Part shown: positions 1 through 64,000 of the stretch, in pieces
Numbering within the stretch: position 1 is the first letter of the stretch
How the letters are laid out: every line of letters starts with the position of its first letter
Assembly (NCBI GenBank): GCA_017861365.1
Contig: JAGFXR010000009.1
Location: forward strand, 1-64,000
Direction of reading: 5' to 3'
Source of the DNA: Oscillospiraceae bacterium
GTDB lineage: Bacteria > Bacillota > Clostridia > Oscillospirales > Oscillospiraceae
DNA: 64,000 nt
Notes under the pieces: model-generated
The model's input: the letters and a program-made list of their open reading frames with translations, nothing else
What the model was told of the DNA's origin: nothing
Database searches by the model: none
Made by a program: the position numbers and the translations under genes

Positions 1-337
1 CCGGGACCTGCTCTCTTCTATCGACCGTGTTTCTCTGATCATCAGCGATAAGCTGAAAAGTCCTCTCCGCTGTACCTTTGGAACAGATATATTAAAAATT
101 ACAACCAAAACCGCTATTGCGAATGCGTCTGATCAGTGTGCGATTGAGGGAGATGGCGGAGAGCTGGAAATTGGTTTTAACAACCGTTATCTCATGGAGG
201 CCTTGAAGGCGGCGCCCGCAGATCGGGTGCGGATCGAGCTGCAAAGCGGAGTGTCTCCCTGTCTGATTCTGCCCGCCGACGGATCGGAAGCGTTTATTTA
301 CATGGTACTCCCGGTTCGTTTGAAAACGGATGATTGA
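1..337 (+). CDS. dnaN: DNA polymerase III beta clamp, C-terminal part (cut by window edge)
   Basis: This is the last 111 codons of the replicative sliding clamp, which encircles DNA and tethers DNA polymerase III. The reading frame is open from base 2 and ends with TGA at 335-337. The visible part is the third clamp domain: residues reading RVSLIISDKLKSPL, then the NNRYLMEALKA stretch, and a C-terminal VSPCLILPADG followed by FIYMVLPVRL, which is the typical clamp ending. The yaaA-recF-remB-gyrB-gyrA genes that follow are the classic Gram-positive origin neighbourhood and confirm the call. The start and the first two domains lie outside the window. Confidence 0.95.
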   Translation, partial: RDLLSSIDRVSLIISDKLKSPLRCTFGTDILKITTKTAIANASDQCAIEGDGGELEIGFNNRYLMEALKAAPADRVRIELQSGVSPCLILPADGSEAFIYMVLPVRLKTDD

Positions 338-379
338 CACAGGTGAAACGATTTGCCGGCAAGCAGGAAGGAACAGAAC

Positions 380-595
380 ATGCGGGAAGAAACAATTCAA
401 ATAACCACGGAATTTATTAAACTGGATTCACTTTTGAAATTTTCTAACGTGACCGGCTCCGGCGGAGAAGCTAAGCTGGTAATCGCGGAGGGAGAGGTAA
501 CGGTCAATGGAGAGACGTGTACCATGCGGGGAAAAAAAATTCGTCCGGGCGACGTGGTCATCATTGGCGGGCAAGTGAAGCTGGTGATTAAGTGA
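380..595 (+). CDS. yaaA: S4-domain RNA-binding protein YaaA
   Basis: A 71-residue protein that is essentially one S4-like RNA-binding fold: [20 protein letters not shown], then [21 protein letters not shown] and a short basic end. It sits between dnaN and recF, where this small gene is found across Firmicutes. Its exact role is not settled; the family is linked to ribosome or RNA binding. The ATG at 380 is preferred because AAGGA lies at a good distance upstream (around 366-371); an upstream in-frame ATG at 353 has no ribosome site. The stop TGA overlaps the recF GTG start, so the two genes are translationally coupled. Confidence 0.9.
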
Positions 596-1695
596 CCATT
601 GACTGGCTGGCTCTCTCGGACTTTCGCAACTACCGGGAGCTGAAGGTATCCTTCGCTCCCGGCATCAATGTCATTTACGGAGAGAACGCCCAGGGAAAGA
701 CCAATATGCTGGAGGCTATGTTCTATTTGTCCTCCGCCAAGTCTCATCGCGCGCGATACGACCGGGATATGGTCGCCTTTCAGTCGGAGCTTGCCCAAGT
801 GGAGGGCTTGATTCACACCAGGGAGCGAGAATACCGTATTAACGCCCGCCTGCCCAGATGCGGCAGGCGGCAGCTCACAATCAATGGAGTGAGGCTGAAA
901 ACCGCCGCTGAACTGAGCGATGTACTCCATACCGTGCTGTTCTGTCCGGAGGACTTGAATCTGGTACGGGATGGCGCCGCCGCCCGAAGACGGTTCATGG
1001 ACGGCTCCATTTGTCAGATGCGCCCGAAATATGCGGCGGCTCTGGCGGAATACCAGCGGCTCTATGAGCATAAAACCCGGATTCTGAGAGATTGGCCGGA
1101 AAAGCCCTCTCTTCTGGAGACTCTGGATGATTTTAACGACAGAATGGCAAAAAATGGGGCTTTGATGGTGCATTACCGGGCATACTTTATTCAAAAGCTT
1201 TCCCACTTTGCCGCGGCGGTGCATCGGGATTGTTCCGGCGGCCGGGAGGAGCTGACTCTGGATTACCGGACGGTGAAAACAGTGACTGATCCCCTAGAGC
1301 CGCTGCCGGTACTCTACCGGAAGCTTCTGGAGCATCAGCAAAGTCACCGCACTGCCGAGCTGGAGGCTCGAAGCTGCCTCTCCGGCCCTCATAAGGATGA
1401 CGTGGAGATCATGATTAACGGGCTGTCCGCACGGCAGTACGCCAGCCAGGGGCAGACCAGAACCGCAGCTCTCTCCCTGAAGCTGGCGGACAGAGAAATG
1501 CACTATGAAAGCATTGGGGAATATCCGGTACTTTTGTTAGACGACGTGCTCTCGGAACTGGATGCCAGACGGCAGGAATTTATTTTAAACCGCATCACCT
1601 CAGGACAGGTGTTCATTACCTGCTGCGAGGATGAGCGCCTGTCGGGACTGCATGAGGGCAGGGCGCTGCAAATTCACGGAGGCAGGGTGATTTAG
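592..1695 (+). CDS. recF: DNA replication and repair protein RecF
   Basis: RecF is an SMC-like ATPase that, with RecO and RecR, loads RecA at gaps in single-stranded DNA. At 367 residues it has the family's usual length. Visible motifs: N-terminal [19 protein letters not shown], Walker [14 protein letters not shown] (about residues 30-42), the ABC-type signature region [17 protein letters not shown] near residue 285, and Walker [13 protein letters not shown] near residue 313. The GTG start at 592 overlaps the yaaA stop by four bases (GTGA), and remB follows 50 bases later, as in other Firmicute origins. Confidence 0.96.
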
Positions 1696-1748
1696 CGTGG
1701 CTGAACGATGGATATTGCGCGCTTTGCACGGAAGGGAGAGAATGTGAC

Positions 1749-2012
1749 ATGTATCTGCACCTGGGGCAATCCGTGGTGGTGCCCTATTCATCTGTGGTTG
1801 GGCTGTTTGATCTGGATAACAGCTCCGCCTCCCACCGTACCCGTGGTTTTCTGGAACAAGCGGAACGGGAGGGGCGTGTGGTCAACGTCAGTGACGATTT
1901 GCCTAAATCCTTTATCCTTTGTCAGGAGGAGGGGCGGCCCCCAATGATTTATATTTCACAGCTCGCTACCGCCACACTGTTAAAGCGGGCGGAGAGCAAC
2001 TTATTCGAATAA
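1749..2012 (+). CDS. remB: Extracellular matrix regulator RemB (DUF370)
   Basis: An 87-residue DUF370 protein starting MYLHLGQSVVVPYSSVVGLF. In Bacillus subtilis the gene between recF and gyrB is remB (yaaB), a small protein tied to biofilm matrix gene control through its relative RemA. Here the position between recF and gyrB is the same. Starting at 1749 puts a GGGAG ribosome site in place and gives the canonical N-terminus. An overlapping frame starting at 1708 is not protein-like. Whether this organism makes a matrix under RemB control is unknown. Confidence 0.85.
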   Translation: MYLHLGQSVVVPYSSVVGLFDLDNSSASHRTRGFLEQAEREGRVVNVSDDLPKSFILCQEEGRPPMIYISQLATATLLKRAESNLFE

Positions 2013-3995
<1,983 letters not shown>

Positions 3996-4007
3996 GGAGG
4001 TGCGGAC

Positions 4008-6563
4008 ATGGCTCATAAAGATAAAAACCCAGATATTTCATATGTAAATCAGGTAATCGTTCCCGTTGATTTGAAAGAAGAGATGGAAAAAAGCTATATC
4101 GATTACGCCATGAGCGTCATCGTCGGCCGCGCTCTTCCCGATGTGCGGGACGGTCTCAAGCCGGTGCACCGCCGTATTCTCTATTCTATGTACGAGGATA
4201 ATCTGACTTCAGACCGGCCCTTTAAAAAGTGCGCAACCGCCGTCGGTAACGTGCTGGGCCGGTATCATCCCCACGGCGACGCCAGCGTGTATGACGCGCT
4301 GGTGCGACTGGCTCAGAGTTTCTCTCTGCGCTATATGCTGGTGGACGGCCACGGAAACTTCGGCTCCATCGATGGAGACCCCCCCGCCGCCTACCGTTAT
4401 ACCGAGGCTCGCCTGTCCAAGATATCCAATGAGATGATGCGGGATATTGAAAAAGACACGGTGGACTGGACTCCTAACTTTGACGAGAGCCGGAAGGAAC
4501 CAAAGGTTGTCCCCTCCCGCTTTCCCAACCTGCTGGTCAACGGCTCCTCCGGCATTGCCGTCGGCATGACCACCAACATCCCGCCTCACAATTTGGGCGA
4601 GGTGATTGATGCCACCGTCTGCGTTCTCGAAAACTCTGAGGCAGGTCTGGACGACTTGATGGAGCATATCAAGGGTCCCGATTTTCCCACCAAGGGAATC
4701 ATCATGGGGCGGGCGGGCATCCGGGCGGCCTATGCCACCGGCAGAGGGCATATCCGTGTCCGGGCCCGCACCGAAACGGAGGAGTTCGGACAAGGCCGAA
4801 CCCGGATCATTGTCACCGAGCTTCCCTATCAGGTTAACAAGGCCAGACTCATTGAAAATATCGCCGAGCAGGTCAAGGACAAGCGTCTGGAAGGCATCTC
4901 CGGTCTGCGGGACGAGTCGGACCGGGATGGTATGCGCGTTGTCATTGAGCTGAAAAAGGACGCCAATCCCCAGGTGGTGACCAACCGGCTGTTTGCCGCC
5001 ACTCAGATGCAGGTGACGTTTGCCATCGTCATGCTGGCGCTGGTGAGCGATCAAAGCCAGCCCCGCATTTTGTCTCTGCGGCAGGTGCTGGATGAATACA
5101 TCGCGTTTCAGGAGGAAATTATTGTCCGCCGCACCCGGTTTGATCTGAAAAAGGCTCAGGAGCGGGCTCATCTGCTGGAGGGTCTGCTGATTGCGGAGCG
5201 GAATATTGACGAAATTATTCAGATTATCCGCACCAGCTATGACGACGCCAGGGAACGCCTGATGGCACGGTTTGACCTGTCTGAAGTTCAGGCTCAGGCG
5301 ATTCTGGACATGCAGCTCAAACGTCTGCAAGGCCTGGAAAAGGAGAAGATTGAGGCGGAGTACGCCGAGCTTCAGAAAAAAATCGCCTATTTCCAGGAGC
5401 TGCTTAACTCCAGTGAACTGCTTAGGCGCGTTTTAAAGGATGAGCTTCTGGAAATCAAGGAGAAATACGCCGACGACCGTCTCACGGAAATCGCCTTTGC
5501 CGAGGACGACCTGGACATTGAGGATCTCATTGAGGAGGAGGAATGCGTCTTTACCATGACGTCCGCGGGATACATCAAGCGTCTGCCTGCCTCCACCTAC
5601 CGCACCCAGAACCGGGGCGGTAAAGGAATCACCGCCATGACGACCCGGGAGGAGGACTATGTGGACACGCTGTTTACCGCCTCCACCCATGACAATATCC
5701 TGTTCTTTACCAATCTGGGACGGGTACACCGCAAAAAGGGATACCAAATTCCCGAGGCAGGGCGTACCGCAAAGGGAACCAATATCGTCAATGTTCTGCC
5801 CATCGAGCAGGGCGAGAAGGTAACCGCCATGATCCATATCCGGGAATTTTCCCAGGATTCTTATCTGGTCATGGCAACAAAGGACGGAACGGTGAAGCGG
5901 ATTGTGCTGGATTCCCTCAATACAGCCAGAAAGGCGGGTATCCGCTGCATTACGCTGGATGAAGGGGACGAGCTGATCTCCGTCCGGCAGACGGATGGAA
6001 CGCAGAATATCATTTTAGCCACCCATGAGGGTATGACCATCTGCTTCAAGGAAACCGACATCCGTCCCATGGGACGGGACGCGGTGGGCGTCCGGGGTAT
6101 CCGCCTGCGGGAGGGCGACTATGTGGTAGGTGCCGCCCGCGCCCGTCAGGGAGGAACCCTGCTGATGATCACCGAAAACGGTTACGGCAAGCGGACTGAG
6201 CTGGAGGAGTATATCCGGGGCGACGGAGAGCCTCAGAAGCGGGGCGGTTATGGGCTGAAGGGCTATAACGTTACAACAAAGACCGGCCCCATCACCGGGG
6301 TTAAGGTGGTTGACGGAGAGGATGACATTCTGCTCATCTCCGACGACGGAGTCATCATCCGCATGGCGGCCTCGGATATCAACTGTTATAGCCGTACCGC
6401 CCAGGGCGTGATTGTCATGCGCCTGGCGGAGGGAGTCAAGGTGATTTCCCTGGCCCGCACCGAGCGCGAGGAGGAAAACCTCGCGGAAATGCCGGAAGAA
6501 GCAGACGTACCTGGCGAGACGGCGCCTGAGAAACCCGAAGATGGGGAGCCCGCAGGCGAATGA
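4008..6563 (+). CDS. gyrA: DNA gyrase subunit A
   Basis: The DNA-breaking subunit of gyrase, 851 residues. It opens with a short lead and then [20 protein letters not shown]; the active tyrosine lies in [10 protein letters not shown]. The C-terminal beta-pinwheel includes the [11 protein letters not shown] stretch that matches the GyrA box, supporting gyrase rather than topoisomerase IV. The quinolone-interacting helix reads [15 protein letters not shown]: alanine stands where E. coli has Ser83, with serine next to it, as in mycobacterial GyrA. The last 35 residues are acidic and rich in E, P and A. Translation starts at ATG 4008 behind AAGGAGGTG. Confidence 0.98.
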
Positions 6564-7000
6564 TGAAAACGGTAACCGTATACACCGATGGCGCCTGCTC
6601 CGGAAATCCAGGCCCGGGCGGGTGGGGCGCGATTCTCATGTATGGGGAGCTTCGAAAGGAGCTGTCCGGGGGGGAAGCCCACACCACCAACAACCGTATG
6701 GAGCTGCTGGGAGTCATCACGGCTCTGGAAGCTCTGAAGGAGCCCTGCGTTGTGGAGCTTTACAGCGATTCTAAATATGTGATCGACGGGCTTGGAAAGG
6801 GTTGGGCAAAAGGCTGGCGGGCAAAAGGCTGGATCAAGAGCGACAAGAAGCCCGCTTTAAATCCCGACCTATGGGGCAGGCTTCTGGAGCTCTACGACTA
6901 TCACACGGTAAACCTCCACTGGGTCAAGGGACACGCCGAGAATCCTTATAACAACCGCTGCGATGAGTTGGCGGTCATGGAGAGTAAAAAGACCCGTTGA
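6560..7000 (+). CDS. rnhA: Ribonuclease HI
   Basis: RNase HI cuts the RNA strand of RNA-DNA hybrids, such as primers and R-loops. The 146-residue protein shows the whole active site: [16 protein letters not shown] (first Asp), [16 protein letters not shown] (Glu), [12 protein letters not shown] (second Asp), [17 protein letters not shown] (His and last Asp). A basic stretch [11 protein letters not shown] matches the substrate-binding handle. The start ATGATG overlaps the gyrA stop codon, so it is read as the last gene of the gyrase operon. A strong hairpin 50 bases downstream ends the operon. Confidence 0.96.
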
Positions 7001-7050
7001 TGTCTGACAGACTGGTGTAATCACACTGTTTAGTAAATGCTGATGAGATA

Positions 7051-7099
7051 AAAGAACGTACCCGCAACGGCCAAAGGGCCGCCGCGGGTACGTTCTTCT
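7051..7099. terminator. Bidirectional terminator between rnhA and the V-ATPase-like operon
   Basis: An inverted repeat with arms reading AAGAACGTACCCGC and GCGGGTACGTTCTT, each 14 bases, around a GC-rich loop that can itself pair (GGCC/GGCC). It lies between two genes that converge (rnhA forward, the B subunit in reverse) and would serve both. Confidence 0.8.
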
Positions 7100-7103
7100 T
7101 GTT

Positions 7104-8486
7104 TCATTTTGAATGGAGCGCTGATTCTTGGGAACCATCAGGAATTCGCTTCAGCTGCTCCGGCGTAAGCCGTTTGAGCTCATGGCGGGGAAGAAGGGAC
7201 AGCAGTTCCCATCCAAGCCGCTCTGTTTGTTCGGAAGAACGGGGTTCATTGGAGTTCTGGGCAATGTAGCGCCTCTCAAAGGCATCGGCAAAATGGACGA
7301 ATGGAAGCTCCGTCTGGGTCAACGCGCCTTCGCCCAGCGTATGCATGAGATTCCTGCGCTCCCATCCGGTTGCATAGGCTTCAAGAAGCTGGCTTACGGC
7401 GGCGGCGCGATCCGCCTGAGTCCCGTCCAAAGGACTTTTCCATCCCGTGACGTGGGATCGGGATGCCAATGCGTCAACAGGCGGATCAATTCCGGCGCGG
7501 TGCAGTTCCTGAGACAAAACCAGTCTGCCGTCGGCGGCACAGCCCGCCAGCTCGCGGACAGGGCTGGACCTGTCATCCTCCGGCAGGGTCAGAAGAGAGA
7601 GCAAGGTAATCGAGCCGCGGCGGTCAGCGCGGCAGCCCGCGCGCTCACAGAGAGAGGCAAAGCCGGAGGAAATCCGAATGGGGAGCTCCCCTGCCACAGA
7701 ATTTGTTTCACCCAAGGCTTCGGCATAGCCCGCAAGATCGGTCAACAGCACCAGTACTTGCATATCCCGCTCAAATGCGAGGTACTCCGCCGCGGTGAGA
7801 GCCATTTGAAACGCTGTGGCCCGTGCTCCCGCGGGATCACCCGCCGGACTGAGAAAAGAAACCGTGCGTGCCGCGGCTCCTGCCCGGCGCAGCTCCTGAA
7901 GAAAAAAATCCGCTTCGTCAAAGGAGACTCCAACGGCCGCAAATACCACGGCAAAGCGTTCCCCGTCTCCATCCGCAAGGGTGGCCTGACGGAAAATTTG
8001 AGACACGAGTTGCCCGTGGGGAAGGCCGGGGCTGGAGCAAATGGTCAGCGTTTGACCCAAACACAGAGGAGTCAGCCCATCGACAGCGGACAGTCCCGTT
8101 CGGATAGGCCTGGCGGGATAATCGCGGGCAATGGGGTTTATGGAGATTGCGCCGATGTCACGGTACGCCTCCGGCAAAATGGCGGGGGCGCCATCAATGG
8201 GGTCACCTAATCCGTTAAAGACACGGCCAAGCATGTCCTCCGACACGGCCAGCCGCAGGGGATCACCCAAAAAGCGGATTTTACACCGGCTGGGATGGAT
8301 TCCGGTGGAGGATTCCAGCAGCTCCACCACGGCGGTTTCTCCGGTAATTTCCTGTATCCTGCAACGGCGAATACCGCCGTCGGGCAAAAGAAGCTCCCCC
8401 AGTTCCCCGCAGGTCACCCCGGTTACCCTGTCAACTGTTAAAAGTGTGCCGGAAAGCTGCCGTATGGTGCGGTATTCCTTAATCAC
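7104..8486 (-). CDS. atpB: V-type ATPase subunit B homologue with altered active site
   Basis: A 460-residue homologue of the non-catalytic B subunit of bacterial/archaeal V-type ATPases. Family landmarks: NGLGDPIDGAP, INPIARDYPARPIRTGLSAV, SSPGLPHGQL, FAVVFAAVGV, ALTAAEYLAFERDMQVLVLL, LPEDDRSSPV and FADAFERRYI. Two things are wrong for an enzyme. The normally invariant segment after AEALREIS, which should read like GRRGYPGYLYTDL, is shortened and unlike the family (GELPIRISSGFASL). The arginine finger in the usual LPSLSRLM is histidine here (ALASRSHV, His345 by my count; alignment over 38 residues without gaps). GTG start at 8486 overlaps the A-subunit stop (GTGA). The expected D subunit does not follow. 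The name atpB follows V-type nomenclature. Confidence 0.85.
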   Translation of the reverse strand: MIKEYRTIRQLSGTLLTVDRVTGVTCGELGELLLPDGGIRRCRIQEITGETAVVELLESSTGIHPSRCKIRFLGDPLRLAVSEDMLGRVFNGLGDPIDGAPAILPEAYRDIGAISINPIARDYPARPIRTGLSAVDGLTPLCLGQTLTICSSPGLPHGQLVSQIFRQATLADGDGERFAVVFAAVGVSFDEADFFLQELRRAGAAARTVSFLSPAGDPAGARATAFQMALTAAEYLAFERDMQVLVLLTDLAGYAEALGETNSVAGELPIRISSGFASLCERAGCRADRRGSITLLSLLTLPEDDRSSPVRELAGCAADGRLVLSQELHRAGIDPPVDALASRSHVTGWKSPLDGTQADRAAAVSQLLEAYATGWERRNLMHTLGEGALTQTELPFVHFADAFERRYIAQNSNEPRSSEQTERLGWELLSLLPRHELKRLTPEQLKRIPDGSQESALHSK

Positions 8487-10240
8487 TGACCGTCGCCCCC
8501 TTTCGCGGCAATGGCTTGAATCTGCCGCTTAAGCTCCTCGGAATAGCCTGCGTTCTGTTCAGCGGCGGCGTGCTTTGCGTATCCAATGTGCTCCCGCAGG
8601 CCGAGTTCCAGCAGCTCTGAAATGTCGGCGCCCTTTTTAACAGCGGCGCGGGCAAGTCGGTCATATTCCAGAATCAGCCGCAGCAGGGCGAGTTGGCGCT
8701 GTGAGGGTTCGCAGCTGTCAGGCTTTGCAAAGGCATTTTGATCGAAAAGCGTTTCCCGCAGCAGACAGGCGATTTCCACCGTCAGCCGATCCTCAGGGGA
8801 GAGAGACTTCCGTCCCAGCCGCCGGACAGTCCCCGACAGACGCTCCTCTTCCCGTAAAAAACGAAAGACCCGTTCCCGGTATGCTGGGAATTCATGTTCT
8901 ACATGGGAAGTGTACCAATCCGTCAAAGCGCTGAAATAGCGGGAGTAAGAGTGGCAGACCTGTACGGCGGGAAAGCGGCGCTCAAAGGCCAGAGTGGAAT
9001 CCAGAACCCAGAACGCGCCGACCAGCCGGGTCACCGCCTGGGCAACCGGATGGGAAAGGCTGCCGTCCGGCAGGGATAGCGCGCCCACCGCGGTCAGAGA
9101 GCCGATCCGCTCCCCTGCGCCGGAGCCGGAGGCAACACATCCGGCGCGGCCGAAAAACTGAGCCAGATGAAAGGTCAGACCGGCGGGATAGCCGCCCGTA
9201 CCCGACGGTTCGCCCAGACGCCCTGACAGCGCCCGAAGCGCCTCCGCCCAGTGGGAGACTGAATCGGCAATGACCGTCACATGGTGACCCATATCGCGGA
9301 AATATTCCCCGATGGAAATACCGGTCAGAACAGCCGCTTCCAAAACCGCGGGCAGTGCGGCGCTGCCTGCGATCACCACGGTGCGGCTCATGAGCGTTTC
9401 TCCCGTGCGGGGGTTTTGGAGCAGCGAAAGTTCCCTGAGAAGCTCGGCTGTCCCGCCGCTTCGCCCACCGCAGGCGATGTAGACCACCACATCGGCGTCC
9501 AGGGATGCCGCCAACTGCCGCAGAAGGATGGTTTTGCCCGTACCGCAGGGGCCGCACAGGGCGGCGGAGCCGCCTTTTGCGATGGGGAACAGCCCGTCAA
9601 TCACACGCTGGCCGGAACAGAGGGGGCTGTTGGGCGAAATTCTCCGTCGGCAGGGACGCTCCCGAACCGGCCACGTCTGGAGCATGGTCAGAGGCTCCGT
9701 GATGCCGTTCTCCAGACGAAGAATGCCCACGGTGTCGGTGACCGAATAAAGACCCGACTGGATGGATTCAACCACGCCGCTTTTTCCGTAGGGTACCATG
9801 ATGCTGTGGAGCACAGACCCGGATTCCTCCACGGTTCCAATTACGTCGCCTCCGGAGACGCGGTCACCCGCGGACGCAACTGCTGTAAAGTTCCAGGCTC
9901 GCTCTCTGCTGAGGGCGGGAAACCCTCCGTTTTCCGAAGGCAGACACTTGCCGCCCTCCATCCGTCCAAGAGGGCGCTGGAGTCCGTCAAACACACCGCC
10001 CAACATCCCCGGGGCAAGCTCCACGGAGAGCGGCGCGCCGGTCATTTCCACGTTTTCGCCGGGGCCGAGCCCAGTGGGATTATCATAGACCAGAATTGTG
10101 GCGGTATCATTTTTTACGGATAAAACCTCGCCTGCCAGACGCGGTTTTCCCACATACACCATATTGCCGATGCCGGCGTCGGAGAGCCCGCCCGCCGTCA
10201 CCAGCGGGCCGGAGACCGATTTGATGATTCCTGATGTCAA
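8483..10240 (-). CDS. atpA: V-type ATPase subunit A homologue lacking the catalytic glutamate
   Basis: A 585-residue homologue of the catalytic A subunit, full length. It has the N-terminal barrel (IIKSVSGPLVTA), TGAPLSVELAPGMLG, the bulge-domain segment IMVPYGKSGVVESIQ, QTWPVRERP, GQRVIDGLFPIAKGG, a P-loop GPCGTGKT (normally GPFGSGKT, residues 230-237), ADSVSHWAEALR and VGAFWVLDSTLAFERRFPAV. The motif normally CGERGNEMTD reads CGGRSGGTAE: the general-base glutamate is glycine 259. Translation starts at TTG 10240 behind GGGGAGG. The reading frame is clean, so this is either a recently dead gene or a protein kept for a non-hydrolytic role. The name atpA follows V-type nomenclature. Confidence 0.85.
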   Translation of the reverse strand: MTSGIIKSVSGPLVTAGGLSDAGIGNMVYVGKPRLAGEVLSVKNDTATILVYDNPTGLGPGENVEMTGAPLSVELAPGMLGGVFDGLQRPLGRMEGGKCLPSENGGFPALSRERAWNFTAVASAGDRVSGGDVIGTVEESGSVLHSIMVPYGKSGVVESIQSGLYSVTDTVGILRLENGITEPLTMLQTWPVRERPCRRRISPNSPLCSGQRVIDGLFPIAKGGSAALCGPCGTGKTILLRQLAASLDADVVVYIACGGRSGGTAELLRELSLLQNPRTGETLMSRTVVIAGSAALPAVLEAAVLTGISIGEYFRDMGHHVTVIADSVSHWAEALRALSGRLGEPSGTGGYPAGLTFHLAQFFGRAGCVASGSGAGERIGSLTAVGALSLPDGSLSHPVAQAVTRLVGAFWVLDSTLAFERRFPAVQVCHSYSRYFSALTDWYTSHVEHEFPAYRERVFRFLREEERLSGTVRRLGRKSLSPEDRLTVEIACLLRETLFDQNAFAKPDSCEPSQRQLALLRLILEYDRLARAAVKKGADISELLELGLREHIGYAKHAAAEQNAGYSEELKRQIQAIAAKGGDGQ

Positions 10241-10255
10241 GCTGAGTTCCTCCCC

Positions 10256-10393
10256 TCAGGTGGAATGGGCATAGACCTCCTGAAGTAACCGCAGACGAAC
10301 AATTTGTTTGCGGTTTCATCCGCCGTGAGTTGACTCATCAGTGGCTGCGTGAGGCCGGGCCGTTCCTGTTTTTCGATACGTGCTGAACGAGTT
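10256..10393 (-). pseudogene. Possible remnant of V-ATPase subunit C
   Basis: The 153 bases between the E-subunit stop and the A-subunit start lie where C and F normally sit. In one frame there is a stretch reading SARIEKQERPGLTQPL and MSQLTADE, resembling the start of subunit C (a SARI..E..L....L..LL.AD pattern). In another frame, ending at TGA 10256-10258, there is NRKQIVRLRLLQEVYAHST, resembling a subunit C tail (RLRxVY). Together they suggest a gene that lost its middle and its frame. The similarity is weak and by eye; the stretch could be plain intergenic sequence. Subunit F is absent. Confidence 0.35.
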
Positions 10394-10972
10394 TCACTGG
10401 TCGAACAGCAGCTTGGACACGTCAATAGAAAGCTTCGTTTTCGCAAGCCCTATCAACGCTTCAAAGGTACCGTTGAGCTCCACATCGCCGCCATTGAGAA
10501 TCAGCCCGCCCGCAAATTCACCGCTTTCCCGCGCGACAGTGAGCTTGCCGCCGCCCAACAGCTCATTAGCAAGAGTTACCACCTCTTTACCAATGCGGTT
10601 GCGGTCTTTTTGATTGAATAAAACCGACTCTTCTCCTGTTTCCGAAGCATTGGCGGCGATTCCCGCCAAAAACGGGATCAATTGATCATCAGGAAGACTG
10701 CAAAGCCGTTCCAGAGCCATGGAAAAAGCGTGGCTCATCAGTTCCTGTCTGGCGGAAAGACCGGCTTTTTTGACGTCTGCCGCCGCGTCCTCTGCCAGCC
10801 GTTCGCTCCGCGCCCGAGCCGCCTGTTCTCCCTGCGACAGGATCGCCGCGCAAGTCCGGTCCGACTGCGCCTTATAGCTCGCCAGAAGCTGGGAGGCATC
10901 CTCCCGGGCGTTTCGCAGCAGCTCCTCCGCTTCGTGATCGGCGGTTTCGCCACTTTGCTGATTGCTGTTCAT
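10394..10972 (-). CDS. atpE: V-type ATPase subunit E-like peripheral stalk protein
   Basis: A 192-residue protein with the layout of the E subunit, the peripheral stalk that pairs with G/H and holds the head still. The first half is an acidic-basic coiled coil rich in A, E, R and Q (HEAEELLRNAREDASQLLA to AEDAAADVKKAGLSARQEL). The second half is the globular part (LEMLCSLPD-like ALERLCSLPDDQLIPFLAGI, then ANELLGGGKLTVARESGEFA and GLILNGGDVELNGTFEALI), typical of the E-subunit C-terminus. The ATG at 10972 is chosen because a run of GGGGGGAG precedes it; longer frames reach back into the upstream gene without a ribosome site. The symbol follows V-type nomenclature. Confidence 0.7.
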   Translation of the reverse strand: MNSNQQSGETADHEAEELLRNAREDASQLLASYKAQSDRTCAAILSQGEQAARARSERLAEDAAADVKKAGLSARQELMSHAFSMALERLCSLPDDQLIPFLAGIAANASETGEESVLFNQKDRNRIGKEVVTLANELLGGGKLTVARESGEFAGGLILNGGDVELNGTFEALIGLAKTKLSIDVSKLLFDQ

Positions 10973-10998
10973 TCGGTGCTCCCCCCTTATGACGCGTC

Positions 10999-11313
10999 TT
11001 ATCCGGATACAATCTGATTTACAATCAGGCCCACAGCGTCCTCCAGTCTGGTTTCGGCTCGCCGGAGACATGCGGAATCATCCTTCTCAATCCGTGCGAT
11101 TAGCTCGCTGACCCGGAGGGCGGCGGTGCGATCAGCCTCCTCGGTGAGTGTTTTCACCCGCTCCTCCGCCTCCGTCCGGGCGTGTTCCGCCCGGATGCGA
11201 CCTTCCTCTTCCGCTTTTGATAAAATCTGGGCCGCTTCCGCCAGCACGGCCTGTCGAGTCTGTTCCTGCTTTGCATTGAAACCGAGGTACGCCCGAATGG
11301 TGTCGAACAGCAT
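10999..11313 (-). CDS. V-type ATPase subunit G/H-like coiled-coil protein
   Basis: A 104-residue, almost wholly helical protein (AQILSKAEEEGRIRAEHART, then AEERVKTLTEEADRTAALRV) like the G/H subunit that forms the peripheral stalk with E. It is the first gene of the operon, with a promoter and a GGAAGG ribosome site just upstream. In complete operons I and K follow; here the next start (E) is only 26 bases beyond the stop, so no room is left for the membrane subunits. Low-complexity coiled coils are easily misnamed; position next to E, A and B carries the call. Confidence 0.6.
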   Translation of the reverse strand: MLFDTIRAYLGFNAKQEQTRQAVLAEAAQILSKAEEEGRIRAEHARTEAEERVKTLTEEADRTAALRVSELIARIEKDDSACLRRAETRLEDAVGLIVNQIVSG

Positions 11314-11386
11314 ATGTTATTCCTTCCTTCTGTCCGCAATGGGTAACATCCGGACGGTGCCGCCACGCGGCTGTATTTGTACTTCA

Positions 11387-11414
11387 ATTATACCAGAATC
11401 ACAGCATTTTTCAA
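11387..11414 (-). promoter_or_regulatory. Promoter of the V-ATPase-like operon
   Basis: On the minus strand TTGAAA (11409-11414) is followed after 16 bases by a perfect TATAAT (11387-11392). It lies about 75 bases before the first start codon, so the incomplete operon still has a well-formed vegetative promoter. Confidence 0.75.
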
Positions 11415-11464
11415 GAAAGGATCGTTTGCGGAAGCATGATATCCGGGGGAAAGCCAAAGCTGTT

Positions 11465-11502
11465 AAAAAAACAGGCGGCGCGGTTCACTCCGCGCCGCCT
11501 GT
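11465..11502 (-). terminator. Terminator of the DUF4015 glycosidase-like gene
   Basis: A 13-bp perfect hairpin (arms ACAGGCGGCGCGG and CCGCGCCGCCTGT) followed on the minus strand by six T. It lies right after the stop of the leftward gene at 11522 and separates it from the V-ATPase-like operon. Confidence 0.85.
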
Positions 11503-11521
11503 CGGCTGTTTTTATGGATGA

Positions 11522-12667
11522 TCACGAGTCGCTTAAAACTGCCCAGGAAAGTTCCGAATGTTCCAGCGGACTGTCACTCAGGAGCACCAGCCGGGAGTCT
11601 CCATCGCTCATTCCAGCGGAGGCGAGGGTATCCGCATACGTACTAAGGGAATCGGTGTCGCCCTCCACATAGATTCGGTCAGCGTAGGCTGCCAGAAGCG
11701 CGGCGGTCTGTCCGCTGTCACTGTTTTCGCCGGAGGTGAGAGTTTGGACGTCCGTCACTAGAGAAACCTTGACCTGTGTGTCCGCCACGGCGCTTTTTAC
11801 CTGACTGTAAAAAGTGTCCAGCAGGATGCCGAACGTGGAACTCTGATAGGTTTTTCCGGTTTTAATCTTGCTCAAGCTGCCGTCCGTGGGATAGGCGCAG
11901 TGATCCAGCAGAATTTCATCAAACCCCATATCGGCCAATTCCACACAGAGATTCACCAGATAGGTTTGCGTTTGCTCATAGTAGGGACTAAGCCAGCGCA
12001 GTCCTCCTGCGTCGGTCCAGCGGCTTCCACTGGTGGTGGTGATGGCCAGCTTGCTGTTGGCGGAGGCCACCGCGTCGTCCCGGAAGCAGGAAACCCGGGC
12101 AATGGTATAATAATCCTCCTGGTTAAATTGGGTGATTGCCGCGTTGATGTCCGTGACGGAGGAGGAAACGTCCGCCGTGCTTGCCAGGGATGAGGTATAG
12201 GAAAAACCCAGCGCACCGCTGTCCGCCTTCATATCGAAGATGACGGCGTTGGCGCCGGCGGATTCCAGCTGCTGATCGGCGCTGCCGTCGGTGATGGAGT
12301 CCAGTGACAAGGTGATGCCGTGAAGGGCGCCGCCCTCCGCCGGGGATGCCTCGCTCACCACCGTCGTTACGTCGTCCGTTTCACCATTTTCCTGGGGATC
12401 CTCCGCCTGAGAGACGCCGGAGTCCGCCTCTGACGCGCCGCTGTCCGCACCCGTTTCCGAAGCCGTCTGGGCGGCTGTTCCACCGCTGCCGGACAGAGGA
12501 AGATGAATGGATATTCCGTCCTCAGTATACTCCATATATGGTTTGAGTAAAAAGTAGGCTGCCATGGTTAAAACAAGAACCACAGTTAAGATGACAATAA
12601 TTCCTTTCAGTATGCGGGACAACTTGTGCCTGCCCCGGTAAGGGCCATACCCGTGTGAGGACCTCAT
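11522..12667 (-). CDS. Membrane-anchored putative glycoside hydrolase (DUF4015 type)
   Basis: A 381-residue protein with a short basic N-terminus, one membrane helix (GIIVILTVVLVLTMAAYFLL), a low-complexity linker rich in S, E, G and D, and an outer TIM-barrel-like domain. Landmarks match the putative glycosyl hydrolase family DUF4015: ANAVIFDMKADSGALGF, YYTIARVSCFRDD, GLRWLSPYYEQTQTYLVNL and GFDEILLDHCAYPT, where the family has FDEIQFDYxRFP. The family is proposed to act on cell-wall or surface polysaccharide; substrate is unknown. ATG 12667 is eight bases past GGAGG; GTG 12673 is an alternative. It is a single-gene unit with its own promoter and terminator. Confidence 0.75.
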   Translation of the reverse strand: MRSSHGYGPYRGRHKLSRILKGIIVILTVVLVLTMAAYFLLKPYMEYTEDGISIHLPLSGSGGTAAQTASETGADSGASEADSGVSQAEDPQENGETDDVTTVVSEASPAEGGALHGITLSLDSITDGSADQQLESAGANAVIFDMKADSGALGFSYTSSLASTADVSSSVTDINAAITQFNQEDYYTIARVSCFRDDAVASANSKLAITTTSGSRWTDAGGLRWLSPYYEQTQTYLVNLCVELADMGFDEILLDHCAYPTDGSLSKIKTGKTYQSSTFGILLDTFYSQVKSAVADTQVKVSLVTDVQTLTSGENSDSGQTAALLAAYADRIYVEGDTDSLSTYADTLASAGMSDGDSRLVLLSDSPLEHSELSWAVLSDS

Positions 12668-12751
12668 ACTCACATCCTCCGTTTTCTGTCAATCATAATA
12701 AAATGGATTCAGACAGATATCTGACGTTCTGCGATTGAAAGCACTTTATTC

Positions 12752-12814
12752 ATGGTACAAAACCTGAAAGTACTTAATACTGTAACATTGTACCATATTT
12801 CAACGGAAAGTCAA
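12752..12814 (-). promoter_or_regulatory. Promoter with overlapping 9-bp inverted repeat
   Basis: Minus-strand promoter TTGACT (12809-12814), 16 bases, TACAAT (12787-12792), serving the glycosidase-like gene. A perfect inverted repeat ATGGTACAA (12752-12760) and TTGTACCAT (12788-12796) has one arm over the -10 box and the other 27 bases downstream, which looks like a two-site operator. No regulator is known. Confidence 0.55.
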
Positions 12815-12841
12815 TCTATGAGGATGCGTTGTCAGTATTTA

Positions 12842-13084
12842 TTACTTTACTGAATGTTCCAGTTCGCGAAGCTGCTTAATCAAATAACTGTGGCGGCTTT
12901 GAAGCGCGTTGATTTCATAGACGTAGGAGTCGATTAAATCAAAATCCCCGGCGTTATTAAATCCGGCGTAAGCCTGCTCCAGAAGAAGCCTCGTCTGTGC
13001 CATCTCATTCAATACCCGCTGTTTTTCCTCCTGGGCAAAAGCCTGGTCCCGCCGCAGGCCCAAGAACCCTGACACGTCAAGCAT
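12842..13084 (-). CDS. DUF2508 family protein (YaaL-like)
   Basis: An 80-residue protein, almost all helical, of the DUF2508 family found in Firmicutes near replication genes. The family core is visible as LLLEQAYAGFNNAGDFDLID followed by SYVYEINALQSRHSYLIKQL; the LIDxxIYEINALxxRYxYL pattern is its signature. No enzyme motif, signal peptide or membrane segment. Starts at ATG 13084 behind GGAGG, divergently from parE with 143 bases between them. Function unknown. Confidence 0.75.
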   Translation of the reverse strand: MLDVSGFLGLRRDQAFAQEEKQRVLNEMAQTRLLLEQAYAGFNNAGDFDLIDSYVYEINALQSRHSYLIKQLRELEHSVK

Positions 13085-13167
13085 GGTGTTTCCTCCTTTC
13101 CGCCGTATTCTTAGTTTTTATTTTATTTCTATTTTGGGTATATATTCCATGTTTTATACCGCGCACC

Positions 13168-13197
13168 TTGACATAGGGCATAAAAATGGGATAAACT
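13168..13197 (+). promoter_or_regulatory. Likely parE-parC promoter
   Basis: TTGACA (13168-13173), 18 bases, TAAACT (13192-13197), 30 bases before the parE start. The -35 is perfect, the -10 moderate. Confidence 0.5.
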
Positions 13198-13227
13198 ATG
13201 GTGAATTAACTAACGGAGGGAAACCCT

Positions 13228-15207
13228 ATGCCCAAAAAATCCTATGGCAACGAGTCTATTTCCGCTCTGAAGGGAGCGGACCGCGTTCGAAAGCGTCCCG
13301 GCGTCATTTTCGGCTCGGACGGGTTGGACGGCTGCGAGCACGCAGTCTTTGAAATCCTGTCCAACGCCATTGACGAGGCGCGGGAGGGGCACGGCAGCCT
13401 GATCACGGTGACCCGCTATGCCGACCACTCCATCGAGGTGGAGGACTTCGGGCGGGGATGTCCCGTGGACTGGAACGAGAGTGAGCAGAAATATAACTGG
13501 GAGCTGGTGTTCTGCGAGCTTTACGCCGGCGGAAAATACAAAAACGACGAGGGGGACAACTATGAATACTCCCTTGGCTTAAACGGCCTCGGCGCCTGCG
13601 CCACCCAGTATGCTTCAGAGTACTTCGACGCGGTGATCCACCGGGACGGCTTGAAGTACACTTTGCACTTTGAAAAAGGGGAAAATATCGGCGGACTGCA
13701 AAAGGAGACCTCCTCCCGTAAAAAGACAGGCTCCCTATTCCGCTGGAAGCCCGATCTGGACGTGTTCACGGGAATTGATATTCCGGAGGAATACTATCTG
13801 GATGTGCTCAAGCGGCAGGCGGTGGTCAACGCGGGGATTACCTTCCGTTTCCGCAGCGAGACGGAAAGTGGCTTTGAAACCCGGGACTTTCTCTATGAAA
13901 ACGGCATCATTGACTATGTTTCCGAGCTTTCGGGGGAGCAGTCCCTGACTCTGCCCGTGTTTTGGCAGGCGGAGCGGAAGGGCCGCGACCGGGAGGACAA
14001 GCCCGATTACAAGGTCAGGCTTTCGGTGTCGTTCTGTTTTTCCAACACGGTGAACATTATTGAGCATTACCACAACTCCTCTTGGCTGGAGCATGGCGGT
14101 TCCCCGGAAAAGGCGATGAAATCCGCCTTTCTCTCCGCCATTGACGGATATCTGCGGCAGCAGGGAAAATATCAGAAGTCCGAAAGCAAGGTCACCTGGG
14201 CGGATATTCAAGACGCGCTGGTTCTGGTATCCAATAATTTCTCCACCCAGACCTCCTATGAAAATCAGACGAAAAAGGCCATCAGCAATAAATTTATCCA
14301 GGAGGCCATGACCGACTTCCTAAGGGCGCAGATGGAGGTCTATTTCATTGAAAACCGCTTTGACGCGGACAAGATCGCGGAGCAGGTGCTCATCAACAAA
14401 CGGAGCCGGGAATCGGCGGAAAAGGCGCGTCTAAACGTCAAGAAGAAGCTATCTGGCAGTATTGACATCTCCAACCGGGTGCAGAAGTTTGTGGATTGCC
14501 GCACCCGGGACGTTGGCCGCCGGGAGCTTTACATTGTGGAGGGAGACTCCGCTTTGGGAGCCTGCAAGCTCTCCCGGGACGCGGAATTTCAGGGTATCAT
14601 GCCAGTTCGCGGTAAAATTTTAAACTGCCTGAAAGCGGATTATGATAAAATATTCAAAAATGAAATCATCACGGACCTGCTCAGGGTCATGGGCTGCGGC
14701 GTGGAGGTCAGCAACAGGCATGTGAAGGATTTATCCGCCTTCGACCTTGCCGGACTGCGCTGGAACAAAATCATCATCTGCACCGATGCCGATGTGGACG
14801 GCTTCCAGATCCGTACTCTGATTCTCACCATGCTGTACAGGTTGGTGCCCACCGTCATTCAGGAGGGGTATGTTTATATCGCGGAGTCGCCCCTTTACGA
14901 GATTAATTATAAGGAAAAGACCTGGTTCGCTTATTCCGACAAGGAGAAAAACGACGTGGTGGGCGGCGAGCTGGCAGGAAAGAAATTTTCCATCCAGCGC
15001 TCCAAGGGGCTGGGCGAAAACGAGCCTGAGATGATGTGGCTTACCACCATGAACCCGGAAACCAGGCGGCTGATCAAGGTCATGCCCTCCGAAGCGGCCC
15101 GGACCGCCGGTGTGTTTGACCTGCTTCTGGGAGATAATTTAAGCGGACGCAAGGAGCACATTGCCAGCAACGGGTACAAGTACCTGGAGCTGGCGGATAT
15201 CTCCTGA
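13228..15207 (+). CDS. parE: Type IIA topoisomerase ATPase subunit (ParE-like)
   Basis: A 659-residue second GyrB-type protein. It keeps the ATPase glutamate (LSNAIDEAREG), the glycine loop VEDFGRGCPVDW and a lid YSLGLNGLGACATQYASE that is clearly diverged from gyrase ([11 protein letters not shown]). The TOPRIM domain is intact: [20 protein letters not shown] and CTDADVDGFQIRTLILTML; the end has KGLGENEPEMMWLTTMNPE. Together with the next gene it should form topoisomerase IV, which unlinks daughter chromosomes, although the pair is so diverged that gyrase-like activity cannot be excluded. ATG 13228 sits behind CGGAGGG. The two genes are separated by 49 bases. Confidence 0.85.
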   Translation: MPKKSYGNESISALKGADRVRKRPGVIFGSDGLDGCEHAVFEILSNAIDEAREGHGSLITVTRYADHSIEVEDFGRGCPVDWNESEQKYNWELVFCELYAGGKYKNDEGDNYEYSLGLNGLGACATQYASEYFDAVIHRDGLKYTLHFEKGENIGGLQKETSSRKKTGSLFRWKPDLDVFTGIDIPEEYYLDVLKRQAVVNAGITFRFRSETESGFETRDFLYENGIIDYVSELSGEQSLTLPVFWQAERKGRDREDKPDYKVRLSVSFCFSNTVNIIEHYHNSSWLEHGGSPEKAMKSAFLSAIDGYLRQQGKYQKSESKVTWADIQDALVLVSNNFSTQTSYENQTKKAISNKFIQEAMTDFLRAQMEVYFIENRFDADKIAEQVLINKRSRESAEKARLNVKKKLSGSIDISNRVQKFVDCRTRDVGRRELYIVEGDSALGACKLSRDAEFQGIMPVRGKILNCLKADYDKIFKNEIITDLLRVMGCGVEVSNRHVKDLSAFDLAGLRWNKIIICTDADVDGFQIRTLILTMLYRLVPTVIQEGYVYIAESPLYEINYKEKTWFAYSDKEKNDVVGGELAGKKFSIQRSKGLGENEPEMMWLTTMNPETRRLIKVMPSEAARTAGVFDLLLGDNLSGRKEHIASNGYKYLELADIS

Positions 15208-15256
15208 GCGCGTCCCGTTTTCCGCGGGACAGACAGAGAGCGAAAGGACTGATCAA

Positions 15257-17503
15257 ATGGCAAAAAAGAAAATAACCGGTCCGGAGCGCGGCGGAGAGCA
15301 CCCCAACGTACTGGGACTGCGGGCGGAGGTGCTGGAGCAGCCCATCACCGATACGCTGGAGATCAATTATATGCCCTATGCCATGAGCGTCATCGTTTCC
15401 CGGGCCATTCCGGAAATCGACGGCTTCAAGCCCGCCCACCGCAAGCTGCTCTACACCATGTATCAGATGCGCCTATTGGGCGGCAGCCGCACCAAATCCG
15501 CCAACGTGGTGGGCCAGACCATGAAATTAAACCCCCATGGGGACGCCCCGATTTACGACACCATGGTGCGCCTTTCCCGGGGTTATGGCGCGCTGCTTCA
15601 CCCGCTGGTGGATTCCAAGGGAAACTTCGGAAAGGTATATTCCCGGGACATGGCCTGCGCCGCCTCCCGGTACACCGAGGTTCGGCTGGATTCGGTCTGC
15701 GAGGAGCTTTTCCGGGACATCGACCAGAACACCGTGGACTTTGTGCCCAATTATGATGGCAGTCTGGAGGAGCCCTCCCTCCTGCCCACCACCTTCCCCA
15801 ATGTGCTGGTCAGCGCCAATCAGGGCATCGCCGTGGGCATGGCCTCCAACCTCTGCGGGTTTCACCTAGGCGAGGTGTGCGACACCACCATTGCGTTTGT
15901 GAAGAACCCGGAGCACGACATTGCCTCCACGCTGAAGGCCCCCGATTTTCCCACCGGAGGGCAGCTGCTGTACGACGCGGCGGAGATCAATACCATATAC
16001 CGGACGGGCCGCGGCTCCTTCAAGGTGCGGGCCCGGTGGCGCTATCTCAAGGCGGAGAATCTGATTGAGATTTACGAGCTGCCCTATACCACCACCGCCG
16101 AGGCCGTTATCGACAAGATCGCTGAGCTTATCAAAGCGGGAAAGATTAAGGAAATCGCCGACATGCGCGACGAAACTGGTCTGTCCGGCCTGAAGCTCAC
16201 CATTGATTTAAAGCGCGGTGTCGATCCGGACAAGCTGATGGTGCGTCTGTTCCGCCTTACCCCCCTTCAGGACTCGTTTTCCTGCAACTTCAATATTCTC
16301 GTCGGCGGTATGCCCAGGGTTATGGGAGTGGGCGAGCTTCTGACAGAGTGGGTGAGCTGGCGGATGGAGTGCGTCCGGCGCCGTCTCCAGTTTGTGTTAA
16401 GCAAGAAGGAGGAAAAGCTCCACCTTCTGAAGGGACTGCAAAAAATTCTGCTGGACATCGATAAGGCAATCCGCGTCATCCGAGACACCGAGGCCGATGC
16501 GGAGGTGGTGCCCAATCTGATGATCGGCTTCGGGATCGATGAGATTCAGGCGGATTATGTGGCGGACATCAGGCTGCGTAATATCAACAAGGAGTATATC
16601 TTAAAGCGCACCCAGGAGACTGGCGCGCTGGAGGAAGAGATTCACGATCTGCGGGACGCGGCCTCCTCCCCCGTCCGCATCAAGAAAATCATTGTGGAGG
16701 AGCTGGAGCGGGTCAAGAAGGCCTATGAAGCTCCAAGACGCACGGAAATCCTCTACGACTATGACACGCTAGACAGCGCCCAGCCAGAGGACGAGACGGA
16801 GGATTATCCCGTCCATGTGTTCCTCTCCCGGCAGGGATATTTCAAAAAAATTACCCCACAGTCCCTGCGCATGAGCGGTGAGCAGAAGTACAAGGAGGGG
16901 GACGGCGGATCGCTCCAGTGGGAAGCCTCCAACCGGGACGAGCTTCTGGTGTTCACCGACCGGCAGCAGTGCTATAAAACCCGCCTGAGTGACTTTGACG
17001 ATGCCAAAGCCAGCGTTTTGGGAGACTATCTGCCCACCGCGCTGGAGATGGAGCCGGGAGAAACCGTGCTGTGGGCCTGCATTCCGGGAGATTATTCCGC
17101 CCATATCCTGTTCTTCTTTGAAAACGGGAAGGCCGCCCGGGTCGCCCTGGGCGCGTACCAGACCCAGACCCGCCGCAAGAAGCTCACCGGCGCGTACTGC
17201 GACAAATCTCCGCTGGTAGCCGCCCGGCTGCTGACGGAAGATGCGGAGATGGCGCTCATTTCCACCGAGGGCCGTGCCGTGGTGTTCCACAGCTCCGTTC
17301 TGGCCCCCAAGACCACCCGAAACACCCAGGGGGTCAATGTGATGACGCTGAAGCCCAAATACCGTATCACAAGCGCGGGTCCCCTGACTGAGAGCACGAT
17401 TGTCAACAGCGCCCGTTACCGGGCCCGCAGCCTCCCTGTGGCGGGAGCGTTGCTAAGGCCGGAGGACCGGGCGGAGGAGCAGCTGACCTTAGATTCCATT
17501 TGA
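15257..17503 (+). CDS. parC: Type IIA topoisomerase DNA-cleaving subunit (ParC-like)
   Basis: A 748-residue GyrA/ParC-type subunit, partner of the ParE-like protein just upstream. It starts MAKKKITGPERGGEHPN (ATG 15257 after AAAGGA) and continues with INYMPYAMSVIVSRAIPEID, PHGDAPIYDTMVRLSRG and the active tyrosine in CAASRYTEVRLD. The C-terminal domain is a degenerate pinwheel; no GyrA box (QxRGGKG) is visible, which favours topoisomerase IV over a second gyrase. Aspartate-proline replaces the usual Ser-Ala in the quinolone-facing helix (GDAPIYD). An in-frame ATG at 15161 lies inside parE and lacks a ribosome site. Confidence 0.85.
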   Translation: MAKKKITGPERGGEHPNVLGLRAEVLEQPITDTLEINYMPYAMSVIVSRAIPEIDGFKPAHRKLLYTMYQMRLLGGSRTKSANVVGQTMKLNPHGDAPIYDTMVRLSRGYGALLHPLVDSKGNFGKVYSRDMACAASRYTEVRLDSVCEELFRDIDQNTVDFVPNYDGSLEEPSLLPTTFPNVLVSANQGIAVGMASNLCGFHLGEVCDTTIAFVKNPEHDIASTLKAPDFPTGGQLLYDAAEINTIYRTGRGSFKVRARWRYLKAENLIEIYELPYTTTAEAVIDKIAELIKAGKIKEIADMRDETGLSGLKLTIDLKRGVDPDKLMVRLFRLTPLQDSFSCNFNILVGGMPRVMGVGELLTEWVSWRMECVRRRLQFVLSKKEEKLHLLKGLQKILLDIDKAIRVIRDTEADAEVVPNLMIGFGIDEIQADYVADIRLRNINKEYILKRTQETGALEEEIHDLRDAASSPVRIKKIIVEELERVKKAYEAPRRTEILYDYDTLDSAQPEDETEDYPVHVFLSRQGYFKKITPQSLRMSGEQKYKEGDGGSLQWEASNRDELLVFTDRQQCYKTRLSDFDDAKASVLGDYLPTALEMEPGETVLWACIPGDYSAHILFFFENGKAARVALGAYQTQTRRKKLTGAYCDKSPLVAARLLTEDAEMALISTEGRAVVFHSSVLAPKTTRNTQGVNVMTLKPKYRITSAGPLTESTIVNSARYRARSLPVAGALLRPEDRAEEQLTLDSI

Positions 17504-17544
17504 CCATACACGGTTCGAATTGTGCCGGGAATGGAGTGAGGCGT

Positions 17545-18414
17545 TTGAAGCGTCCGGTACTAAAATATCTCTGGTCCTATGCCGTCATCACGGTTGCCTG
17601 CGGAGTTTACGCCGTGGCTTTTAACTGGTGCTATGAACCAAACGAAATTGCCTTCGGCGGAATTACGGGTCTTGCCCAAATCATCAACGCGGTATTTGGG
17701 AGGCCCTCCATCGGCGTGCTGATTATTTTGATCAATATTCCCCTGTTTCTGGCCGGATGGAAGCTCGTTGGGGGACATCTGCTGATTTCCTCCCTCTATG
17801 CCATGGGGGTATCCTCCCTGATGATTGACCTTTTAAACATGGTGCATCAGTTTTCCACCATGGAGCCCCTGCTGGCCTCCATTTACGGAGGTGTGCTCAT
17901 GGGCATTTCCCTTGGGATGATCTTTCAGGAGGGCGCCACCACAGGGGGAACCGATATCATCGCCCGTCTGCTGAAGCTGAAGGTGGCGTGGCTCCCCATG
18001 GGCAGGCTGCTGATGGTCATTGACCTGACGGTCATTGTCATCTGCGCCGTGGCCTTCCGCAGCCTGAATACCGCACTCTACGGTCTGGTGGCCCTTTATA
18101 TCTCCACCATTGTGATGGACGGCATCCTTTACGGGCTTGACCGCTCGCGGGTCGCCTATGTCATCACACGCAAGCCGGAGGAAATCACCCGCTGCATTAT
18201 CAGCGACATGGACCGGGGAGTGACCATCCTGGAGGGCAAGGGAGGCTTTTCCGGTCAGGAACAGCATGTACTGCTCTGCGCCTTTAAGGAGCGGCAGATT
18301 GTCGCCCTGAAAAAGGCCGTAAGCAGCATTGATCCCGCCGCCTTTCTCATCGTATGCGACGCGCATGAAGTGCTGGGAGATGGCTTCCGCGACCCTGGGA
18401 AGGATGATATTTGA
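17545..18414 (+). CDS. YitT family membrane protein (DUF161 + DUF2179)
   Basis: A 289-residue integral membrane protein of the YitT family. Five to six hydrophobic helices fill the first 190 residues (VITVACGVYAVAFNWC, GVLIILINIPLFLAG, GGHLLISSLYAMGVSSLMI, LTVIVICAVAF). The family's glycine-rich loop is GITGLAQIINAVFG, and GATTGGTDIIARLL is also conserved. The last 80 residues are the cytosolic DUF2179 domain (YVITRKPEEITRCI, GVTILEGKGGFSGQEQHVLL). The function of the family is unknown; a transporter is suspected. I chose TTG 17545 because GGAG lies eight bases upstream; TTG 17500, overlapping parC's stop, is the alternative. Confidence 0.85.
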   Translation: MKRPVLKYLWSYAVITVACGVYAVAFNWCYEPNEIAFGGITGLAQIINAVFGRPSIGVLIILINIPLFLAGWKLVGGHLLISSLYAMGVSSLMIDLLNMVHQFSTMEPLLASIYGGVLMGISLGMIFQEGATTGGTDIIARLLKLKVAWLPMGRLLMVIDLTVIVICAVAFRSLNTALYGLVALYISTIVMDGILYGLDRSRVAYVITRKPEEITRCIISDMDRGVTILEGKGGFSGQEQHVLLCAFKERQIVALKKAVSSIDPAAFLIVCDAHEVLGDGFRDPGKDDI

Positions 18415-18444
18415 CGCATTTGTGTTGTGCAAGGAGGACTAAAC

Positions 18445-19050
18445 ATGGCAGACATTGAAAAGCTGAGAAACAATCTGGAACGGGAGGGATTTCAAACCTC
18501 CTACTTTGAGACGGCGGATGAGGCCTGCGACTATCTGGACGGTCGCCTGGACAGCGTCTCCATCGGATTCGGCGGCTCCCAGACGGTGCGGGACATGGGG
18601 CTCTATGAGAGGCTGGAGCGTCACAATGAGTGCAGCTGGCACTGGATTAAGCAGCCGGGGCGCGATGTCATTCCCGCCGAGGCCACCAACGCAAAAGTCT
18701 ATATCTGCTCCTTAAACGGCGTGGCGGAGACCGGGGAGCTCATTAACATCGACGGCGGCGGGAACCGTGTCGCTTCCAATCTGTACGGACATGAAAAGGT
18801 GTATTTCATCATTGGAGTCAATAAAATCGCGTCTGATTACGAGGGGGCTCTGTGGCGCGCCCGCAATATTGCGGGGCCTAAAAATGCCCATCGTCTGGAG
18901 AAAAAGACCCCCTGCGCCGTCCGGGCTGACAAGTGCTACGATTGCAAAAGCCCCGAGCGAATCTGCGCCGCTCTGCTGGTGTATTGGGAGAAGCCGTCGC
19001 TTTCCGGCGACATTGAGGTAGTAATCGTTAACCAGGAGCTGGGCTTTTAA
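18445..19050 (+). CDS. LUD-domain protein (LutC/YkgG-like, DUF162)
   Basis: A 201-residue single LUD domain of the LutC/YkgG kind. The fold is shown by SVSIGFGGSQTVRDMGLYER, the VYICSLNGVAETGELINID stretch (family: ADxGItgAdaaiAdTGSlvl) and KVYFIIGVNKI. Three or four cysteines near the C-terminus (CAVRADKCYDCKSPERIC) are unusual for LutC and could bind metal. LutC works with LutA and LutB in L-lactate oxidation, but neither partner is nearby, so lactate use should not be assumed. Start ATG 18445 has a strong AAGGAGG site. Confidence 0.8.
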   Translation: MADIEKLRNNLEREGFQTSYFETADEACDYLDGRLDSVSIGFGGSQTVRDMGLYERLERHNECSWHWIKQPGRDVIPAEATNAKVYICSLNGVAETGELINIDGGGNRVASNLYGHEKVYFIIGVNKIASDYEGALWRARNIAGPKNAHRLEKKTPCAVRADKCYDCKSPERICAALLVYWEKPSLSGDIEVVIVNQELGF

Positions 19051-19092
19051 ACCCGCGCTGCGCCGATACCTTTGACGACGGGAGGAGCAGAT

Positions 19093-20172
19093 ATGAAGAA
19101 ACGGCTGACAGCGCTGATTGTGTCAATTCTTTGCTTTTTGAGCGGCTGCTCCTCTATGCTGGAGCAGGAGTATGAATCCGTGACCCCTTCCGCTCAGATT
19201 GACACCGACGCTGGCGATGACGCGATTTTGCAGGCGGAGACCTATCAGGATCTTGTCACCGACATTACCTATTTCGTCAGCGAGGGGGCGGAAACCGGCA
19301 CCATCCGCCTCTACAGCTACTCCGGTGATGTGCAGGAGGATCTGTCCGCCGCCTGCCTGGAGGTGATTCAGAACACCGCAATGGGCGCTTACGCCGTGGA
19401 CTACATCACACCCACCTATTCCCGCATTGTGTCCTACTATGAGGCCATCATCACCATTCAATACCGCCGCACAGCGGAGCAAATTGCCTCCATGGTCACG
19501 GTGTCTGGTATCACAGCTATCCGCAGCGAGCTGAAGAGCCTGCTTCAGACCTTCCCCACGGATATTGCCTTTAATGTCACTTATCTCAATCAGGACGCGT
19601 CCTCCATTGAGGATCTGGTGGCTCAGGCCTATTATGACAATCCCGCCGCCGCGCTGGGGCTGCCCACGTACTCGGTTTCCCTCTATCCCTCCACGGGGGC
19701 TGGGCGGCATATCGTGGAGATTTCCCTGACCTGGCCGGAAGACCCGGCGATATTGCAGGAAAAATACGCGCAGGTAAATGCCGTTGCGGCCGCGCTGGTG
19801 GAAAGCGCTGTCAAGGATGGTCAGAGCAATTCTCAGCTTGCCCAGGCGCTGCATGCCGCGCTGTCCTCCACGGCGTCCTATGATGCCGCCGGGGGCGAGA
19901 CCGCTTATGACGCCCTGGTGCTGTATAAAGCCGGCAGCCGGGGGCTGTCCCTTGCCTTTGAGTCGCTGTGCGACTTGGCGGGACTCACCTGCACCCCCGT
20001 GGAGGGCTATCTGTACAACGTCCCCTTCTACTGGTGTATCGTTGCCTCCGACGAGGGATATCGTCACGTGGACGTGACCCAGAAGGAATTTGCCCTGAAG
20101 ACCGACAGCCAGATGACGGCGGCGGGGTTTGCCTGGAATCAGAAAAATTATCCTATCTGCGGCAGCGGGTAA
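19093..20172 (+). CDS. Lipoprotein with degenerate transglutaminase-like domain
   Basis: A 359-residue exported lipoprotein: MKKRLTALIVSILCFLSGCS has a basic head, a hydrophobic core and a lipobox LSGC. The mature protein is rich in acidic and alanine residues. The C-terminal 100 residues resemble the transglutaminase-like superfamily: AFESLCDLAGLTCTPVEGYL corresponds to the segment after the catalytic Cys, and EGYRHVDVTQ matches the WxHVDVTxD strand. The usual catalytic cysteine (GxCxGYA) reads SRGLSLA and the histidine position of HAWN reads FYWC, so only the Asp is left. It is probably a non-enzymatic binding protein. ATG 19093 follows GGAGGAG. Confidence 0.65.
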   Translation: MKKRLTALIVSILCFLSGCSSMLEQEYESVTPSAQIDTDAGDDAILQAETYQDLVTDITYFVSEGAETGTIRLYSYSGDVQEDLSAACLEVIQNTAMGAYAVDYITPTYSRIVSYYEAIITIQYRRTAEQIASMVTVSGITAIRSELKSLLQTFPTDIAFNVTYLNQDASSIEDLVAQAYYDNPAAALGLPTYSVSLYPSTGAGRHIVEISLTWPEDPAILQEKYAQVNAVAAALVESAVKDGQSNSQLAQALHAALSSTASYDAAGGETAYDALVLYKAGSRGLSLAFESLCDLAGLTCTPVEGYLYNVPFYWCIVASDEGYRHVDVTQKEFALKTDSQMTAAGFAWNQKNYPICGSG

Positions 20173-20193
20173 GGAAAAAGATTCAAATTTCTA

Positions 20194-20222
20194 TTGACAA
20201 CGGAACGCGCCTTCTGTATAAT
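20194..20222 (+). promoter_or_regulatory. tRNA-Gly promoter
   Basis: Consensus promoter: TTGACA (20194-20199), exactly 17 bases, TATAAT (20217-20222). The tRNA begins 14 bases after the -10 box, so transcription starts at or a few bases before the 5' end of the mature tRNA. Confidence 0.9.
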
Positions 20223-20235
20223 AACCTCTGTTGTC

Positions 20236-20311
20236 GCGGGTGTAGCTCATCTGGTAGAGCGCCACCTTGCCAAGGTGGAGGTAGCGAGTCCGAGCCTCGT
20301 CACCCGCTCCA
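20236..20311 (+). tRNA. tRNA-Gly (anticodon GCC)
   Basis: A 76-base cloverleaf with CCA encoded. The acceptor stem GCGGGTG (20236-20242) pairs with CACCCGC (20301-20307), followed by T and CCA. The anticodon arm is CCACC-TTGCCAA-GGTGG, which places GCC at the anticodon and reads GGC and GGT glycine codons. D-arm and T-arm (GAGTCCGAGCCTC) are present. Confidence 0.95.
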
Positions 20312-20342
20312 AAAAGACACCCTGTGAGGGTGTCTTTTCTTT
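20312..20342 (+). terminator. tRNA-Gly terminator
   Basis: An 11-bp hairpin, AAAAGACACCC and GGGTGTCTTTT around TGTGA, followed by further T residues, starting immediately after the encoded CCA. Confidence 0.85.
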
Positions 20343-20364
20343 TACGGATCGTTGAGGGATAAGT

Positions 20365-20571
20365 ATGGATCAAATGAAAATCGACCGTATCAACGCGCTG
20401 GCGCGAAAAGCAAAAACGCCGGAAGGATTAAGCCCGGAGGAGCAAACGGAGCGGGATGCGCTTCGCCGGGAATACATTGACGCGATGAAGGCGTCCTTGA
20501 CCGGACAGCTGGAGCACACTTATATACTGGAAGCCGACGGGACAAAGCGGAAGCTGAAAAAAATTCCGTAA
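20365..20571 (+). CDS. DUF896 family protein (YnzC-like)
   Basis: A 68-residue protein of the DUF896 family (YnzC/YozL in Bacillus): RINALARKAKTPEGLSPEEQ, then ERDALRREYIDAMKASLTGQ. The family folds as a short helical hairpin and is linked in B. subtilis to the SOS response and RNA or ribosome contact, but function is not proven. The ATG at 20365 has GAGGGA upstream. It sits alone between the tRNA terminator and the next gene. Confidence 0.85.
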   Translation: MDQMKIDRINALARKAKTPEGLSPEEQTERDALRREYIDAMKASLTGQLEHTYILEADGTKRKLKKIP

Positions 20572-20686
20572 GTCTCCTTGCCGAAATTTGCCTGTTCAGA
20601 GAAATTAAAGGTAGGCAGGGCATAATGGCCTCGTCGGCCTGTGGCGACGCAGGCTTACGTCATGGAAGCAAACAGGAGGGCAAACT

Positions 20687-22282
20687 GTGAAATACCGTAT
20701 ATTATCTTTGGTACTCGCCCTGGCCTTAGCCTTGGCGCTGTGCCCCGCCGTGGCGCTTGCGGCGGAGGATGAGGCCTCAGCCGCGGCGGAGCAGCTTTAT
20801 GAGCTGGGGCTGTTTCAGGGAACAGGAACCGATGAGGACGGAAATCCCGTCTTTGCCCTGGATCAAGAGCCAACGCGAGCCGAGGCCGTAGTCATGCTCC
20901 TTCGGCTGCTGGGGCTGGAGGATGAGGTGGAGGCAAGCGATTATGAGACGCCCTTCACCGATGTGCCGGACAGCTATTGGGCCGCGTCTTACATAGGATA
21001 TGCTTATCATTACGGGCTGACCTCCGGTGTTGCCGAGGATCGGTTCGGACTGGAATCCGGGGACACCGTCACCGCCGCCCAGTATGTAACCTTCATGCTT
21101 CGCGCTCTGGGTTATGACGACGGCGCAGGAGACTTCACAGTAGATCACGCGGTCGCGTTTGCTCAATCCGTGGGCTTTACCATAGAATCGGACTGGGTGG
21201 AAGGAACCTTTACCCGGGGCGATGTGGCACTGATCTCCTATTACGGACTGGCGGCGCAGTTAAAGGGCAGCGATGAGACGCTGGCGGATTCACTGGGGCT
21301 GTATTCCTATGAAGCCGACCTGTCCTCGGCATCCGCCGCTTCGTCGGAGGAGAATCAGGCGCTGACCGCCTATTCCGCTGATGAAATTGAGTCGCTCTGT
21401 GCGCCCTCCGTATTCCAGATTATTGTTTATGACAAATACGGGAATGCCACCTCCGAGGGCAGCGGTTTTTTTATTGACAGCAGCGGCATTGCCGTGACCT
21501 GCTATCATGTTATTTATAACACCTCCTCCGCGAAGGTGACGCTGACCCGATATAACAACCAGACCTATTCCGTCAGCAAAGTGATCTATTGCGACGCCAA
21601 AGAGGATATCGCGGTTTTAAAGGTCTCCAATATCTCGATCAAAGGCGCCGCGATTGACTCCTTCCCCAGCTTGACGCTCTCCAGTCAAACCCTCCAGTCG
21701 GGAGATGAGGTTTACGCCATCGGGCACCCCAACGGCGGAGACCTCACTGTGTCCGAGGGGAGCTACATTGACACCACCGTGCAGGATTATAAAACCTATT
21801 ACCGCGCCGGTGCCACCATCTATCCCGGCAGCAGCGGAGGCGCGCTGATCAATGAGTACGGACAGGTGGTGGGCATTACGGCCGCGCTGATTACTGACGA
21901 GCCCTCTGTCAGCCTGTCCATTCCCATTTCGGTGCTGGCTGAGTACGACCTGACCGGCAGCGGCTCTACATACAGCACAACCAGTACTGTCCGTTCCGAT
22001 CAGTACGCCCTCTCGGCCTCTCAGTACAGCATTACCGTCAGCCGGGGCAAGGTGGGAGAGATCACCCTCACCGATGTGTATAAAACCGGCTCGGAATTCT
22101 CCTGCAAAAGCCGCAACAACAGAATCGCGGACTGCGGCTGGGACAGCGACACATTGGATCCCGACAATATGAAGCTTCAAATTCTGGGTAAGCGCACGGG
22201 CACCACAAGCGTTGTGGTAACCCTTTACGACAGTGATGGAAATCAGATGGCCACCGCCGTCATTGAGGTCACGGTGACTTAA
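20687..22282 (+). CDS. Secreted SLH-domain trypsin-like serine protease
   Basis: A 531-residue exported protein. It has a signal peptide (hydrophobic LVLALALALALCPAVALAAE), then about two S-layer homology modules (LFQGTGTDEDGNPVFALDQE, PTRAEAVVMLLRLLG, FTDVPDSYWAASYIGYAYHYG) that would bind it to the cell wall, then an HtrA-like trypsin domain. The catalytic triad is visible: His in AVTCYHVIY, Asp in AKEDIAVLKV, Ser in YPGSSGGALIN. There is no PDZ domain; the C-terminal 100 residues are a beta-rich Ig-like (Big-2 style) domain. GTG 20687 follows AGGAGGG. A surface quality-control or processing protease is a reasonable inference. Confidence 0.85.
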   Translation: MKYRILSLVLALALALALCPAVALAAEDEASAAAEQLYELGLFQGTGTDEDGNPVFALDQEPTRAEAVVMLLRLLGLEDEVEASDYETPFTDVPDSYWAASYIGYAYHYGLTSGVAEDRFGLESGDTVTAAQYVTFMLRALGYDDGAGDFTVDHAVAFAQSVGFTIESDWVEGTFTRGDVALISYYGLAAQLKGSDETLADSLGLYSYEADLSSASAASSEENQALTAYSADEIESLCAPSVFQIIVYDKYGNATSEGSGFFIDSSGIAVTCYHVIYNTSSAKVTLTRYNNQTYSVSKVIYCDAKEDIAVLKVSNISIKGAAIDSFPSLTLSSQTLQSGDEVYAIGHPNGGDLTVSEGSYIDTTVQDYKTYYRAGATIYPGSSGGALINEYGQVVGITAALITDEPSVSLSIPISVLAEYDLTGSGSTYSTTSTVRSDQYALSASQYSITVSRGKVGEITLTDVYKTGSEFSCKSRNNRIADCGWDSDTLDPDNMKLQILGKRTGTTSVVVTLYDSDGNQMATAVIEVTVT

Positions 22283-22293
22283 CAGAGAAAGCG

Positions 22294-22334
22294 AAAGCCC
22301 CCTCGCTCCGGTTTGGAGCGAGGGGGCTTTTTTT
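22294..22334. terminator. Terminator after the SLH protease
   Basis: A perfect 16-bp hairpin (AAAGCCCCCTCGCTCC with its complement) followed by seven T on the plus strand. It also lies just past the stop of the opposing csp gene and can serve both. Confidence 0.9.
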
Positions 22335-22347
22335 GAGTGGATTCAGA

Positions 22348-22560
22348 TTACAGGACCCGCACGTTTACGGCGCGCAGTCCACGGTTGCCGCGGGGATCAA
22401 CTTCGGTGTCGAAGCTGACCTTCTGGCCCTCGTTAAGGGTGCGGTAGCCGTCGGACTGAATGGCGGAGAAATGTACGAATACATCCTCGCCGCCGTTGTC
22501 GTTAGAAATGAAGCCGTAGCCCTTCTCTGAATTGAACCACTTTACAGTACCCTGATACAT
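22348..22560 (-). CDS. csp: Cold-shock domain protein
   Basis: A 70-residue single cold-shock domain, an RNA chaperone that binds single-stranded nucleic acid. Both RNP motifs are there: KGYGFIS and VFVHFSAI; it begins [18 protein letters not shown] and ends GLRAVNVRV. The GGAGG site precedes ATG 22560. A long leader of about 115 bases with a stable stem-loop lies between its promoter and start, as in regulated cspA genes. Which paralogue (CspA, B, C or D) cannot be told from one copy. Confidence 0.95.
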
Positions 22561-22614
22561 AGGAATACCTCCAAAAAAATATTTTGCAGGTTTGAGACAT
22601 GAGTCAAGAAATTA

Positions 22615-22648
22615 GCGCCTCCCAAGCGTATAAACGATCAGGAGGCGC
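22615..22648 (-). promoter_or_regulatory. Stem-loop in the csp leader
   Basis: Inverted repeat GCGCCTCC (22615-22622) and GGAGGCGC (22641-22648) in the transcribed leader of csp, between promoter and start. It has no T-run after it on the minus strand, so it is more likely an RNA regulatory structure than a terminator. Confidence 0.5.
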
Positions 22649-22682
22649 ACAAATCATTTCATACATCAAAGCTACAGGATAT

Positions 22683-22711
22683 AGTGTATCATGCTTCCGT
22701 GCAATTGTCAA
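22683..22711 (-). promoter_or_regulatory. csp promoter
   Basis: Minus strand: TTGACA (22706-22711), exactly 17 bases, TACACT (22683-22688). It lies just beyond the purL stop, so csp has its own transcription start. Confidence 0.75.
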
Positions 22712-22724
22712 GGAAAAATCCCAG

Positions 22725-25700
22725 TTACTTGAAATAGGCGGCGCCGGACTCGAAAATAGGCTGATGTTTGTTTCCGGGAATATTTTTGGCAACATAGGTT
22801 CCCCAGCGCTCGCTGTGGGCCATTTTTCCGAACACGCGTCCGTCGGGAGAGAAAATGCCCTCGATGGACTCCATCGCGCCGTTGGGGTTGGCGGAAATGT
22901 GCAGCGAAGGGATGCCCACAATATCGGTGTACTGGGTTGCGATCTGGCCGTTTTCGATGAGGCTGGACAGCAGTCCCGGGGGCGCCACAAAGCGGCCCTC
23001 ACCGTGGGAAACGGGGACGGTATGGCTCTCATCCAGCTCGCACTTGAGCATCCAGGGCGATTTGAGGGAGGCCACCCGGGTGGTGACATACCGGCTCTGA
23101 TGGCGGCCAATGAGATTAAAGGTCAGAGTGGCGCAGGAGTCATCCATGGGGCGGATCTCGCCGTAGGGTACCAGCCCCAGCTTGATTAAGGCCTGGAAGC
23201 CATTGCAGATGCCAAGCATCAGGCCGTCCCGCTGCTTGAGCAGCTCGTGCACCGCGTCGGTGAGCTTGGGATTGCGCAGGAAAGAGCAAATAAATTTCGC
23301 CGAGCCGTCCGGTTCGTCGCCCCCGGAAAAACCGCCGGGGAGGATGACCATCTGGCTTCTGCCGATGGCGGACTCCAGCGCGGAGGCGGACTCCTCCAGC
23401 AGAGAGCGGGTCAGATTCCGGATGACGAGAATTTCCGGCTCAATCCCGGCTCTTAAGCAGGCGGCGGCGGTGTCATATTCGCAGTTGGTGCCGGGGAAGA
23501 CGGGAATCACCGCACGGGGCCGGGCACAGGAGACAGCGGGGGCGGCGGCGGAGCGGTCATTGCAGAAAATATCCACCATGTCGTTGTCGCTTTCACCGGT
23601 ATCCGCCTCGGTGGGATAAATCGCCTCCAACGTGCTCTCCCAGATGTCCCGCAGGTCGTGGAGGGAGATAAAATGTCCGACTACCTCCAGCATGGGGGTA
23701 AACTCGGTGCGCCCGATATACAGGCCGAGATCGATTGCATCCTCGCATTCTACGATGATTGAGCCGTAGTGAGGGGAAAAGAGCAGTTCCCCTGTAAGGG
23801 CTGGATCGGCGGAGAATCCGATATCATTGCCAAAGGACATTTTCATCAGACCCTCGGCGACACCGCCGGCGCCCACGGCCCAGGCAGCCAGCACCTTCCC
23901 CTGCTGACAGAGGCGGTGAACCGTGTCCCACACGGTGCGGGTTGCGTGATAATCCTTCTCCGGTGCGTAGAACAGGTAAACCGAATGGCCGATCCCCTTA
24001 AATTCAGGGGAAATCACATTCTGAGCCTTCGCCGTGGCAACCGCAAAAGAAATCAGGGTGGGCGGGACGTCCATATCAAGGAAAGAGCCGGACATGGAGT
24101 CCTTGCCGCCAATGGCGGCCACTCCAAGGCTCATCTGGGCGGTAAAGGCCCCCAGCAGAGCGGCAAAGGGCTTGCCCCAGCGGTCAGGCTCGTTTTTCAG
24201 CTTCTCAAAATATTCCTGAAAGGAGAGATAGGCGGAGGCGGGGCTGCAGCCTGCGGATACCAGCTTGGCAATGGAGTCCACCACAGCGGTGGCCGCCCCC
24301 GCAAAGGGATTCTGTTCAGAAAAATAGGGGTCGAAACCGTAGGACATGACAGAGCAGGTGTCGGTTTCATGCCCCGGCCCAACGGGCAGCAGCGCTGCCA
24401 TCACCTGAGCCGGTGTATTCTGGTTCTTTCCTCCAAAGGGCGCCAGCACGGAGCCCGCGCCGATGGTGGAGTCAAACCGCTCCACCAGTCCCCGCTGGGA
24501 GGCAAGGGTTGGGTCGTGAACAATGGCCTCCAGCTTTTCAATGGTGTTCTTGCCTTGAATACGCCCCACAGGCTGGCGCAGCTTGGGAACGGAAACCGTG
24601 GTATGCTTAGCCGCACCGTTGGAGCTTAAAAAGGCCCGGGAGAGGTCCGCGATGACCGCGCCGTTCCAGCGCATGGTCAAACGGGGTTCCTGGGTGACCT
24701 CCGCCACGATATAGGCTTCCAGATTCTCCTGCTCTGCCGCCGCGATGAAGGCGTCCGCGTCTTGGGGCGCGACAACCACCGCCATGCGCTCCTGAGATTC
24801 CGAAATTGCCAGCTCTGTGCCGTCCAGTCCGTCGTATTTTTTCCTGACCGCGTTTAAATCAATGGAGAGGCCGTCTGCCAGCTCGCCTATGGCCACGGAC
24901 ACGCCTCCCGCGCCGAAGTCGTTGCACCGCTTGATCATGCCGGTTACCTGAGGGTTGCGGAACAGGCGCTGGATTTTGCGTTCCTCCGGCGGATTGCCCT
25001 TCTGCACCTCCGCAGCGCAGGTGTCCAGTGATTCCAGTGTATGGGTTTTAGACGAACCGGTGGCTCCGCCCACGCCGTCCCGGCCGGTGCGCCCGCCCAG
25101 CAAAATGACCTGATCGCCCGGCTCGGGCCGCAGGCGTACCACATGCTCCGCCGGAGCGGCGCCCACCACGGCACCTACCTCCATATGCTTGGCGACGTAG
25201 CCGGGATGATAGATCTCGGCCACATGGCCGGTGGCAAGGCCGATCTGATTGCCGTAGGAGGAATATCCGGCGGCGGCGGTCTGGGCGATTTTGCGCTGGG
25301 GCAGTTTACCCTCCGGCGTTTCGGTCAGAGGGGTTCTGGGATCGCCGCAGCCGGTGACCCGCATGGCCTGATAGACATAGGCGCGCCCGGAGAGAGGGTC
25401 GCGGATGGCGCCGCCCAGACAGGTGGCCGCGCCGCCGAAGGGCTCAATCTCTGTGGGGTGATTGTGGGTTTCGTTTTTAAACATTAAAAGCCAGTCCGCG
25501 GGTTCACCGTCCACTGTGGCAGTGATTTTCACAGAGCAGGCGTTGATTTCCTCGGATTCGTCCAGTTTGGATAAAAGACCGCGCTTTTTCAGGGTTTTCA
25601 TGCCCATGGTGGCGATGTCCATCAGGGTCTGGGGGCGAACCGCCGCCTGTTCCGGCCCGTAGACTTCTTCCCGCGCGTTCAGATAGGCATCATAGGCATC

Positions 25701-26444
25701 CTTGACGTCCTTGTCCAAAATGGCAACGCCGTCGATGTGGGTGCCGAAGGTGGTGTGGCGGCAGTGGTCGGACCAGTAGGTATCCACCAGCCGCAGCTCC
25801 GTGATGGTGGGCTCCCGCCGCTCCTCCTCCCGGAAATAGGTTTGAAAAAACAAAAGATCCGCTGTGTCCATGGCAAGACCGTACTCGCCGAGCATAGCGG
25901 ACAGGGCGTCCGCGTCCAAAGAGGTAAAGCCCTCCAGTACAGCCACAGGCGCGGGTTCGGGGTAGCTCTGCGCCAAAGTGGCGGGCTTGTCCATAGAGGC
26001 CTCGCGGGACTCCACGGGGTTAATCAGGTAGCTTCTCACCCGCTCCATATCCTGATCGGTCAGCTGCCCCACGAGAATATACACCCGCGCAGCGCAGACA
26101 ACGGGACGTTCCACGCCAGCCAGAAGCTGAATGCACTGGGCGCAGGAATCGGATCGCTGATCATACTGACCCGGAAGGGGCTCCACCGCCAGGAGGCGGT
26201 GTGCTCCGGCGACGGGAGGCAGCGCTTCGTCAAATAACACATCGCTCTGGGGTTCGGAAAAGACCGTGGTCTTTGCCGCCAGATAGACGGGATAATCAAT
26301 GCCTTCAATGTCATATCGGTTCACAATCCGCAGATGCGCCAGTCCGTTCAGGCCCAGAAGCTCCCGCAGCTCCCGCAGCTTGCCCTTGGCTTCCACGTCA
26401 AAGCCGGTTTTTTTCTCCACATAGCAGCGAAATACAAAGTTCAT
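22725..26444 (-). CDS. purL: Phosphoribosylformylglycinamidine synthase, single chain
   Basis: The fourth step of purine synthesis: FGAR plus glutamine plus ATP gives FGAM. The 1239-residue chain is a one-piece enzyme that contains what other Firmicutes split into PurS, PurL and PurQ. Visible: the central ATP-binding PurL domains (DTYWSDHCRHTTFGTHIDG-like VDTYWSDHCRHTTFGTHI, FKNETHNHPTEIEPFGGAAT, FGAGGVSVAIGELADGL, AAIGGKDSMSGSFLD) and the C-terminal glutaminase (VIPVFPGTNCEYDTAAA, LPGGFSGGDE, catalytic Cys in LGICNGFQALIKLG, SHGEGRF). ATG 26444 follows GGAGG. No other pur gene is adjacent, and no purine riboswitch is visible in the 200 bases upstream. Confidence 0.97.
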   Translation of the reverse strand: MNFVFRCYVEKKTGFDVEAKGKLRELRELLGLNGLAHLRIVNRYDIEGIDYPVYLAAKTTVFSEPQSDVLFDEALPPVAGAHRLLAVEPLPGQYDQRSDSCAQCIQLLAGVERPVVCAARVYILVGQLTDQDMERVRSYLINPVESREASMDKPATLAQSYPEPAPVAVLEGFTSLDADALSAMLGEYGLAMDTADLLFFQTYFREEERREPTITELRLVDTYWSDHCRHTTFGTHIDGVAILDKDVKDAYDAYLNAREEVYGPEQAAVRPQTLMDIATMGMKTLKKRGLLSKLDESEEINACSVKITATVDGEPADWLLMFKNETHNHPTEIEPFGGAATCLGGAIRDPLSGRAYVYQAMRVTGCGDPRTPLTETPEGKLPQRKIAQTAAAGYSSYGNQIGLATGHVAEIYHPGYVAKHMEVGAVVGAAPAEHVVRLRPEPGDQVILLGGRTGRDGVGGATGSSKTHTLESLDTCAAEVQKGNPPEERKIQRLFRNPQVTGMIKRCNDFGAGGVSVAIGELADGLSIDLNAVRKKYDGLDGTELAISESQERMAVVVAPQDADAFIAAAEQENLEAYIVAEVTQEPRLTMRWNGAVIADLSRAFLSSNGAAKHTTVSVPKLRQPVGRIQGKNTIEKLEAIVHDPTLASQRGLVERFDSTIGAGSVLAPFGGKNQNTPAQVMAALLPVGPGHETDTCSVMSYGFDPYFSEQNPFAGAATAVVDSIAKLVSAGCSPASAYLSFQEYFEKLKNEPDRWGKPFAALLGAFTAQMSLGVAAIGGKDSMSGSFLDMDVPPTLISFAVATAKAQNVISPEFKGIGHSVYLFYAPEKDYHATRTVWDTVHRLCQQGKVLAAWAVGAGGVAEGLMKMSFGNDIGFSADPALTGELLFSPHYGSIIVECEDAIDLGLYIGRTEFTPMLEVVGHFISLHDLRDIWESTLEAIYPTEADTGESDNDMVDIFCNDRSAAAPAVSCARPRAVIPVFPGTNCEYDTAAACLRAGIEPEILVIRNLTRSLLEESASALESAIGRSQMVILPGGFSGGDEPDGSAKFICSFLRNPKLTDAVHELLKQRDGLMLGICNGFQALIKLGLVPYGEIRPMDDSCATLTFNLIGRHQSRYVTTRVASLKSPWMLKCELDESHTVPVSHGEGRFVAPPGLLSSLIENGQIATQYTDIVGIPSLHISANPNGAMESIEGIFSPDGRVFGKMAHSERWGTYVAKNIPGNKHQPIFESGAAYFK

Positions 26445-26656
26445 GTTTTCTTTCCTCCAGTTGCTCCATCCGATGCGTTGGCCTTGCTTAAATCATGGCG
26501 AAATGACCAAGAACGAGCGATTCTTGTGTCAGGAAAGGAGAGATTTCGTAGGCATAAGTTGTGCTTTACGGCGAGAAAGTATGCTGTCGCACGGCACGAA
26601 TTATAAAGTCGTGATTAGGATGATTCACCATGGTTCAAATAAAGCCTGATTCTATT

Positions 26657-28219
26657 TTACTGCTTCAACTGCCAATTTTCCAGCCCATAAAACACATTTT
26701 GTCGGGTCGGGGACAGGCCGGTGAGCATGCCCCAGCGCGTGAGCACCGAATTGGTTTTGAAACAGAGCACGGCAAAGGGCGCCTCCTCCGCCAAGGTCTC
26801 ACTCAGGGCATATGCCGCGTCAGCGCGGCTGTCGTCGTCCGAGATGAGAAAGGTGTTCAGCAGAGAGACCGCGTTCTGACTGTAATAACCCCCGTAGTTG
26901 AGCGCGCCGCCGGACGTGATCAGCGGGGAAAGGTTAAAATCCGCCGTCAGCTTAACCTCGCCGAGAAAGACGTCGAAGTCCTTGCTTTTCAGCGCGGAGA
27001 GATAGTCCTCATAGGAAAGTTTTTGCAGGTCAACCGTAATGCCCAGCCCTTCAAGCTGCTCCGCCAGATATTCCGCCACCGCCACCTTGAAGCTGTTGTC
27101 GGTGTTGATTACCAGCGTGAGAGAGAGCGCTTTGCGCCCGTTGTACAGCGTCCCGTCGGTTCCCGCCGTATAGCCCGCGTCCGACAGGGCGGTTAGCATG
27201 TTCTGAGGGGAATAGGAGAGCGTCTCGGCCAGTGTCTGACTGTAAAGCGTCGAAACTGGGGAAAAGGGCAGCTCGGCTTCCACCGCGTGTCCGGCCAGGA
27301 GGGACGCGGTGATCTCTCCGCGGTTTAGCCCCATGGACAGAGCCTTGCGAACCGCCGCGGTTTTGCATACTCCTTCCGAGCAGTTAAACCCCAGGTACAG
27401 CATGGTGGTGGTGTTATATTCCCAGGTATCGTAGCCCGAGGAAAAACCAAGGCTGTTGGTGCCGGTCAGGTCACTGGACACCAAGGAGATTTCTCCGGTC
27501 TCAAAGACGGAAATGAGATCGGAGGCGCTGGAAATGGCGTAAAGCGGAATGGTATCCTGAAAAAAAGTTACGGTGCGCCACGAGTGGGAGTTGCGAACCA
27601 GGCTGAGGCTGTCTGAAGTGCCGGAGAACCGGAACGGCCCCGTACCCAGTGGGATATCCCCGCTTTGTTCCCGGATAATGGGGAAATCCAGAAGCACTGG
27701 GAAATTACTGTTTGCCTGCTTGAGCACCACAACCACGGAATCTCCCGAGGCGGTAACCGAGGAGACACCGGAAAAACGGGCGGCGTACTGAGAGGAGGAG
27801 CGGGCCTCATTGAAGGAAGTAACCACATCGTCCGCCGTCAGCGGAGAACCGTCGGAAAAGGTGACGCCGCTCCGGAGAGTGAAGGTCCACTGAAGATAGT
27901 CCGCGCTGGCGGACGCGTTCAGGCAAAGCACGTTTTCCACCTGAAACTGATCGTCCAGCTCAAACAGACCCTCATAGACCAGTGGCGCGATGGTGAGATT
28001 CACCCGGTTGTCTGAGGTGATGGGGTGAAGGGAATCGGAGGGGTAATAGGGCAGGGCAAAGACAGCCGCCTGCGCAGCTTCGGTCTGCGTGCCGGAGGCA
28101 GTGCTCTCAGCGGAGGCCGTATCGCTGCTGGTAACGGCGACGCTCTCCTGCGGATCACCGCAGGCCGCCATGGAGAGAATCAGAACAAGAGAGAGAAAAA
28201 GCGTCAGTTTACGTCTCAT
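26657..28219 (-). CDS. ABC transporter substrate-binding lipoprotein (OppA/DppA family)
   Basis: A 520-residue SBP_bac_5 protein that would capture peptides or similar solutes outside the cell. It has a signal peptide with lipobox (LVLILSMAACGD), a Ser/Thr-rich linker, then family landmarks: YPSDSLHPITSDNRVNLTIA, LVYEGLFELDDQF, WTFTLRSGVTFSDGSPLTAD (family signature), AAVRKALSMGLNRGEI and LAEQLEGLGITVDLQKL. Its permease and ATPase genes are not beside it. ATG 28219 has AGGAG and overlaps the preceding stop by four bases; longer frames have no ribosome site. Last gene of the secA-pgeF-phosphoesterase run. Confidence 0.85.
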   Translation of the reverse strand: MRRKLTLFLSLVLILSMAACGDPQESVAVTSSDTASAESTASGTQTEAAQAAVFALPYYPSDSLHPITSDNRVNLTIAPLVYEGLFELDDQFQVENVLCLNASASADYLQWTFTLRSGVTFSDGSPLTADDVVTSFNEARSSSQYAARFSGVSSVTASGDSVVVVLKQANSNFPVLLDFPIIREQSGDIPLGTGPFRFSGTSDSLSLVRNSHSWRTVTFFQDTIPLYAISSASDLISVFETGEISLVSSDLTGTNSLGFSSGYDTWEYNTTTMLYLGFNCSEGVCKTAAVRKALSMGLNRGEITASLLAGHAVEAELPFSPVSTLYSQTLAETLSYSPQNMLTALSDAGYTAGTDGTLYNGRKALSLTLVINTDNSFKVAVAEYLAEQLEGLGITVDLQKLSYEDYLSALKSKDFDVFLGEVKLTADFNLSPLITSGGALNYGGYYSQNAVSLLNTFLISDDDSRADAAYALSETLAEEAPFAVLCFKTNSVLTRWGMLTGLSPTRQNVFYGLENWQLKQ

Positions 28220-29325
28220 ATTGATTGCTCCTGTGCCTGCCAGGCGAGTTCTCCCTGATACCAGCCTGTAATTCCTTCTTTTTTCGCCAGATAACCGTGT
28301 CGGGTTTTTGTAATGATGGAGAGCCGGTCTCCCGGGGATACGGGCAGCCGGTAATCCGTGGAGTCGATGCATTGGGATTCATCGTCGTCCGGAGTCATGA
28401 GGTGGGACGTGAGAATGGGAAGCACACTCCCGGAGGATTTGTGGCGGCAGAGGGTAAATTCGCCCTGACGCTCCAGTATTTCCACCAGATTGTCCGAGAA
28501 CTTGATCACCGTCCACTGTACGCTTGCCTCCTGGGATGTCAGCGCAACCGCCACGGGAAAGTGATCATACCGCGTCCAGGTAAAATCCTCCCGGTTCCCG
28601 TCGGGAAGAATCAAAGCGTTGAGCTGGCCGTCCTCCTTGAGGACGCAGCCGCCGTCGATGGCGATCACATGACGATCCTCCGCCACCAGCGGGTCGCAGC
28701 AGGCGATATCGTCCCGGTAAAGGGAGGTGGGCCAGTGTCCCACCACCACCCATTTCCGAAAGGAATAGCCCTGACTGAAAAAATGGTCGTTTTTCATACA
28801 GCTCCAGCGGTCCAGCTGATCCAATTCGGTTTCCCTGGGGATGCCCCCATGTACAAAAATGTGGCGCTGGGTTTCGAGAATGGTGGGCAGATTTCCCATA
28901 AAATGAAGCTCCGCGGCAAAGCGCTCCCGGGCGGCGCGGCGGAGCTGGGGGATTTCCTCGGGACAGGTAAGACCGAAGCCCAGCTCCGCCTGCATATCGC
29001 TGAAGGTGACGCGCCCCTTGCGGTTTTGAAGAATGCGGAACACAAGCTCGTCGGGCAGCGATGAAAATAGAGCGTCCACATCCCAGTTTCCCTGGAGCGG
29101 ATAGACCGTGTGGGTGGTGCACAATTCCATCAAATAGCGGATGGTATCCAGGTTGCGGGGGCCGCGCTCCAGAATATCACCAATCAAAATGAGGATGTCG
29201 GCGGTGGAAAACTGCACCTTGCGCAGAAGTGCCGTTAAATAGTCCAGATTCCCATGGATATCGCTGACGGCAATCACCCTGCGCCCCGCGGGCAGAATGA
29301 TTTGCTTCAAGACAGCGTTCTCCAT
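28216..29325 (-). CDS. Calcineurin-like metallophosphoesterase with C-terminal SH3-like domain
   Basis: A 369-residue metallophosphoesterase. Metal-binding motifs in order: AVSDIHGNLDYL (near residue 20), ILIGDILERGPRN, LQGNWDVDALF (GN[HW]-type), then HGGIPRE and VVVGHWPTS. This matches the bis-metal phosphoesterase/PP2A-like fold. The final 60 residues (STDYRLPVSPGDRLSIITKT, then GYLAKKEGITGWYQGEL) look like an SH3-type module, an unusual attachment. No signal peptide. Substrate unknown; the domain pair suggests a regulatory phosphatase or nucleotidase. It lies 19 bases after pgeF and overlaps the SBP gene by four. Confidence 0.75.
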   Translation of the reverse strand: MENAVLKQIILPAGRRVIAVSDIHGNLDYLTALLRKVQFSTADILILIGDILERGPRNLDTIRYLMELCTTHTVYPLQGNWDVDALFSSLPDELVFRILQNRKGRVTFSDMQAELGFGLTCPEEIPQLRRAARERFAAELHFMGNLPTILETQRHIFVHGGIPRETELDQLDRWSCMKNDHFFSQGYSFRKWVVVGHWPTSLYRDDIACCDPLVAEDRHVIAIDGGCVLKEDGQLNALILPDGNREDFTWTRYDHFPVAVALTSQEASVQWTVIKFSDNLVEILERQGEFTLCRHKSSGSVLPILTSHLMTPDDDESQCIDSTDYRLPVSPGDRLSIITKTRHGYLAKKEGITGWYQGELAWQAQEQSI

Positions 29326-29344
29326 GGGAATCCTCCTACGATAG

Positions 29345-30154
29345 TCAGCAAAGGGCGATCATGGCAGCCTGAGAACCCCGGTCGGTTCCGTGGACGCGGT
29401 GGCTCCAGTATTGATCGGGATGACAGGCGGTGCACACATCGCTGACGGCGATATGGCTCTTCCACAGTCCGGCCCGTTCAAGCAGATCCGCGTTGATGCC
29501 CTTCAGGTCAACATTAAATTTTCCGGCCGGCCGGGTCTGAATGAAGGGAAACACCGAGGCGCCCAAAGCCTCCGTCAGGGCGTTGGGCACATCCTCGTGG
29601 GTTTCAAAATGGCACTGCCCGATGCCCGGGCCGATGGCCGCGAGAATCTGCTCCGGGTGGCAGCCAAAGACGGAGGTCATGCGCTCCACGGCGTGGGAGA
29701 CGATGCCCGCCGCCGTGCCGCGCCAGCCCGCATGAACAGCGGCGACAACCCTGCGCTCCGGGTCGTAGAGCAGAATGGGGATGCAGTCTGCCGTAAACAC
29801 CACCAGCAGCATTCCAGGCACGTCGGTGATCAGTCCGTCTCCTTCCTCCGTGGGGGGGGAGAGGCCGCGGCTGCCGTCCGCTGAGGTAATCAGGCGGATG
29901 ATGTTCCCGTGAGTCTGGCGGTTCATAATAATCCGATCGTCCTGATACCCGATGGCGTCCAGAAAACGGCGGTAATTCTCCTGTACCCGGGACAGGTCGT
30001 CTCCACGGGAAAAGCCCAGGTTCATGCTGGCCCAAGGACCTTCGCTGACGCCGCCCGCCCGGGTGGAAAACCCATGGCAGACACCGCCCGCGGCAGTGAA
30101 GCCGTCGGCAGTGAGATAATGAACGCCATTGTAATTCCGCTCAAGCAAATTCAT
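29345..30154 (-). CDS. pgeF: Laccase-domain protein, peptidoglycan editing factor PgeF (YlmD/YfiH)
   Basis: A 269-residue member of the YfiH/YlmD family. Homologues are active on purine nucleosides (adenosine deaminase/phosphorylase-type) and in E. coli remove mis-incorporated amino acids from peptidoglycan precursors. Visible: HGFSTRAGGVSEGPWASMNL, then the copper/zinc-binding motifs TADCIPILLYDPERRVVAAV followed by HAGWRGTAAGIV, and AIGPGIGQCHFE. ATG 30154 follows GGAAGGGA. It is 25 bases after secA. Confidence 0.9.
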   Translation of the reverse strand: MNLLERNYNGVHYLTADGFTAAGGVCHGFSTRAGGVSEGPWASMNLGFSRGDDLSRVQENYRRFLDAIGYQDDRIIMNRQTHGNIIRLITSADGSRGLSPPTEEGDGLITDVPGMLLVVFTADCIPILLYDPERRVVAAVHAGWRGTAAGIVSHAVERMTSVFGCHPEQILAAIGPGIGQCHFETHEDVPNALTEALGASVFPFIQTRPAGKFNVDLKGINADLLERAGLWKSHIAVSDVCTACHPDQYWSHRVHGTDRGSQAAMIALC

Positions 30155-30179
30155 AAAAAGTCCCTTCCAACGAGGAAGC

Positions 30180-32927
<2,748 letters not shown>

Positions 32928-32981
32928 GATCTATAGTCACCTTTCTTTTGTGTAGGGTACTCACATCGATAGACGGAACCT

Positions 32982-32987
32982 AGTATA
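32982..32987 (-). promoter_or_regulatory. Likely secA -10 element
   Basis: Minus strand TATACT preceded by TGC (extended -10), about 55 bases before the secA start. The -35 candidate is weak (TTTCTT, 17 bases away). Confidence 0.45.
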
Positions 32988-33064
32988 GCACATGTCATGG
33001 CAAGAAGAAAGAGAAAAATTCTTGCATTTGACACAGTTTACGGTTTATTAAAAATCTGTGGCGC

Positions 33065-34294
33065 CTATCCGACGATTTTTCCGTCATACAGGTCGACAGC
33101 GGCGATGACTATTTCCTCGCCCGCCCGCAGATAGTCGCTATCCGATGCTTCCGAAGTGGGGCTGACCAGATAATAACCCTCTCCGCTGTAAATGATATCC
33201 ACCGGCTTGAATTTGGCCTGAAGTCCCGTTACCGTATACACACCGGAGCGGCCGGTTTCGTCAAAGCGGATGGCGTCGGTGGGCACGCGGATTCCGCTGT
33301 AAGTGGTGAACACAAGCTCCGCCGTCTGCTTGCGCAGCAGGGTGATATCCGCAAGGCAGGTATCGGTGGAGAAGACCACCACACACTGCCCGTCCTCCGT
33401 CTCGCTGACGCGGTCCACCGTCATGGAGATCTCACCGGTATAATCCTGTGAAAACACCAGATCGGCGGTGCTCTCCAATCTTGAGGCGGAGGCCTCGTCC
33501 ATTACTGCGGCAAAATACCAGTTGATTCCCGTGATGATTTTTCCAAGGCTGCCGCTGGAAGCAGTGACGGACTGGGAGAGCAGCGACTGAAGGCTTGATA
33601 CGGTCAGGCTGTCCAGATCGGAAGGAGTAATGAGGCTCTCATAGCCGTCCACCGAGCCGGAAAACAACCCCGAGCAGGGCGCTGTGACCGACGTGGTATC
33701 AAGAGAAGACTGAGAGGAGAGCTGACTGATCTGGGTGCTGTAGTTGTTGATCTGAGTTTGGATGTCCGTCAGGCTCTCTCCGTTTTCGTCAAATAAATAG
33801 CTGTGCTTGAGAGTCAGGCTTTTCAGATTGAGAGCGCTGTCGTCCAGATCGGACAGATCACCCTGGGATACCTCGGTATGAAGCTTGGCGATGGCGGCTA
33901 TGATGCTCGCGTCCATGGAGGAGGCGTCCTCCGCGCTGCCGGAGCTGCTCAGGGCGTACTCCAGCTGTTCCTTCTCATCCTCCAGTGCTTCCATCTGCTG
34001 TTTACGCAGCAGGGCGTCCTGGCTGCTGTAGAGCAGCGCCACCTGCTGCTGATTAGCGACATTTTCCCCCTCGCTGCAAAGCTGCTCCACCAGGGTTCCC
34101 GCTCCTGTCAGCACAGTCTCCGAGCGGACGACCAGACCCTCAATCTCCTGGCTGTCGTTGACTGTCTGGGAATAGGCGATGGCGGTACGAAAAGGGTTAT
34201 TGATACTCTGCCACAGGTATACCCCGATATAGGTGACGATGGTAACCATCAGAAGAAGCATCAGCGCCTTAGTAAGGGGTTTTCCCTGCCTCAT
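33065..34294 (-). CDS. HlyD-like membrane fusion (adaptor) protein
   Basis: A 409-residue protein with an N-terminal anchor (ALMLLLMVTIVTYIGVYLW), then a barrel-sandwich half (ANQQQVALLYSSQDAL), a long coiled-coil hairpin (about residues 90-190) and the matching second half (VTAPCSGLFSGSVDGYESLI). These are features of HlyD-type adaptors, which in Gram-positives connect to ABC exporters. No exporter gene is next to it. Gram-positive genomes often keep such a gene near ylmE-sepF, so a structural or division role is possible. ATG 34294; GGAGG lies upstream. Confidence 0.6.
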   Translation of the reverse strand: MRQGKPLTKALMLLLMVTIVTYIGVYLWQSINNPFRTAIAYSQTVNDSQEIEGLVVRSETVLTGAGTLVEQLCSEGENVANQQQVALLYSSQDALLRKQQMEALEDEKEQLEYALSSSGSAEDASSMDASIIAAIAKLHTEVSQGDLSDLDDSALNLKSLTLKHSYLFDENGESLTDIQTQINNYSTQISQLSSQSSLDTTSVTAPCSGLFSGSVDGYESLITPSDLDSLTVSSLQSLLSQSVTASSGSLGKIITGINWYFAAVMDEASASRLESTADLVFSQDYTGEISMTVDRVSETEDGQCVVVFSTDTCLADITLLRKQTAELVFTTYSGIRVPTDAIRFDETGRSGVYTVTGLQAKFKPVDIIYSGEGYYLVSPTSEASDSDYLRAGEEIVIAAVDLYDGKIVG

Positions 34295-34324
34295 TTGTTT
34301 GGTTCCTCCTTGGGAATGAAACGC

Positions 34325-34379
34325 GCCCCGCGCTGCGGGGCATATTCAAACGGCGGCAAGGACTGTTCCCTTGCCGCCG
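34325..34379 (-). terminator. Terminator hairpins after hfq
   Basis: Two GC-rich hairpins in the gap downstream of hfq: GCCCCGC with GCGGGGC (34325-34341) and CGGCGGCAAGG with CCTTGCCGCCG (34351-34379). The U-runs after them are short on the minus strand, so efficiency is uncertain. Confidence 0.5.
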
Positions 34380-34396
34380 GGTGTTACAGACTGCGG

Positions 34397-34633
34397 TCAG
34401 TTGCCGTCCGGCTCCTCATCCAGAGAGAGCGGACGCTCCGGAACAATGGTGGAGATAGCGTGCTTATAAATCATCTGCTGCTTCCCATCCGTGACCAGAA
34501 TCACCACAAAAGCGTCGAAGCCGGTGATTGTCCCGCGAAGCTGATAGCCGTTCACCAAAAACACAATGACCGAGAAATGAGCACGGCGGGCGCGGGTCAG
34601 AAAGATATCCTGTAAATTATTTGATTTTTGCAT
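34397..34633 (-). CDS. hfq: RNA chaperone Hfq
   Basis: A 78-residue Sm-like RNA chaperone that pairs small RNAs with mRNAs. [13 protein letters not shown] is the N-terminal helix, Sm1 ends with [10 protein letters not shown] and Sm2 is [10 protein letters not shown] (the family motif YKHAIST). The tail is short and acidic, as in Gram-positive Hfq. It follows miaA by 74 bases, the widely conserved miaA-hfq pair. ATG 34633 behind AGGAG. Confidence 0.96.
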
Positions 34634-34707
34634 GATGTACGCACTCCTTTTTTTCTTTCCGTATTCAGTATGCTGAATCGTGCTTGGACAGGCTGTAGAT
34701 GGAGCTA

Positions 34708-35658
34708 TTATATACCAAAATCTGTAACTTGATCGATCGAAAAGTGTCGAAGCGCTTCAAAATTCATCGCCTCGTCCCAATAAAACCATCTGGTATCCGG
34801 ATTTCTGCGGAACCAGGTCAGCTGGCGCTTTGCGTACTGGCGGCTGCGGAGCTTGACCTCTTCCGCGCCCTCGGCCGGGGAACGCCCCTCCGCCAGGGCG
34901 GACGCCAGTTCCTTGTATCCAATGGCCTGCATGGCGGTGCAAGACGGGTCAATGCCGTCCCCGAGAAGTCCCCGCACCTCTTTCTCCAGGCCGTTTGCCA
35001 TCATCTCGTCTACCCTGCGGTCAATCCGGGCCCACATCGCCGCTCTGTCGTGAAACGCAAGACCCAGAGTCAGCGCATGGTAGCGCGGCGGTAGCGCGGC
35101 GGTTTCCTCGTTATGCTCGGAAATGGTTTTTCCGGTTTCATACCATACCTCCAGCGCACGGATGATGCGTTTTTCGTCGTTGGGATGCAGCCGTGCTGCC
35201 GTGCTCGGGTCAACAGCCCTCAGCTCCGCCAAAAGCGGTTCCAGCCCCTGCTGGAGGGCAAACTGCCGCAGCCGCGCACGATGCCCGCTGTCTGGATGAA
35301 ACGCGGCAAACTCCCGGCCCGCCGCCAACGCGTCGATATACAGCCCCGTGCCGCCCGCCACAATGGGAATCTTGCCCCGGGAGAGAATGGCGTCTACGCA
35401 GGGGATGGCCTCCGACACATACCGGGCAACGGAATATGCCTCCCAGGGCTCCGCCACGTCCAGCATATGGTGGGGAACGCCTCTGCGCTCCGCCATGGTG
35501 GGCTTCGCCGTGCCGATGTCCATGCTTCGGTAAACCTGCATGGAATCCGCCGAAATCACCTCTCCGTTCAGCAGCAGGGCAAGCTCCGCCGCCAGCTGTG
35601 TTTTCCCCGAGGCGGTGGGACCCACAATGCAGAGGATGGTTCCAACGGGTTCGGTCAT
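34708..35658 (-). CDS. miaA: tRNA dimethylallyltransferase
   Basis: MiaA transfers a dimethylallyl group to A37 of tRNAs that read UNN codons. The 316-residue protein shows P-loop [11 protein letters not shown], the substrate loop [48 protein letters not shown] and the C-terminal [11 protein letters not shown] and [16 protein letters not shown] 35658 has AGGAAAGGA upstream and its promoter is TTGTCT-17-TATAAT on the minus strand. Confidence 0.97.
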
Positions 35659-35701
35659 GGTTGCGTTCCTTTCCTGGCGGTTTTACTGTGGTCGCAACAC
35701 C

Positions 35702-35773
35702 ATTATACTCCTTTTTTTTCCCATAGACAAGCTGAAGTTGCATTTGCAATTTTAAATCACATATGATATCATA
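35702..35773. promoter_or_regulatory. Divergent promoters for miaA and the DUF1836 gene
   Basis: Minus strand: TTGTCT (35725-35730), 17 bases, TATAAT (35702-35707) for miaA-hfq. Plus strand: TTGCAT (35738-35743), 18 bases, TATGAT (35762-35767) for the DUF1836 gene. The plus -10 box lies in the perfect 12-bp palindrome TATGATATCATA (35762-35773), a possible operator. Confidence 0.55.
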
Positions 35774-35813
35774 ACAAAAATCAAGTTGATTCATTCAGGG
35801 GAGGTTTTCTTAG

Positions 35814-36326
35814 TTGGAACAGATCGGAGATTTAAAATCACGTATGCTGCAGGAGCGCCCCGTGGAATGGGACGATCTTCCGGATCTCAATCTTTACATG
35901 GATCAGGTGGTGTCCTACCTCCCCCGCCAGCTGATTCATTACGGGGAGGGCGAGACCCTCACCCCGGCCATGGTGAATAACTATATAAAGGATGGGCTTC
36001 TCCCCCGGGCTCAGGGGAAAAAATATGACCGCACCCATCTGGGATATCTGACCGCCATCTGCGCCCTGAAGCCGGTTTTGTCGGTGAAGGAAATCTGTCA
36101 GCTGCTGGGAGCCTGCGGAGAGGGAAAAGAGCCTCAGGCGATGTATGAGATGTTTCTGGGTGAGCTGGACGGTGCGCTGACGGAGACGGCTGAATCCCTG
36201 CATGAGACCGTTTCCCCGGAAGAGCTGCCCCGTCTGGCGCTGGGACTTGCGCTGCGCAGCTATGCCGACAAGCTGGCCTGCGAGCGGGTGCTCGATATTT
36301 TAGCGGGAGGAAGCGTTCATGAATGA
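35814..36326 (+). CDS. DUF1836 protein
   Basis: A 170-residue DUF1836 protein of unknown function, a Firmicute family whose N-terminal half looks like a MerR-type helix-turn-helix: TLTPAMVNNYIKDGLLPRAQ followed by GKKYDRTHLGYLTAICALK. The rest is helical. It could be a DNA-binding regulator, perhaps of its neighbours. TTG 35814 is preferred: GGGGAGG is nine bases upstream. The stop overlaps degV by eight bases, so the two are co-translated. Confidence 0.75.
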   Translation: MEQIGDLKSRMLQERPVEWDDLPDLNLYMDQVVSYLPRQLIHYGEGETLTPAMVNNYIKDGLLPRAQGKKYDRTHLGYLTAICALKPVLSVKEICQLLGACGEGKEPQAMYEMFLGELDGALTETAESLHETVSPEELPRLALGLALRSYADKLACERVLDILAGGSVHE

Positions 36327-37191
36327 ATTTGTGATTGTGACCGATTCCGCCGCTGACCTCTCGCCCGAGCTGATTGAGGAAATGGAGACGGTTGTCATCC
36401 CCCTGACGTACAACATTCAGGGCAGGGATAATCCCAACTATCCCGATCACCGGGAAATGGACCCACACACTTTTTATGAGCTGCTGCGGCGGGGCGAGCC
36501 CGCCACCACCGCCGCTATCAATGTCAGCGCTTATACCGAGACACTGACGCCCATTCTGGAAGCAGGGAAGGATATCCTTCTGATGGTGTTTTCCTCCGGA
36601 CTGTCTACCACCTATCAATCCGCCCTGATCGCGGCAGAGGAGCTGCGGGAGGCGTTTCCCCAACGGGTCATCCGCACGGTGGATACCCTCTGCGCGTCGC
36701 TGGGGCAGGGACTTTTGGTCTGGCACGCCTGCCGGAAACGGGGGGAGGGGCTGACCCTGGACGAGGTGTGTGCCTGGGCGGAGGAGAACAAGCTGCACCT
36801 GTGCCACTGGTTCACCGTGGACGACCTCAATCATTTAAAGCGCGGGGGCCGGGTTTCCGCGGCCACCGCCTTGCTGGGCACCATGCTTTCCATCAAGCCC
36901 GTCCTTCATGTGGACGACGAGGGGCATCTGATCAACATGTCAAAGGTGAGAGGCCGGGCAGCGGCTCTGTCCGCGCTGGTGGATCAGATGGAGAACACTG
37001 CCGTTGAGCCAGCGGGGCAGACTGTTTTTATCAGCCACGGCGACGCGCCGGACGACGCGCGGCTGGTGGCGGAGGACGTGAAGGCCCGGTTCGGGGTGGG
37101 GCGGGTGGTTATCAATACCATTGGCCCGGTGATCGGCGCCCACAGCGGCCCCGGCACCATCGCGCTGTTTTTCCTTGGCACAAACCGATAA
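36319..37191 (+). CDS. degV: DegV family fatty-acid-binding protein
   Basis: A 290-residue DegV protein, which binds a fatty acid and can act with fatty acid kinase FakA to make acyl phosphate. It begins VIVTDSAADLSPELIEEMET, then VIPLTYNI, the TTAAINVSAYTETL and LMVFSSGLSTTYQSALIA stretches, and IRTVDTLCASLGQGLLV. FakA is not nearby. The name degV is by family; the exact paralogue (FakB-like) cannot be set. Confidence 0.9.
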   Translation: MNEFVIVTDSAADLSPELIEEMETVVIPLTYNIQGRDNPNYPDHREMDPHTFYELLRRGEPATTAAINVSAYTETLTPILEAGKDILLMVFSSGLSTTYQSALIAAEELREAFPQRVIRTVDTLCASLGQGLLVWHACRKRGEGLTLDEVCAWAEENKLHLCHWFTVDDLNHLKRGGRVSAATALLGTMLSIKPVLHVDDEGHLINMSKVRGRAAALSALVDQMENTAVEPAGQTVFISHGDAPDDARLVAEDVKARFGVGRVVINTIGPVIGAHSGPGTIALFFLGTNR

Positions 37192-37204
37192 TCCGGAGGT
37201 TGGA

Positions 37205-38146
37205 ATGGACGATATTACCTGGCTTGAAATTAGCATTGACGCCCCGGCGGCGGAGCTGGAGCTTCTCTCCGCTCAGCTGACCGCCAACGGCCTGACCGGC
37301 TTGGTCATTGAGGATGAGGCGGATTTTCAGCAATTTTTGGAACAGAACCATCAGTATTGGGATTTCGTGGACGATGAGCTGCTAAACGCCATGAAGGGTG
37401 TTGCCCGCGTCAAATTTTATGTCACGGATGACGAGGAAGGGCAGCGGCAATTGAGCCGCTACACTGTGGGGCTGGAGGGCTATTCCTATGCCAGCCGCCC
37501 GTTGAAGGAGCACGACTGGGCCACCAGCTGGCAGAAGTATTATAAGCCGCTTGCCGTGGGGGAGCGGATTTATATCGTGCCTCAGTGGGAGCGGGAAATC
37601 CCTGTGCCGGAGGGGCGCACCGCGGTCTATTTAAATCCTGGACTGACCTTCGGCACCGGAGGCCACGCTTCCACCCAGCTGTGTCTGGAGGGGCTGGAGC
37701 ATATCAGCCGTCCGGGGTGTACCGTGCTGGATCTGGGCTGCGGCAGCGGAATTCTCTCCGTGGCGGCCCTGTGCCTAGGGGCGTCCCGCGCCGTGGGCGT
37801 GGACATTGACCCCAAGGCGGTGGATGTGGCCTATGAAAACGCTGGCCTCAACGGCATCGGGCGCGACCGTTATCTGGTTCGGGCAGGTAATGTACTGGCC
37901 GACGAAGGGCTGGTGAGCGAGCTGGCCCGGGAGCGGTATGATATTATACTGGCCAACATTGTGGCCGATGTGATTATTCCCCTGTCCGCATTTGCCCGCC
38001 GCTTGATGAAGGAGGGCGCCGTGTTCCTCTGTTCCGGCATCATTGACCAGCGGGCGGGCGAGGTGGAAGCCGCGCTGGTGAAAAACGGATTTACCATCAT
38101 GGAGCGCAGAGAGAAGAACGGCTGGGTGGCCCTGACCGCCCAATAG
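37205..38146 (+). CDS. prmA: Ribosomal protein L11 methyltransferase
   Basis: PrmA adds methyl groups to L11 using SAM. The 313-residue protein has the N-terminal substrate domain (WLEISIDAPAAELELLSAQL), then the Rossmann part with motif I VLDLGCGSGILSVAA, DIDPKAVDVAYENA and the NIVADVIIPL motif (family NILA). ATG 37205 is chosen because CCGGAGG precedes it; a longer frame overlaps degV. It follows degV by 13 bases and precedes rplU. Confidence 0.93.
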   Translation: MDDITWLEISIDAPAAELELLSAQLTANGLTGLVIEDEADFQQFLEQNHQYWDFVDDELLNAMKGVARVKFYVTDDEEGQRQLSRYTVGLEGYSYASRPLKEHDWATSWQKYYKPLAVGERIYIVPQWEREIPVPEGRTAVYLNPGLTFGTGGHASTQLCLEGLEHISRPGCTVLDLGCGSGILSVAALCLGASRAVGVDIDPKAVDVAYENAGLNGIGRDRYLVRAGNVLADEGLVSELARERYDIILANIVADVIIPLSAFARRLMKEGAVFLCSGIIDQRAGEVEAALVKNGFTIMERREKNGWVALTAQ

Positions 38147-38185
38147 GCCCCGTTTCAGGCAATTGGTGATTTTTGAAATTCATGA

Positions 38186-38300
38186 TTGACAAAGTGTGAG
38201 AAGTTCGATATACTATCAAAGCCGCTTTGAATGGGTTATAAGCGGGACAAACCGTCCTCACCCCCGACAGCGAGTCCGTGATAAAGGAAAGAGGTGCAAC
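38186..38300 (+). promoter_or_regulatory. rplU promoter and leader
   Basis: TTGACA (38186-38191), 17 bases, TATACT (38209-38214): a strong promoter 90 bases before rplU. The transcribed leader (about 38221-38300) contains short inverted stretches (ATAAGCGGGACAAACCG region) and may hold an L21 autoregulatory leader; the promoter is clear, the RNA element is only a suggestion. Confidence 0.6.
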
Positions 38301-38304
38301 GCAC

Positions 38305-38616
38305 ATGCAAGCAATTATTGAAACCGGCGGCAAGCAGTACAAGGTTGCCGAAGGCGACGTCGTCTACATTGAGAAGCTGCCCGTGGATTCCGGAGACACC
38401 GTCAAGTTTGACCGCGTTTTGGCGGTTCTGGACGGAGAGAAGGCCACTTTCGGCGCTCCCGTGGTTTCCGGCGCGACCGTGGAGGCCAGCGTGGTGAAGA
38501 ATGGCAGAGGCAAGAAGGTTCTGGTCTTTAAGTACAAGGCCAAGAAGAACTACCGCCGCCGCCAGGGTCATCGCCAGCCCTACACCAAGATTGAGATCAC
38601 TAAGGTCAACGCTTAA
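38305..38616 (+). CDS. rplU: 50S ribosomal protein L21
   Basis: A 103-residue large-subunit protein: [20 protein letters not shown] at the start, [32 protein letters not shown] (written as two pieces) in the rRNA-binding tail. It is the first gene of the rplU-prp-rpmA set, the usual Firmicute arrangement. ATG 38305 follows AAAGAGGTG. Confidence 0.97.
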
Positions 38617-38621
38617 CCGGC

Positions 38622-38966
38622 ATGACCACCGTTACGTTTTTTTCTGAGGAGGAGCGCGTTACCGGCTTTTCCGTCTCAGGACACAGCGGCTACGCCCCCG
38701 AGGGCGCGGACATTGTCTGCGCCGCGGTTACCAGCGCCGTGCGTCTGGCGGAGTGCACCATAAACGAGGTGCTGGGGCTGGAGGCCTCGGTGAAGGCCAG
38801 GCAGAAGGATGCGTTTATTTCCATCAGGCTTCCCAGAGCTCTGGGCGATAGCAGCGACAGCGTTTGTCAGGCGCTCCTGACGGGCATGATGGTCTATCTG
38901 ACCCAGCTGCATGAGGAATACCCGGAGCATTTACTTGTATTAGAACATGACGATTCGGAGGTGTAA
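38622..38966 (+). CDS. prp: Ribosomal-processing cysteine protease Prp
   Basis: A 114-residue Prp (YsxB) protease, placed between rplU and rpmA. The catalytic pair is visible in [20 protein letters not shown]: histidine in GHSG and cysteine in [10 protein letters not shown]. Prp removes the N-terminal extension of L27, and here the next gene, L27, carries that extension with the cleavage site FF/AHKK. Without cleavage the L27 tail would not reach the peptidyl-transferase centre. Confidence 0.92.
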
Positions 38967-38970
38967 TACC

Positions 38971-39258
38971 ATGTTGAATATCGGACTTCAATTTTTCGCC
39001 CATAAAAAGGGCGGCGGCTCCACCAAGAACGGCCGTGACTCCAATTCCAAGCGCCTTGGAGTCAAGCGCGGCGACGGTCAGTTTGTTCTGGCCGGCAACA
39101 TTCTGGTGCGCCAGCGCGGAACCCACATCCATCCCGGCGTGAACGTCGGCAAGGGCAGCGACGATACCCTGTTTGCCACGAAAGACGGAAGAGTCAAATT
39201 CGAGCGTCTGGGTAAGGATCGCAAGCAGGTCTCCATTGTTGAGGAGATTGCGCAGTAA
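38971..39258 (+). CDS. rpmA: 50S ribosomal protein L27 with Prp-cleaved extension
   Basis: A 95-residue L27. It begins [20 protein letters not shown]; the first nine residues are the Firmicute extension that Prp removes between FF and AHKK, leaving the tail that touches tRNA at the peptidyl-transferase centre. The core [20 protein letters not shown] is canonical. ATG 38971 follows GGAGGTG; the extra in-frame codons upstream lack a ribosome site. Confidence 0.96.
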
Positions 39259-39271
39259 CAACCGTGCATAT

Positions 39272-39322
39272 GAGAGGGGCTGTCGCGGCCGATTGAAAAA
39301 TCGTATGCGGCAGCTCTTTTTC
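39272..39322 (+). terminator. Terminator or attenuator after rpmA
   Basis: An imperfect hairpin, left arm ending in CGATT (39272-39294) and right arm starting AATCG (39299-39316), followed by TTTTT. It would limit read-through from the ribosomal protein genes into obg. Confidence 0.6.
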
Positions 39323-39385
39323 TTTGGTATGAGAGCACGGCAATTTGGAAAAACTCAAGTATCTTCTTTTGGAAGGAGTGTTTGT

Positions 39386-40663
39386 ATGCCAGCATTTATC
39401 GATACCGCAAAGATCAGCGTCCGCGCCGGAAACGGCGGAAACGGAGCCGTCTCCTTCCATCGGGAGAAGTACGTGGCCGCGGGAGGACCCGACGGTGGGG
39501 ATGGGGGCAAGGGCGGTAATATTGTCCTTCAAACTGATAGCCATATGTCCACGCTAATGGATTTTCGCTACAAGCGAAAGTACACGGCGGAAAACGGGGC
39601 GGACGGCAGTCAACGTCAGCGCACCGGCAAGGACGGAGCCGATCTGGTGATCCGCGTGCCCATAGGCACTGTGGTGCGGGACGCGGAGACCCGCGAAGTT
39701 ATGAAGGATATGTCCGACGAGGAGCCCTTTATTCTGGCCAAAGGCGGAAAAGGGGGCTGGGGCAATCAGCACTTTGCCACACCCACCCGCCAGGCGCCCC
39801 GCTTTGCCAAGGGTGGACTGATGGGTGAGAGCCGGGAGGTGGCGCTGGAGCTTAAGCTGCTGGCGGATGTGGGGCTGGTGGGATTCCCCAACGTGGGAAA
39901 ATCCACGCTGCTCTCGGTGGTCAGCAAGGCGCAGCCCAAGATCGCCAATTATCATTTTACCACCCTTTTTCCCAATTTGGGTGTGGTCTATGTGGAAGAG
40001 GGAGTTTCCTTTGTGATGGCGGACATCCCCGGCATCATTGAGGGAGCATCGGAGGGAGCGGGTCTGGGCCATGACTTCCTGCGCCATATTGACCGATGCC
40101 GCCTGCTGATCCATGTGGTGGATGTGTCGGGCAGCGAGGGGCGAAACCCGGTGGAGGACTTTATCGCCATCAATCAGGAGCTCTATCAGTATTCCCCAGA
40201 GCTTGCCCAGCGCCCGATGATCGTGGTGGGAAACAAGGTGGATATCGCCGAGAACCGCGACGACATTGAGCTGTTAAAGGGACATGCCGAGGCACTGGGA
40301 CTGCCCTTTTTCGAGCTCTCCGCCGCTGCTCATCAGGGGGTGCGGGAGCTTGTGTTCGCCGCCGCCCAGCGGTTGAAAACGCTTCCTCCCGTCAAGGTGT
40401 TCGAGCCGGACTATGTTCCGCGGCTTCCGGAGGTGGATCTGTCGGAGCCTCTCTCCGTCCAGCAGGAGGACGGCCTTTGGCTGATCGAGGGGCCATGGCT
40501 CCAGCGGCTGATGTCCAACGTCAACTTCGGCGACTATGAGTCCCGCAACTGGTTCGATAAAAAGCTCAGGGAGTCCGGCCTGTTTGACCGGCTGGAGGAG
40601 ATGGGCATTCAGGACGGCGACATCGTCTCCATGTATAACTGGGAATTTCAGTATCAAAAATAA
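39386..40663 (+). CDS. obg: GTPase Obg
   Basis: A 425-residue essential GTPase linked to late 50S assembly and stress signalling. The glycine-rich Obg fold is at the start ([35 protein letters not shown]), then the G domain with G1 [12 protein letters not shown]3 DIPGIIEGA and G4 NKVD, and the C-terminal OCT domain ([20 protein letters not shown] to [16 protein letters not shown]), which is present only in some Firmicutes. ATG 39386 has GGAAGGAG before it. Confidence 0.96.
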
Positions 40664-40667
40664 AAAA

Positions 40668-40706
40668 GATACCGCCAACCGTTTTGAACAAACGGTTGGC
40701 GGTATC
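40668..40706. terminator. Bidirectional terminator between obg and the lipoprotein gene
   Basis: A perfect 17-bp hairpin (arms GATACCGCCAACCGTTT and its complement). On the minus strand it is followed by six T, so it is a strong terminator for the leftward lipoprotein gene and likely also ends obg. Confidence 0.88.
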
Positions 40707-40752
40707 TGCGTTTGGCCTCTTCTTCTGATCCAATGTGGGCAGATGCCCCGGT

Positions 40753-41718
40753 TTAATCGGAGCTGTCGTCGGACAGAGTAATGCCTGTGGTTCCGATTTC
40801 TACACACTTCCATCCGTCAACGGTTTTCTGCAACTCCACCTGCCTGGTAACCAGCCACATGCCTTGCGCGGTTCCGCTCTCCGCAAGTTCCATACCGTCG
40901 CCTACCCGCCATGCTCCGGAGGTTTCGTCCACCGGAGTGACAGCCAGAACTAGGGTGAAGCAGAAACGATTGGCATCCGCCGAGGTTTCGTAGATTTCCG
41001 AGCTGTAAAGCTGGGCGGCGGTGACTGCATAGGAACTCCCCGGTGCAAACGTGAGGTAAGCCGCAGCCAGAGCCTCTCCATAGGCGCTGGCAACCTTTGA
41101 AGCATTGGCGGTCTCACGGCTGATGGAAATGCCGTCCACCGCCGCCTGATACTCCAGATTGTCATACCAGCCCCGGAACAGCTCCGCAACAGTGGACTGG
41201 CCGCTTTGCGGAGTGGCGGTGAACCACCGCTCCACGCCGTCCTGATAATAGTAGACCAGATTCCCTTCAGAGAAAAACTGAAAATAATTTGAACCAATGC
41301 CGTTGGAGATGGTAACGATGTAATCGGACGTTTCGGGAACCGTCTCTTCCGGAAGCTCGTCCCAGCTGTAGGAACCGGAGAGGCATTGCTCATAGTACTG
41401 CCCGGCGGAGCTCTCATCGGACAATTCCTTATCCTTCCAGCCTTTGCTGTCGGCAAGTTGCAGCGACAGGTATACAACATCACCGTTTCCGATATTTTCG
41501 GCAAACAGTGCGGCAATTTGATCGTTTAGATCGATGTCGGCAGAGACAGACGTTGTTTCGGTTTCGGAAGCCGTGCTCGAAGCGGTTTCCTCGGAGGTAC
41601 CGCTCGTCTCTTCTCTCTGGAAACAGCCCGTCAGAGAAACGGTCATCAAGAGTGCGATCACAGCCGGAACCAGACGGTACGGCGTTTGTCCTGCAGCGGA
41701 TAAGCGGCGGAACAGCAT
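40753..41718 (-). CDS. Lipoprotein of unknown function
   Basis: A 321-residue exported lipoprotein: signal LVPAVIALLMTVSLTGCFQR with lipobox LTGC, then a Ser/Thr/Glu-rich linker of about 30 residues and a single domain without motifs I recognise. Its ending (VGDGMELAESGTAQGMWLVT and VELQKTVDGWKCVEIGTTGI) reads like an NTF2-like or DUF4829-type region, weakly. ATG 41718 follows GGGAGGA. It stands alone between obg and padR, both on the other strand. Confidence 0.6.
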   Translation of the reverse strand: MLFRRLSAAGQTPYRLVPAVIALLMTVSLTGCFQREETSGTSEETASSTASETETTSVSADIDLNDQIAALFAENIGNGDVVYLSLQLADSKGWKDKELSDESSAGQYYEQCLSGSYSWDELPEETVPETSDYIVTISNGIGSNYFQFFSEGNLVYYYQDGVERWFTATPQSGQSTVAELFRGWYDNLEYQAAVDGISISRETANASKVASAYGEALAAAYLTFAPGSSYAVTAAQLYSSEIYETSADANRFCFTLVLAVTPVDETSGAWRVGDGMELAESGTAQGMWLVTRQVELQKTVDGWKCVEIGTTGITLSDDSSD

Positions 41719-41901
41719 AAAAAATCCTCCCTGCCACATTTGGGCACTGAAAAATAGCAGATGTTATCATTATAACAGAAGATGATTCAATTTTCAACCA
41801 TGCAGCCTCCGCGAGCTGATCTGCGGCCTTATGCTTCCTTGCGGAGGTATCAATTGGAGGCGGTTAACCGTTCGGGCGGCTGACGCTTTAATAGGATTTT
41901 A

Positions 41902-41954
41902 ATATAATTTAATCGATTATATACATTGACAGGCGAGGTATATCGTGATAGAAT
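41902..41954 (+). promoter_or_regulatory. padR promoter and candidate PadR operator
   Basis: Promoter TTGACA (41926-41931), 17 bases, TAGAAT (41949-41954). A perfect 7-bp inverted repeat, ATATAAT (41902-41908) and ATTATAT (41916-41922), lies directly upstream of the -35 box; its AT-rich shape fits PadR-type operators and suggests autoregulation. Confidence 0.55.
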
Positions 41955-41980
41955 CACATCATTAACAGGAGGTGACTCAT

Positions 41981-42310
41981 ATGTCCATCACATCGGATAC
42001 ACTTCGAGGTCATACCGACGCGATTATCTTAACCCGGCTGCTTGCCGGGGATAGTTATGGCTATGCAATCAATAAAGGAGTTCAGGAGTGTACGGGCGGA
42101 GCCCACAGCTTTAAGGAAGCGACGCTCTACACCGCCTTCCGCCGGCTGGAGGAGAACGGATTGATCCGTTCCTACTGGGGCGACGAGGGCAGCGGCGCCC
42201 GGAGACGCTATTACGCAATTACCGCCGAGGGCAGGCAGGCCTGCCGTCAGCATGTGGAAGAATGGGAGAGTACCAAGCATCTGTTGGATGCGATGCTCTC
42301 AGACGCTTGA
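41981..42310 (+). CDS. PadR family transcriptional regulator
   Basis: A 109-residue PadR-type repressor with a winged helix: AIILTRLLAGDSYGYAINKG then KEATLYTAFRRLEENGLIRS, and a wing YYAITAEGRQA. A short C-terminal helix would dimerise it. It sits immediately before and probably co-transcribed with the HAAS/DUF4097 gene (15 bases apart), a frequent regulator-effector pair in Firmicutes answering to cell-envelope stress. ATG 41981 follows AGGAGG; the GTG at 41972 is too close. Confidence 0.85.
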   Translation: MSITSDTLRGHTDAIILTRLLAGDSYGYAINKGVQECTGGAHSFKEATLYTAFRRLEENGLIRSYWGDEGSGARRRYYAITAEGRQACRQHVEEWESTKHLLDAMLSDA

Positions 42311-42325
42311 AAGGAAGTAATGCAT

Positions 42326-43657
42326 ATGGAAACCATTCGTGATAATATTCGCGACGCGATAGAGAGCCTGCTGGTGGATGCCGTTGACAGCGCCGCAAAA
42401 AGTGAAGTCATTGACGAGCTCACCGATACCCTCTGCGCCAAGTATGAGGATTTGCTGGCTCAGGGCATGGACGAGGACTCGGCCTTTGATCAAGTGCTCT
42501 CGGGTATCGGCGATGTGGATGAGCTTGTGGCGTTCATCAACGCGTCCGCTGCCCAGGAGTCCCAGAGCCATTTTGATTTCGACGCAGCGTTTCAAGGCTT
42601 TGAACAGATTATGGGGCAGGTCAAAAGCGCCATTAACCAGGCGAAGGAGCCCATCAAAGACGCCTTCCACCAGGCCAAAGGCCCGATTAAGGATGCGGTT
42701 CATCAGGCAAAGGGTCCGATTAAAGACGCGGTGAATCAGGCGAAGGGACCTGTGATGGACGCGGTTCATCAGGCCAAAGGGCCGATTAAGGACGCCGCAA
42801 AGGAGTTTACGGAGAATATCCGCAAGGTCGGTCATGATTTCAATGCCGCGACCCGCTCCCACGGACAATACCGGTACGACCGGTCCATCTCCTCCGACGG
42901 CATCCGGGGCATTGACATCCATACCACCAGCGGAGATGTCACCGTCGGTTTCTCTGAGGATGACAATATTTATATTGTCGAGTGGACTAAAACGCCGCTG
43001 GAAGAGGATCATCAGGCGGAGGTCACCGTCCGCCCCGACGGCGTGTTGTGCGTCTCTCAGGGGCGCTCTGCCGCCAGTTCCATCTTCTTTGGCTGGGGGA
43101 TGCTCAATTCCGATCTGGAAATTTTTCTTCCCCGCAAAAACTGGAGCTTTGTCCGGGTGAATACCAGCAGCGGGGATATTGATTTCGGTCCGGGCATTTC
43201 TCTGGACAGCCTGAGCGTGCGCACCGGCAGCGGGGATCTCTCCTGCCAGGCGGCGGCCTGCGGAGCTCTTACCACCCATACCATCAGCGGCGACGTCAAC
43301 TGCTCCGGCGTGACGGGCACTGTGAGTGCCGAGAGCACCAGCGGCGATATTTTACTGGCGGGTACGCCGACGCAGGTTTCCGCCAAGATGATCAGCGGCG
43401 ATCTGAACCTGCGCTGTGGCTCCATGCCACAGAGCCTGGATGCTGCCACCGTTTCCGGAGACCTGCGCGTGGCCATTCCCGAAAATGACGGCTTCTCCAT
43501 CCGCTACCGCAAGGTCAGCGGCAGTCTCCAGAGTGATTTTAACCTGATGACCACGCTCAATTCTCATGAGGGCGAGGCGGTTTACCGCAGCGGCTCCCTC
43601 CGGCCGGCTTATACCTTCTCCACCACCAGCGGAGATATCCGCATCACCAGAGTATAA
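42326..43657 (+). CDS. HAAS-DUF4097 protein with five 11-residue repeats
   Basis: A 443-residue protein in three parts. The first 80 residues are a helical HAAS-type domain (AIESLLVDAVDSAAKSEVID, GMDEDSAFDQVLSGIGDVDE). Then come five near-identical 11-residue repeats (HQAKGPIKDAV). The last 270 residues are a DUF4097 beta-strand repeat domain in which TSGDV-type units recur about every 20 residues (HTTSGDVTVG, NTSSGDIDFG, TGSGDLSCQ, TISGDVNCS, STSGDILLA, TVSGDLRVA, TTSGDIRI). No signal peptide or membrane helix is visible, so it is probably cytosolic or loosely bound. ATG 42326 fits the GGAAG spacing better than ATG 42320. PadR is the likely controller. Confidence 0.75.
   Translation: METIRDNIRDAIESLLVDAVDSAAKSEVIDELTDTLCAKYEDLLAQGMDEDSAFDQVLSGIGDVDELVAFINASAAQESQSHFDFDAAFQGFEQIMGQVKSAINQAKEPIKDAFHQAKGPIKDAVHQAKGPIKDAVNQAKGPVMDAVHQAKGPIKDAAKEFTENIRKVGHDFNAATRSHGQYRYDRSISSDGIRGIDIHTTSGDVTVGFSEDDNIYIVEWTKTPLEEDHQAEVTVRPDGVLCVSQGRSAASSIFFGWGMLNSDLEIFLPRKNWSFVRVNTSSGDIDFGPGISLDSLSVRTGSGDLSCQAAACGALTTHTISGDVNCSGVTGTVSAESTSGDILLAGTPTQVSAKMISGDLNLRCGSMPQSLDAATVSGDLRVAIPENDGFSIRYRKVSGSLQSDFNLMTTLNSHEGEAVYRSGSLRPAYTFSTTSGDIRITRV
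42635..42799 (+). repeat. Five tandem 33-bp in-frame repeats
   Basis: Five copies of a 33-base unit encoding NQAKEPIKDAF, HQAKGPIKDAV, HQAKGPIKDAV, NQAKGPVMDAV and HQAKGPIKDAA. The units differ at wobble positions as well as in a few residues, so they are under coding constraint. An 11-residue period fits an amphipathic helix or LEA-like rod. Confidence 0.9.
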
Positions 43658-43689
43658 CCTCTCCTACTCCATCCTTCCTCTCTATATAG

Positions 43690-43725
43690 CCAAAGCGCCG
43701 CCGGATTCATCCGGCGGCGCTTTGG
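43690..43725. terminator. Terminator between converging genes
   Basis: A perfect 16-bp hairpin (CCAAAGCGCCGCCGGA with its complement) directly abutting the stop of the leftward kinase-like gene and 32 bases after the stop of the HAAS-DUF4097 gene. The T-run is short, so it is called on the hairpin and position. Confidence 0.7.
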
Positions 43726-44661
43726 TCAGTAGTGGTACGTGCTGCCGCCGATAAATTCCCGCAAAAGGGAATCGGGCGCCAGCAGCACCGGATCGATGGG
43801 CTCAAAGTATTGAAAGGCGTCAATCAGCTCCAAAAGCTCGCAGCGGCGCTGGTTTTCCGCAGGAACCGCCTCCAGAATCGGTTTGGCGTAGTGGCACATC
43901 ACCGACACCTCGTAAGGCAATGAGGAGTCAAACACGATTTTCGCCCTGTTTTTATAGGGCGAAATATAGAGCTTCTCTCCCCTGCGGACATTGGCCCACA
44001 TGGCAAGCGTCGCAGCGACGCCGGTGCCGCGGAAATTGTAGTCCCGCACGGCGCGCCGGGTGAGTCGCATCCAGGTGCCCTTGAAGCGCACCTCCTCCCC
44101 GTCGCATACGTTGCTGCGGGCGGAGATATAGACGGTCATCGCCTCGGGATGCCGCCCGGCGATGGAATCGTTCAGAGCATGTATGCCCTCGAAGATGGCT
44201 ACCTCGTTGTCTCTCAGGTGGAGCCGCTTGCACAGATTCGCGCTGCGCATCTGGCGGGCGAATTCAAACTTCGGCACTGCGATTTCATCACCGCGCTCCA
44301 GGCACTCAAAATGAGAGACCAGCAGATCCATGTCAAGCAGCAGCGGGGATTCATAATCAATGTCCCCCGTCTCGGTGTGGGGCGCGGTATTGGGGTCACA
44401 GGAGTTAAAATAATTGTCCAGTGAGATGGTGTGGCTCAGAATGCCCCGGGAGGACAGCTCCTCCTCAATTTTCATGGCGGTGGTGGTTTTGCCGGAGCCG
44501 GATGGGCCGGAGAGCAGCACAATCCGGCTTTTCTCCAGATTTGCGGTAATACGGTCGGCGGCGCGGGCAACCTTCTGCTTGTAAAGATCGTCGCATTCGG
44601 TCAGAAATCCCTGGGCGTCCTCCCGGACGCGGCGGTTGATTTCGCTGAGTTGATAGGCCAT
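43726..44661 (-). CDS. Uridine kinase-like nucleoside kinase
   Basis: A 311-residue P-loop kinase of the phosphoribulokinase/uridine kinase family. Walker A is IVLLSGPSGSGKTTTAMKIE, followed by HTISLDNYFNSCDPN (family: DxFY), LLDMDLLVSHFECLERGDEI, EVAIFEGIHALND and, near the end, SVMCHYAKPILEAVPAENQR. It probably phosphorylates uridine, cytidine or another nucleoside; a threonyl-tRNA-synthetase-like N-terminal piece seen in some relatives is missing. ATG 44661 follows AAGGAG and overlaps hemZ by 61 bases. Earlier in-frame starts would lie deeper in hemZ. Confidence 0.75.
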   Translation of the reverse strand: MAYQLSEINRRVREDAQGFLTECDDLYKQKVARAADRITANLEKSRIVLLSGPSGSGKTTTAMKIEEELSSRGILSHTISLDNYFNSCDPNTAPHTETGDIDYESPLLLDMDLLVSHFECLERGDEIAVPKFEFARQMRSANLCKRLHLRDNEVAIFEGIHALNDSIAGRHPEAMTVYISARSNVCDGEEVRFKGTWMRLTRRAVRDYNFRGTGVAATLAMWANVRRGEKLYISPYKNRAKIVFDSSLPYEVSVMCHYAKPILEAVPAENQRRCELLELIDAFQYFEPIDPVLLAPDSLLREFIGGSTYHY

Positions 44662-46118
44662 ATCATTTGCTCCTTTTCCGCTAGGATGTGAGGAAGGCGC
44701 TCGATATATTCCCTGGGGTACTTGGGATTGGAAATCCGGCGGATCGCTCCGGTAGCTGGGTTGACCAGCTTTGTGATTCCACCTCCGCCCAGGGCCAGCA
44801 CGGAGTGCAGCTCTTCCATCATACAAATATTATATATGCTCTGCCGGCCCGGCATGCACCAGCCGACATTCTCAAAGCTTCCCGACATATATTTCTGGCG
44901 GTAGAGGTAATAGGGTTTGTATCCGGCCTGAGCCAGAGCGCGCCAGGCGTACTCCAGCATGCTGGTCACCTCCTCCGCCGAGGGCAGGACAAACCGTCCT
45001 CCTGTGAGAAGGGAGGAACCCTTTTTCAGCGCCAGCGTGTGCACGGTGATGTTTTCCGGCTCCAGTGACAAAACGGTGTCCAGAGAATGGAAAAAGCCGC
45101 CGGGGGTACTGCCGGGCAGTCCGGCGATTAAATCCATATTGACGCTCAGGCTGCCGGTCCGGCGAACCAGCTCATACGCCCGCAGGACGTCCACCGCGGT
45201 GTGGGGGCGTCCCATGGCCCGCAGGGCGGCATCCTCCATGGACTGGGGATTCACCGAGGTGCGCCCGGCCCCGCAGGCCGCGATCACCGCCGCCTTTTCC
45301 GCCGTAATGGTGTCGGGGCGACCGGCCTCCACGGTGTATTCGGTACAGCGGGACAGGTCGAAGGAATCTCCGACCGCCCCCATCAGCCGCTCCAGCTGGC
45401 TGGCGGACAGGGTGGTGGGAGTGCCTCCGCCGATATAGACGGAGCGGACGGTTTTCCCTGTCCGCCTGAGCATCGCGCCCGCCGTATACACCTCTTCCAG
45501 AAGTCCCTCCAAAAACGGCTCCACCAGCTTGAGACTGCGGCCTACCTCCGCCGAAACGAAGGAGCAGTACGCGCACCGGCTGGGGCAGAAGGGAATTCCA
45601 ATGTACAGGGAAATTTCATTCTCGGTCAGTGTCTGCTTTGCCGCAAGGCAGGCATCCGCGCAGCTCATCACCAATTCCAGGCGGCTGGGAGAAACGCGGT
45701 AGACTGATTTCATCCTCGTCTCTGCCTGCCCGCGGGTCAGGCCGTGCTCCATGGCTTTGACAGGGAGCTTGACAGGGCGCACCCCGGTCAGGGCACCCCA
45801 GGGAGGTTCTTCGCCCAGCGCGTCCGCCGCGGCCCGATAAAAAGAGAGCCGGATCATCCGCTGCAGAACGCGCCCGCGTTCCAGCTCGTCTGAAAGCGCG
45901 CGGATCTCCGCCCGGGCGCGCCGCCGGTACTGCTTGCCTTCATGTATCAGCACCGCGCAGGCGGTGACCCACTGTTTCCCGTATGAGAGAGAGGAATACA
46001 GGGCGTTCTCGCCTGCTCGCGGCGGAGCCTCTGGATAGAGGGGAGCGTCTCCCGGAAACAGGCTCATCAGCGTCTGCTCCACCGCGTACCGGTAGCTGTG
46101 GTTCAGGTAGAGCTTCAT
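44601..46118 (-). CDS. hemZ: Radical SAM coproporphyrinogen III dehydrogenase-like protein HemZ
   Basis: A 505-residue radical SAM protein of the HemZ group. The iron-sulfur motif is CPSRCAYC; next come the GGGTPTTLSASQLERL and NPQSMEDAALRAMGR stretches and NMDLIAGLPGSTPGGFFHSL that are shared with HemN-type proteins. Classical HemN oxidises coproporphyrinogen without oxygen in haem synthesis; HemZ activity is less certain. No other hem gene is near. It shares ATGA with the MBL gene upstream and its last 61 bases overlap the kinase gene. Confidence 0.88.
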   Translation of the reverse strand: MKLYLNHSYRYAVEQTLMSLFPGDAPLYPEAPPRAGENALYSSLSYGKQWVTACAVLIHEGKQYRRRARAEIRALSDELERGRVLQRMIRLSFYRAAADALGEEPPWGALTGVRPVKLPVKAMEHGLTRGQAETRMKSVYRVSPSRLELVMSCADACLAAKQTLTENEISLYIGIPFCPSRCAYCSFVSAEVGRSLKLVEPFLEGLLEEVYTAGAMLRRTGKTVRSVYIGGGTPTTLSASQLERLMGAVGDSFDLSRCTEYTVEAGRPDTITAEKAAVIAACGAGRTSVNPQSMEDAALRAMGRPHTAVDVLRAYELVRRTGSLSVNMDLIAGLPGSTPGGFFHSLDTVLSLEPENITVHTLALKKGSSLLTGGRFVLPSAEEVTSMLEYAWRALAQAGYKPYYLYRQKYMSGSFENVGWCMPGRQSIYNICMMEELHSVLALGGGGITKLVNPATGAIRRISNPKYPREYIERLPHILAEKEQMIWPINSAKSTAASGRTPRDF

Positions 46119-46753
46119 TTGCCCATGGCGTCCAGCATATAATAGTTGACCTTGCGCTCATAGTCTAGGGTGGTGGAGCTCTCATGCCCAGGATAAACCT
46201 TGTAATCCCCGTCCAGCGCCGCAAGCCGCTTCAGAGACTGAAGAATGACGGTGTGGCTGCCGCCGGGCAGATCGGTGCGTCCGCAGGAGCCGCGAAACAG
46301 GGTGTCTCCGGAGAAAAGAACATCCCCCACCTTCAGCGTCACCGAACCGGCTGAATGTCCGGGGGTATGGAGCACCTCCACCGTCAGTCCACCGACGGCT
46401 ACCGTGTCGCCCTCGACATAGGGAGTGATTGTGCCCATAGAGCTTAAAGTCGGGACGGTCATGCCGAAAATGGTCTCAGTGCTCTGCTGTCCGGCGGTTT
46501 CCAGCGGATGGGCATAGACCGGAATGTCCGGGAAAGCCGTCCTCAGCGCCGGAAGTCCTAAAATGTGGTCAAAATGGGCGTGGGTCAGCAGAACCACTAC
46601 CGGCGTGTAGCCAAGGCCCCGGAGCTGTCCCAAAATATAGTCGCCATCGTCGCCGGGATCAATTACCGCGCATTGTTTGGTGTCCTCGTCTCCTAGAATA
46701 TAGCAGTTGGTGCCAATTTGCCCAACCTGCAGCGCTCTGATCAGCATGTTCAT
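46115..46753 (-). CDS. MBL-fold metal-dependent hydrolase (YqgX/glyoxalase II-like)
   Basis: A 212-residue metallo-beta-lactamase-fold hydrolase of the hydroxyacylglutathione hydrolase-like group. Metal motifs: THAHFDHILG, LHTPGHSAGSV, SGDTLFRGSCGRTDLPGG and VYPGHESSTT. The family is often called YqgX or ComA2-like; substrate is unknown, with thiol esters and methylglyoxal adducts as candidates. ATG 46753 starts 19 bases after dtd's stop; its stop overlaps hemZ's start (ATGA). Confidence 0.88.
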   Translation of the reverse strand: MNMLIRALQVGQIGTNCYILGDEDTKQCAVIDPGDDGDYILGQLRGLGYTPVVVLLTHAHFDHILGLPALRTAFPDIPVYAHPLETAGQQSTETIFGMTVPTLSSMGTITPYVEGDTVAVGGLTVEVLHTPGHSAGSVTLKVGDVLFSGDTLFRGSCGRTDLPGGSHTVILQSLKRLAALDGDYKVYPGHESSTTLDYERKVNYYMLDAMGK

Positions 46754-46772
46754 TCCTCACTTTCTGTTCTCA

Positions 46773-47210
46773 TTATTCCATATCCAAAATCAGGGTTACA
46801 GGGCCGTCATTGACCGAGCTGACCTGCATATCGGCTCCGAATTCGCCGTGTTCCACTGGAAAGCCCCGCTCCCGGCAGGCGGACATAAAGGCTTCGTAGA
46901 GCGGGATGGCCAGATCGGGCTTCGCCGCGCCGGAAAAGCCGGGGCGGCGTTGGGAGCAGTCGGCATAGAGAGTAAACTGGGAGACCACCAGCAGACTGCC
47001 GCCCACTGCCTGGAGGTTTACATTCATTTTGCCGCGCTCATCCTCAAACACCCGCAGTCCGCAGACCTTGTCCGCCAGCTTTGCCGCCGTCAGCTCCGTG
47101 TCCCGGGGGCCGACGCCCAGAAGCACCAGAAACCCTCTTTGAATGGCTCCGTGGAGCTTGTCGTCAATCTCCACCGAAGCGGAGGAGACCCGTGTTACAA
47201 CCGCCCGCAT
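46773..47210 (-). CDS. dtd: D-aminoacyl-tRNA deacylase
   Basis: A 145-residue Dtd that frees tRNA from D-amino acids and from glycine mischarged on tRNA-Ala. Family landmarks: [56 protein letters not shown] (the SQFTLYAD signature) and a C-terminal [13 protein letters not shown] 47210. Two genes further down the same operon are hemZ and the kinase. Confidence 0.95.
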
Positions 47211-47258
47211 AAATTCACTTCCTTTTCTGTCTTGAAATTGGCATTTTGTCTCAGATCG

Positions 47259-49178
47259 TCAGTACATATCCGCCATCCTGCCGATCAGCACAACCGGGAT
47301 AAGCCAGCACACCATAAAAATCAGCAGGTTCATGGGAGACAGCGCGGAGTATGCCTCCATAAAGGTGAGGTAGTAGGACATCAGCACCCCCACCACAGAG
47401 CCCGCGATGGACAGCCAGGTTCCCAGAACAGCGGCGCTGCGCAGCCGTTTGGCGGCAACCACCGCCTCGGCGAAGGAATCCAGTCCCTCCCGGTAGAGCA
47501 CGGCGGTAATAGCCGGGTCGTGGGGTACGCCGGGATCGGACAGTGCCACACGGTGGGGCACGGCGGGAAAGATCATCTTATCGGTGGGGAGCTTAAATTT
47601 GTCCCGTAAAAATTTCATCGAAATGCCGAAATCTCGGGTGATCAGGATGGGCGTGATGCGATGCTTCAGCAGTGTCCGAACCGCCCGGAGAGACTGGGTG
47701 CTCATCTGATAGTCCAGGGTAAAGATGCCCGCCAGCCGCCCGTCGATGGCGCAGAACAGTTTGCCGGTATCATCAATCCCCACCGGAAGGGAAACTTCTG
47801 TGCGCCGCATAAAAGCTCCGGTGCCGATGGAGGTCTCCACCCCGGCCAGAATGGCGGTAATGCCTCCCTCCTGATGAATCAGCTCGTCAATCCAGTAGTA
47901 GTCCAGATCCAGCTGACGCATGGCGGTATGAAAGACCCGTGCCAGGCCAAGACCGCCCTCCCGCACCAGCGTGGCTGTGGAGGCCATCACCTCCCGCTCG
48001 CTGAAGGAGTTGAACAGTTGGAAGTCCACGATATGGACGGCTTTCAAGGGAAACAAGTCCCGGTCGGTGATCAGAAGATTCCGCCCCGTGGTGCAGATGC
48101 CCGCCCAGCCGCACAAGGCGGTTCCCGATTTGGAGAGTCGGGTGGCCAGCCGGTCAAATGGCGCGGCATAGGCGATGGCGGCGGAAAAGGAGGCCGCCGC
48201 CGTCAGGGTGGCGGACAGGCACCACAGCAGCAGCTCAGGGCGGTCCTGCCCCAAGGAGGCCAGGCTGGAGAACAGCACGCAAGCGATCGTCAGCAGCGGA
48301 ACCGCAATCCGCAGGATCCGCTGGGTACCGTCCAGCCCCTGAATCTGGCTGCCGTAGCCGAGGCCGCTGCCCATCCAGCGGGCGTAGGCATCCTGCCCGC
48401 TCCAGCTGTTTTCGTCCAAGGACACATAATCGGGATTGCGCACCGTGACCGCCGCCCGGCAGGCGGTGCGCCGTCCCCGTTTCTTTAAATATTCACCCCA
48501 CAAAAGCGCGGCCAGGGCGAACAGATTGACCGCGCAGAAGGGCAGTCCTTGCCCCCGGTCTCCCATCACAGGCATGGTCAGCGCGTCCGCGGCCGAGGCA
48601 GCACAGGCGAGGGTCATGACAAATCCCGCGCCGAGAGTGACGATGCCTTTGAGCAATACGTCCCCCGCGAGAAGCATCCCCGCCGCCAGCAAGCCACCAC
48701 ACACCCAGACCTCCAGCCGCCACTGCGCCTGCGTAAGGCTGGGCATAGGCAGAGGAAGACTTGCCGCCAATACCGGATACAGGGTGATACAGGCCAGAAT
48801 CAGGATGAAGTATATGCGCAGCCGCAGGAAGCTCAGCCCCGCGCCATATTTTTTGGCCAGCTGGAGAGGGGGAATGTCGGGAGCGTCCTCCTCAATATGT
48901 TTGCGGCGGCTCGGATTTTGGACAGACTCCTCTTCTTCGTCGGTGTTGGGCAGCAGAGTCGATTCGGGAGATTCCGACGTATCCTCCTCCTCACCCGCGT
49001 ATAAATGGCGGCTGTACTGCTCAACTCGCTGGCGAAGCTCGTCCACGATCTCGTCCCCAAGCTCACCGGGAAAGGGGATGATGTTTTCCGGCAGCTTGTC
49101 CGGCTCCGTCTCCGGCGGACTCCCGGGTGGGGAAGTATCCTCTGGGGACGGTGTTTTTTTCCTCCAGAACAGGATCAT
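47259..49178 (-). CDS. P-type-ATPase-like membrane protein without catalytic motifs
   Basis: A 639-residue protein. The first 110 residues are an acidic, disordered tail (EEEDTSESPE, NTDEEEES). Then come five hydrophobic segments (about residues 121-140, 155-200, 212-230, 289-308, 315-340), a large cytosolic region, and two C-terminal helices (about 583-605, 617-633). The order and spacing match a P1-type ATPase, and GKLFCAIDGRLAGIFTLDYQ with RAVRTLLKHRITPILITRDF corresponds to the family's GRLAGxxxLxD...LxxxGIxxxxLTGD. But where DKTGTLT belongs there is TDRDLFP (371-377), LTGD is ITRD, and GDGINDxP is gone. Probably not a pump; perhaps a sensor or scaffold. Its ATG overlaps the rlmB stop. 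Confidence 0.55.
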   Translation of the reverse strand: MILFWRKKTPSPEDTSPPGSPPETEPDKLPENIIPFPGELGDEIVDELRQRVEQYSRHLYAGEEEDTSESPESTLLPNTDEEEESVQNPSRRKHIEEDAPDIPPLQLAKKYGAGLSFLRLRIYFILILACITLYPVLAASLPLPMPSLTQAQWRLEVWVCGGLLAAGMLLAGDVLLKGIVTLGAGFVMTLACAASAADALTMPVMGDRGQGLPFCAVNLFALAALLWGEYLKKRGRRTACRAAVTVRNPDYVSLDENSWSGQDAYARWMGSGLGYGSQIQGLDGTQRILRIAVPLLTIACVLFSSLASLGQDRPELLLWCLSATLTAAASFSAAIAYAAPFDRLATRLSKSGTALCGWAGICTTGRNLLITDRDLFPLKAVHIVDFQLFNSFSEREVMASTATLVREGGLGLARVFHTAMRQLDLDYYWIDELIHQEGGITAILAGVETSIGTGAFMRRTEVSLPVGIDDTGKLFCAIDGRLAGIFTLDYQMSTQSLRAVRTLLKHRITPILITRDFGISMKFLRDKFKLPTDKMIFPAVPHRVALSDPGVPHDPAITAVLYREGLDSFAEAVVAAKRLRSAAVLGTWLSIAGSVVGVLMSYYLTFMEAYSALSPMNLLIFMVCWLIPVVLIGRMADMY

Positions 49179-49972
49179 ATTGCTTGCGTGACCTGCCGCT
49201 GGCGAACGGCCTCATAGAGGAGAACCGCCGCCGCCGCGCTGGCGTTTAACGAGTTGACCTTGCCCTTCATGGGGATGGAGAGGGTTACGTCGCAGGTTTC
49301 CGCCACCAGCCGTCCCATGCCGGATCCTTCCGAGCCGATGACAATGGCCGCCGCGCCCTTCAGGTCGGCCTGATAGAGGGGAGTCTTCCCGTCCGCCTCC
49401 GCGCCGAAGACCCAGAGCCCCGCCTCTTTCAGCTCCTTGAGTAGCGCGGTCAGATTAGCAACCCGGGCAACGGGTATATGAGCCACGGCGCCGGCTGAGG
49501 TTTTCGCCACAATGGCGGTGAGTCCCGCGCTGCGCCGCTTGGGAATAATCACGCCGTGGGCGCCGGCGCATTCCGCCGTGCGGATAATGGCCCCCAGGTT
49601 ATGGGGATCGGAAATCTCGTCGCACACCACCACAAGGGGCTGTTCGCCCCGGTCTCTGGCGGACTGGAGAATGTCCTCCACGGTGGCGTACTCCCGCACG
49701 GCGGCAATGGCGATGACGCCCTGATGGGAGTGGGTTACACTCATATTGTCCAGCTTTCTTCGGTCTGTCTCCACGACCACCACACCGTTTGAACGGGCGG
49801 AGGAGGCAATATGGCCGAGAGACGCGTCGGTTTCCCCCTTGGCGAGATAAATCTTATCAATGGCGGTCCCTGCCCGCAGCGCCTCGATCACCGCATTGCG
49901 CCCCTCGATGATACCGTCGTTGACTGCTTCCTCCAGGGAGTTTGGCTGATGACCGCTTCGTTTTTTGTTCAT
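49175..49972 (-). CDS. rlmB: 23S rRNA (guanosine-2'-O-)-methyltransferase, SpoU family
   Basis: A 265-residue SPOUT methyltransferase of the TrmH/RlmB type. N-terminal substrate part: GIIEGRNAVIEALRAG. The knotted SAM domain shows VVCDEISDPHNLGAIIRTAE (motif 1, with NLGAIIRTA), AIVIGSEGSGMGRLV (motif 2) and VNSLNASAAAAVLLYEA (motif 3). Length and the YacO-like layout fit RlmB, which methylates G2251; exact target is inferred from the family. First gene of the leftward operon. Confidence 0.85.
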   Translation of the reverse strand: MNKKRSGHQPNSLEEAVNDGIIEGRNAVIEALRAGTAIDKIYLAKGETDASLGHIASSARSNGVVVVETDRRKLDNMSVTHSHQGVIAIAAVREYATVEDILQSARDRGEQPLVVVCDEISDPHNLGAIIRTAECAGAHGVIIPKRRSAGLTAIVAKTSAGAVAHIPVARVANLTALLKELKEAGLWVFGAEADGKTPLYQADLKGAAAIVIGSEGSGMGRLVAETCDVTLSIPMKGKVNSLNASAAAAVLLYEAVRQRQVTQAI

Positions 49973-50325
49973 TACGGAAGTTCCGCCCTTTCGCGTGTCT
50001 ATAGAATTAAAAAATCAACTGATGTCCAGAATTATAACACACTCCGAGGTGTGAAAAAAGCCCCACTTCACAGCCTCAACTATTTTTTGACAGGGAACCC
50101 GCCAGCGGCCCTCTGTTTCGGCAAAAAGCAAGGCGGCGACGCAGACTGAAATTTCCTTTTTTACGGTCTGGGAGGCGGTCACAGAAAGTTTACGTCTCAT
50201 TTCTTGTATTTTTGTCACTCTTATGGTATATTATTTTTATCATAACCTAAACTCTAATTTCCACGATTGTTCATAAAACGAATCACAAAATTAACATCAA
50301 CATCACATAAGGAGGGACCACTCGT
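49973..50325. promoter_or_regulatory. Intergenic region with ftsH promoter
   Basis: A 353-base gap between divergent rlmB and ftsH. On the plus strand TTGTAT (50204-50209), 17 bases, TATATT (50227-50232) is a likely ftsH promoter, leaving a 5' leader of about 90 bases that is A-rich and ends in AAGGAGGG. Around 50037-50056 there is a small inverted repeat (CACAC and GTGTG). A minus-strand TATAAT-like box near 50030 could serve rlmB. I see no gene here. Confidence 0.55.
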
Positions 50326-52431
50326 TTGGCTTCCAACAATTCACCAAATAAGCAGGGCGGGCCCGGCGGCCCTAACAATAAAAAAAATCTCATTGGTTTT
50401 GCGTCACTGGTGCTGTGGGCGCTTCTCATTACCATGGTGATCCAGTCCCTGTACTCCAGCAGCCAAAGCTCAAGTAAAGTTGAAATCGGCTACTCCACGT
50501 TCATAGAATGGGTGGAGGCGGATGCGGTTAATACGCTTGAACTGGAAAATTCCACTTTTTACTTCACTCTGAAGGACGGCACAGTCTTGTCCGATCTGCC
50601 CACCAGCAGCATTACCGATCAGGATGTCATGACACAGCTGAAGCTGCTGGAGTCAGAGAGCAAGCTGACCAGCGAATCTTTCCAGGTGGTGCCGCTGAGT
50701 GACCCCAATCTGCTCACGCTGCTCAAGGAACACAATGTCATTTACTATGGCGTGACCGAACCGGAAACATCTTACCTCTCCAGTCTCTTTTTCGGTACCG
50801 TGGTTCCGGTGCTGATCATGGTCGCCGCCATGGTTCTGCTCTACCGCTTCCTCTTTAAGAAAATGGGCAGCGGAATCGGGGGCATCGGCGGTGTAGGCAA
50901 GGCGAACGCCAAGGTTTATGTGGAGAAGAAAACCGGAGTGACCTTTGCCGACGTGGCCGGACAGGACGAGGCAAAGGAATCTCTGGAGGAGATCATTGAT
51001 TTTCTTCACAATCCAGGAAAATATACGGAAATCGGTGCGCGTCTGCCCAAGGGCGCACTGCTGGTGGGCTCGCCTGGTACCGGCAAGACACTGCTGGCCA
51101 AGGCGGTGGCGGGCGAGGCCAATGTGCCGTTCTTCTCCATTTCGGGCTCTGATTTTGTGGAAATGTTTGTCGGCGTGGGCGCGTCCCGTGTTCGTGACCT
51201 GTTTAAAGAGGCCGCGAAGATGGCGCCCTGTATCATCTTCATCGACGAGATCGACACCATTGGCAAGACCCGCGACTCCCGCTTCGGCGGCGGCAACGAC
51301 GAACGGGAGCAGACCTTAAACCAGCTTTTGGCCGAGCTGGACGGCTTCGACCCCACCAAGGGCGTCATTGTGCTGGCGGCTACCAACCGGCCTGAGGTGC
51401 TGGACAAGGCACTGCTCCGCCCGGGGCGGTTTGACCGCAGGGTGACCATTGACCGGCCTAATCTGGCGGGGCGCCTCGCCACGCTGCAGGTACACACCCG
51501 TAATATCCGGTTGGCGGAGGATGTGGACTTGAACAAAATTGCCCAGGCAACTGCCGGCTGTGTAGGCGCCGACCTGGCAAATCTGGTCAACGAGGCGGCG
51601 CTCCGGGCAGTCCGCCTGGGTCGTCGGGCCGTCAACCAGAACGATTTGCTGGCCTCCTTTGAGATGGTCATCGCGGGATCGGAGAAAAAAGGAACGGTGC
51701 TGACGGAGAAGGAAAAGAAGCTTATCGCCTATCACGAGGTGGGCCACGCGCTGGTGGCGGCCAAGCAGAAGGATGCCCAGCCAGTCTCCAAAATCACCAT
51801 TGTACCTCACACGCAGGGCGCACTGGGTTACACCATGCAGCTGCCTGAGGAAGAAAAATTCCTGATGAGCAAAGAGGACCTGTACACCGAAATCCGCACG
51901 CTGTTGGCGGGCCGTTCCGCAGAGGAGCTGGTGTTTGGCTGTCAGACCTCCGGTGCCGCCAACGATATTGAGCGCGCCACCGACCTGGCCCGCAAGCTGG
52001 TGACCATGTACGGCATGAGCGACCGCTTCGGTATGATGGGCCTTGCCACGGTGCAGAGCCAGTATCTGGACGGTTCCATGGGGCTGACCTGCGCGCCGGA
52101 TACCGCCGCGGTGATTGATAAGGAAATCCTGATGATCATCGAGGACTGCCACAAGGATGCCCGCAAGATTTTGGAGGACAACCGGGCCAAGCTGGATGAA
52201 ATCGCCGGTTACCTGCTGGAGAAGGAAACCATCACCGGACAGGAGATGATGGCTATTCTGGAAGACCGTGACCCCGCTCTGGAGGATAATTTCGGAGCGA
52301 CCCCCGAGCCGAAGGTGATTCCACAACCGCGAGAGGACAGCGCGGTTTCCGACGAGCAGGAGGAAGCATCCACGCTCACACCCAAGCCAGATTACTCTAA
52401 ACCCGACCATTCTGAGGATAAGGGATTTTAA
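50326..52431 (+). CDS. ftsH: ATP-dependent zinc metalloprotease FtsH
   Basis: A 701-residue membrane protease that degrades misfolded membrane proteins and specific regulators. Two membrane helices flank an outer loop ([39 protein letters not shown]). The AAA domain has Walker [21 protein letters not shown], Walker [13 protein letters not shown] and the second-region [19 protein letters not shown]. The protease motif is [13 protein letters not shown] (HExxH) with an [11 protein letters not shown] follow-on. A disordered acidic tail ends it. Translation starts at TTG 50326 behind AAGGAGGG. Confidence 0.97.
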
Positions 52432-52438
52432 ATGAAGT

Positions 52439-52478
52439 AAGGCCTCTTCCGCGTATCGCGCGGAAGAGGCCTTTTTGA
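52439..52478 (+). terminator. ftsH terminator
   Basis: Perfect 15-bp hairpin (AAGGCCTCTTCCGCG with its complement) followed by five T, seven bases after the ftsH stop. Confidence 0.88.
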
Positions 52479-52492
52479 TCAGTGAAAAATAA

Positions 52493-52536
52493 ATAAAACG
52501 CAGGGCATTGACCGCCAAACGGCGGTCAATGCCCTG
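52493..52536 (-). terminator. ileS terminator
   Basis: Perfect 16-bp hairpin (52501-52516 with 52521-52536) followed on the minus strand by CGTTTTATTTATTT. It lies 15 bases past the ileS stop. Confidence 0.85.
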
Positions 52537-52551
52537 CTCTACTTTGCGGAG

Positions 52552-55371
52552 TTATATGCCCATGGCCTTGACGGCTTCGGCGCAGCGGGGACACAGCTCG
52601 GAATGCTCCGCGTCCTCGCCCACATGCTCATTGTGATTCCAGCAACGCACGCACATAGGCGCCGCCGCCGCCGCGACTGAAACCCGAAGACCGGGGAATT
52701 CCTCCCCTTCCACGCCGTCTCCGCCGCCATGAACGGCCTTAACGGAGGATACGATAAACAGCGATTCAAAATCGTGCTCGGCGATGGCCTGAAATTTCTC
52801 CCATGCCTCGTCATTACAGGAAAGTGTGACGGCCGCGTCAAGACTCTTGCCGATGCTCTGTTCCTTGCGGGCCAGCTCCAGGGCCTTGTTGACCACAGTA
52901 CGGATAGCGATGATCGTATCCCACTGCCGGGCGGCCTCGGGGGAGAGAGCCAGCGACTCCTGGTAGGCGGGAATGTCGTTAAACAGCACGCTCTCCGGGT
53001 CAGCGGAGGCGTCATGGGGCATGGCGCTCCAGATTTCCTCACCGGTAAACGCCAGCAGAGGAGCCAGCAACCGCACCATACCGTCCAGAATGTGATACAT
53101 GGCGGTCTGACCCGAACGGCGGGCAAGGGAGTCCCGCCCCTCGCAGTAAAGACGATCCTTGATGATGTCCAGATAGAAGCTGGACATATCCACCACACAG
53201 AAGTGGTAAACGGAGCGGTAGACCCCGTGGAACTCATAGCTGTCGTAGAACTCCCGCGCCTTTTTGACCAGCTCGTTGAGCCGGGAGACCGCCCAGCGGT
53301 CCAGCTCCAGCAGCTCATCTGTAGGAACCAGACGGCTGGGGTCAAAGCCGTCCAAATTGCCCAGTATATACCGGGCGGTATTGCGGATTTTGAGGTATGC
53401 CTGGGAGAGCTGTTTCAAAATTTCCGGGGAAATGCGCATATCCTGGGTATAGTCGGCAGAGGAAACCCAGAGACGAAGCATATCCGCACCATAGTCCTTG
53501 ATGACCTCTTCAGGAGCCACGGCGTTGCCCAGAGATTTATGCATGGCGCGACCATCTCCGTCCACCGTCCAGCCGTGGGTGATGATACGCTTGTAGGGCG
53601 CGGTTCCTTTGGCAGCAATGGAGGTCAGCATGGAGGACTGGAACCAGCCGCGGTATTGGTCGCCTCCCTCCAGATAAATATCGGCGGGGAAGGTAAGCTC
53701 AGGACGCTGATCCAGCACGGCGGCATGGGTGGAGCCGGAGTCAAACCAAACGTCCATGATATCCGACTCTTTGGTGAAGTGATTATGCCCACATTTGGGG
53801 CACACAAAGCCCTCGGGAACCAGCTCGTCCGCCTCCCGCTCGAACCAGACGTTGGAGCCGTGCTCCCGGAAGAGGGAGGAAACTCGGTCGATGGTTCCGG
53901 GGGTGACGATGTCCGTCCCGCATTTGTCACAGTAGAAAATAGGAATGGGAACGCCCCATACACGCTGACGGGAAATACACCAGTCGCTGCGCTCGGCGAT
54001 CATGGAGATCATGCGCTCCTTACCCCATTCGGGTTTCCATTGGATTGCGTCGCAGGCGGCAATGGCGGCGTCCTTGATGGCGTCCACCGAACAGAACCAC
54101 TGCTCCGTGGCGCGATAGATGATGGGGTTTTTGCAGCGCCAGCAGTGAGGGTAGGAGTGGGTCATGTCTTGGGAAGCAAGAAGGGCTCCGGAGGCCTTCA
54201 AAACGGCCAGAATTTCATGATTGGCCTTGGTGTAGTGAAGTCCGGCAAACTGACCCGCCTCGTCGGTCATGACGCCTCGGGAGTTGACGGGGACGATAAT
54301 GCCGATATGGGTGCCCCGGTGGGTGTCATACTCCCGGCAGATGGCAAAGTCCTCCGCGCCGAAGCCGGGGGCGGTGTGAACACAGCCGGAACCGGCGTCC
54401 AGAGTGACGTGGTCACCGTTTAGTACCACCGATTCCCTGTCGTAGAAGGGATGTCTGGCGGTCATCAGGTCAAACTCGCTGCCCTTCAGGGTAGCAAGGG
54501 TTTCATAGGATTCGATTCCGGCGGCCTTTGCCACCGCGCCGGCCAGATCCTTGGCGACAATATAGACTTCGCCGCCGGGTGTCTTCATGAGAATGTAGTC
54601 AAACGCAGCGTTTAAAGAGATGGCCAGGTTTCCGGGCAGTGTCCATGTGGTGGTGGTCCAAATGACAAAGCAGACGTTCGACAGATCACAGTAGCGGGAC
54701 AGCTTCCCGTGGTCATCTTTGACGGGAAATTTGACAAAAATGGAGGTGCAGGTGTCGTCGGCGTACTCAATTTCCGCCTCTGCCAGAGCCGTCTCGTCGT
54801 GAGGGCACCAGTAGACGGGCTTCAGGCCCTTATAAATATAGCCCTTCTCCGCCATTTTTCCGAATATGCGGACCTGTTCCGCCTCAAACTCCGGGGCCAG
54901 GGTCAGATAGGGATTCTCCCAGTCGCCGATGACGCCCAGCCGCTGGAACTGCTCCCGCTGCCGATCCACAAAGGAGAGCGCGTACTCTTTGCACTTCTCA
55001 CGGAACTCGGCGGTGGTCAGTTCACTGCGCTTGACTTTCTTGTCCTTCAGAATCGCGGACTCGATGGGCAGGCCGTGGGTGTCCCAGCCGGGCACATAGG
55101 GAGCGCGGAAGCCGGTCATGTTCTTATAGCGAACAATGATATCCTTCAGGATTTTATTCAGAGCGGTTCCAATGTGGATATTTCCGTTGGCGTAGGGCGG
55201 GCCGTCGTGGAGCACAAAGCAGGGCTTGCCCGCGTTGCGCTCCATCAGTTTGTGATAGGTTGCCACCTCATACGCACCGTTTAACAGCTCCGGCTCCCGC
55301 TTGGGCAGACCCGCCCGCATGGGGAATTCGGTCTGCGGGAGATTGATGGTTTTGTTGTAATCCTGGGACAT
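52552..55371 (-). CDS. ileS: Isoleucyl-tRNA synthetase
   Basis: A 939-residue class I aminoacyl-tRNA synthetase. HIGH signature: [25 protein letters not shown] counterpart: [20 protein letters not shown] (MHKSL, slightly unusual). The editing domain lies between ([30 protein letters not shown]). C-terminal zinc finger: [12 protein letters not shown] and [12 protein letters not shown]. This bacterial type is the mupirocin-sensitive class by its presence of the C-terminal zinc finger. It ends the divIVA cluster; no T-box leader is visible upstream. Confidence 0.97.
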
Positions 55372-55449
55372 GGCTCTGTCTCTCCTTATTACCTTTCATT
55401 TGTCTTTATGCCGGGCTCTCTTCGCGGCTGCGGGGACGCGATGACAGCG

Positions 55450-55477
55450 AAAAACAGCGGGCGCGCAGCGCGCCCGC
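55450..55477 (-). terminator. Terminator after divIVA
   Basis: Minus-strand hairpin of GCGGGCGCGC and GCGCGCCCGC followed by TGTTTTT, lying between divIVA and ileS. It would lower but not stop read-through into ileS. Confidence 0.65.
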
Positions 55478-55516
55478 CCCGCGAGGATGCGCGGAGACAA
55501 AGCCGCGCATGTGGCG

Positions 55517-56212
55517 TTATTCAATTTCAAAATCCTTGCCGAATCTTAAATCGGAAAAGCGATCCAGCTGGCGGGTTAAATCGCCTTCCTGAGGAAACAG
55601 CTTTGCCGCCGCGTCAGCCGCCGAGATACTTTGGGCATCCTCGTTCCGTTCAAAGGAAAAACCGGGAAAGTGCGTGGCAGCAGGCTCTGCCGCGGCCTGA
55701 GGCTCTGCGGAATCTTCCGCGGCAGTGTCGTCCAAAGACGCTTCCGCCGTCTGCGTAAAGGGGTTCAGCTCACTGAGAGAATCGACGAAGGTTTTGCCAT
55801 CCGAGAAGAGCGCCTGAATGCGCAGCACATAATCCCACGTGTTCTCTCTGGCGGCGGACAGCTTTTCTTCTTCTGCTTGCAGGAGCTTTTTCAGCTCCGC
55901 CTCCCGGCTTTGCGCCAGCTCGTCCGTCTGTGTGAGAATGGAGTCCCTGCGGGCCTCCGCCTCCTTAACGATATCGTCTGCCATCTGCTGGGCGGCCAGA
56001 AGCGCCTTGCGCATGGCCATCTCCGTGGAGCGGTATTCCTCAATGGTGTCGGTGAGGGATTTCATTTTGCCCTTCAAAAGCGCGTTTTCCTTAAACAGCG
56101 CGGTATAATCGGCGGTTAACTGATCCAGAAACTCGTCCACCATGGCCATATTGTATCCGCCGAATGAAGCCTTGCTGAAAGCATGCGAAGAAACTTCCTG
56201 TGGTGTCAGCAT
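55517..56212 (-). CDS. divIVA: DivIVA-domain cell division protein
   Basis: A 231-residue DivIVA-type coiled coil that marks curved membrane at the septum and poles. N-terminal membrane-binding part: SSHAFSKASFGGYNMAMVDE followed by FLDQLTADYTALFKEN; then a coiled coil from about residue 30 to 130 (AEARRDSILTQTDELAQSRE) and an acidic, alanine-rich tail with IEVE-like ending. ATG 56212. The position after sepF and before ileS is typical. Confidence 0.88.
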   Translation of the reverse strand: MLTPQEVSSHAFSKASFGGYNMAMVDEFLDQLTADYTALFKENALLKGKMKSLTDTIEEYRSTEMAMRKALLAAQQMADDIVKEAEARRDSILTQTDELAQSREAELKKLLQAEEEKLSAARENTWDYVLRIQALFSDGKTFVDSLSELNPFTQTAEASLDDTAAEDSAEPQAAAEPAATHFPGFSFERNEDAQSISAADAAAKLFPQEGDLTRQLDRFSDLRFGKDFEIE

Positions 56213-56242
56213 TGAAACCCCTCCCTTTTCATAGATGGAATG

Positions 56243-56695
56243 TTAAAGATAGAGCCCGTTGTTTTCTAGCTCGTCAACCAGATCGCCCATCAGGTCAACA
56301 TTATACGGTGTGATGATGTAAGTAGAAACGGCGATTTTTTTGATCTTCCCCTCATTGGCGTAGGAAACACCGGCGAGGAAGTCGAGAATCCGGCGGGAAA
56401 TTTCCTTCGGGGTTTTTTCCATGTTCATGACCACAGAGCGCCGGTCCCGGAGGTGATCCGCGATTTCGGTCACGCTTTCAAACCGTTCCGGCTTGACCAA
56501 AACAACCTGAAGCTTGGTGGTTGCATTGAGATTCACAATTTTGCTGCTGCGCCGCTCATTTTCAGCGGAGACAGTCTCCCTGACCTTTTCCTTGCGCTCG
56601 GAACGTGAGTAGATCTCAACGTCATCCTCCAGCTCGTCCTCGCCCTCATCCTCATAGGGATGTGCAATTCGCTTTAGTTCATCCAGAATTCCCAT
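56243..56695 (-). CDS. sepF: Cell division protein SepF
   Basis: A 150-residue SepF that joins FtsZ filaments to the membrane in Gram-positive bacteria. MGILDELKRIAHPYEDEGED is the amphipathic membrane anchor followed by an acidic linker. The C-terminal domain is shown by KLQVVLVKPERFESVTEIAD and NMEKTPKEISRRILDFLAGV. The order ylmE-sepF-divIVA-ileS is the division cluster; ylmG and ylmH, normally between sepF and divIVA, are missing here. Confidence 0.92.
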   Translation of the reverse strand: MGILDELKRIAHPYEDEGEDELEDDVEIYSRSERKEKVRETVSAENERRSSKIVNLNATTKLQVVLVKPERFESVTEIADHLRDRRSVVMNMEKTPKEISRRILDFLAGVSYANEGKIKKIAVSTYIITPYNVDLMGDLVDELENNGLYL

Positions 56696-56727
56696 GTTTT
56701 AACCTCCAATGCCTGTCCGATTCCAAT

Positions 56728-57465
56728 TTATGATTCTGATGTATGGTAAGTCCGGGGACCAAACAGCGCCGAGCCCACCCGAACCAGGGTGGCTCCCTCC
56801 CGGATGGCGTCCTCGAAGTCGCTGCTCATACCCATGGACAAATGCGTCATTCCTAGTCTTTCATTATCACTTATTTTCCCCTGTGTGTCAATAAAAAGCT
56901 GTCTGACCGCCCCAAAAAACTGCCGGTTTTCCTCAGAATTGCATCCTGCCGGGGGGACGCACATCAGGCCCCGCAGGCGGACATGCCCGGCTTTACCCGC
57001 AGCCTGTACCAAGTCAGGTACGTCCTCGGGCAGTACGCCGCTCTTCTGCGGCTCGCGGCCGATATTGACCTGAAGCAGAATGTCCTGCACCAGCTCAAGC
57101 CGTGCCGCGCATTCGTTTACTGCCTCCAGCAGATGAAGCGAGCCGATGGATTCAATGCAGTCCACCCGTCCCACAACCTGTTTGACCTTGTTGGTCTGGA
57201 GATGCCCGATGAAGTGCAGCGAGGCGTGATCATAGGCGAAGGCGTCCAGCTTCTCCGCCATCTCCTGCACCCGGTTTTCTCCGCAGATGGTGATACCGGC
57301 CGCAATGGCGGCGCGCACCGTCTCGGCTGACTGGGTTTTTGTGGCTGCCACCAGGGTGATTTCGGCGGGGTTCCGTCCCGCGGAACAGGCGGCCTCCGAA
57401 ATTCTGCGGCGTATTTCCGCAAGCTGTTCGGATATCAAGAATGATCTCTCCTCTCGGGTCAGCAA
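56728..57465 (-). CDS. ylmE: Pyridoxal-phosphate homeostasis protein (YggS/YlmE)
   Basis: A 245-residue PLP-binding protein of the YggS family that keeps vitamin B6 and amino-acid pools balanced without known catalysis. The PLP lysine is in LVAATKTQSAETV; ICGENRVQEMAEKL, LHFIGHLQTNKVKQVV, GLMCVPPAG and LSMGMSSDFEDAIREGATLV are family landmarks. ATG 57465. It is upstream of sepF by 32 bases in the same operon. Confidence 0.94.
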   Translation of the reverse strand: MLTREERSFLISEQLAEIRRRISEAACSAGRNPAEITLVAATKTQSAETVRAAIAAGITICGENRVQEMAEKLDAFAYDHASLHFIGHLQTNKVKQVVGRVDCIESIGSLHLLEAVNECAARLELVQDILLQVNIGREPQKSGVLPEDVPDLVQAAGKAGHVRLRGLMCVPPAGCNSEENRQFFGAVRQLFIDTQGKISDNERLGMTHLSMGMSSDFEDAIREGATLVRVGSALFGPRTYHTSES

Positions 57466-57500
57466 AATCCGGCGTACGGGGGCGCCGAACGCCGTTTCGG

Positions 57501-58355
57501 TTACTTTTTTGATGCCACCGCGTTCACGATGAGATCCACCACGGGGTCAAGCTCCGGAACCAGGGCATCGGCAATTTTGCCTTCACTGCCCAGGGCGGAG
57601 AGCTCCGCGGACAGCGGGATGGCCACCTTCACGCAGCGCGGAGACAGCGTGTAGAGCCCGTCTGAAACGCATGACTCCGCCAGCGCCTTGTTTTCCACAT
57701 AGGCCACGGGCGTGCTCATCAGCATCGAGGCCAGGGCAATATATCTCTGCGTGGGGATGACGGCAAGCTCCCCCGGTTCCGTGACGATGATGGTTCCGTC
57801 CACGGGGAAGGAGGTAAAGAGATTGAGCGGCACATCGCCGGCCCCGCTGGGCATATCCACCAGAATTACATCCAAGCCGTCCCACGCCCCGCCGGTGTAA
57901 AAATAGCTGACGACGTTGGAGGTGTCGGGGGTGGTCCACAGCACAGGTTCCTTCAGATCCTCGGAAATCAGGTTAAAGGAGAGCAGCTTTACACCGCTGG
58001 GCAGAGGCTTGGGCAGCATTTTATCGTTTTTCTTCTCCACACCGGGTTCCGCGCCAAAGAGATGAGGCAGGGTGGAGCCGGGAATGTCGGCGTCCAGCAC
58101 GCCCACGGTCAGCCCGCGCTTCACCAGCGCCACAGCCAAAACGGCCGTGACGGTGGACTTTCCGGTACCGCCCTTTCCTCCGGCGACAGCGTAGAGGCGT
58201 TTGGCGTACTTCGGAAATTCCGGCTCTCCGCAGTCGCTGCTGCAGGAGCTGCAGTTGCCGTGACAGCCCTCATCAAAATCTTTTTCAATTTCGGCGTTTA
58301 GCTCGTCGTACATATCGGGTGTAATATCGTCAATGCTTTTGATGTCCTTACGCAT
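57501..58355 (-). CDS. Mrp/ParA-like P-loop ATPase with cysteine-rich N-terminus
   Basis: A 284-residue Mrp/NBP35-type ATPase of the kind that carries iron-sulfur clusters. Deviant Walker A: GGKGGTGKSTVTAVLAVAL; then GVLDADIPGSTLPHLFG and VDMPSGAGDVPLNL. The first 45 residues carry GCHGNCSSCSSDCGEPEFPK (four cysteines), a plausible cluster site as in NBP35. Missing is the CxxC near the C-terminus that typical Mrp uses, so cluster binding may rely on the N-terminal cysteines. ATG 58355 behind AAAAGGAG. It starts the ylmE-sepF-divIVA-ileS leftward run. Confidence 0.8.
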   Translation of the reverse strand: MRKDIKSIDDITPDMYDELNAEIEKDFDEGCHGNCSSCSSDCGEPEFPKYAKRLYAVAGGKGGTGKSTVTAVLAVALVKRGLTVGVLDADIPGSTLPHLFGAEPGVEKKNDKMLPKPLPSGVKLLSFNLISEDLKEPVLWTTPDTSNVVSYFYTGGAWDGLDVILVDMPSGAGDVPLNLFTSFPVDGTIIVTEPGELAVIPTQRYIALASMLMSTPVAYVENKALAESCVSDGLYTLSPRCVKVAIPLSAELSALGSEGKIADALVPELDPVVDLIVNAVASKK

Positions 58356-58399
58356 AAAAAGGTGTTCTCCTTTTAAATGTTAAATTAAATTTATTTAAT

Positions 58400-58469
58400 A
58401 GTATATCACAGACAACGGCATACTGCAATCGTTACCACACTTGTAACACTGTCTTTTCTGTGATAAAAT
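58400..58469. promoter_or_regulatory. Divergent promoters for the mrp run and rlmD
   Basis: Minus strand: TTGCAG (58423-58428), 17 bases, TATACT (58400-58405). Plus strand: TTGTAA (58441-58446), 17 bases, TAAAAT (58464-58469). Both have exact 17-base spacers. Confidence 0.7.
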
Positions 58470-58593
58470 ATGCAATTAATGCCTTGGATATGCTGTTTTG
58501 CGGCATATTTTTCGGTAAAACCGAATTGGTTTGCCTGTTCGGGCAAATTTCCCGCGCAATATTTTGAGCGGATGGCTTAGGAGTGAGGAGAGA

Positions 58594-59970
58594 ATGACTC
58601 CACAATTGCTAAAAAACAGCGTTCACCGCGCGGTGATCAGCGGTTATGCCAGCGACGGCGCCGGAGTGGCCCGGATCCACGATATGGTAGTGTTTATTTC
58701 CGGCGGTATTCGGAATGAGACTGTGGAGGTGCGCATTGATCACGTTGGGCGCAATGCCGCTTGGGGCCGGGTGCAAAAGGTGATCAGTCCCAGCCCATCC
58801 CGTCTTGCGCCCGACTGCCCCCATTATGGCGTCTGCGGCGGCTGTCAGTTCCGCCATATGAGCTACGCCGAGGAGCTGGAAGCCAAACGGGCACGGGTGG
58901 AGGACGCCCTGCGGCGGGTGGGCGGATTGGATATTCGCGTAGAGCATATCGCGGGCGGCAGGGATATTCTCCGCTACCGCAATAAAGTGCAGTTTCCCGT
59001 GGGGCAGGGCTTTGACGGCGTTTCCGTTGGATTTTACAGGCCCCGGAGCCATCAGGTGGTGGATATTCCGGACTGCCTGTTGCAGCCGGAGGCGGCCGCC
59101 CGCTGCCGCCGGGCGGTGAAGGATTGGATGGAACGGTACTCCGTGCCGTCCTATCAGGAGGGAACGGGCAAAGGACTGATCCGCCATCTCTATATCCGGT
59201 TTAACTCCAACGGAGGTATTTTATGCTGCTTGTTCGTCAACGGGAAAAAGCTTCCTCACGAGGAGGAGCTGATTGCGGTGCTGCGGGCGGCGGAGCCGGA
59301 GCTCTTGGGTATTGTGCTGGGTGTCAATACCAAACAGAGCAATGTTATTCTGGGAGAAACCTACCGGACGCTCTGGGGGCGGGATTATCTGGAGGATACC
59401 CTGTGTGGTCTTACATTTCGGCTGTCGGTGCCGTCCTTTTATCAGGTCAACCATGCTCAAACAGAGGTTTTATATCAAAAAGCGATTGAGTTGGCACAAT
59501 TGACTGGGGAAGAAACGGTTTTGGATCTCTACTGCGGCATTGGCACCATCAGTCTGTGCTTGGCCCAAAAGGCGAAGCAGGTGATCGGGGCAGAGGTTGT
59601 CCCAGAGGCTGTGGAGGATGCGAAACAAAACGCGGTTCGCAATGGGATTACAAACGTGCGCTTTCTTTGCGCCGACGCGGGAGAAGCCGCCAAATCTCTT
59701 GCCGCAGAGGGTATTTCTCCCGATGTGATCGTCGTGGATCCACCGAGAAAAGGCATATCCCCCCAGGTGATTGACGCAATTGCCCAGATGAACCCCGCGC
59801 GGCTGGTTTATGTCTCCTGTGATCCCGCCACTCTTGCCCGCGATGCCGCGAGGTTGGCTGAAAAGGGATATTCTCTCTCTTGCGCCACCTCCGTGGATAT
59901 GTTTCCACGAACGGCGCACGTTGAGACGATAATAATGATGACGAAATGTGGTTCAGAGGGCAAAAAGTAG
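58594..59970 (+). CDS. rlmD: 23S rRNA (uracil-C5)-methyltransferase RlmD-like
   Basis: A 458-residue TrmA/RumA-type enzyme that methylates U1939 (and in Gram-positives also U747, RlmCD). TRAM-domain start: SGYASDGAGVARIHDMVVFI. The [4Fe-4S] cysteines are in DCPHYGVCGGCQFRHMSYAE. SAM motif I is VLDLYCGIGTISLCLA and the catalytic Cys is in LVYVSCDPATLARDAA. The C-terminus after HVETI (residues IMMTKCGSEGKK) is not family-like and may come from an inserted element. ATG 58594 follows AGGAG; no other known start upstream. Confidence 0.92.
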   Translation: MTPQLLKNSVHRAVISGYASDGAGVARIHDMVVFISGGIRNETVEVRIDHVGRNAAWGRVQKVISPSPSRLAPDCPHYGVCGGCQFRHMSYAEELEAKRARVEDALRRVGGLDIRVEHIAGGRDILRYRNKVQFPVGQGFDGVSVGFYRPRSHQVVDIPDCLLQPEAAARCRRAVKDWMERYSVPSYQEGTGKGLIRHLYIRFNSNGGILCCLFVNGKKLPHEEELIAVLRAAEPELLGIVLGVNTKQSNVILGETYRTLWGRDYLEDTLCGLTFRLSVPSFYQVNHAQTEVLYQKAIELAQLTGEETVLDLYCGIGTISLCLAQKAKQVIGAEVVPEAVEDAKQNAVRNGITNVRFLCADAGEAAKSLAAEGISPDVIVVDPPRKGISPQVIDAIAQMNPARLVYVSCDPATLARDAARLAEKGYSLSCATSVDMFPRTAHVETIIMMTKCGSEGKK

Positions 59971-60055
59971 ACTTTGACCACAAGATGTTGTGGTTTGAGA
60001 GCCAAAAATGAGCAAAAATCGGGGCAAAAAAGTGCAAATTTTGACCCGATTTTTT
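59920..60055 (+). other. Candidate left boundary of a mobile element, with rlmD terminator
   Basis: The last conserved RlmD codons (HVETI, about 59920-59932) are followed by AT-rich sequence with a changed composition. After the stop there is an inverted repeat ACCACAA-GATG-TTGTGGT (59977-59994), then a hairpin AAAAATCGGG (60014-60023) and CCCGATTTTT (60045-60054) that can end rlmD. The 3' end of rum (rlmD) genes is a known integration site of streptococcal elements such as Phi-m46.1. A matching second repeat would lie outside this window. Confidence 0.4.
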
Positions 60056-60196
60056 GGCCGTTTTTATAGATGACAAATGGGTTTCAGAATCCCTGCTTGA
60101 ACTTATGATAGTATAACAAAGGATTCGTCACTTTTCAAAGTGTGTACAAACAGGAATTTGTTAATCACTCGTTTTTCAGTACACTTTATTAGCAAA

Positions 60197-61132
60197 TTAT
60201 TTATCTGCAATGATTATCACAATTTTACCCAATATACCGCGTTCTTCTGCACGACGGTGGGCCTCGGCAATCTGTTCCATTGGATAAACAGAATCGATGA
60301 CAGGAACAATTTCACGTTTATTAACCATCTGTGCAAGATAATTGAGTATTTCATGATTAGAGAAGCCCAGTGCAAGACGTGTCCGATGTTTTCCATAAAA
60401 AACAGACATAATGTCTCCCATAAAACTTGAGACAGCGATAGTTTCTAATCTTCCATTTTTAGTAAGATGCTTTCTTAAAGTACCAAAATCAGTCCCAACT
60501 GTATCAAATATGACATCAAACTGTCCGAGTTCATCCAGTTTGGTTTTATGATAGTCAAACACTTCGTCAGCTCCGCTAGCCTTTACTCCGTCTGTAGTCG
60601 CACCAGAGCAAAGCGCTGTTACATGAGCACCATGCGCTTTAGCAATCTGAACTCCGGTCAGGCCAACTCCGCCCGCACCACGGATAAGTACCTTCTCACC
60701 CTTCTTTAGTTTCCCATCTTTTATGAGTGCTGTAAGTGCAGTTATTCCGGCAGTTAGTATTGCTGCAGCTTTGATTGGATCTAATCCATCTGGCAATAGA
60801 GCTATTTTACTCGCGGGTACTGCAAAATATTCTGCAGTGGTGCCCTTATTGGGTCCACAGTTTCCCCAGACCTTGTCTCCAACTTTGAAATCAGTCACAT
60901 TTGCACCAATCTGATCCACCACTCCAACCACATCTATGCCCATGACCTGAGGATATTTTGATAGCTTGGCAACAAGTTTCGAATCTCCACGGCGAAGACC
61001 TAAATCGCCACCATTGACGCTTGTAGCCAACATTCTAACGAGAACTTCATTTTTCTTTATCGTCGGTATCGGTGCTTCCTGTATTTCAAGGACTTCTGGT
61101 CCACCAACTTTATTGTATATTACTCTTTTCAT
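60197..61132 (-). CDS. NAD(P)-dependent quinone oxidoreductase-like MDR protein
   Basis: A 311-residue medium-chain dehydrogenase/reductase of the zinc-free quinone reductase kind. GroES-like N-terminus: MKRVIYNKVGGPEVLEIQEA; then GIDVVGVVDQIGANVTDFKV and VWGNCGP; the nucleotide-binding loop is VLIRGAGGVGLTGVQIAKAH (GxGxxG variant AGGVG); and AEAHRRAEERGILGKIVIII at the end. No zinc-binding cysteines. Codon use is visibly AT-rich compared with the core genome, and it is divergent from a TetR gene, so it is probably acquired and regulated by it. Confidence 0.8.
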   Translation of the reverse strand: MKRVIYNKVGGPEVLEIQEAPIPTIKKNEVLVRMLATSVNGGDLGLRRGDSKLVAKLSKYPQVMGIDVVGVVDQIGANVTDFKVGDKVWGNCGPNKGTTAEYFAVPASKIALLPDGLDPIKAAAILTAGITALTALIKDGKLKKGEKVLIRGAGGVGLTGVQIAKAHGAHVTALCSGATTDGVKASGADEVFDYHKTKLDELGQFDVIFDTVGTDFGTLRKHLTKNGRLETIAVSSFMGDIMSVFYGKHRTRLALGFSNHEILNYLAQMVNKREIVPVIDSVYPMEQIAEAHRRAEERGILGKIVIIIADK

Positions 61133-61286
61133 AATGTATCACCTTTCCAATTAATATATTTTACAATTGTTGCATTTCTTACATCTGTGTGATAATCTTA
61201 TTATGCTGAATCGAAATAATCAATATGCAAATATATTGTATTTGTAGCGTTCACTACAAAATCTCAAAAATGTAAAGGAACTTATT

Positions 61287-61816
61287 ATGGATAGACGTGT
61301 TAAAAAGACAAGAGCAGCTATTTTTACTGCTTTTTTAGAACTATTATCAAAAAAATTTTAGAAAGTATTACTATCGGGGAGATTGCTGATCTCGCTGATA
61401 TTAACAGAGTAACTGTATATCAGCATTTCACAGATAAGTATGACCTACTTGAAAAATGTACGCTTGAATATATCGATAATATGTTGGCAGCATGTGGCAC
61501 TAAGGATGAACTTGAAGTTGTTGCCGAATCTTTTCAATATATGAAAGATAATAAGGAAATCTTCAAATTACTATTAAATAACAACAGTTCTAATATCCTG
61601 CATCAGAGTCTGAAAAATGAATTTAGAAATCGCTTTCCACTTCATCCGGAACTGAATGTACCAGATTCACTCTATGAAAATATGAAAACGGAAATCATTA
61701 TTTCTGCAATCACTGGAATGTTTGAATGGTGGATTGATGGTTCTGATTCCTATAGTGTAGAAGATGCTGTCGAAAGCTATATCCATATCAGGAATGATTT
61801 TTTCCCAAAAGCGTAG
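61287..61816 (+). pseudogene. TetR family regulator, frameshifted at a run of A
   Basis: The start ATG 61287 reads MDRRVKKTRAAIFTAFLELL then SKKF and a TAG. One base less (frame -1) continues LESITIGEIADLADINRVTV followed by YQHFTDKYDLLEKC and the rest to the stop at 61816. The helix-turn-helix is therefore split by a frame change at seven A followed by TTTT (61349-61359). A -1 slip on A-AAA-AAA would restore a full 176-residue TetR; otherwise the gene is broken, and it could also be a sequencing error. The C-terminal 111 codons from ATG 61481 are open. It is divergent from the oxidoreductase with 154 bases between. Confidence 0.7.
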
Positions 61817-61903
61817 ACTTCACGATATTTTATATTATGACTCGATATCATCTCGACAAATTCAAATTTATTTAATTAAGTAAATCTGATTCCTTAAAAT
61901 TAA

Positions 61904-61941
61904 CGGGAGTATTTTCATTACGAAGATACCCCGCTTTTTTT
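61904..61941 (+). terminator. Terminator after the TetR gene
   Basis: Hairpin CGGGAGTATTTTC with GAAGATACCCCG, followed by CTTTTTTT. It ends the TetR unit and lies before the next gene. Confidence 0.7.
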
Positions 61942-61971
61942 ATGCACTTTTTTAGGGATGCAAATAAAAAA

Positions 61972-62490
61972 ATGGAGGAAAACAAAATAGCAAACGAAAC
62001 AATACGTATATTTTTCCCTTTGAAGATCGTCAGTTATCCTCAATATGATTGCTCAGAGGATGAACGGGAGGATATCTCACCCAGGGATGCGGTGACGTAT
62101 GAGGATCAAATTCTCGCTGCCATCGCAAAAGAGAACCGGCACTTTGAAAACGACCGAGGTCTTGCCGAGTATATTCACGATGAAGCTCTCAAAGAGAAGG
62201 TATATAGCCTATACCCTTCAGTTGAAATCGTCGACGGTGAGTTGTGGGGAGTTATGACGGCAGGGTTACGAGAACCGCTTTCAGGTGATGAAACTGCTGA
62301 ACTCATTGATTTTGTGACTGGACAGAATAGTGATGGTTACGGCGAAATTTTTGAGCAGCGTCCTATCAAAACTCCGGATGGAGAAATCTATGTCAGCTTT
62401 TGGAATCACGAAAACTATTCCTTAACGCTTGAGCAGAAGATAAAAAACAACTCGCCTGACCTCGGATACGGAGGTCAAGTAATGGGATAA
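61972..62490 (+). CDS. Hypothetical protein of mobile-element type
   Basis: A 172-residue acidic protein that I do not recognise with certainty. It has no signal, membrane or enzyme motifs; the start IANETIRIFFPLKIVSYPQY, a middle VYSLYPSVEIVDGELWGVMT and an ending DGEIYVSFWNHENYSLTLEQ are conserved-looking. Similar small proteins of unknown function occur in clostridial conjugative elements near methyltransferase genes, which fits the setting. I chose ATG 61972 rather than 61942 because the latter sits in the T-run of the terminator; ribosome site weak in both. Confidence 0.5.
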   Translation: MEENKIANETIRIFFPLKIVSYPQYDCSEDEREDISPRDAVTYEDQILAAIAKENRHFENDRGLAEYIHDEALKEKVYSLYPSVEIVDGELWGVMTAGLREPLSGDETAELIDFVTGQNSDGYGEIFEQRPIKTPDGEIYVSFWNHENYSLTLEQKIKNNSPDLGYGGQVMG

Positions 62491-62659
62491 GAAATATTTG
62501 AACGGACAAATTGCGTTCTTGGCTTCTTATGAAGCTGATGGGCGCTTTTTTAGTACAGCAAATTGCTGTGATCTATACAACTAAATAAAAACGAGAAGGT
62601 GTTGTCTTTATACAAAAAAGGCAGCGCTTTTTTGTTTTTCCGAGAAAGGAGTATGCTCC
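62491..62659 (+). other. Gap with possible ORF fragment and hairpins
   Basis: A 169-base gap. A stop-to-stop frame (about 62496-62584) reads YLNGQIAFLASYEADGRFFS then TANCCDLYN; it looks protein-like but has no proper start. There is a palindrome CAGCAAATTGCTG (62557-62569), and a GCAGCGCTTTTTT stretch near 62620-62632 that could end transcripts. An AAGGAG ribosome site for the next gene lies at 62644-62649. Confidence 0.3.
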
Positions 62660-62863
62660 ATGAACCATGATGTTACAACAGAAAAAAAGACAGCTGCAGA
62701 GATTACTGGTCCCCCGAAAAAATTTACCGTGCCATCACCACAGGAGACTTCCCGTTGCGAGGGTTGTCCCTATCCAGGCGTTGGCTTTATTTGCTGGAGT
62801 CCTGACGGCTCTTGCCTGAAAACCGATTTGGATCGGATGCACGGCAAGAAGAAAGGCAGGTGA
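62660..62863 (+). CDS. Four-cysteine mini-protein
   Basis: A 67-residue protein with a Lys/Thr-rich, probably disordered half (EKKTAAEITGPPKKFTVPSP) and a cysteine cluster CEGCPYPGVGFICWSPDGSC (C-x2-C-x8-C-x6-C), which suggests a small zinc finger. Small proteins of this form accompany Dam-type methyltransferases in clostridial mobile elements. ATG 62660 follows GAAAGGAG. Its stop is four bases before the methyltransferase start, so they are translated together. Function not known. Confidence 0.65.
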   Translation: MNHDVTTEKKTAAEITGPPKKFTVPSPQETSRCEGCPYPGVGFICWSPDGSCLKTDLDRMHGKKKGR

Positions 62864-62867
62864 TGGG

Positions 62868-63800
62868 ATGAACAGCATCATCAGCTGGGTGGGAGGCAAG
62901 AAAGCCCTGCGGGATCTCATTTACCAAAGGATGCCTAAGGAGTTTGGAAGGTACATTGAGGTTTTCGGCGGCGGAGGGTGGGTATTGTTCGGCCGCCCTC
63001 CAGACACTCCAATGGAGGTATATAACGATTTTAATTCGGATCTCGTAAATCTTTTTCGCTGTGTCCGTGATCGTCCAATGGCTCTTTTAAAGGAACTGAA
63101 TTTTTTGCCGTTAAACGGTCGGGATGAATTTTTTGTACTTAAAAAATATTTGGAGAAGGAGGATTTCACAAACGAATACCTGCAAGAGGAGTTAGAGATT
63201 GCCGAGCAATACCTCACCGAGCCACAACTTGATGAAATCAAGCCAATTCTTCTGGATAGAGTACAAATGAATGACATAAAACGTGCGGCTGTTTTCTTCA
63301 AAATTATTCGTTACAGCTACGGGAGCGGCTGCACCAGCTATGGATGCCAGCCCTTTGATATCCGCAAAACATTCAACCTTCTCTGGCAGGGCAGCCGTAG
63401 ATTGAAGGATACGGTCATCGAGAATAAAGACTTTGAAGATCTGATTAAACAGTATGACCGTGAAAACGCATTCATCTACTGTGACCCGCCGTATTACATG
63501 ACGGAAGGCCACTATGCGGTGGAGTTCCTCAAGGAAGATCACTACCGCCTGCGGGATACTCTGGCAGCCTGTCAGGGAAAATGGTTGGTCAGCTATAACG
63601 ACTGTGAATTCATCAGGGAGCTGTATCAGGACTATCAAATCGAATCGGTCAGCCGCCTGAACAATCTCGCCCAGCGGTATGACAACGGCTGCGAATATGC
63701 CGAAGTTCTTATCTCTAACTACGACACCAGCGAACGACTGCGGGATGTGCCAACCCAGCTGGGGCTCTTCGACCTTGCCGGATTTTATGGCATGGAATAA
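62868..63800 (+). CDS. D12-class DNA adenine N6-methyltransferase
   Basis: A 310-residue Dam-like methyltransferase. SAM-binding start: ISWVGGKKALRDLIYQRMPK, then motif I IEVFGGGGWVLFG, a target-recognition middle (about residues 80-170) and the catalytic motif DPPYYMTEGHY (DPPY). The family methylates adenine in GATC or similar. There is no restriction gene beside it, so it is an orphan methyltransferase, common on conjugative elements where it can protect the entering DNA. Start ATG 62868; an AGGTG ribosome site overlaps the end of the upstream mini-protein gene. Confidence 0.85.
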   Translation: MNSIISWVGGKKALRDLIYQRMPKEFGRYIEVFGGGGWVLFGRPPDTPMEVYNDFNSDLVNLFRCVRDRPMALLKELNFLPLNGRDEFFVLKKYLEKEDFTNEYLQEELEIAEQYLTEPQLDEIKPILLDRVQMNDIKRAAVFFKIIRYSYGSGCTSYGCQPFDIRKTFNLLWQGSRRLKDTVIENKDFEDLIKQYDRENAFIYCDPPYYMTEGHYAVEFLKEDHYRLRDTLAACQGKWLVSYNDCEFIRELYQDYQIESVSRLNNLAQRYDNGCEYAEVLISNYDTSERLRDVPTQLGLFDLAGFYGME

Positions 63801-63834
63801 CTATTCAAAAATCAAATTTAGGAGGAAAACCATT

Positions 63835-64000
63835 ATGAAACTGATTGAAAAACGTATTTGCGTAGACAAGGAAGGCCGCCTGCCGCTGCCCATGGAATTC
63901 ATTAACGCAGCGGCTCTTCAATCCGGCTCTGAGATGACCGTGACCCTGGCGATTTCTGAGGAAGGGTTGATCCCCTGCCCGGTAATGTTTGTTTCACCTG
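63835..64000 (+). CDS. Partial gene at window edge
   Basis: The first 55 codons of a gene cut by the window end. It begins MKLIEKRICVDKEGRLPLPM then EFINAAALQSGSEMTVTLAI. The opening KEGRLPLPMEFINAA looks a little like a SpoVT/AbrB DNA-binding start (GRITLPKEIR), but the rest cannot be judged. GGAGGAAAAC precedes the ATG. It continues the accessory gene run after the methyltransferase. Confidence 0.45.
   Translation, partial: MKLIEKRICVDKEGRLPLPMEFINAAALQSGSEMTVTLAISEEGLIPCPVMFVSP

Follow-up and report, generated by a model that had tools for sequence, protein, structure and literature searches.

P-type ATPases of the P1B class, exemplified by the copper pump CopA (structures 3rfu and 4bbj), combine an eight-helix membrane layout with P and N domains, an actuator (A) domain and HMA domains, and carry the motifs DKTGT, TGE, GDGxND, HP and CPC. 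KdpB, a P1A ATPase of the same superfamily, is catalytically active and works within a multi-protein complex. In the available text of a review (PMC10654040), the diversity of P-type ATPases in prokaryotes is presented as still undescribed and no pseudoenzyme is mentioned. Likewise, no report of a conserved pseudo- or inactive P-type ATPase was found in the open-access PMC literature.

The window, i.e. the whole stretch of 64,000 nucleotides analysed here (Oscillospiraceae bacterium, contig JAGFXR010000009.1, positions 1 to 64,000), encodes a pump-like protein of 639 aa whose ATG overlaps the stop codon of rlmB as ATGA (49175-49178). Like CopA, this protein displays the eight-helix layout, the P and N domain folds and a full-length profile match, but it is devoid of the five motifs, its A domain is only a hairpin, and a long acidic N-terminal tail takes the place of the HMA domains. 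Its features, and the neighbouring gene, are as follows:

47259-49178, minus strand: pseudo-P1B-ATPase, 639 aa (ORF, profile matches, model, superposition)
48843-49178, minus strand: acidic N-terminal tail, residues 1-112, modelled mostly with low confidence, with one predicted helix at 42-59 (model, composition)
48447-48842, minus strand: equivalents of helices MA, MB, M1 and M2, residues 113-244 (model helices and alignment to CopA; helix names by analogy)
48330-48446, minus strand: what is left of the actuator domain, residues 245-283, forming a beta hairpin (model strands 250-259 and 262-269)
48150-48329, minus strand: equivalents of M3-M4, residues 284-343, without CPC (model, ORF motif count, profile comparison)
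48048-48065, minus strand: DRDLFP, residues 372-377, at the DKTGT position (homologue alignment)
47706-48044, minus strand: N-domain-like part, residues 379-491, with conserved G439 and G452 and without the HP motif (structure match to 2voy_J, alignment)
47628-47642, minus strand: ITRDF, residues 513-517, at the TGD position (alignment; D516 in 45 of 48 homologues)
47274-47483, minus strand: C-terminal membrane helices M5-M6, residues 566-635, the preceding GDGxND segment being missing (model, profile comparison)
49175-49972, minus strand: rlmB (SpoU-family rRNA methylase), conserved neighbour (neighbour search, Pfam scan, stop/start overlap)

Descent from copper pumps and loss of the catalytic motifs

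Searched singly against Pfam, NCBIfam and PDB sequences, the window protein gives nothing significant. Its affiliation was obtained with a profile of 48 homologue rows, built from 53 loci of which L034, L039, L045, L046 and L047 were left out as short. In a search of this profile against PDB (hmmsearch), the best match is CopA 3rfu (E 2.4e-29) and copper or heavy-metal ATPases occupy the top 16 rows. Aligned by hhalign with two sets of reference pumps, sorted by CPC and by sequence, the same profile matches 11 canonical P1B pumps of the same order at 99.9% (E 6.1e-33, 535 columns), versus 27.3% (E 6.6e-4) for 8 pumps that we take to be P2-type; the family is thus closer to P1B than to P2 pumps. 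The AlphaFold model of the window protein (mean pLDDT 88.8, pTM 0.82) has 4bbj as its best Foldseek match (E 3.0e-15, TM 0.47). Its superposition on 3rfu by VIA-align covers 471 residues (Z 22.9) with an rmsd of 9.3 Å, a large value taken to reflect differing domain positions, and the N domain alone fits that of CopA (2voy_J) at 2.2 Å over 108 residues (Z 14.8). KdpB provides weaker structural matches than CopA (Z about 12-13).

The full-length profile match and the fold make the protein a member of the P-type superfamily by descent. The initial annotation, made from the letters alone, had recognised a P1-type pump in the layout of the membrane segments and in the actuator/P-domain spacing, and profile, profile-profile and structure comparisons all agree with a P1B membrane and P/N layout; the lack of a significant Pfam match for the single sequence spoke against any P-type relationship, but this was overturned by the profile and structure searches. 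The case for a P1B-derived pseudoenzyme is strong: the protein has P-type ancestry but, to the extent that its sequence can tell, does not work as a P-type ATPase.

The N-terminal tail comprises 112 residues, of which 27 are D/E and 12 K/R, in agreement with the acidic tail of about 110 residues noticed before the membrane part at the outset. Most of the A domain falls within a gap of the profile comparison, and the window protein has no TGE. In the P domain, TDRDLFP (residues 371-377) replaces DKTGTLT. The profile alignment puts the catalytic Asp at residue 371, where 23 of the 48 homologues have T, 4 have D and 21 have another residue, a slip of one residue being possible in the strand around 371/372. 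The adjacent D372 is D in 45 of these homologues, D374 in 41, and D516, within the ITRD that occupies the TGD position, is kept in 45; only 23 have T or S at residue 514, which corresponds to motif II. Over the 48 rows, G452 is invariant and D372, F376, G439, Y490 and D516 are conserved in at least 90%.

The losses extend to the whole family. Among 201 homologous ORFs scoring at least 150 bits, many of them partial at locus ends and some representing the same gene cut differently, none has DKTGT at the catalytic place, none has GDGxND (the corresponding segment is missing in the profile alignment) and none has CPC, whose aligned residues in the window protein (329-331) are A-S-F. The string DKTG occurs in two of these ORFs, both times within the variable tail, and the letters TGE occur anywhere in the sequence in 18. 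The residues of the window protein aligned with the HP motif of the N domain (410-411) are L-G. Globally, the initial reading of the replaced DKTGTLT and LTGD and of the absent GDGINDxP was accurate, and the altered motifs prove to be conserved among orthologues, none of which has retained an intact DKTGT. Its conclusion that there is no phosphorylation site holds for the canonical motif and has to be qualified for the place itself, where a conserved acidic DxD lies at or beside the position.

Distribution and gene neighbourhood

A search with the single sequence found homologues in 53 of 60 relatives. Three of the seven that were missed (G041, G044 and G054) have the gene according to a profile search, and the other four, 55-80% complete, give matches only at the level of ordinary pumps. 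The order, which we take to be Oscillospirales from GTDB taxonomy and from the names of carriers (including Flavonifractor, Pseudoflavonifractor, Intestinimonas and other Oscillospiraceae), has the gene in 142 of 147 genomes at better than 1e-35, with one match each except in G295, where two pieces of the gene lie on two contigs. In the five genomes devoid of it, a renewed search gave only pump-level matches of at most 107 bits. In a sample of the class, all 8 genomes of the order reach at least 265 bits and, among the matches listed, none of the 188 other genomes exceeds 106 bits; from their score and coverage, these matches outside the order are taken to be ordinary pumps.

The pseudo-pump is a single-copy core gene of the order, maintained rather than decaying. 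The idea of a decaying, functionless gene could draw on the divergence of the sequences within the order (mean column identity 21% over 48 rows) and on G057, in which an in-frame TGA splits the gene (L046) into frames of 376 and 434 codons, but it is hardly credible because the gene is found once per genome in nearly the entire order and has invariant positions. A core gene that has abandoned the catalytic cycle throughout a clade and retained the fold of membrane part and headpiece would be evidence that P-type pumps can be put to new use as scaffolds. Apparent in-frame stops were also examined in G276, G288, G311, G342 and G360 and proved to be terminal stop codons; one TAA is listed for G496.

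The neighbourhood was compared in 117 loci, 37 from relatives and 80 from the named group, which correspond to 114 distinct genes (L055 and L292, L056 and L261, L057 and L310 are the same genes, two of these repeats being among the 103 loci that follow). Of the 103 loci with at least 700 bases upstream, 101 have rlmB on that side and in the same orientation. By contrast with this conserved neighbour, dtd (same strand) and hemZ are downstream in none of the 109 loci with at least 700 bases on that side, neither dtd nor an MBL hydrolase gene is found anywhere near in the 117 loci, and hemZ is near in a single one, upstream (L037). The genes dtd, MBL and hemZ, which had been assigned with rlmB to one operon, are therefore local, and of that operon only the rlmB link stands. 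The role in stress or translation quality that had been drawn from these genes is not supported, although the regulatory or scaffold function put forward with it agrees with the best reading of the protein, a non-catalytic role.

Two other genes recur nearby. An ftsH-like match is found in 60 of the 117 loci, mostly upstream and divergent. Clustering of the genes of 38 loci (37 from relatives plus the window) gives a cluster present in 16 loci (L066:4714-7401 and 15 others), 15 of which have it downstream in the same orientation. Its longest member is an EF-G-like GTPase, and the window lacks it. A link to translation through rlmB and the EF-G-like gene is possible.

A tail peptide common to the pseudo-pump and LspA

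The tails of the homologues are long, acidic and not alignable, and most hold, near the N-terminus, a SLEDILAEF-like peptide that is absent from the tail of the window protein. When a back-translated pattern was searched in the 60 relatives, six genomes matched, three in the pseudo-pump and three where the signal peptidase II protein (LspA) ends at its C-terminus. With the strict pattern [ST]LE[DES]ILAE[FY], 150 family genomes yielded 68 matches, spread over 66 of them, versus none for the reversed control: 61 lie in the pseudo-pump, seven in LspA and none elsewhere. Of these matches 55 were read directly, and the other 13 were assigned from their coordinates within loci that had been read before. 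The 61 include six fragments of the tail at contig ends, with weak profile scores (16.9-37.1 bits) and each adjoining rlmB, and one of the seven (L150, G423) falls within the stretch of the LspA tail but not in its reading frame, as assembled. A looser pattern searched in the order matched 9 of 147 genomes, 10 times in all, and its reversed control matched twice. Five of the 10 matches belong to the pseudo-pump and one to LspA; the other four, of which two fall in a single protein family, are taken for chance.

LspA is a membrane protein unrelated to the pseudo-pump. In part of the Oscillospiraceae, this peptide caps the disordered C-terminal tail of LspA; in both proteins it stands at the end of a long tail, C-terminal in LspA but N-terminal in the pseudo-pump. 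Given the way in which P1B pumps and LspA are known to be oriented in the membrane, the two peptides are expected on its cytosolic side. Nothing relevant to LspA tails was found in the open-access PMC literature. The C-terminal tail of SSB and the C-terminal peptide of FtsZ are alike in their working only, i.e. a disordered linker ending in a docking peptide; their peptides differ in sequence, and no homology is claimed.

Tail sets fetched independently of the motif show how frequent it is. A relaxed motif is present in 32 of 49 closed pump tails from relatives, 18 of 31 from the order and 73 of 74 from the named group (the first two sets share genomes, and the motif-fetched loci L134-L177 and L208-L232 were left out), versus 0.03, 0.04 and 0.01 in the respective shuffled tails. 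Its absence from 17 of the 49 and 13 of the 31, including the window's own tail, speaks against a docking peptide. Among 191 pump tails, 27 are devoid of it, several of these holding near variants. For LspA, 83 loci were chosen regardless of the motif, with long frames favoured (30 best-scoring, 15 mostly long-frame and 38 of at least 250 aa among those listed; L190 and L246 are the same gene, as are L198 and L241). The motif is found in 27 of the 39 tails of at least 60 aa, 26 times within 5 residues of the C-terminus and once 16 residues away, versus none of the 44 short tails and 0.005 of shuffled ones. Among the long tails that lack it, one belongs to an LspA-RluD fusion (L239), one has a shifted frame (L364) and others hold near variants, for instance NVDDLLREY (L240).

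Several other observations concern these tails and loci. In L239 (G006), LspA is fused in frame to a pseudouridine synthase, presumably of RluD type, through a linker devoid of the motif, and L240 (G008) carries on the same locus as lspA a coding sequence that we take to be DivIVA-like. The disordered LspA tails of L135, L137, L138, L225, L234 and L236 share a further, DPFAEWE-like element, which precedes their terminal motif. In one group of pseudo-pump tails, with L009, L010, L016, L019, L022 and L026 among them, conservation extends about 45 residues past the motif (AEYKSEAFI..E.KLS.EEL...A..I..E), a stretch that is perhaps a small helical module.

The two proteins do not always carry the peptide together. 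In a non-random set of 51 paired genomes, the looser motif is found in both proteins in 20, in the pump only in 23, in LspA only in 4 and in neither in 3, one genome being set aside. Among the LspA-only genomes, the pump has near variants in G416, G484 and G488, and its sequence is not readable there in G516. In thirty genomes it was LspA that prompted a search for the pump, and no pseudo-pump was detected in three of them: G457 (listed as 100% complete, 80 contigs) and G514 (86% complete), whose LspA bears the motif, and G413, whose LspA does not. In the AlphaFold model of a motif-bearing member, the motif is a low-confidence helix (block mean 58); docking onto the protein's own core was not seen in this single-chain model, which cannot test partners.

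Possible functions

The best explanation is that the protein is a membrane scaffold or receptor derived from a dead P1B pump, with a tail docking peptide shared with LspA and a common partner; we give it somewhat less than an even chance. Within it, the scaffold role is held with moderate confidence, and the connection with lipoproteins is a lead. In an ancestor of the order, a copper-type P1B-ATPase lost ATP-driven transport along with TGE, DKTGT, HP, GDGxND and CPC; it kept its membrane bundle and P/N-like headpiece and became, linked to rlmB, a core gene present once per genome. The descent, the missing motifs, the distribution and the rlmB linkage are shown by the results above, and the scaffold or receptor role is inferred. 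The [ST]LE[DES]ILAE[FY] peptide, borne in most members by the long disordered tail on the cytosolic side, would form a short amphipathic helix docking on a partner. As LspA bears the same peptide on its tail, this partner probably brings the pseudo-pump and LspA to one place, and the motif-bearing LspA proteins of G457 and G514, if these genomes really lack a pseudo-pump, favour a third partner over direct binding between the two. Weighing against this explanation are the pump tails without the motif, the 44 short tails among the 83 LspA loci, G457 and G514 with no pseudo-pump detected, the four matches in other proteins and two in the reversed control for the looser pattern, the low-confidence, undocked motif of the model, and the five order genomes devoid of the gene. 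A more specific version, in which the pseudo-P1B-ATPase would nucleate an Oscillospirales membrane assembly and the docking peptide would recruit LspA to it in Oscillospiraceae, is rather doubtful; if true, it would turn the pseudo-pump into an organiser of lipoprotein maturation. The peptide common to both proteins is a concrete, testable lead to the partner of the pseudo-pump in this group of gut bacteria.

Other functions have to be weighed against this scaffold. The conserved D372, D374 and D516 at the pseudo-active site, together with G439 and G452 in the N-like domain, would fit a sensor whose remodelled P/N headpiece still binds a metal, a nucleotide or a phosphate compound and transmits this through a change of conformation; the tail peptide would then be of secondary importance. 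The window member, which keeps the core yet has no tail motif, fits it too. The disappearance of HP, the P-type nucleotide signature, and of the Mg-binding aspartate of GDGxND makes such a sensor unlikely as the main function, and the three aspartates may as well bind a metal or ligand, in the manner of a sensor, within the scaffold. Alternatively, the protein could still act, slowly or in an unusual way, as an enzyme or transporter. Its conserved DxD is similar to HAD motif I, and D372 would be a shifted nucleophile if the register, uncertain by one residue in this strand, has slipped. Such an activity is very improbable for a family in which no more than 4 of 48 rows have D in column 371, fewer than half have T or S at position 514, motif IV is deleted and the A domain is a hairpin.

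Two further readings start from the surroundings of the gene or of the peptide. A membrane protein associated with ribosomes or with translation would account for the near-constant rlmB and for the EF-G-like gene downstream in 15 of 38 loci; it is quite unlikely, since gene neighbours make a weak argument, dtd, MBL and hemZ show no linkage and the shared tail peptide points to LspA. Slightly less probable still is that the peptide, instead of serving a joint assembly, marks long-tailed membrane proteins for degradation or quality control, for instance by an AAA+ protease such as FtsH. Both carriers are indeed membrane proteins with long tails that end or begin near the peptide, and an ftsH-like match is close to about half of the loci, but a general tag would be expected on more than the two proteins that the strict pattern finds in 150 genomes.

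In the window species, the scaffold reading takes a reduced form: the pump tail has no peptide and the tail of LspA is only 12-13 residues long, so that only the core function can remain there.

The initial annotation had also counted this protein as the second pump-like one in the window to lose catalysis; a Pfam scan of 20 other ORFs of the window finds no P-type relative, and this count is not confirmed. The pump-like ORFs elsewhere in the window encode V-type ATPase subunits, presumably A (8483-10240) and B (7104-8486) (minus strand), which are possibly the other protein that was meant, the V-type B subunit being normally non-catalytic. Another ORF of the window (42320-43657) encodes a peptide repeated in tandem, QAKGPIKDAVH-like, with about 11 residues per unit.
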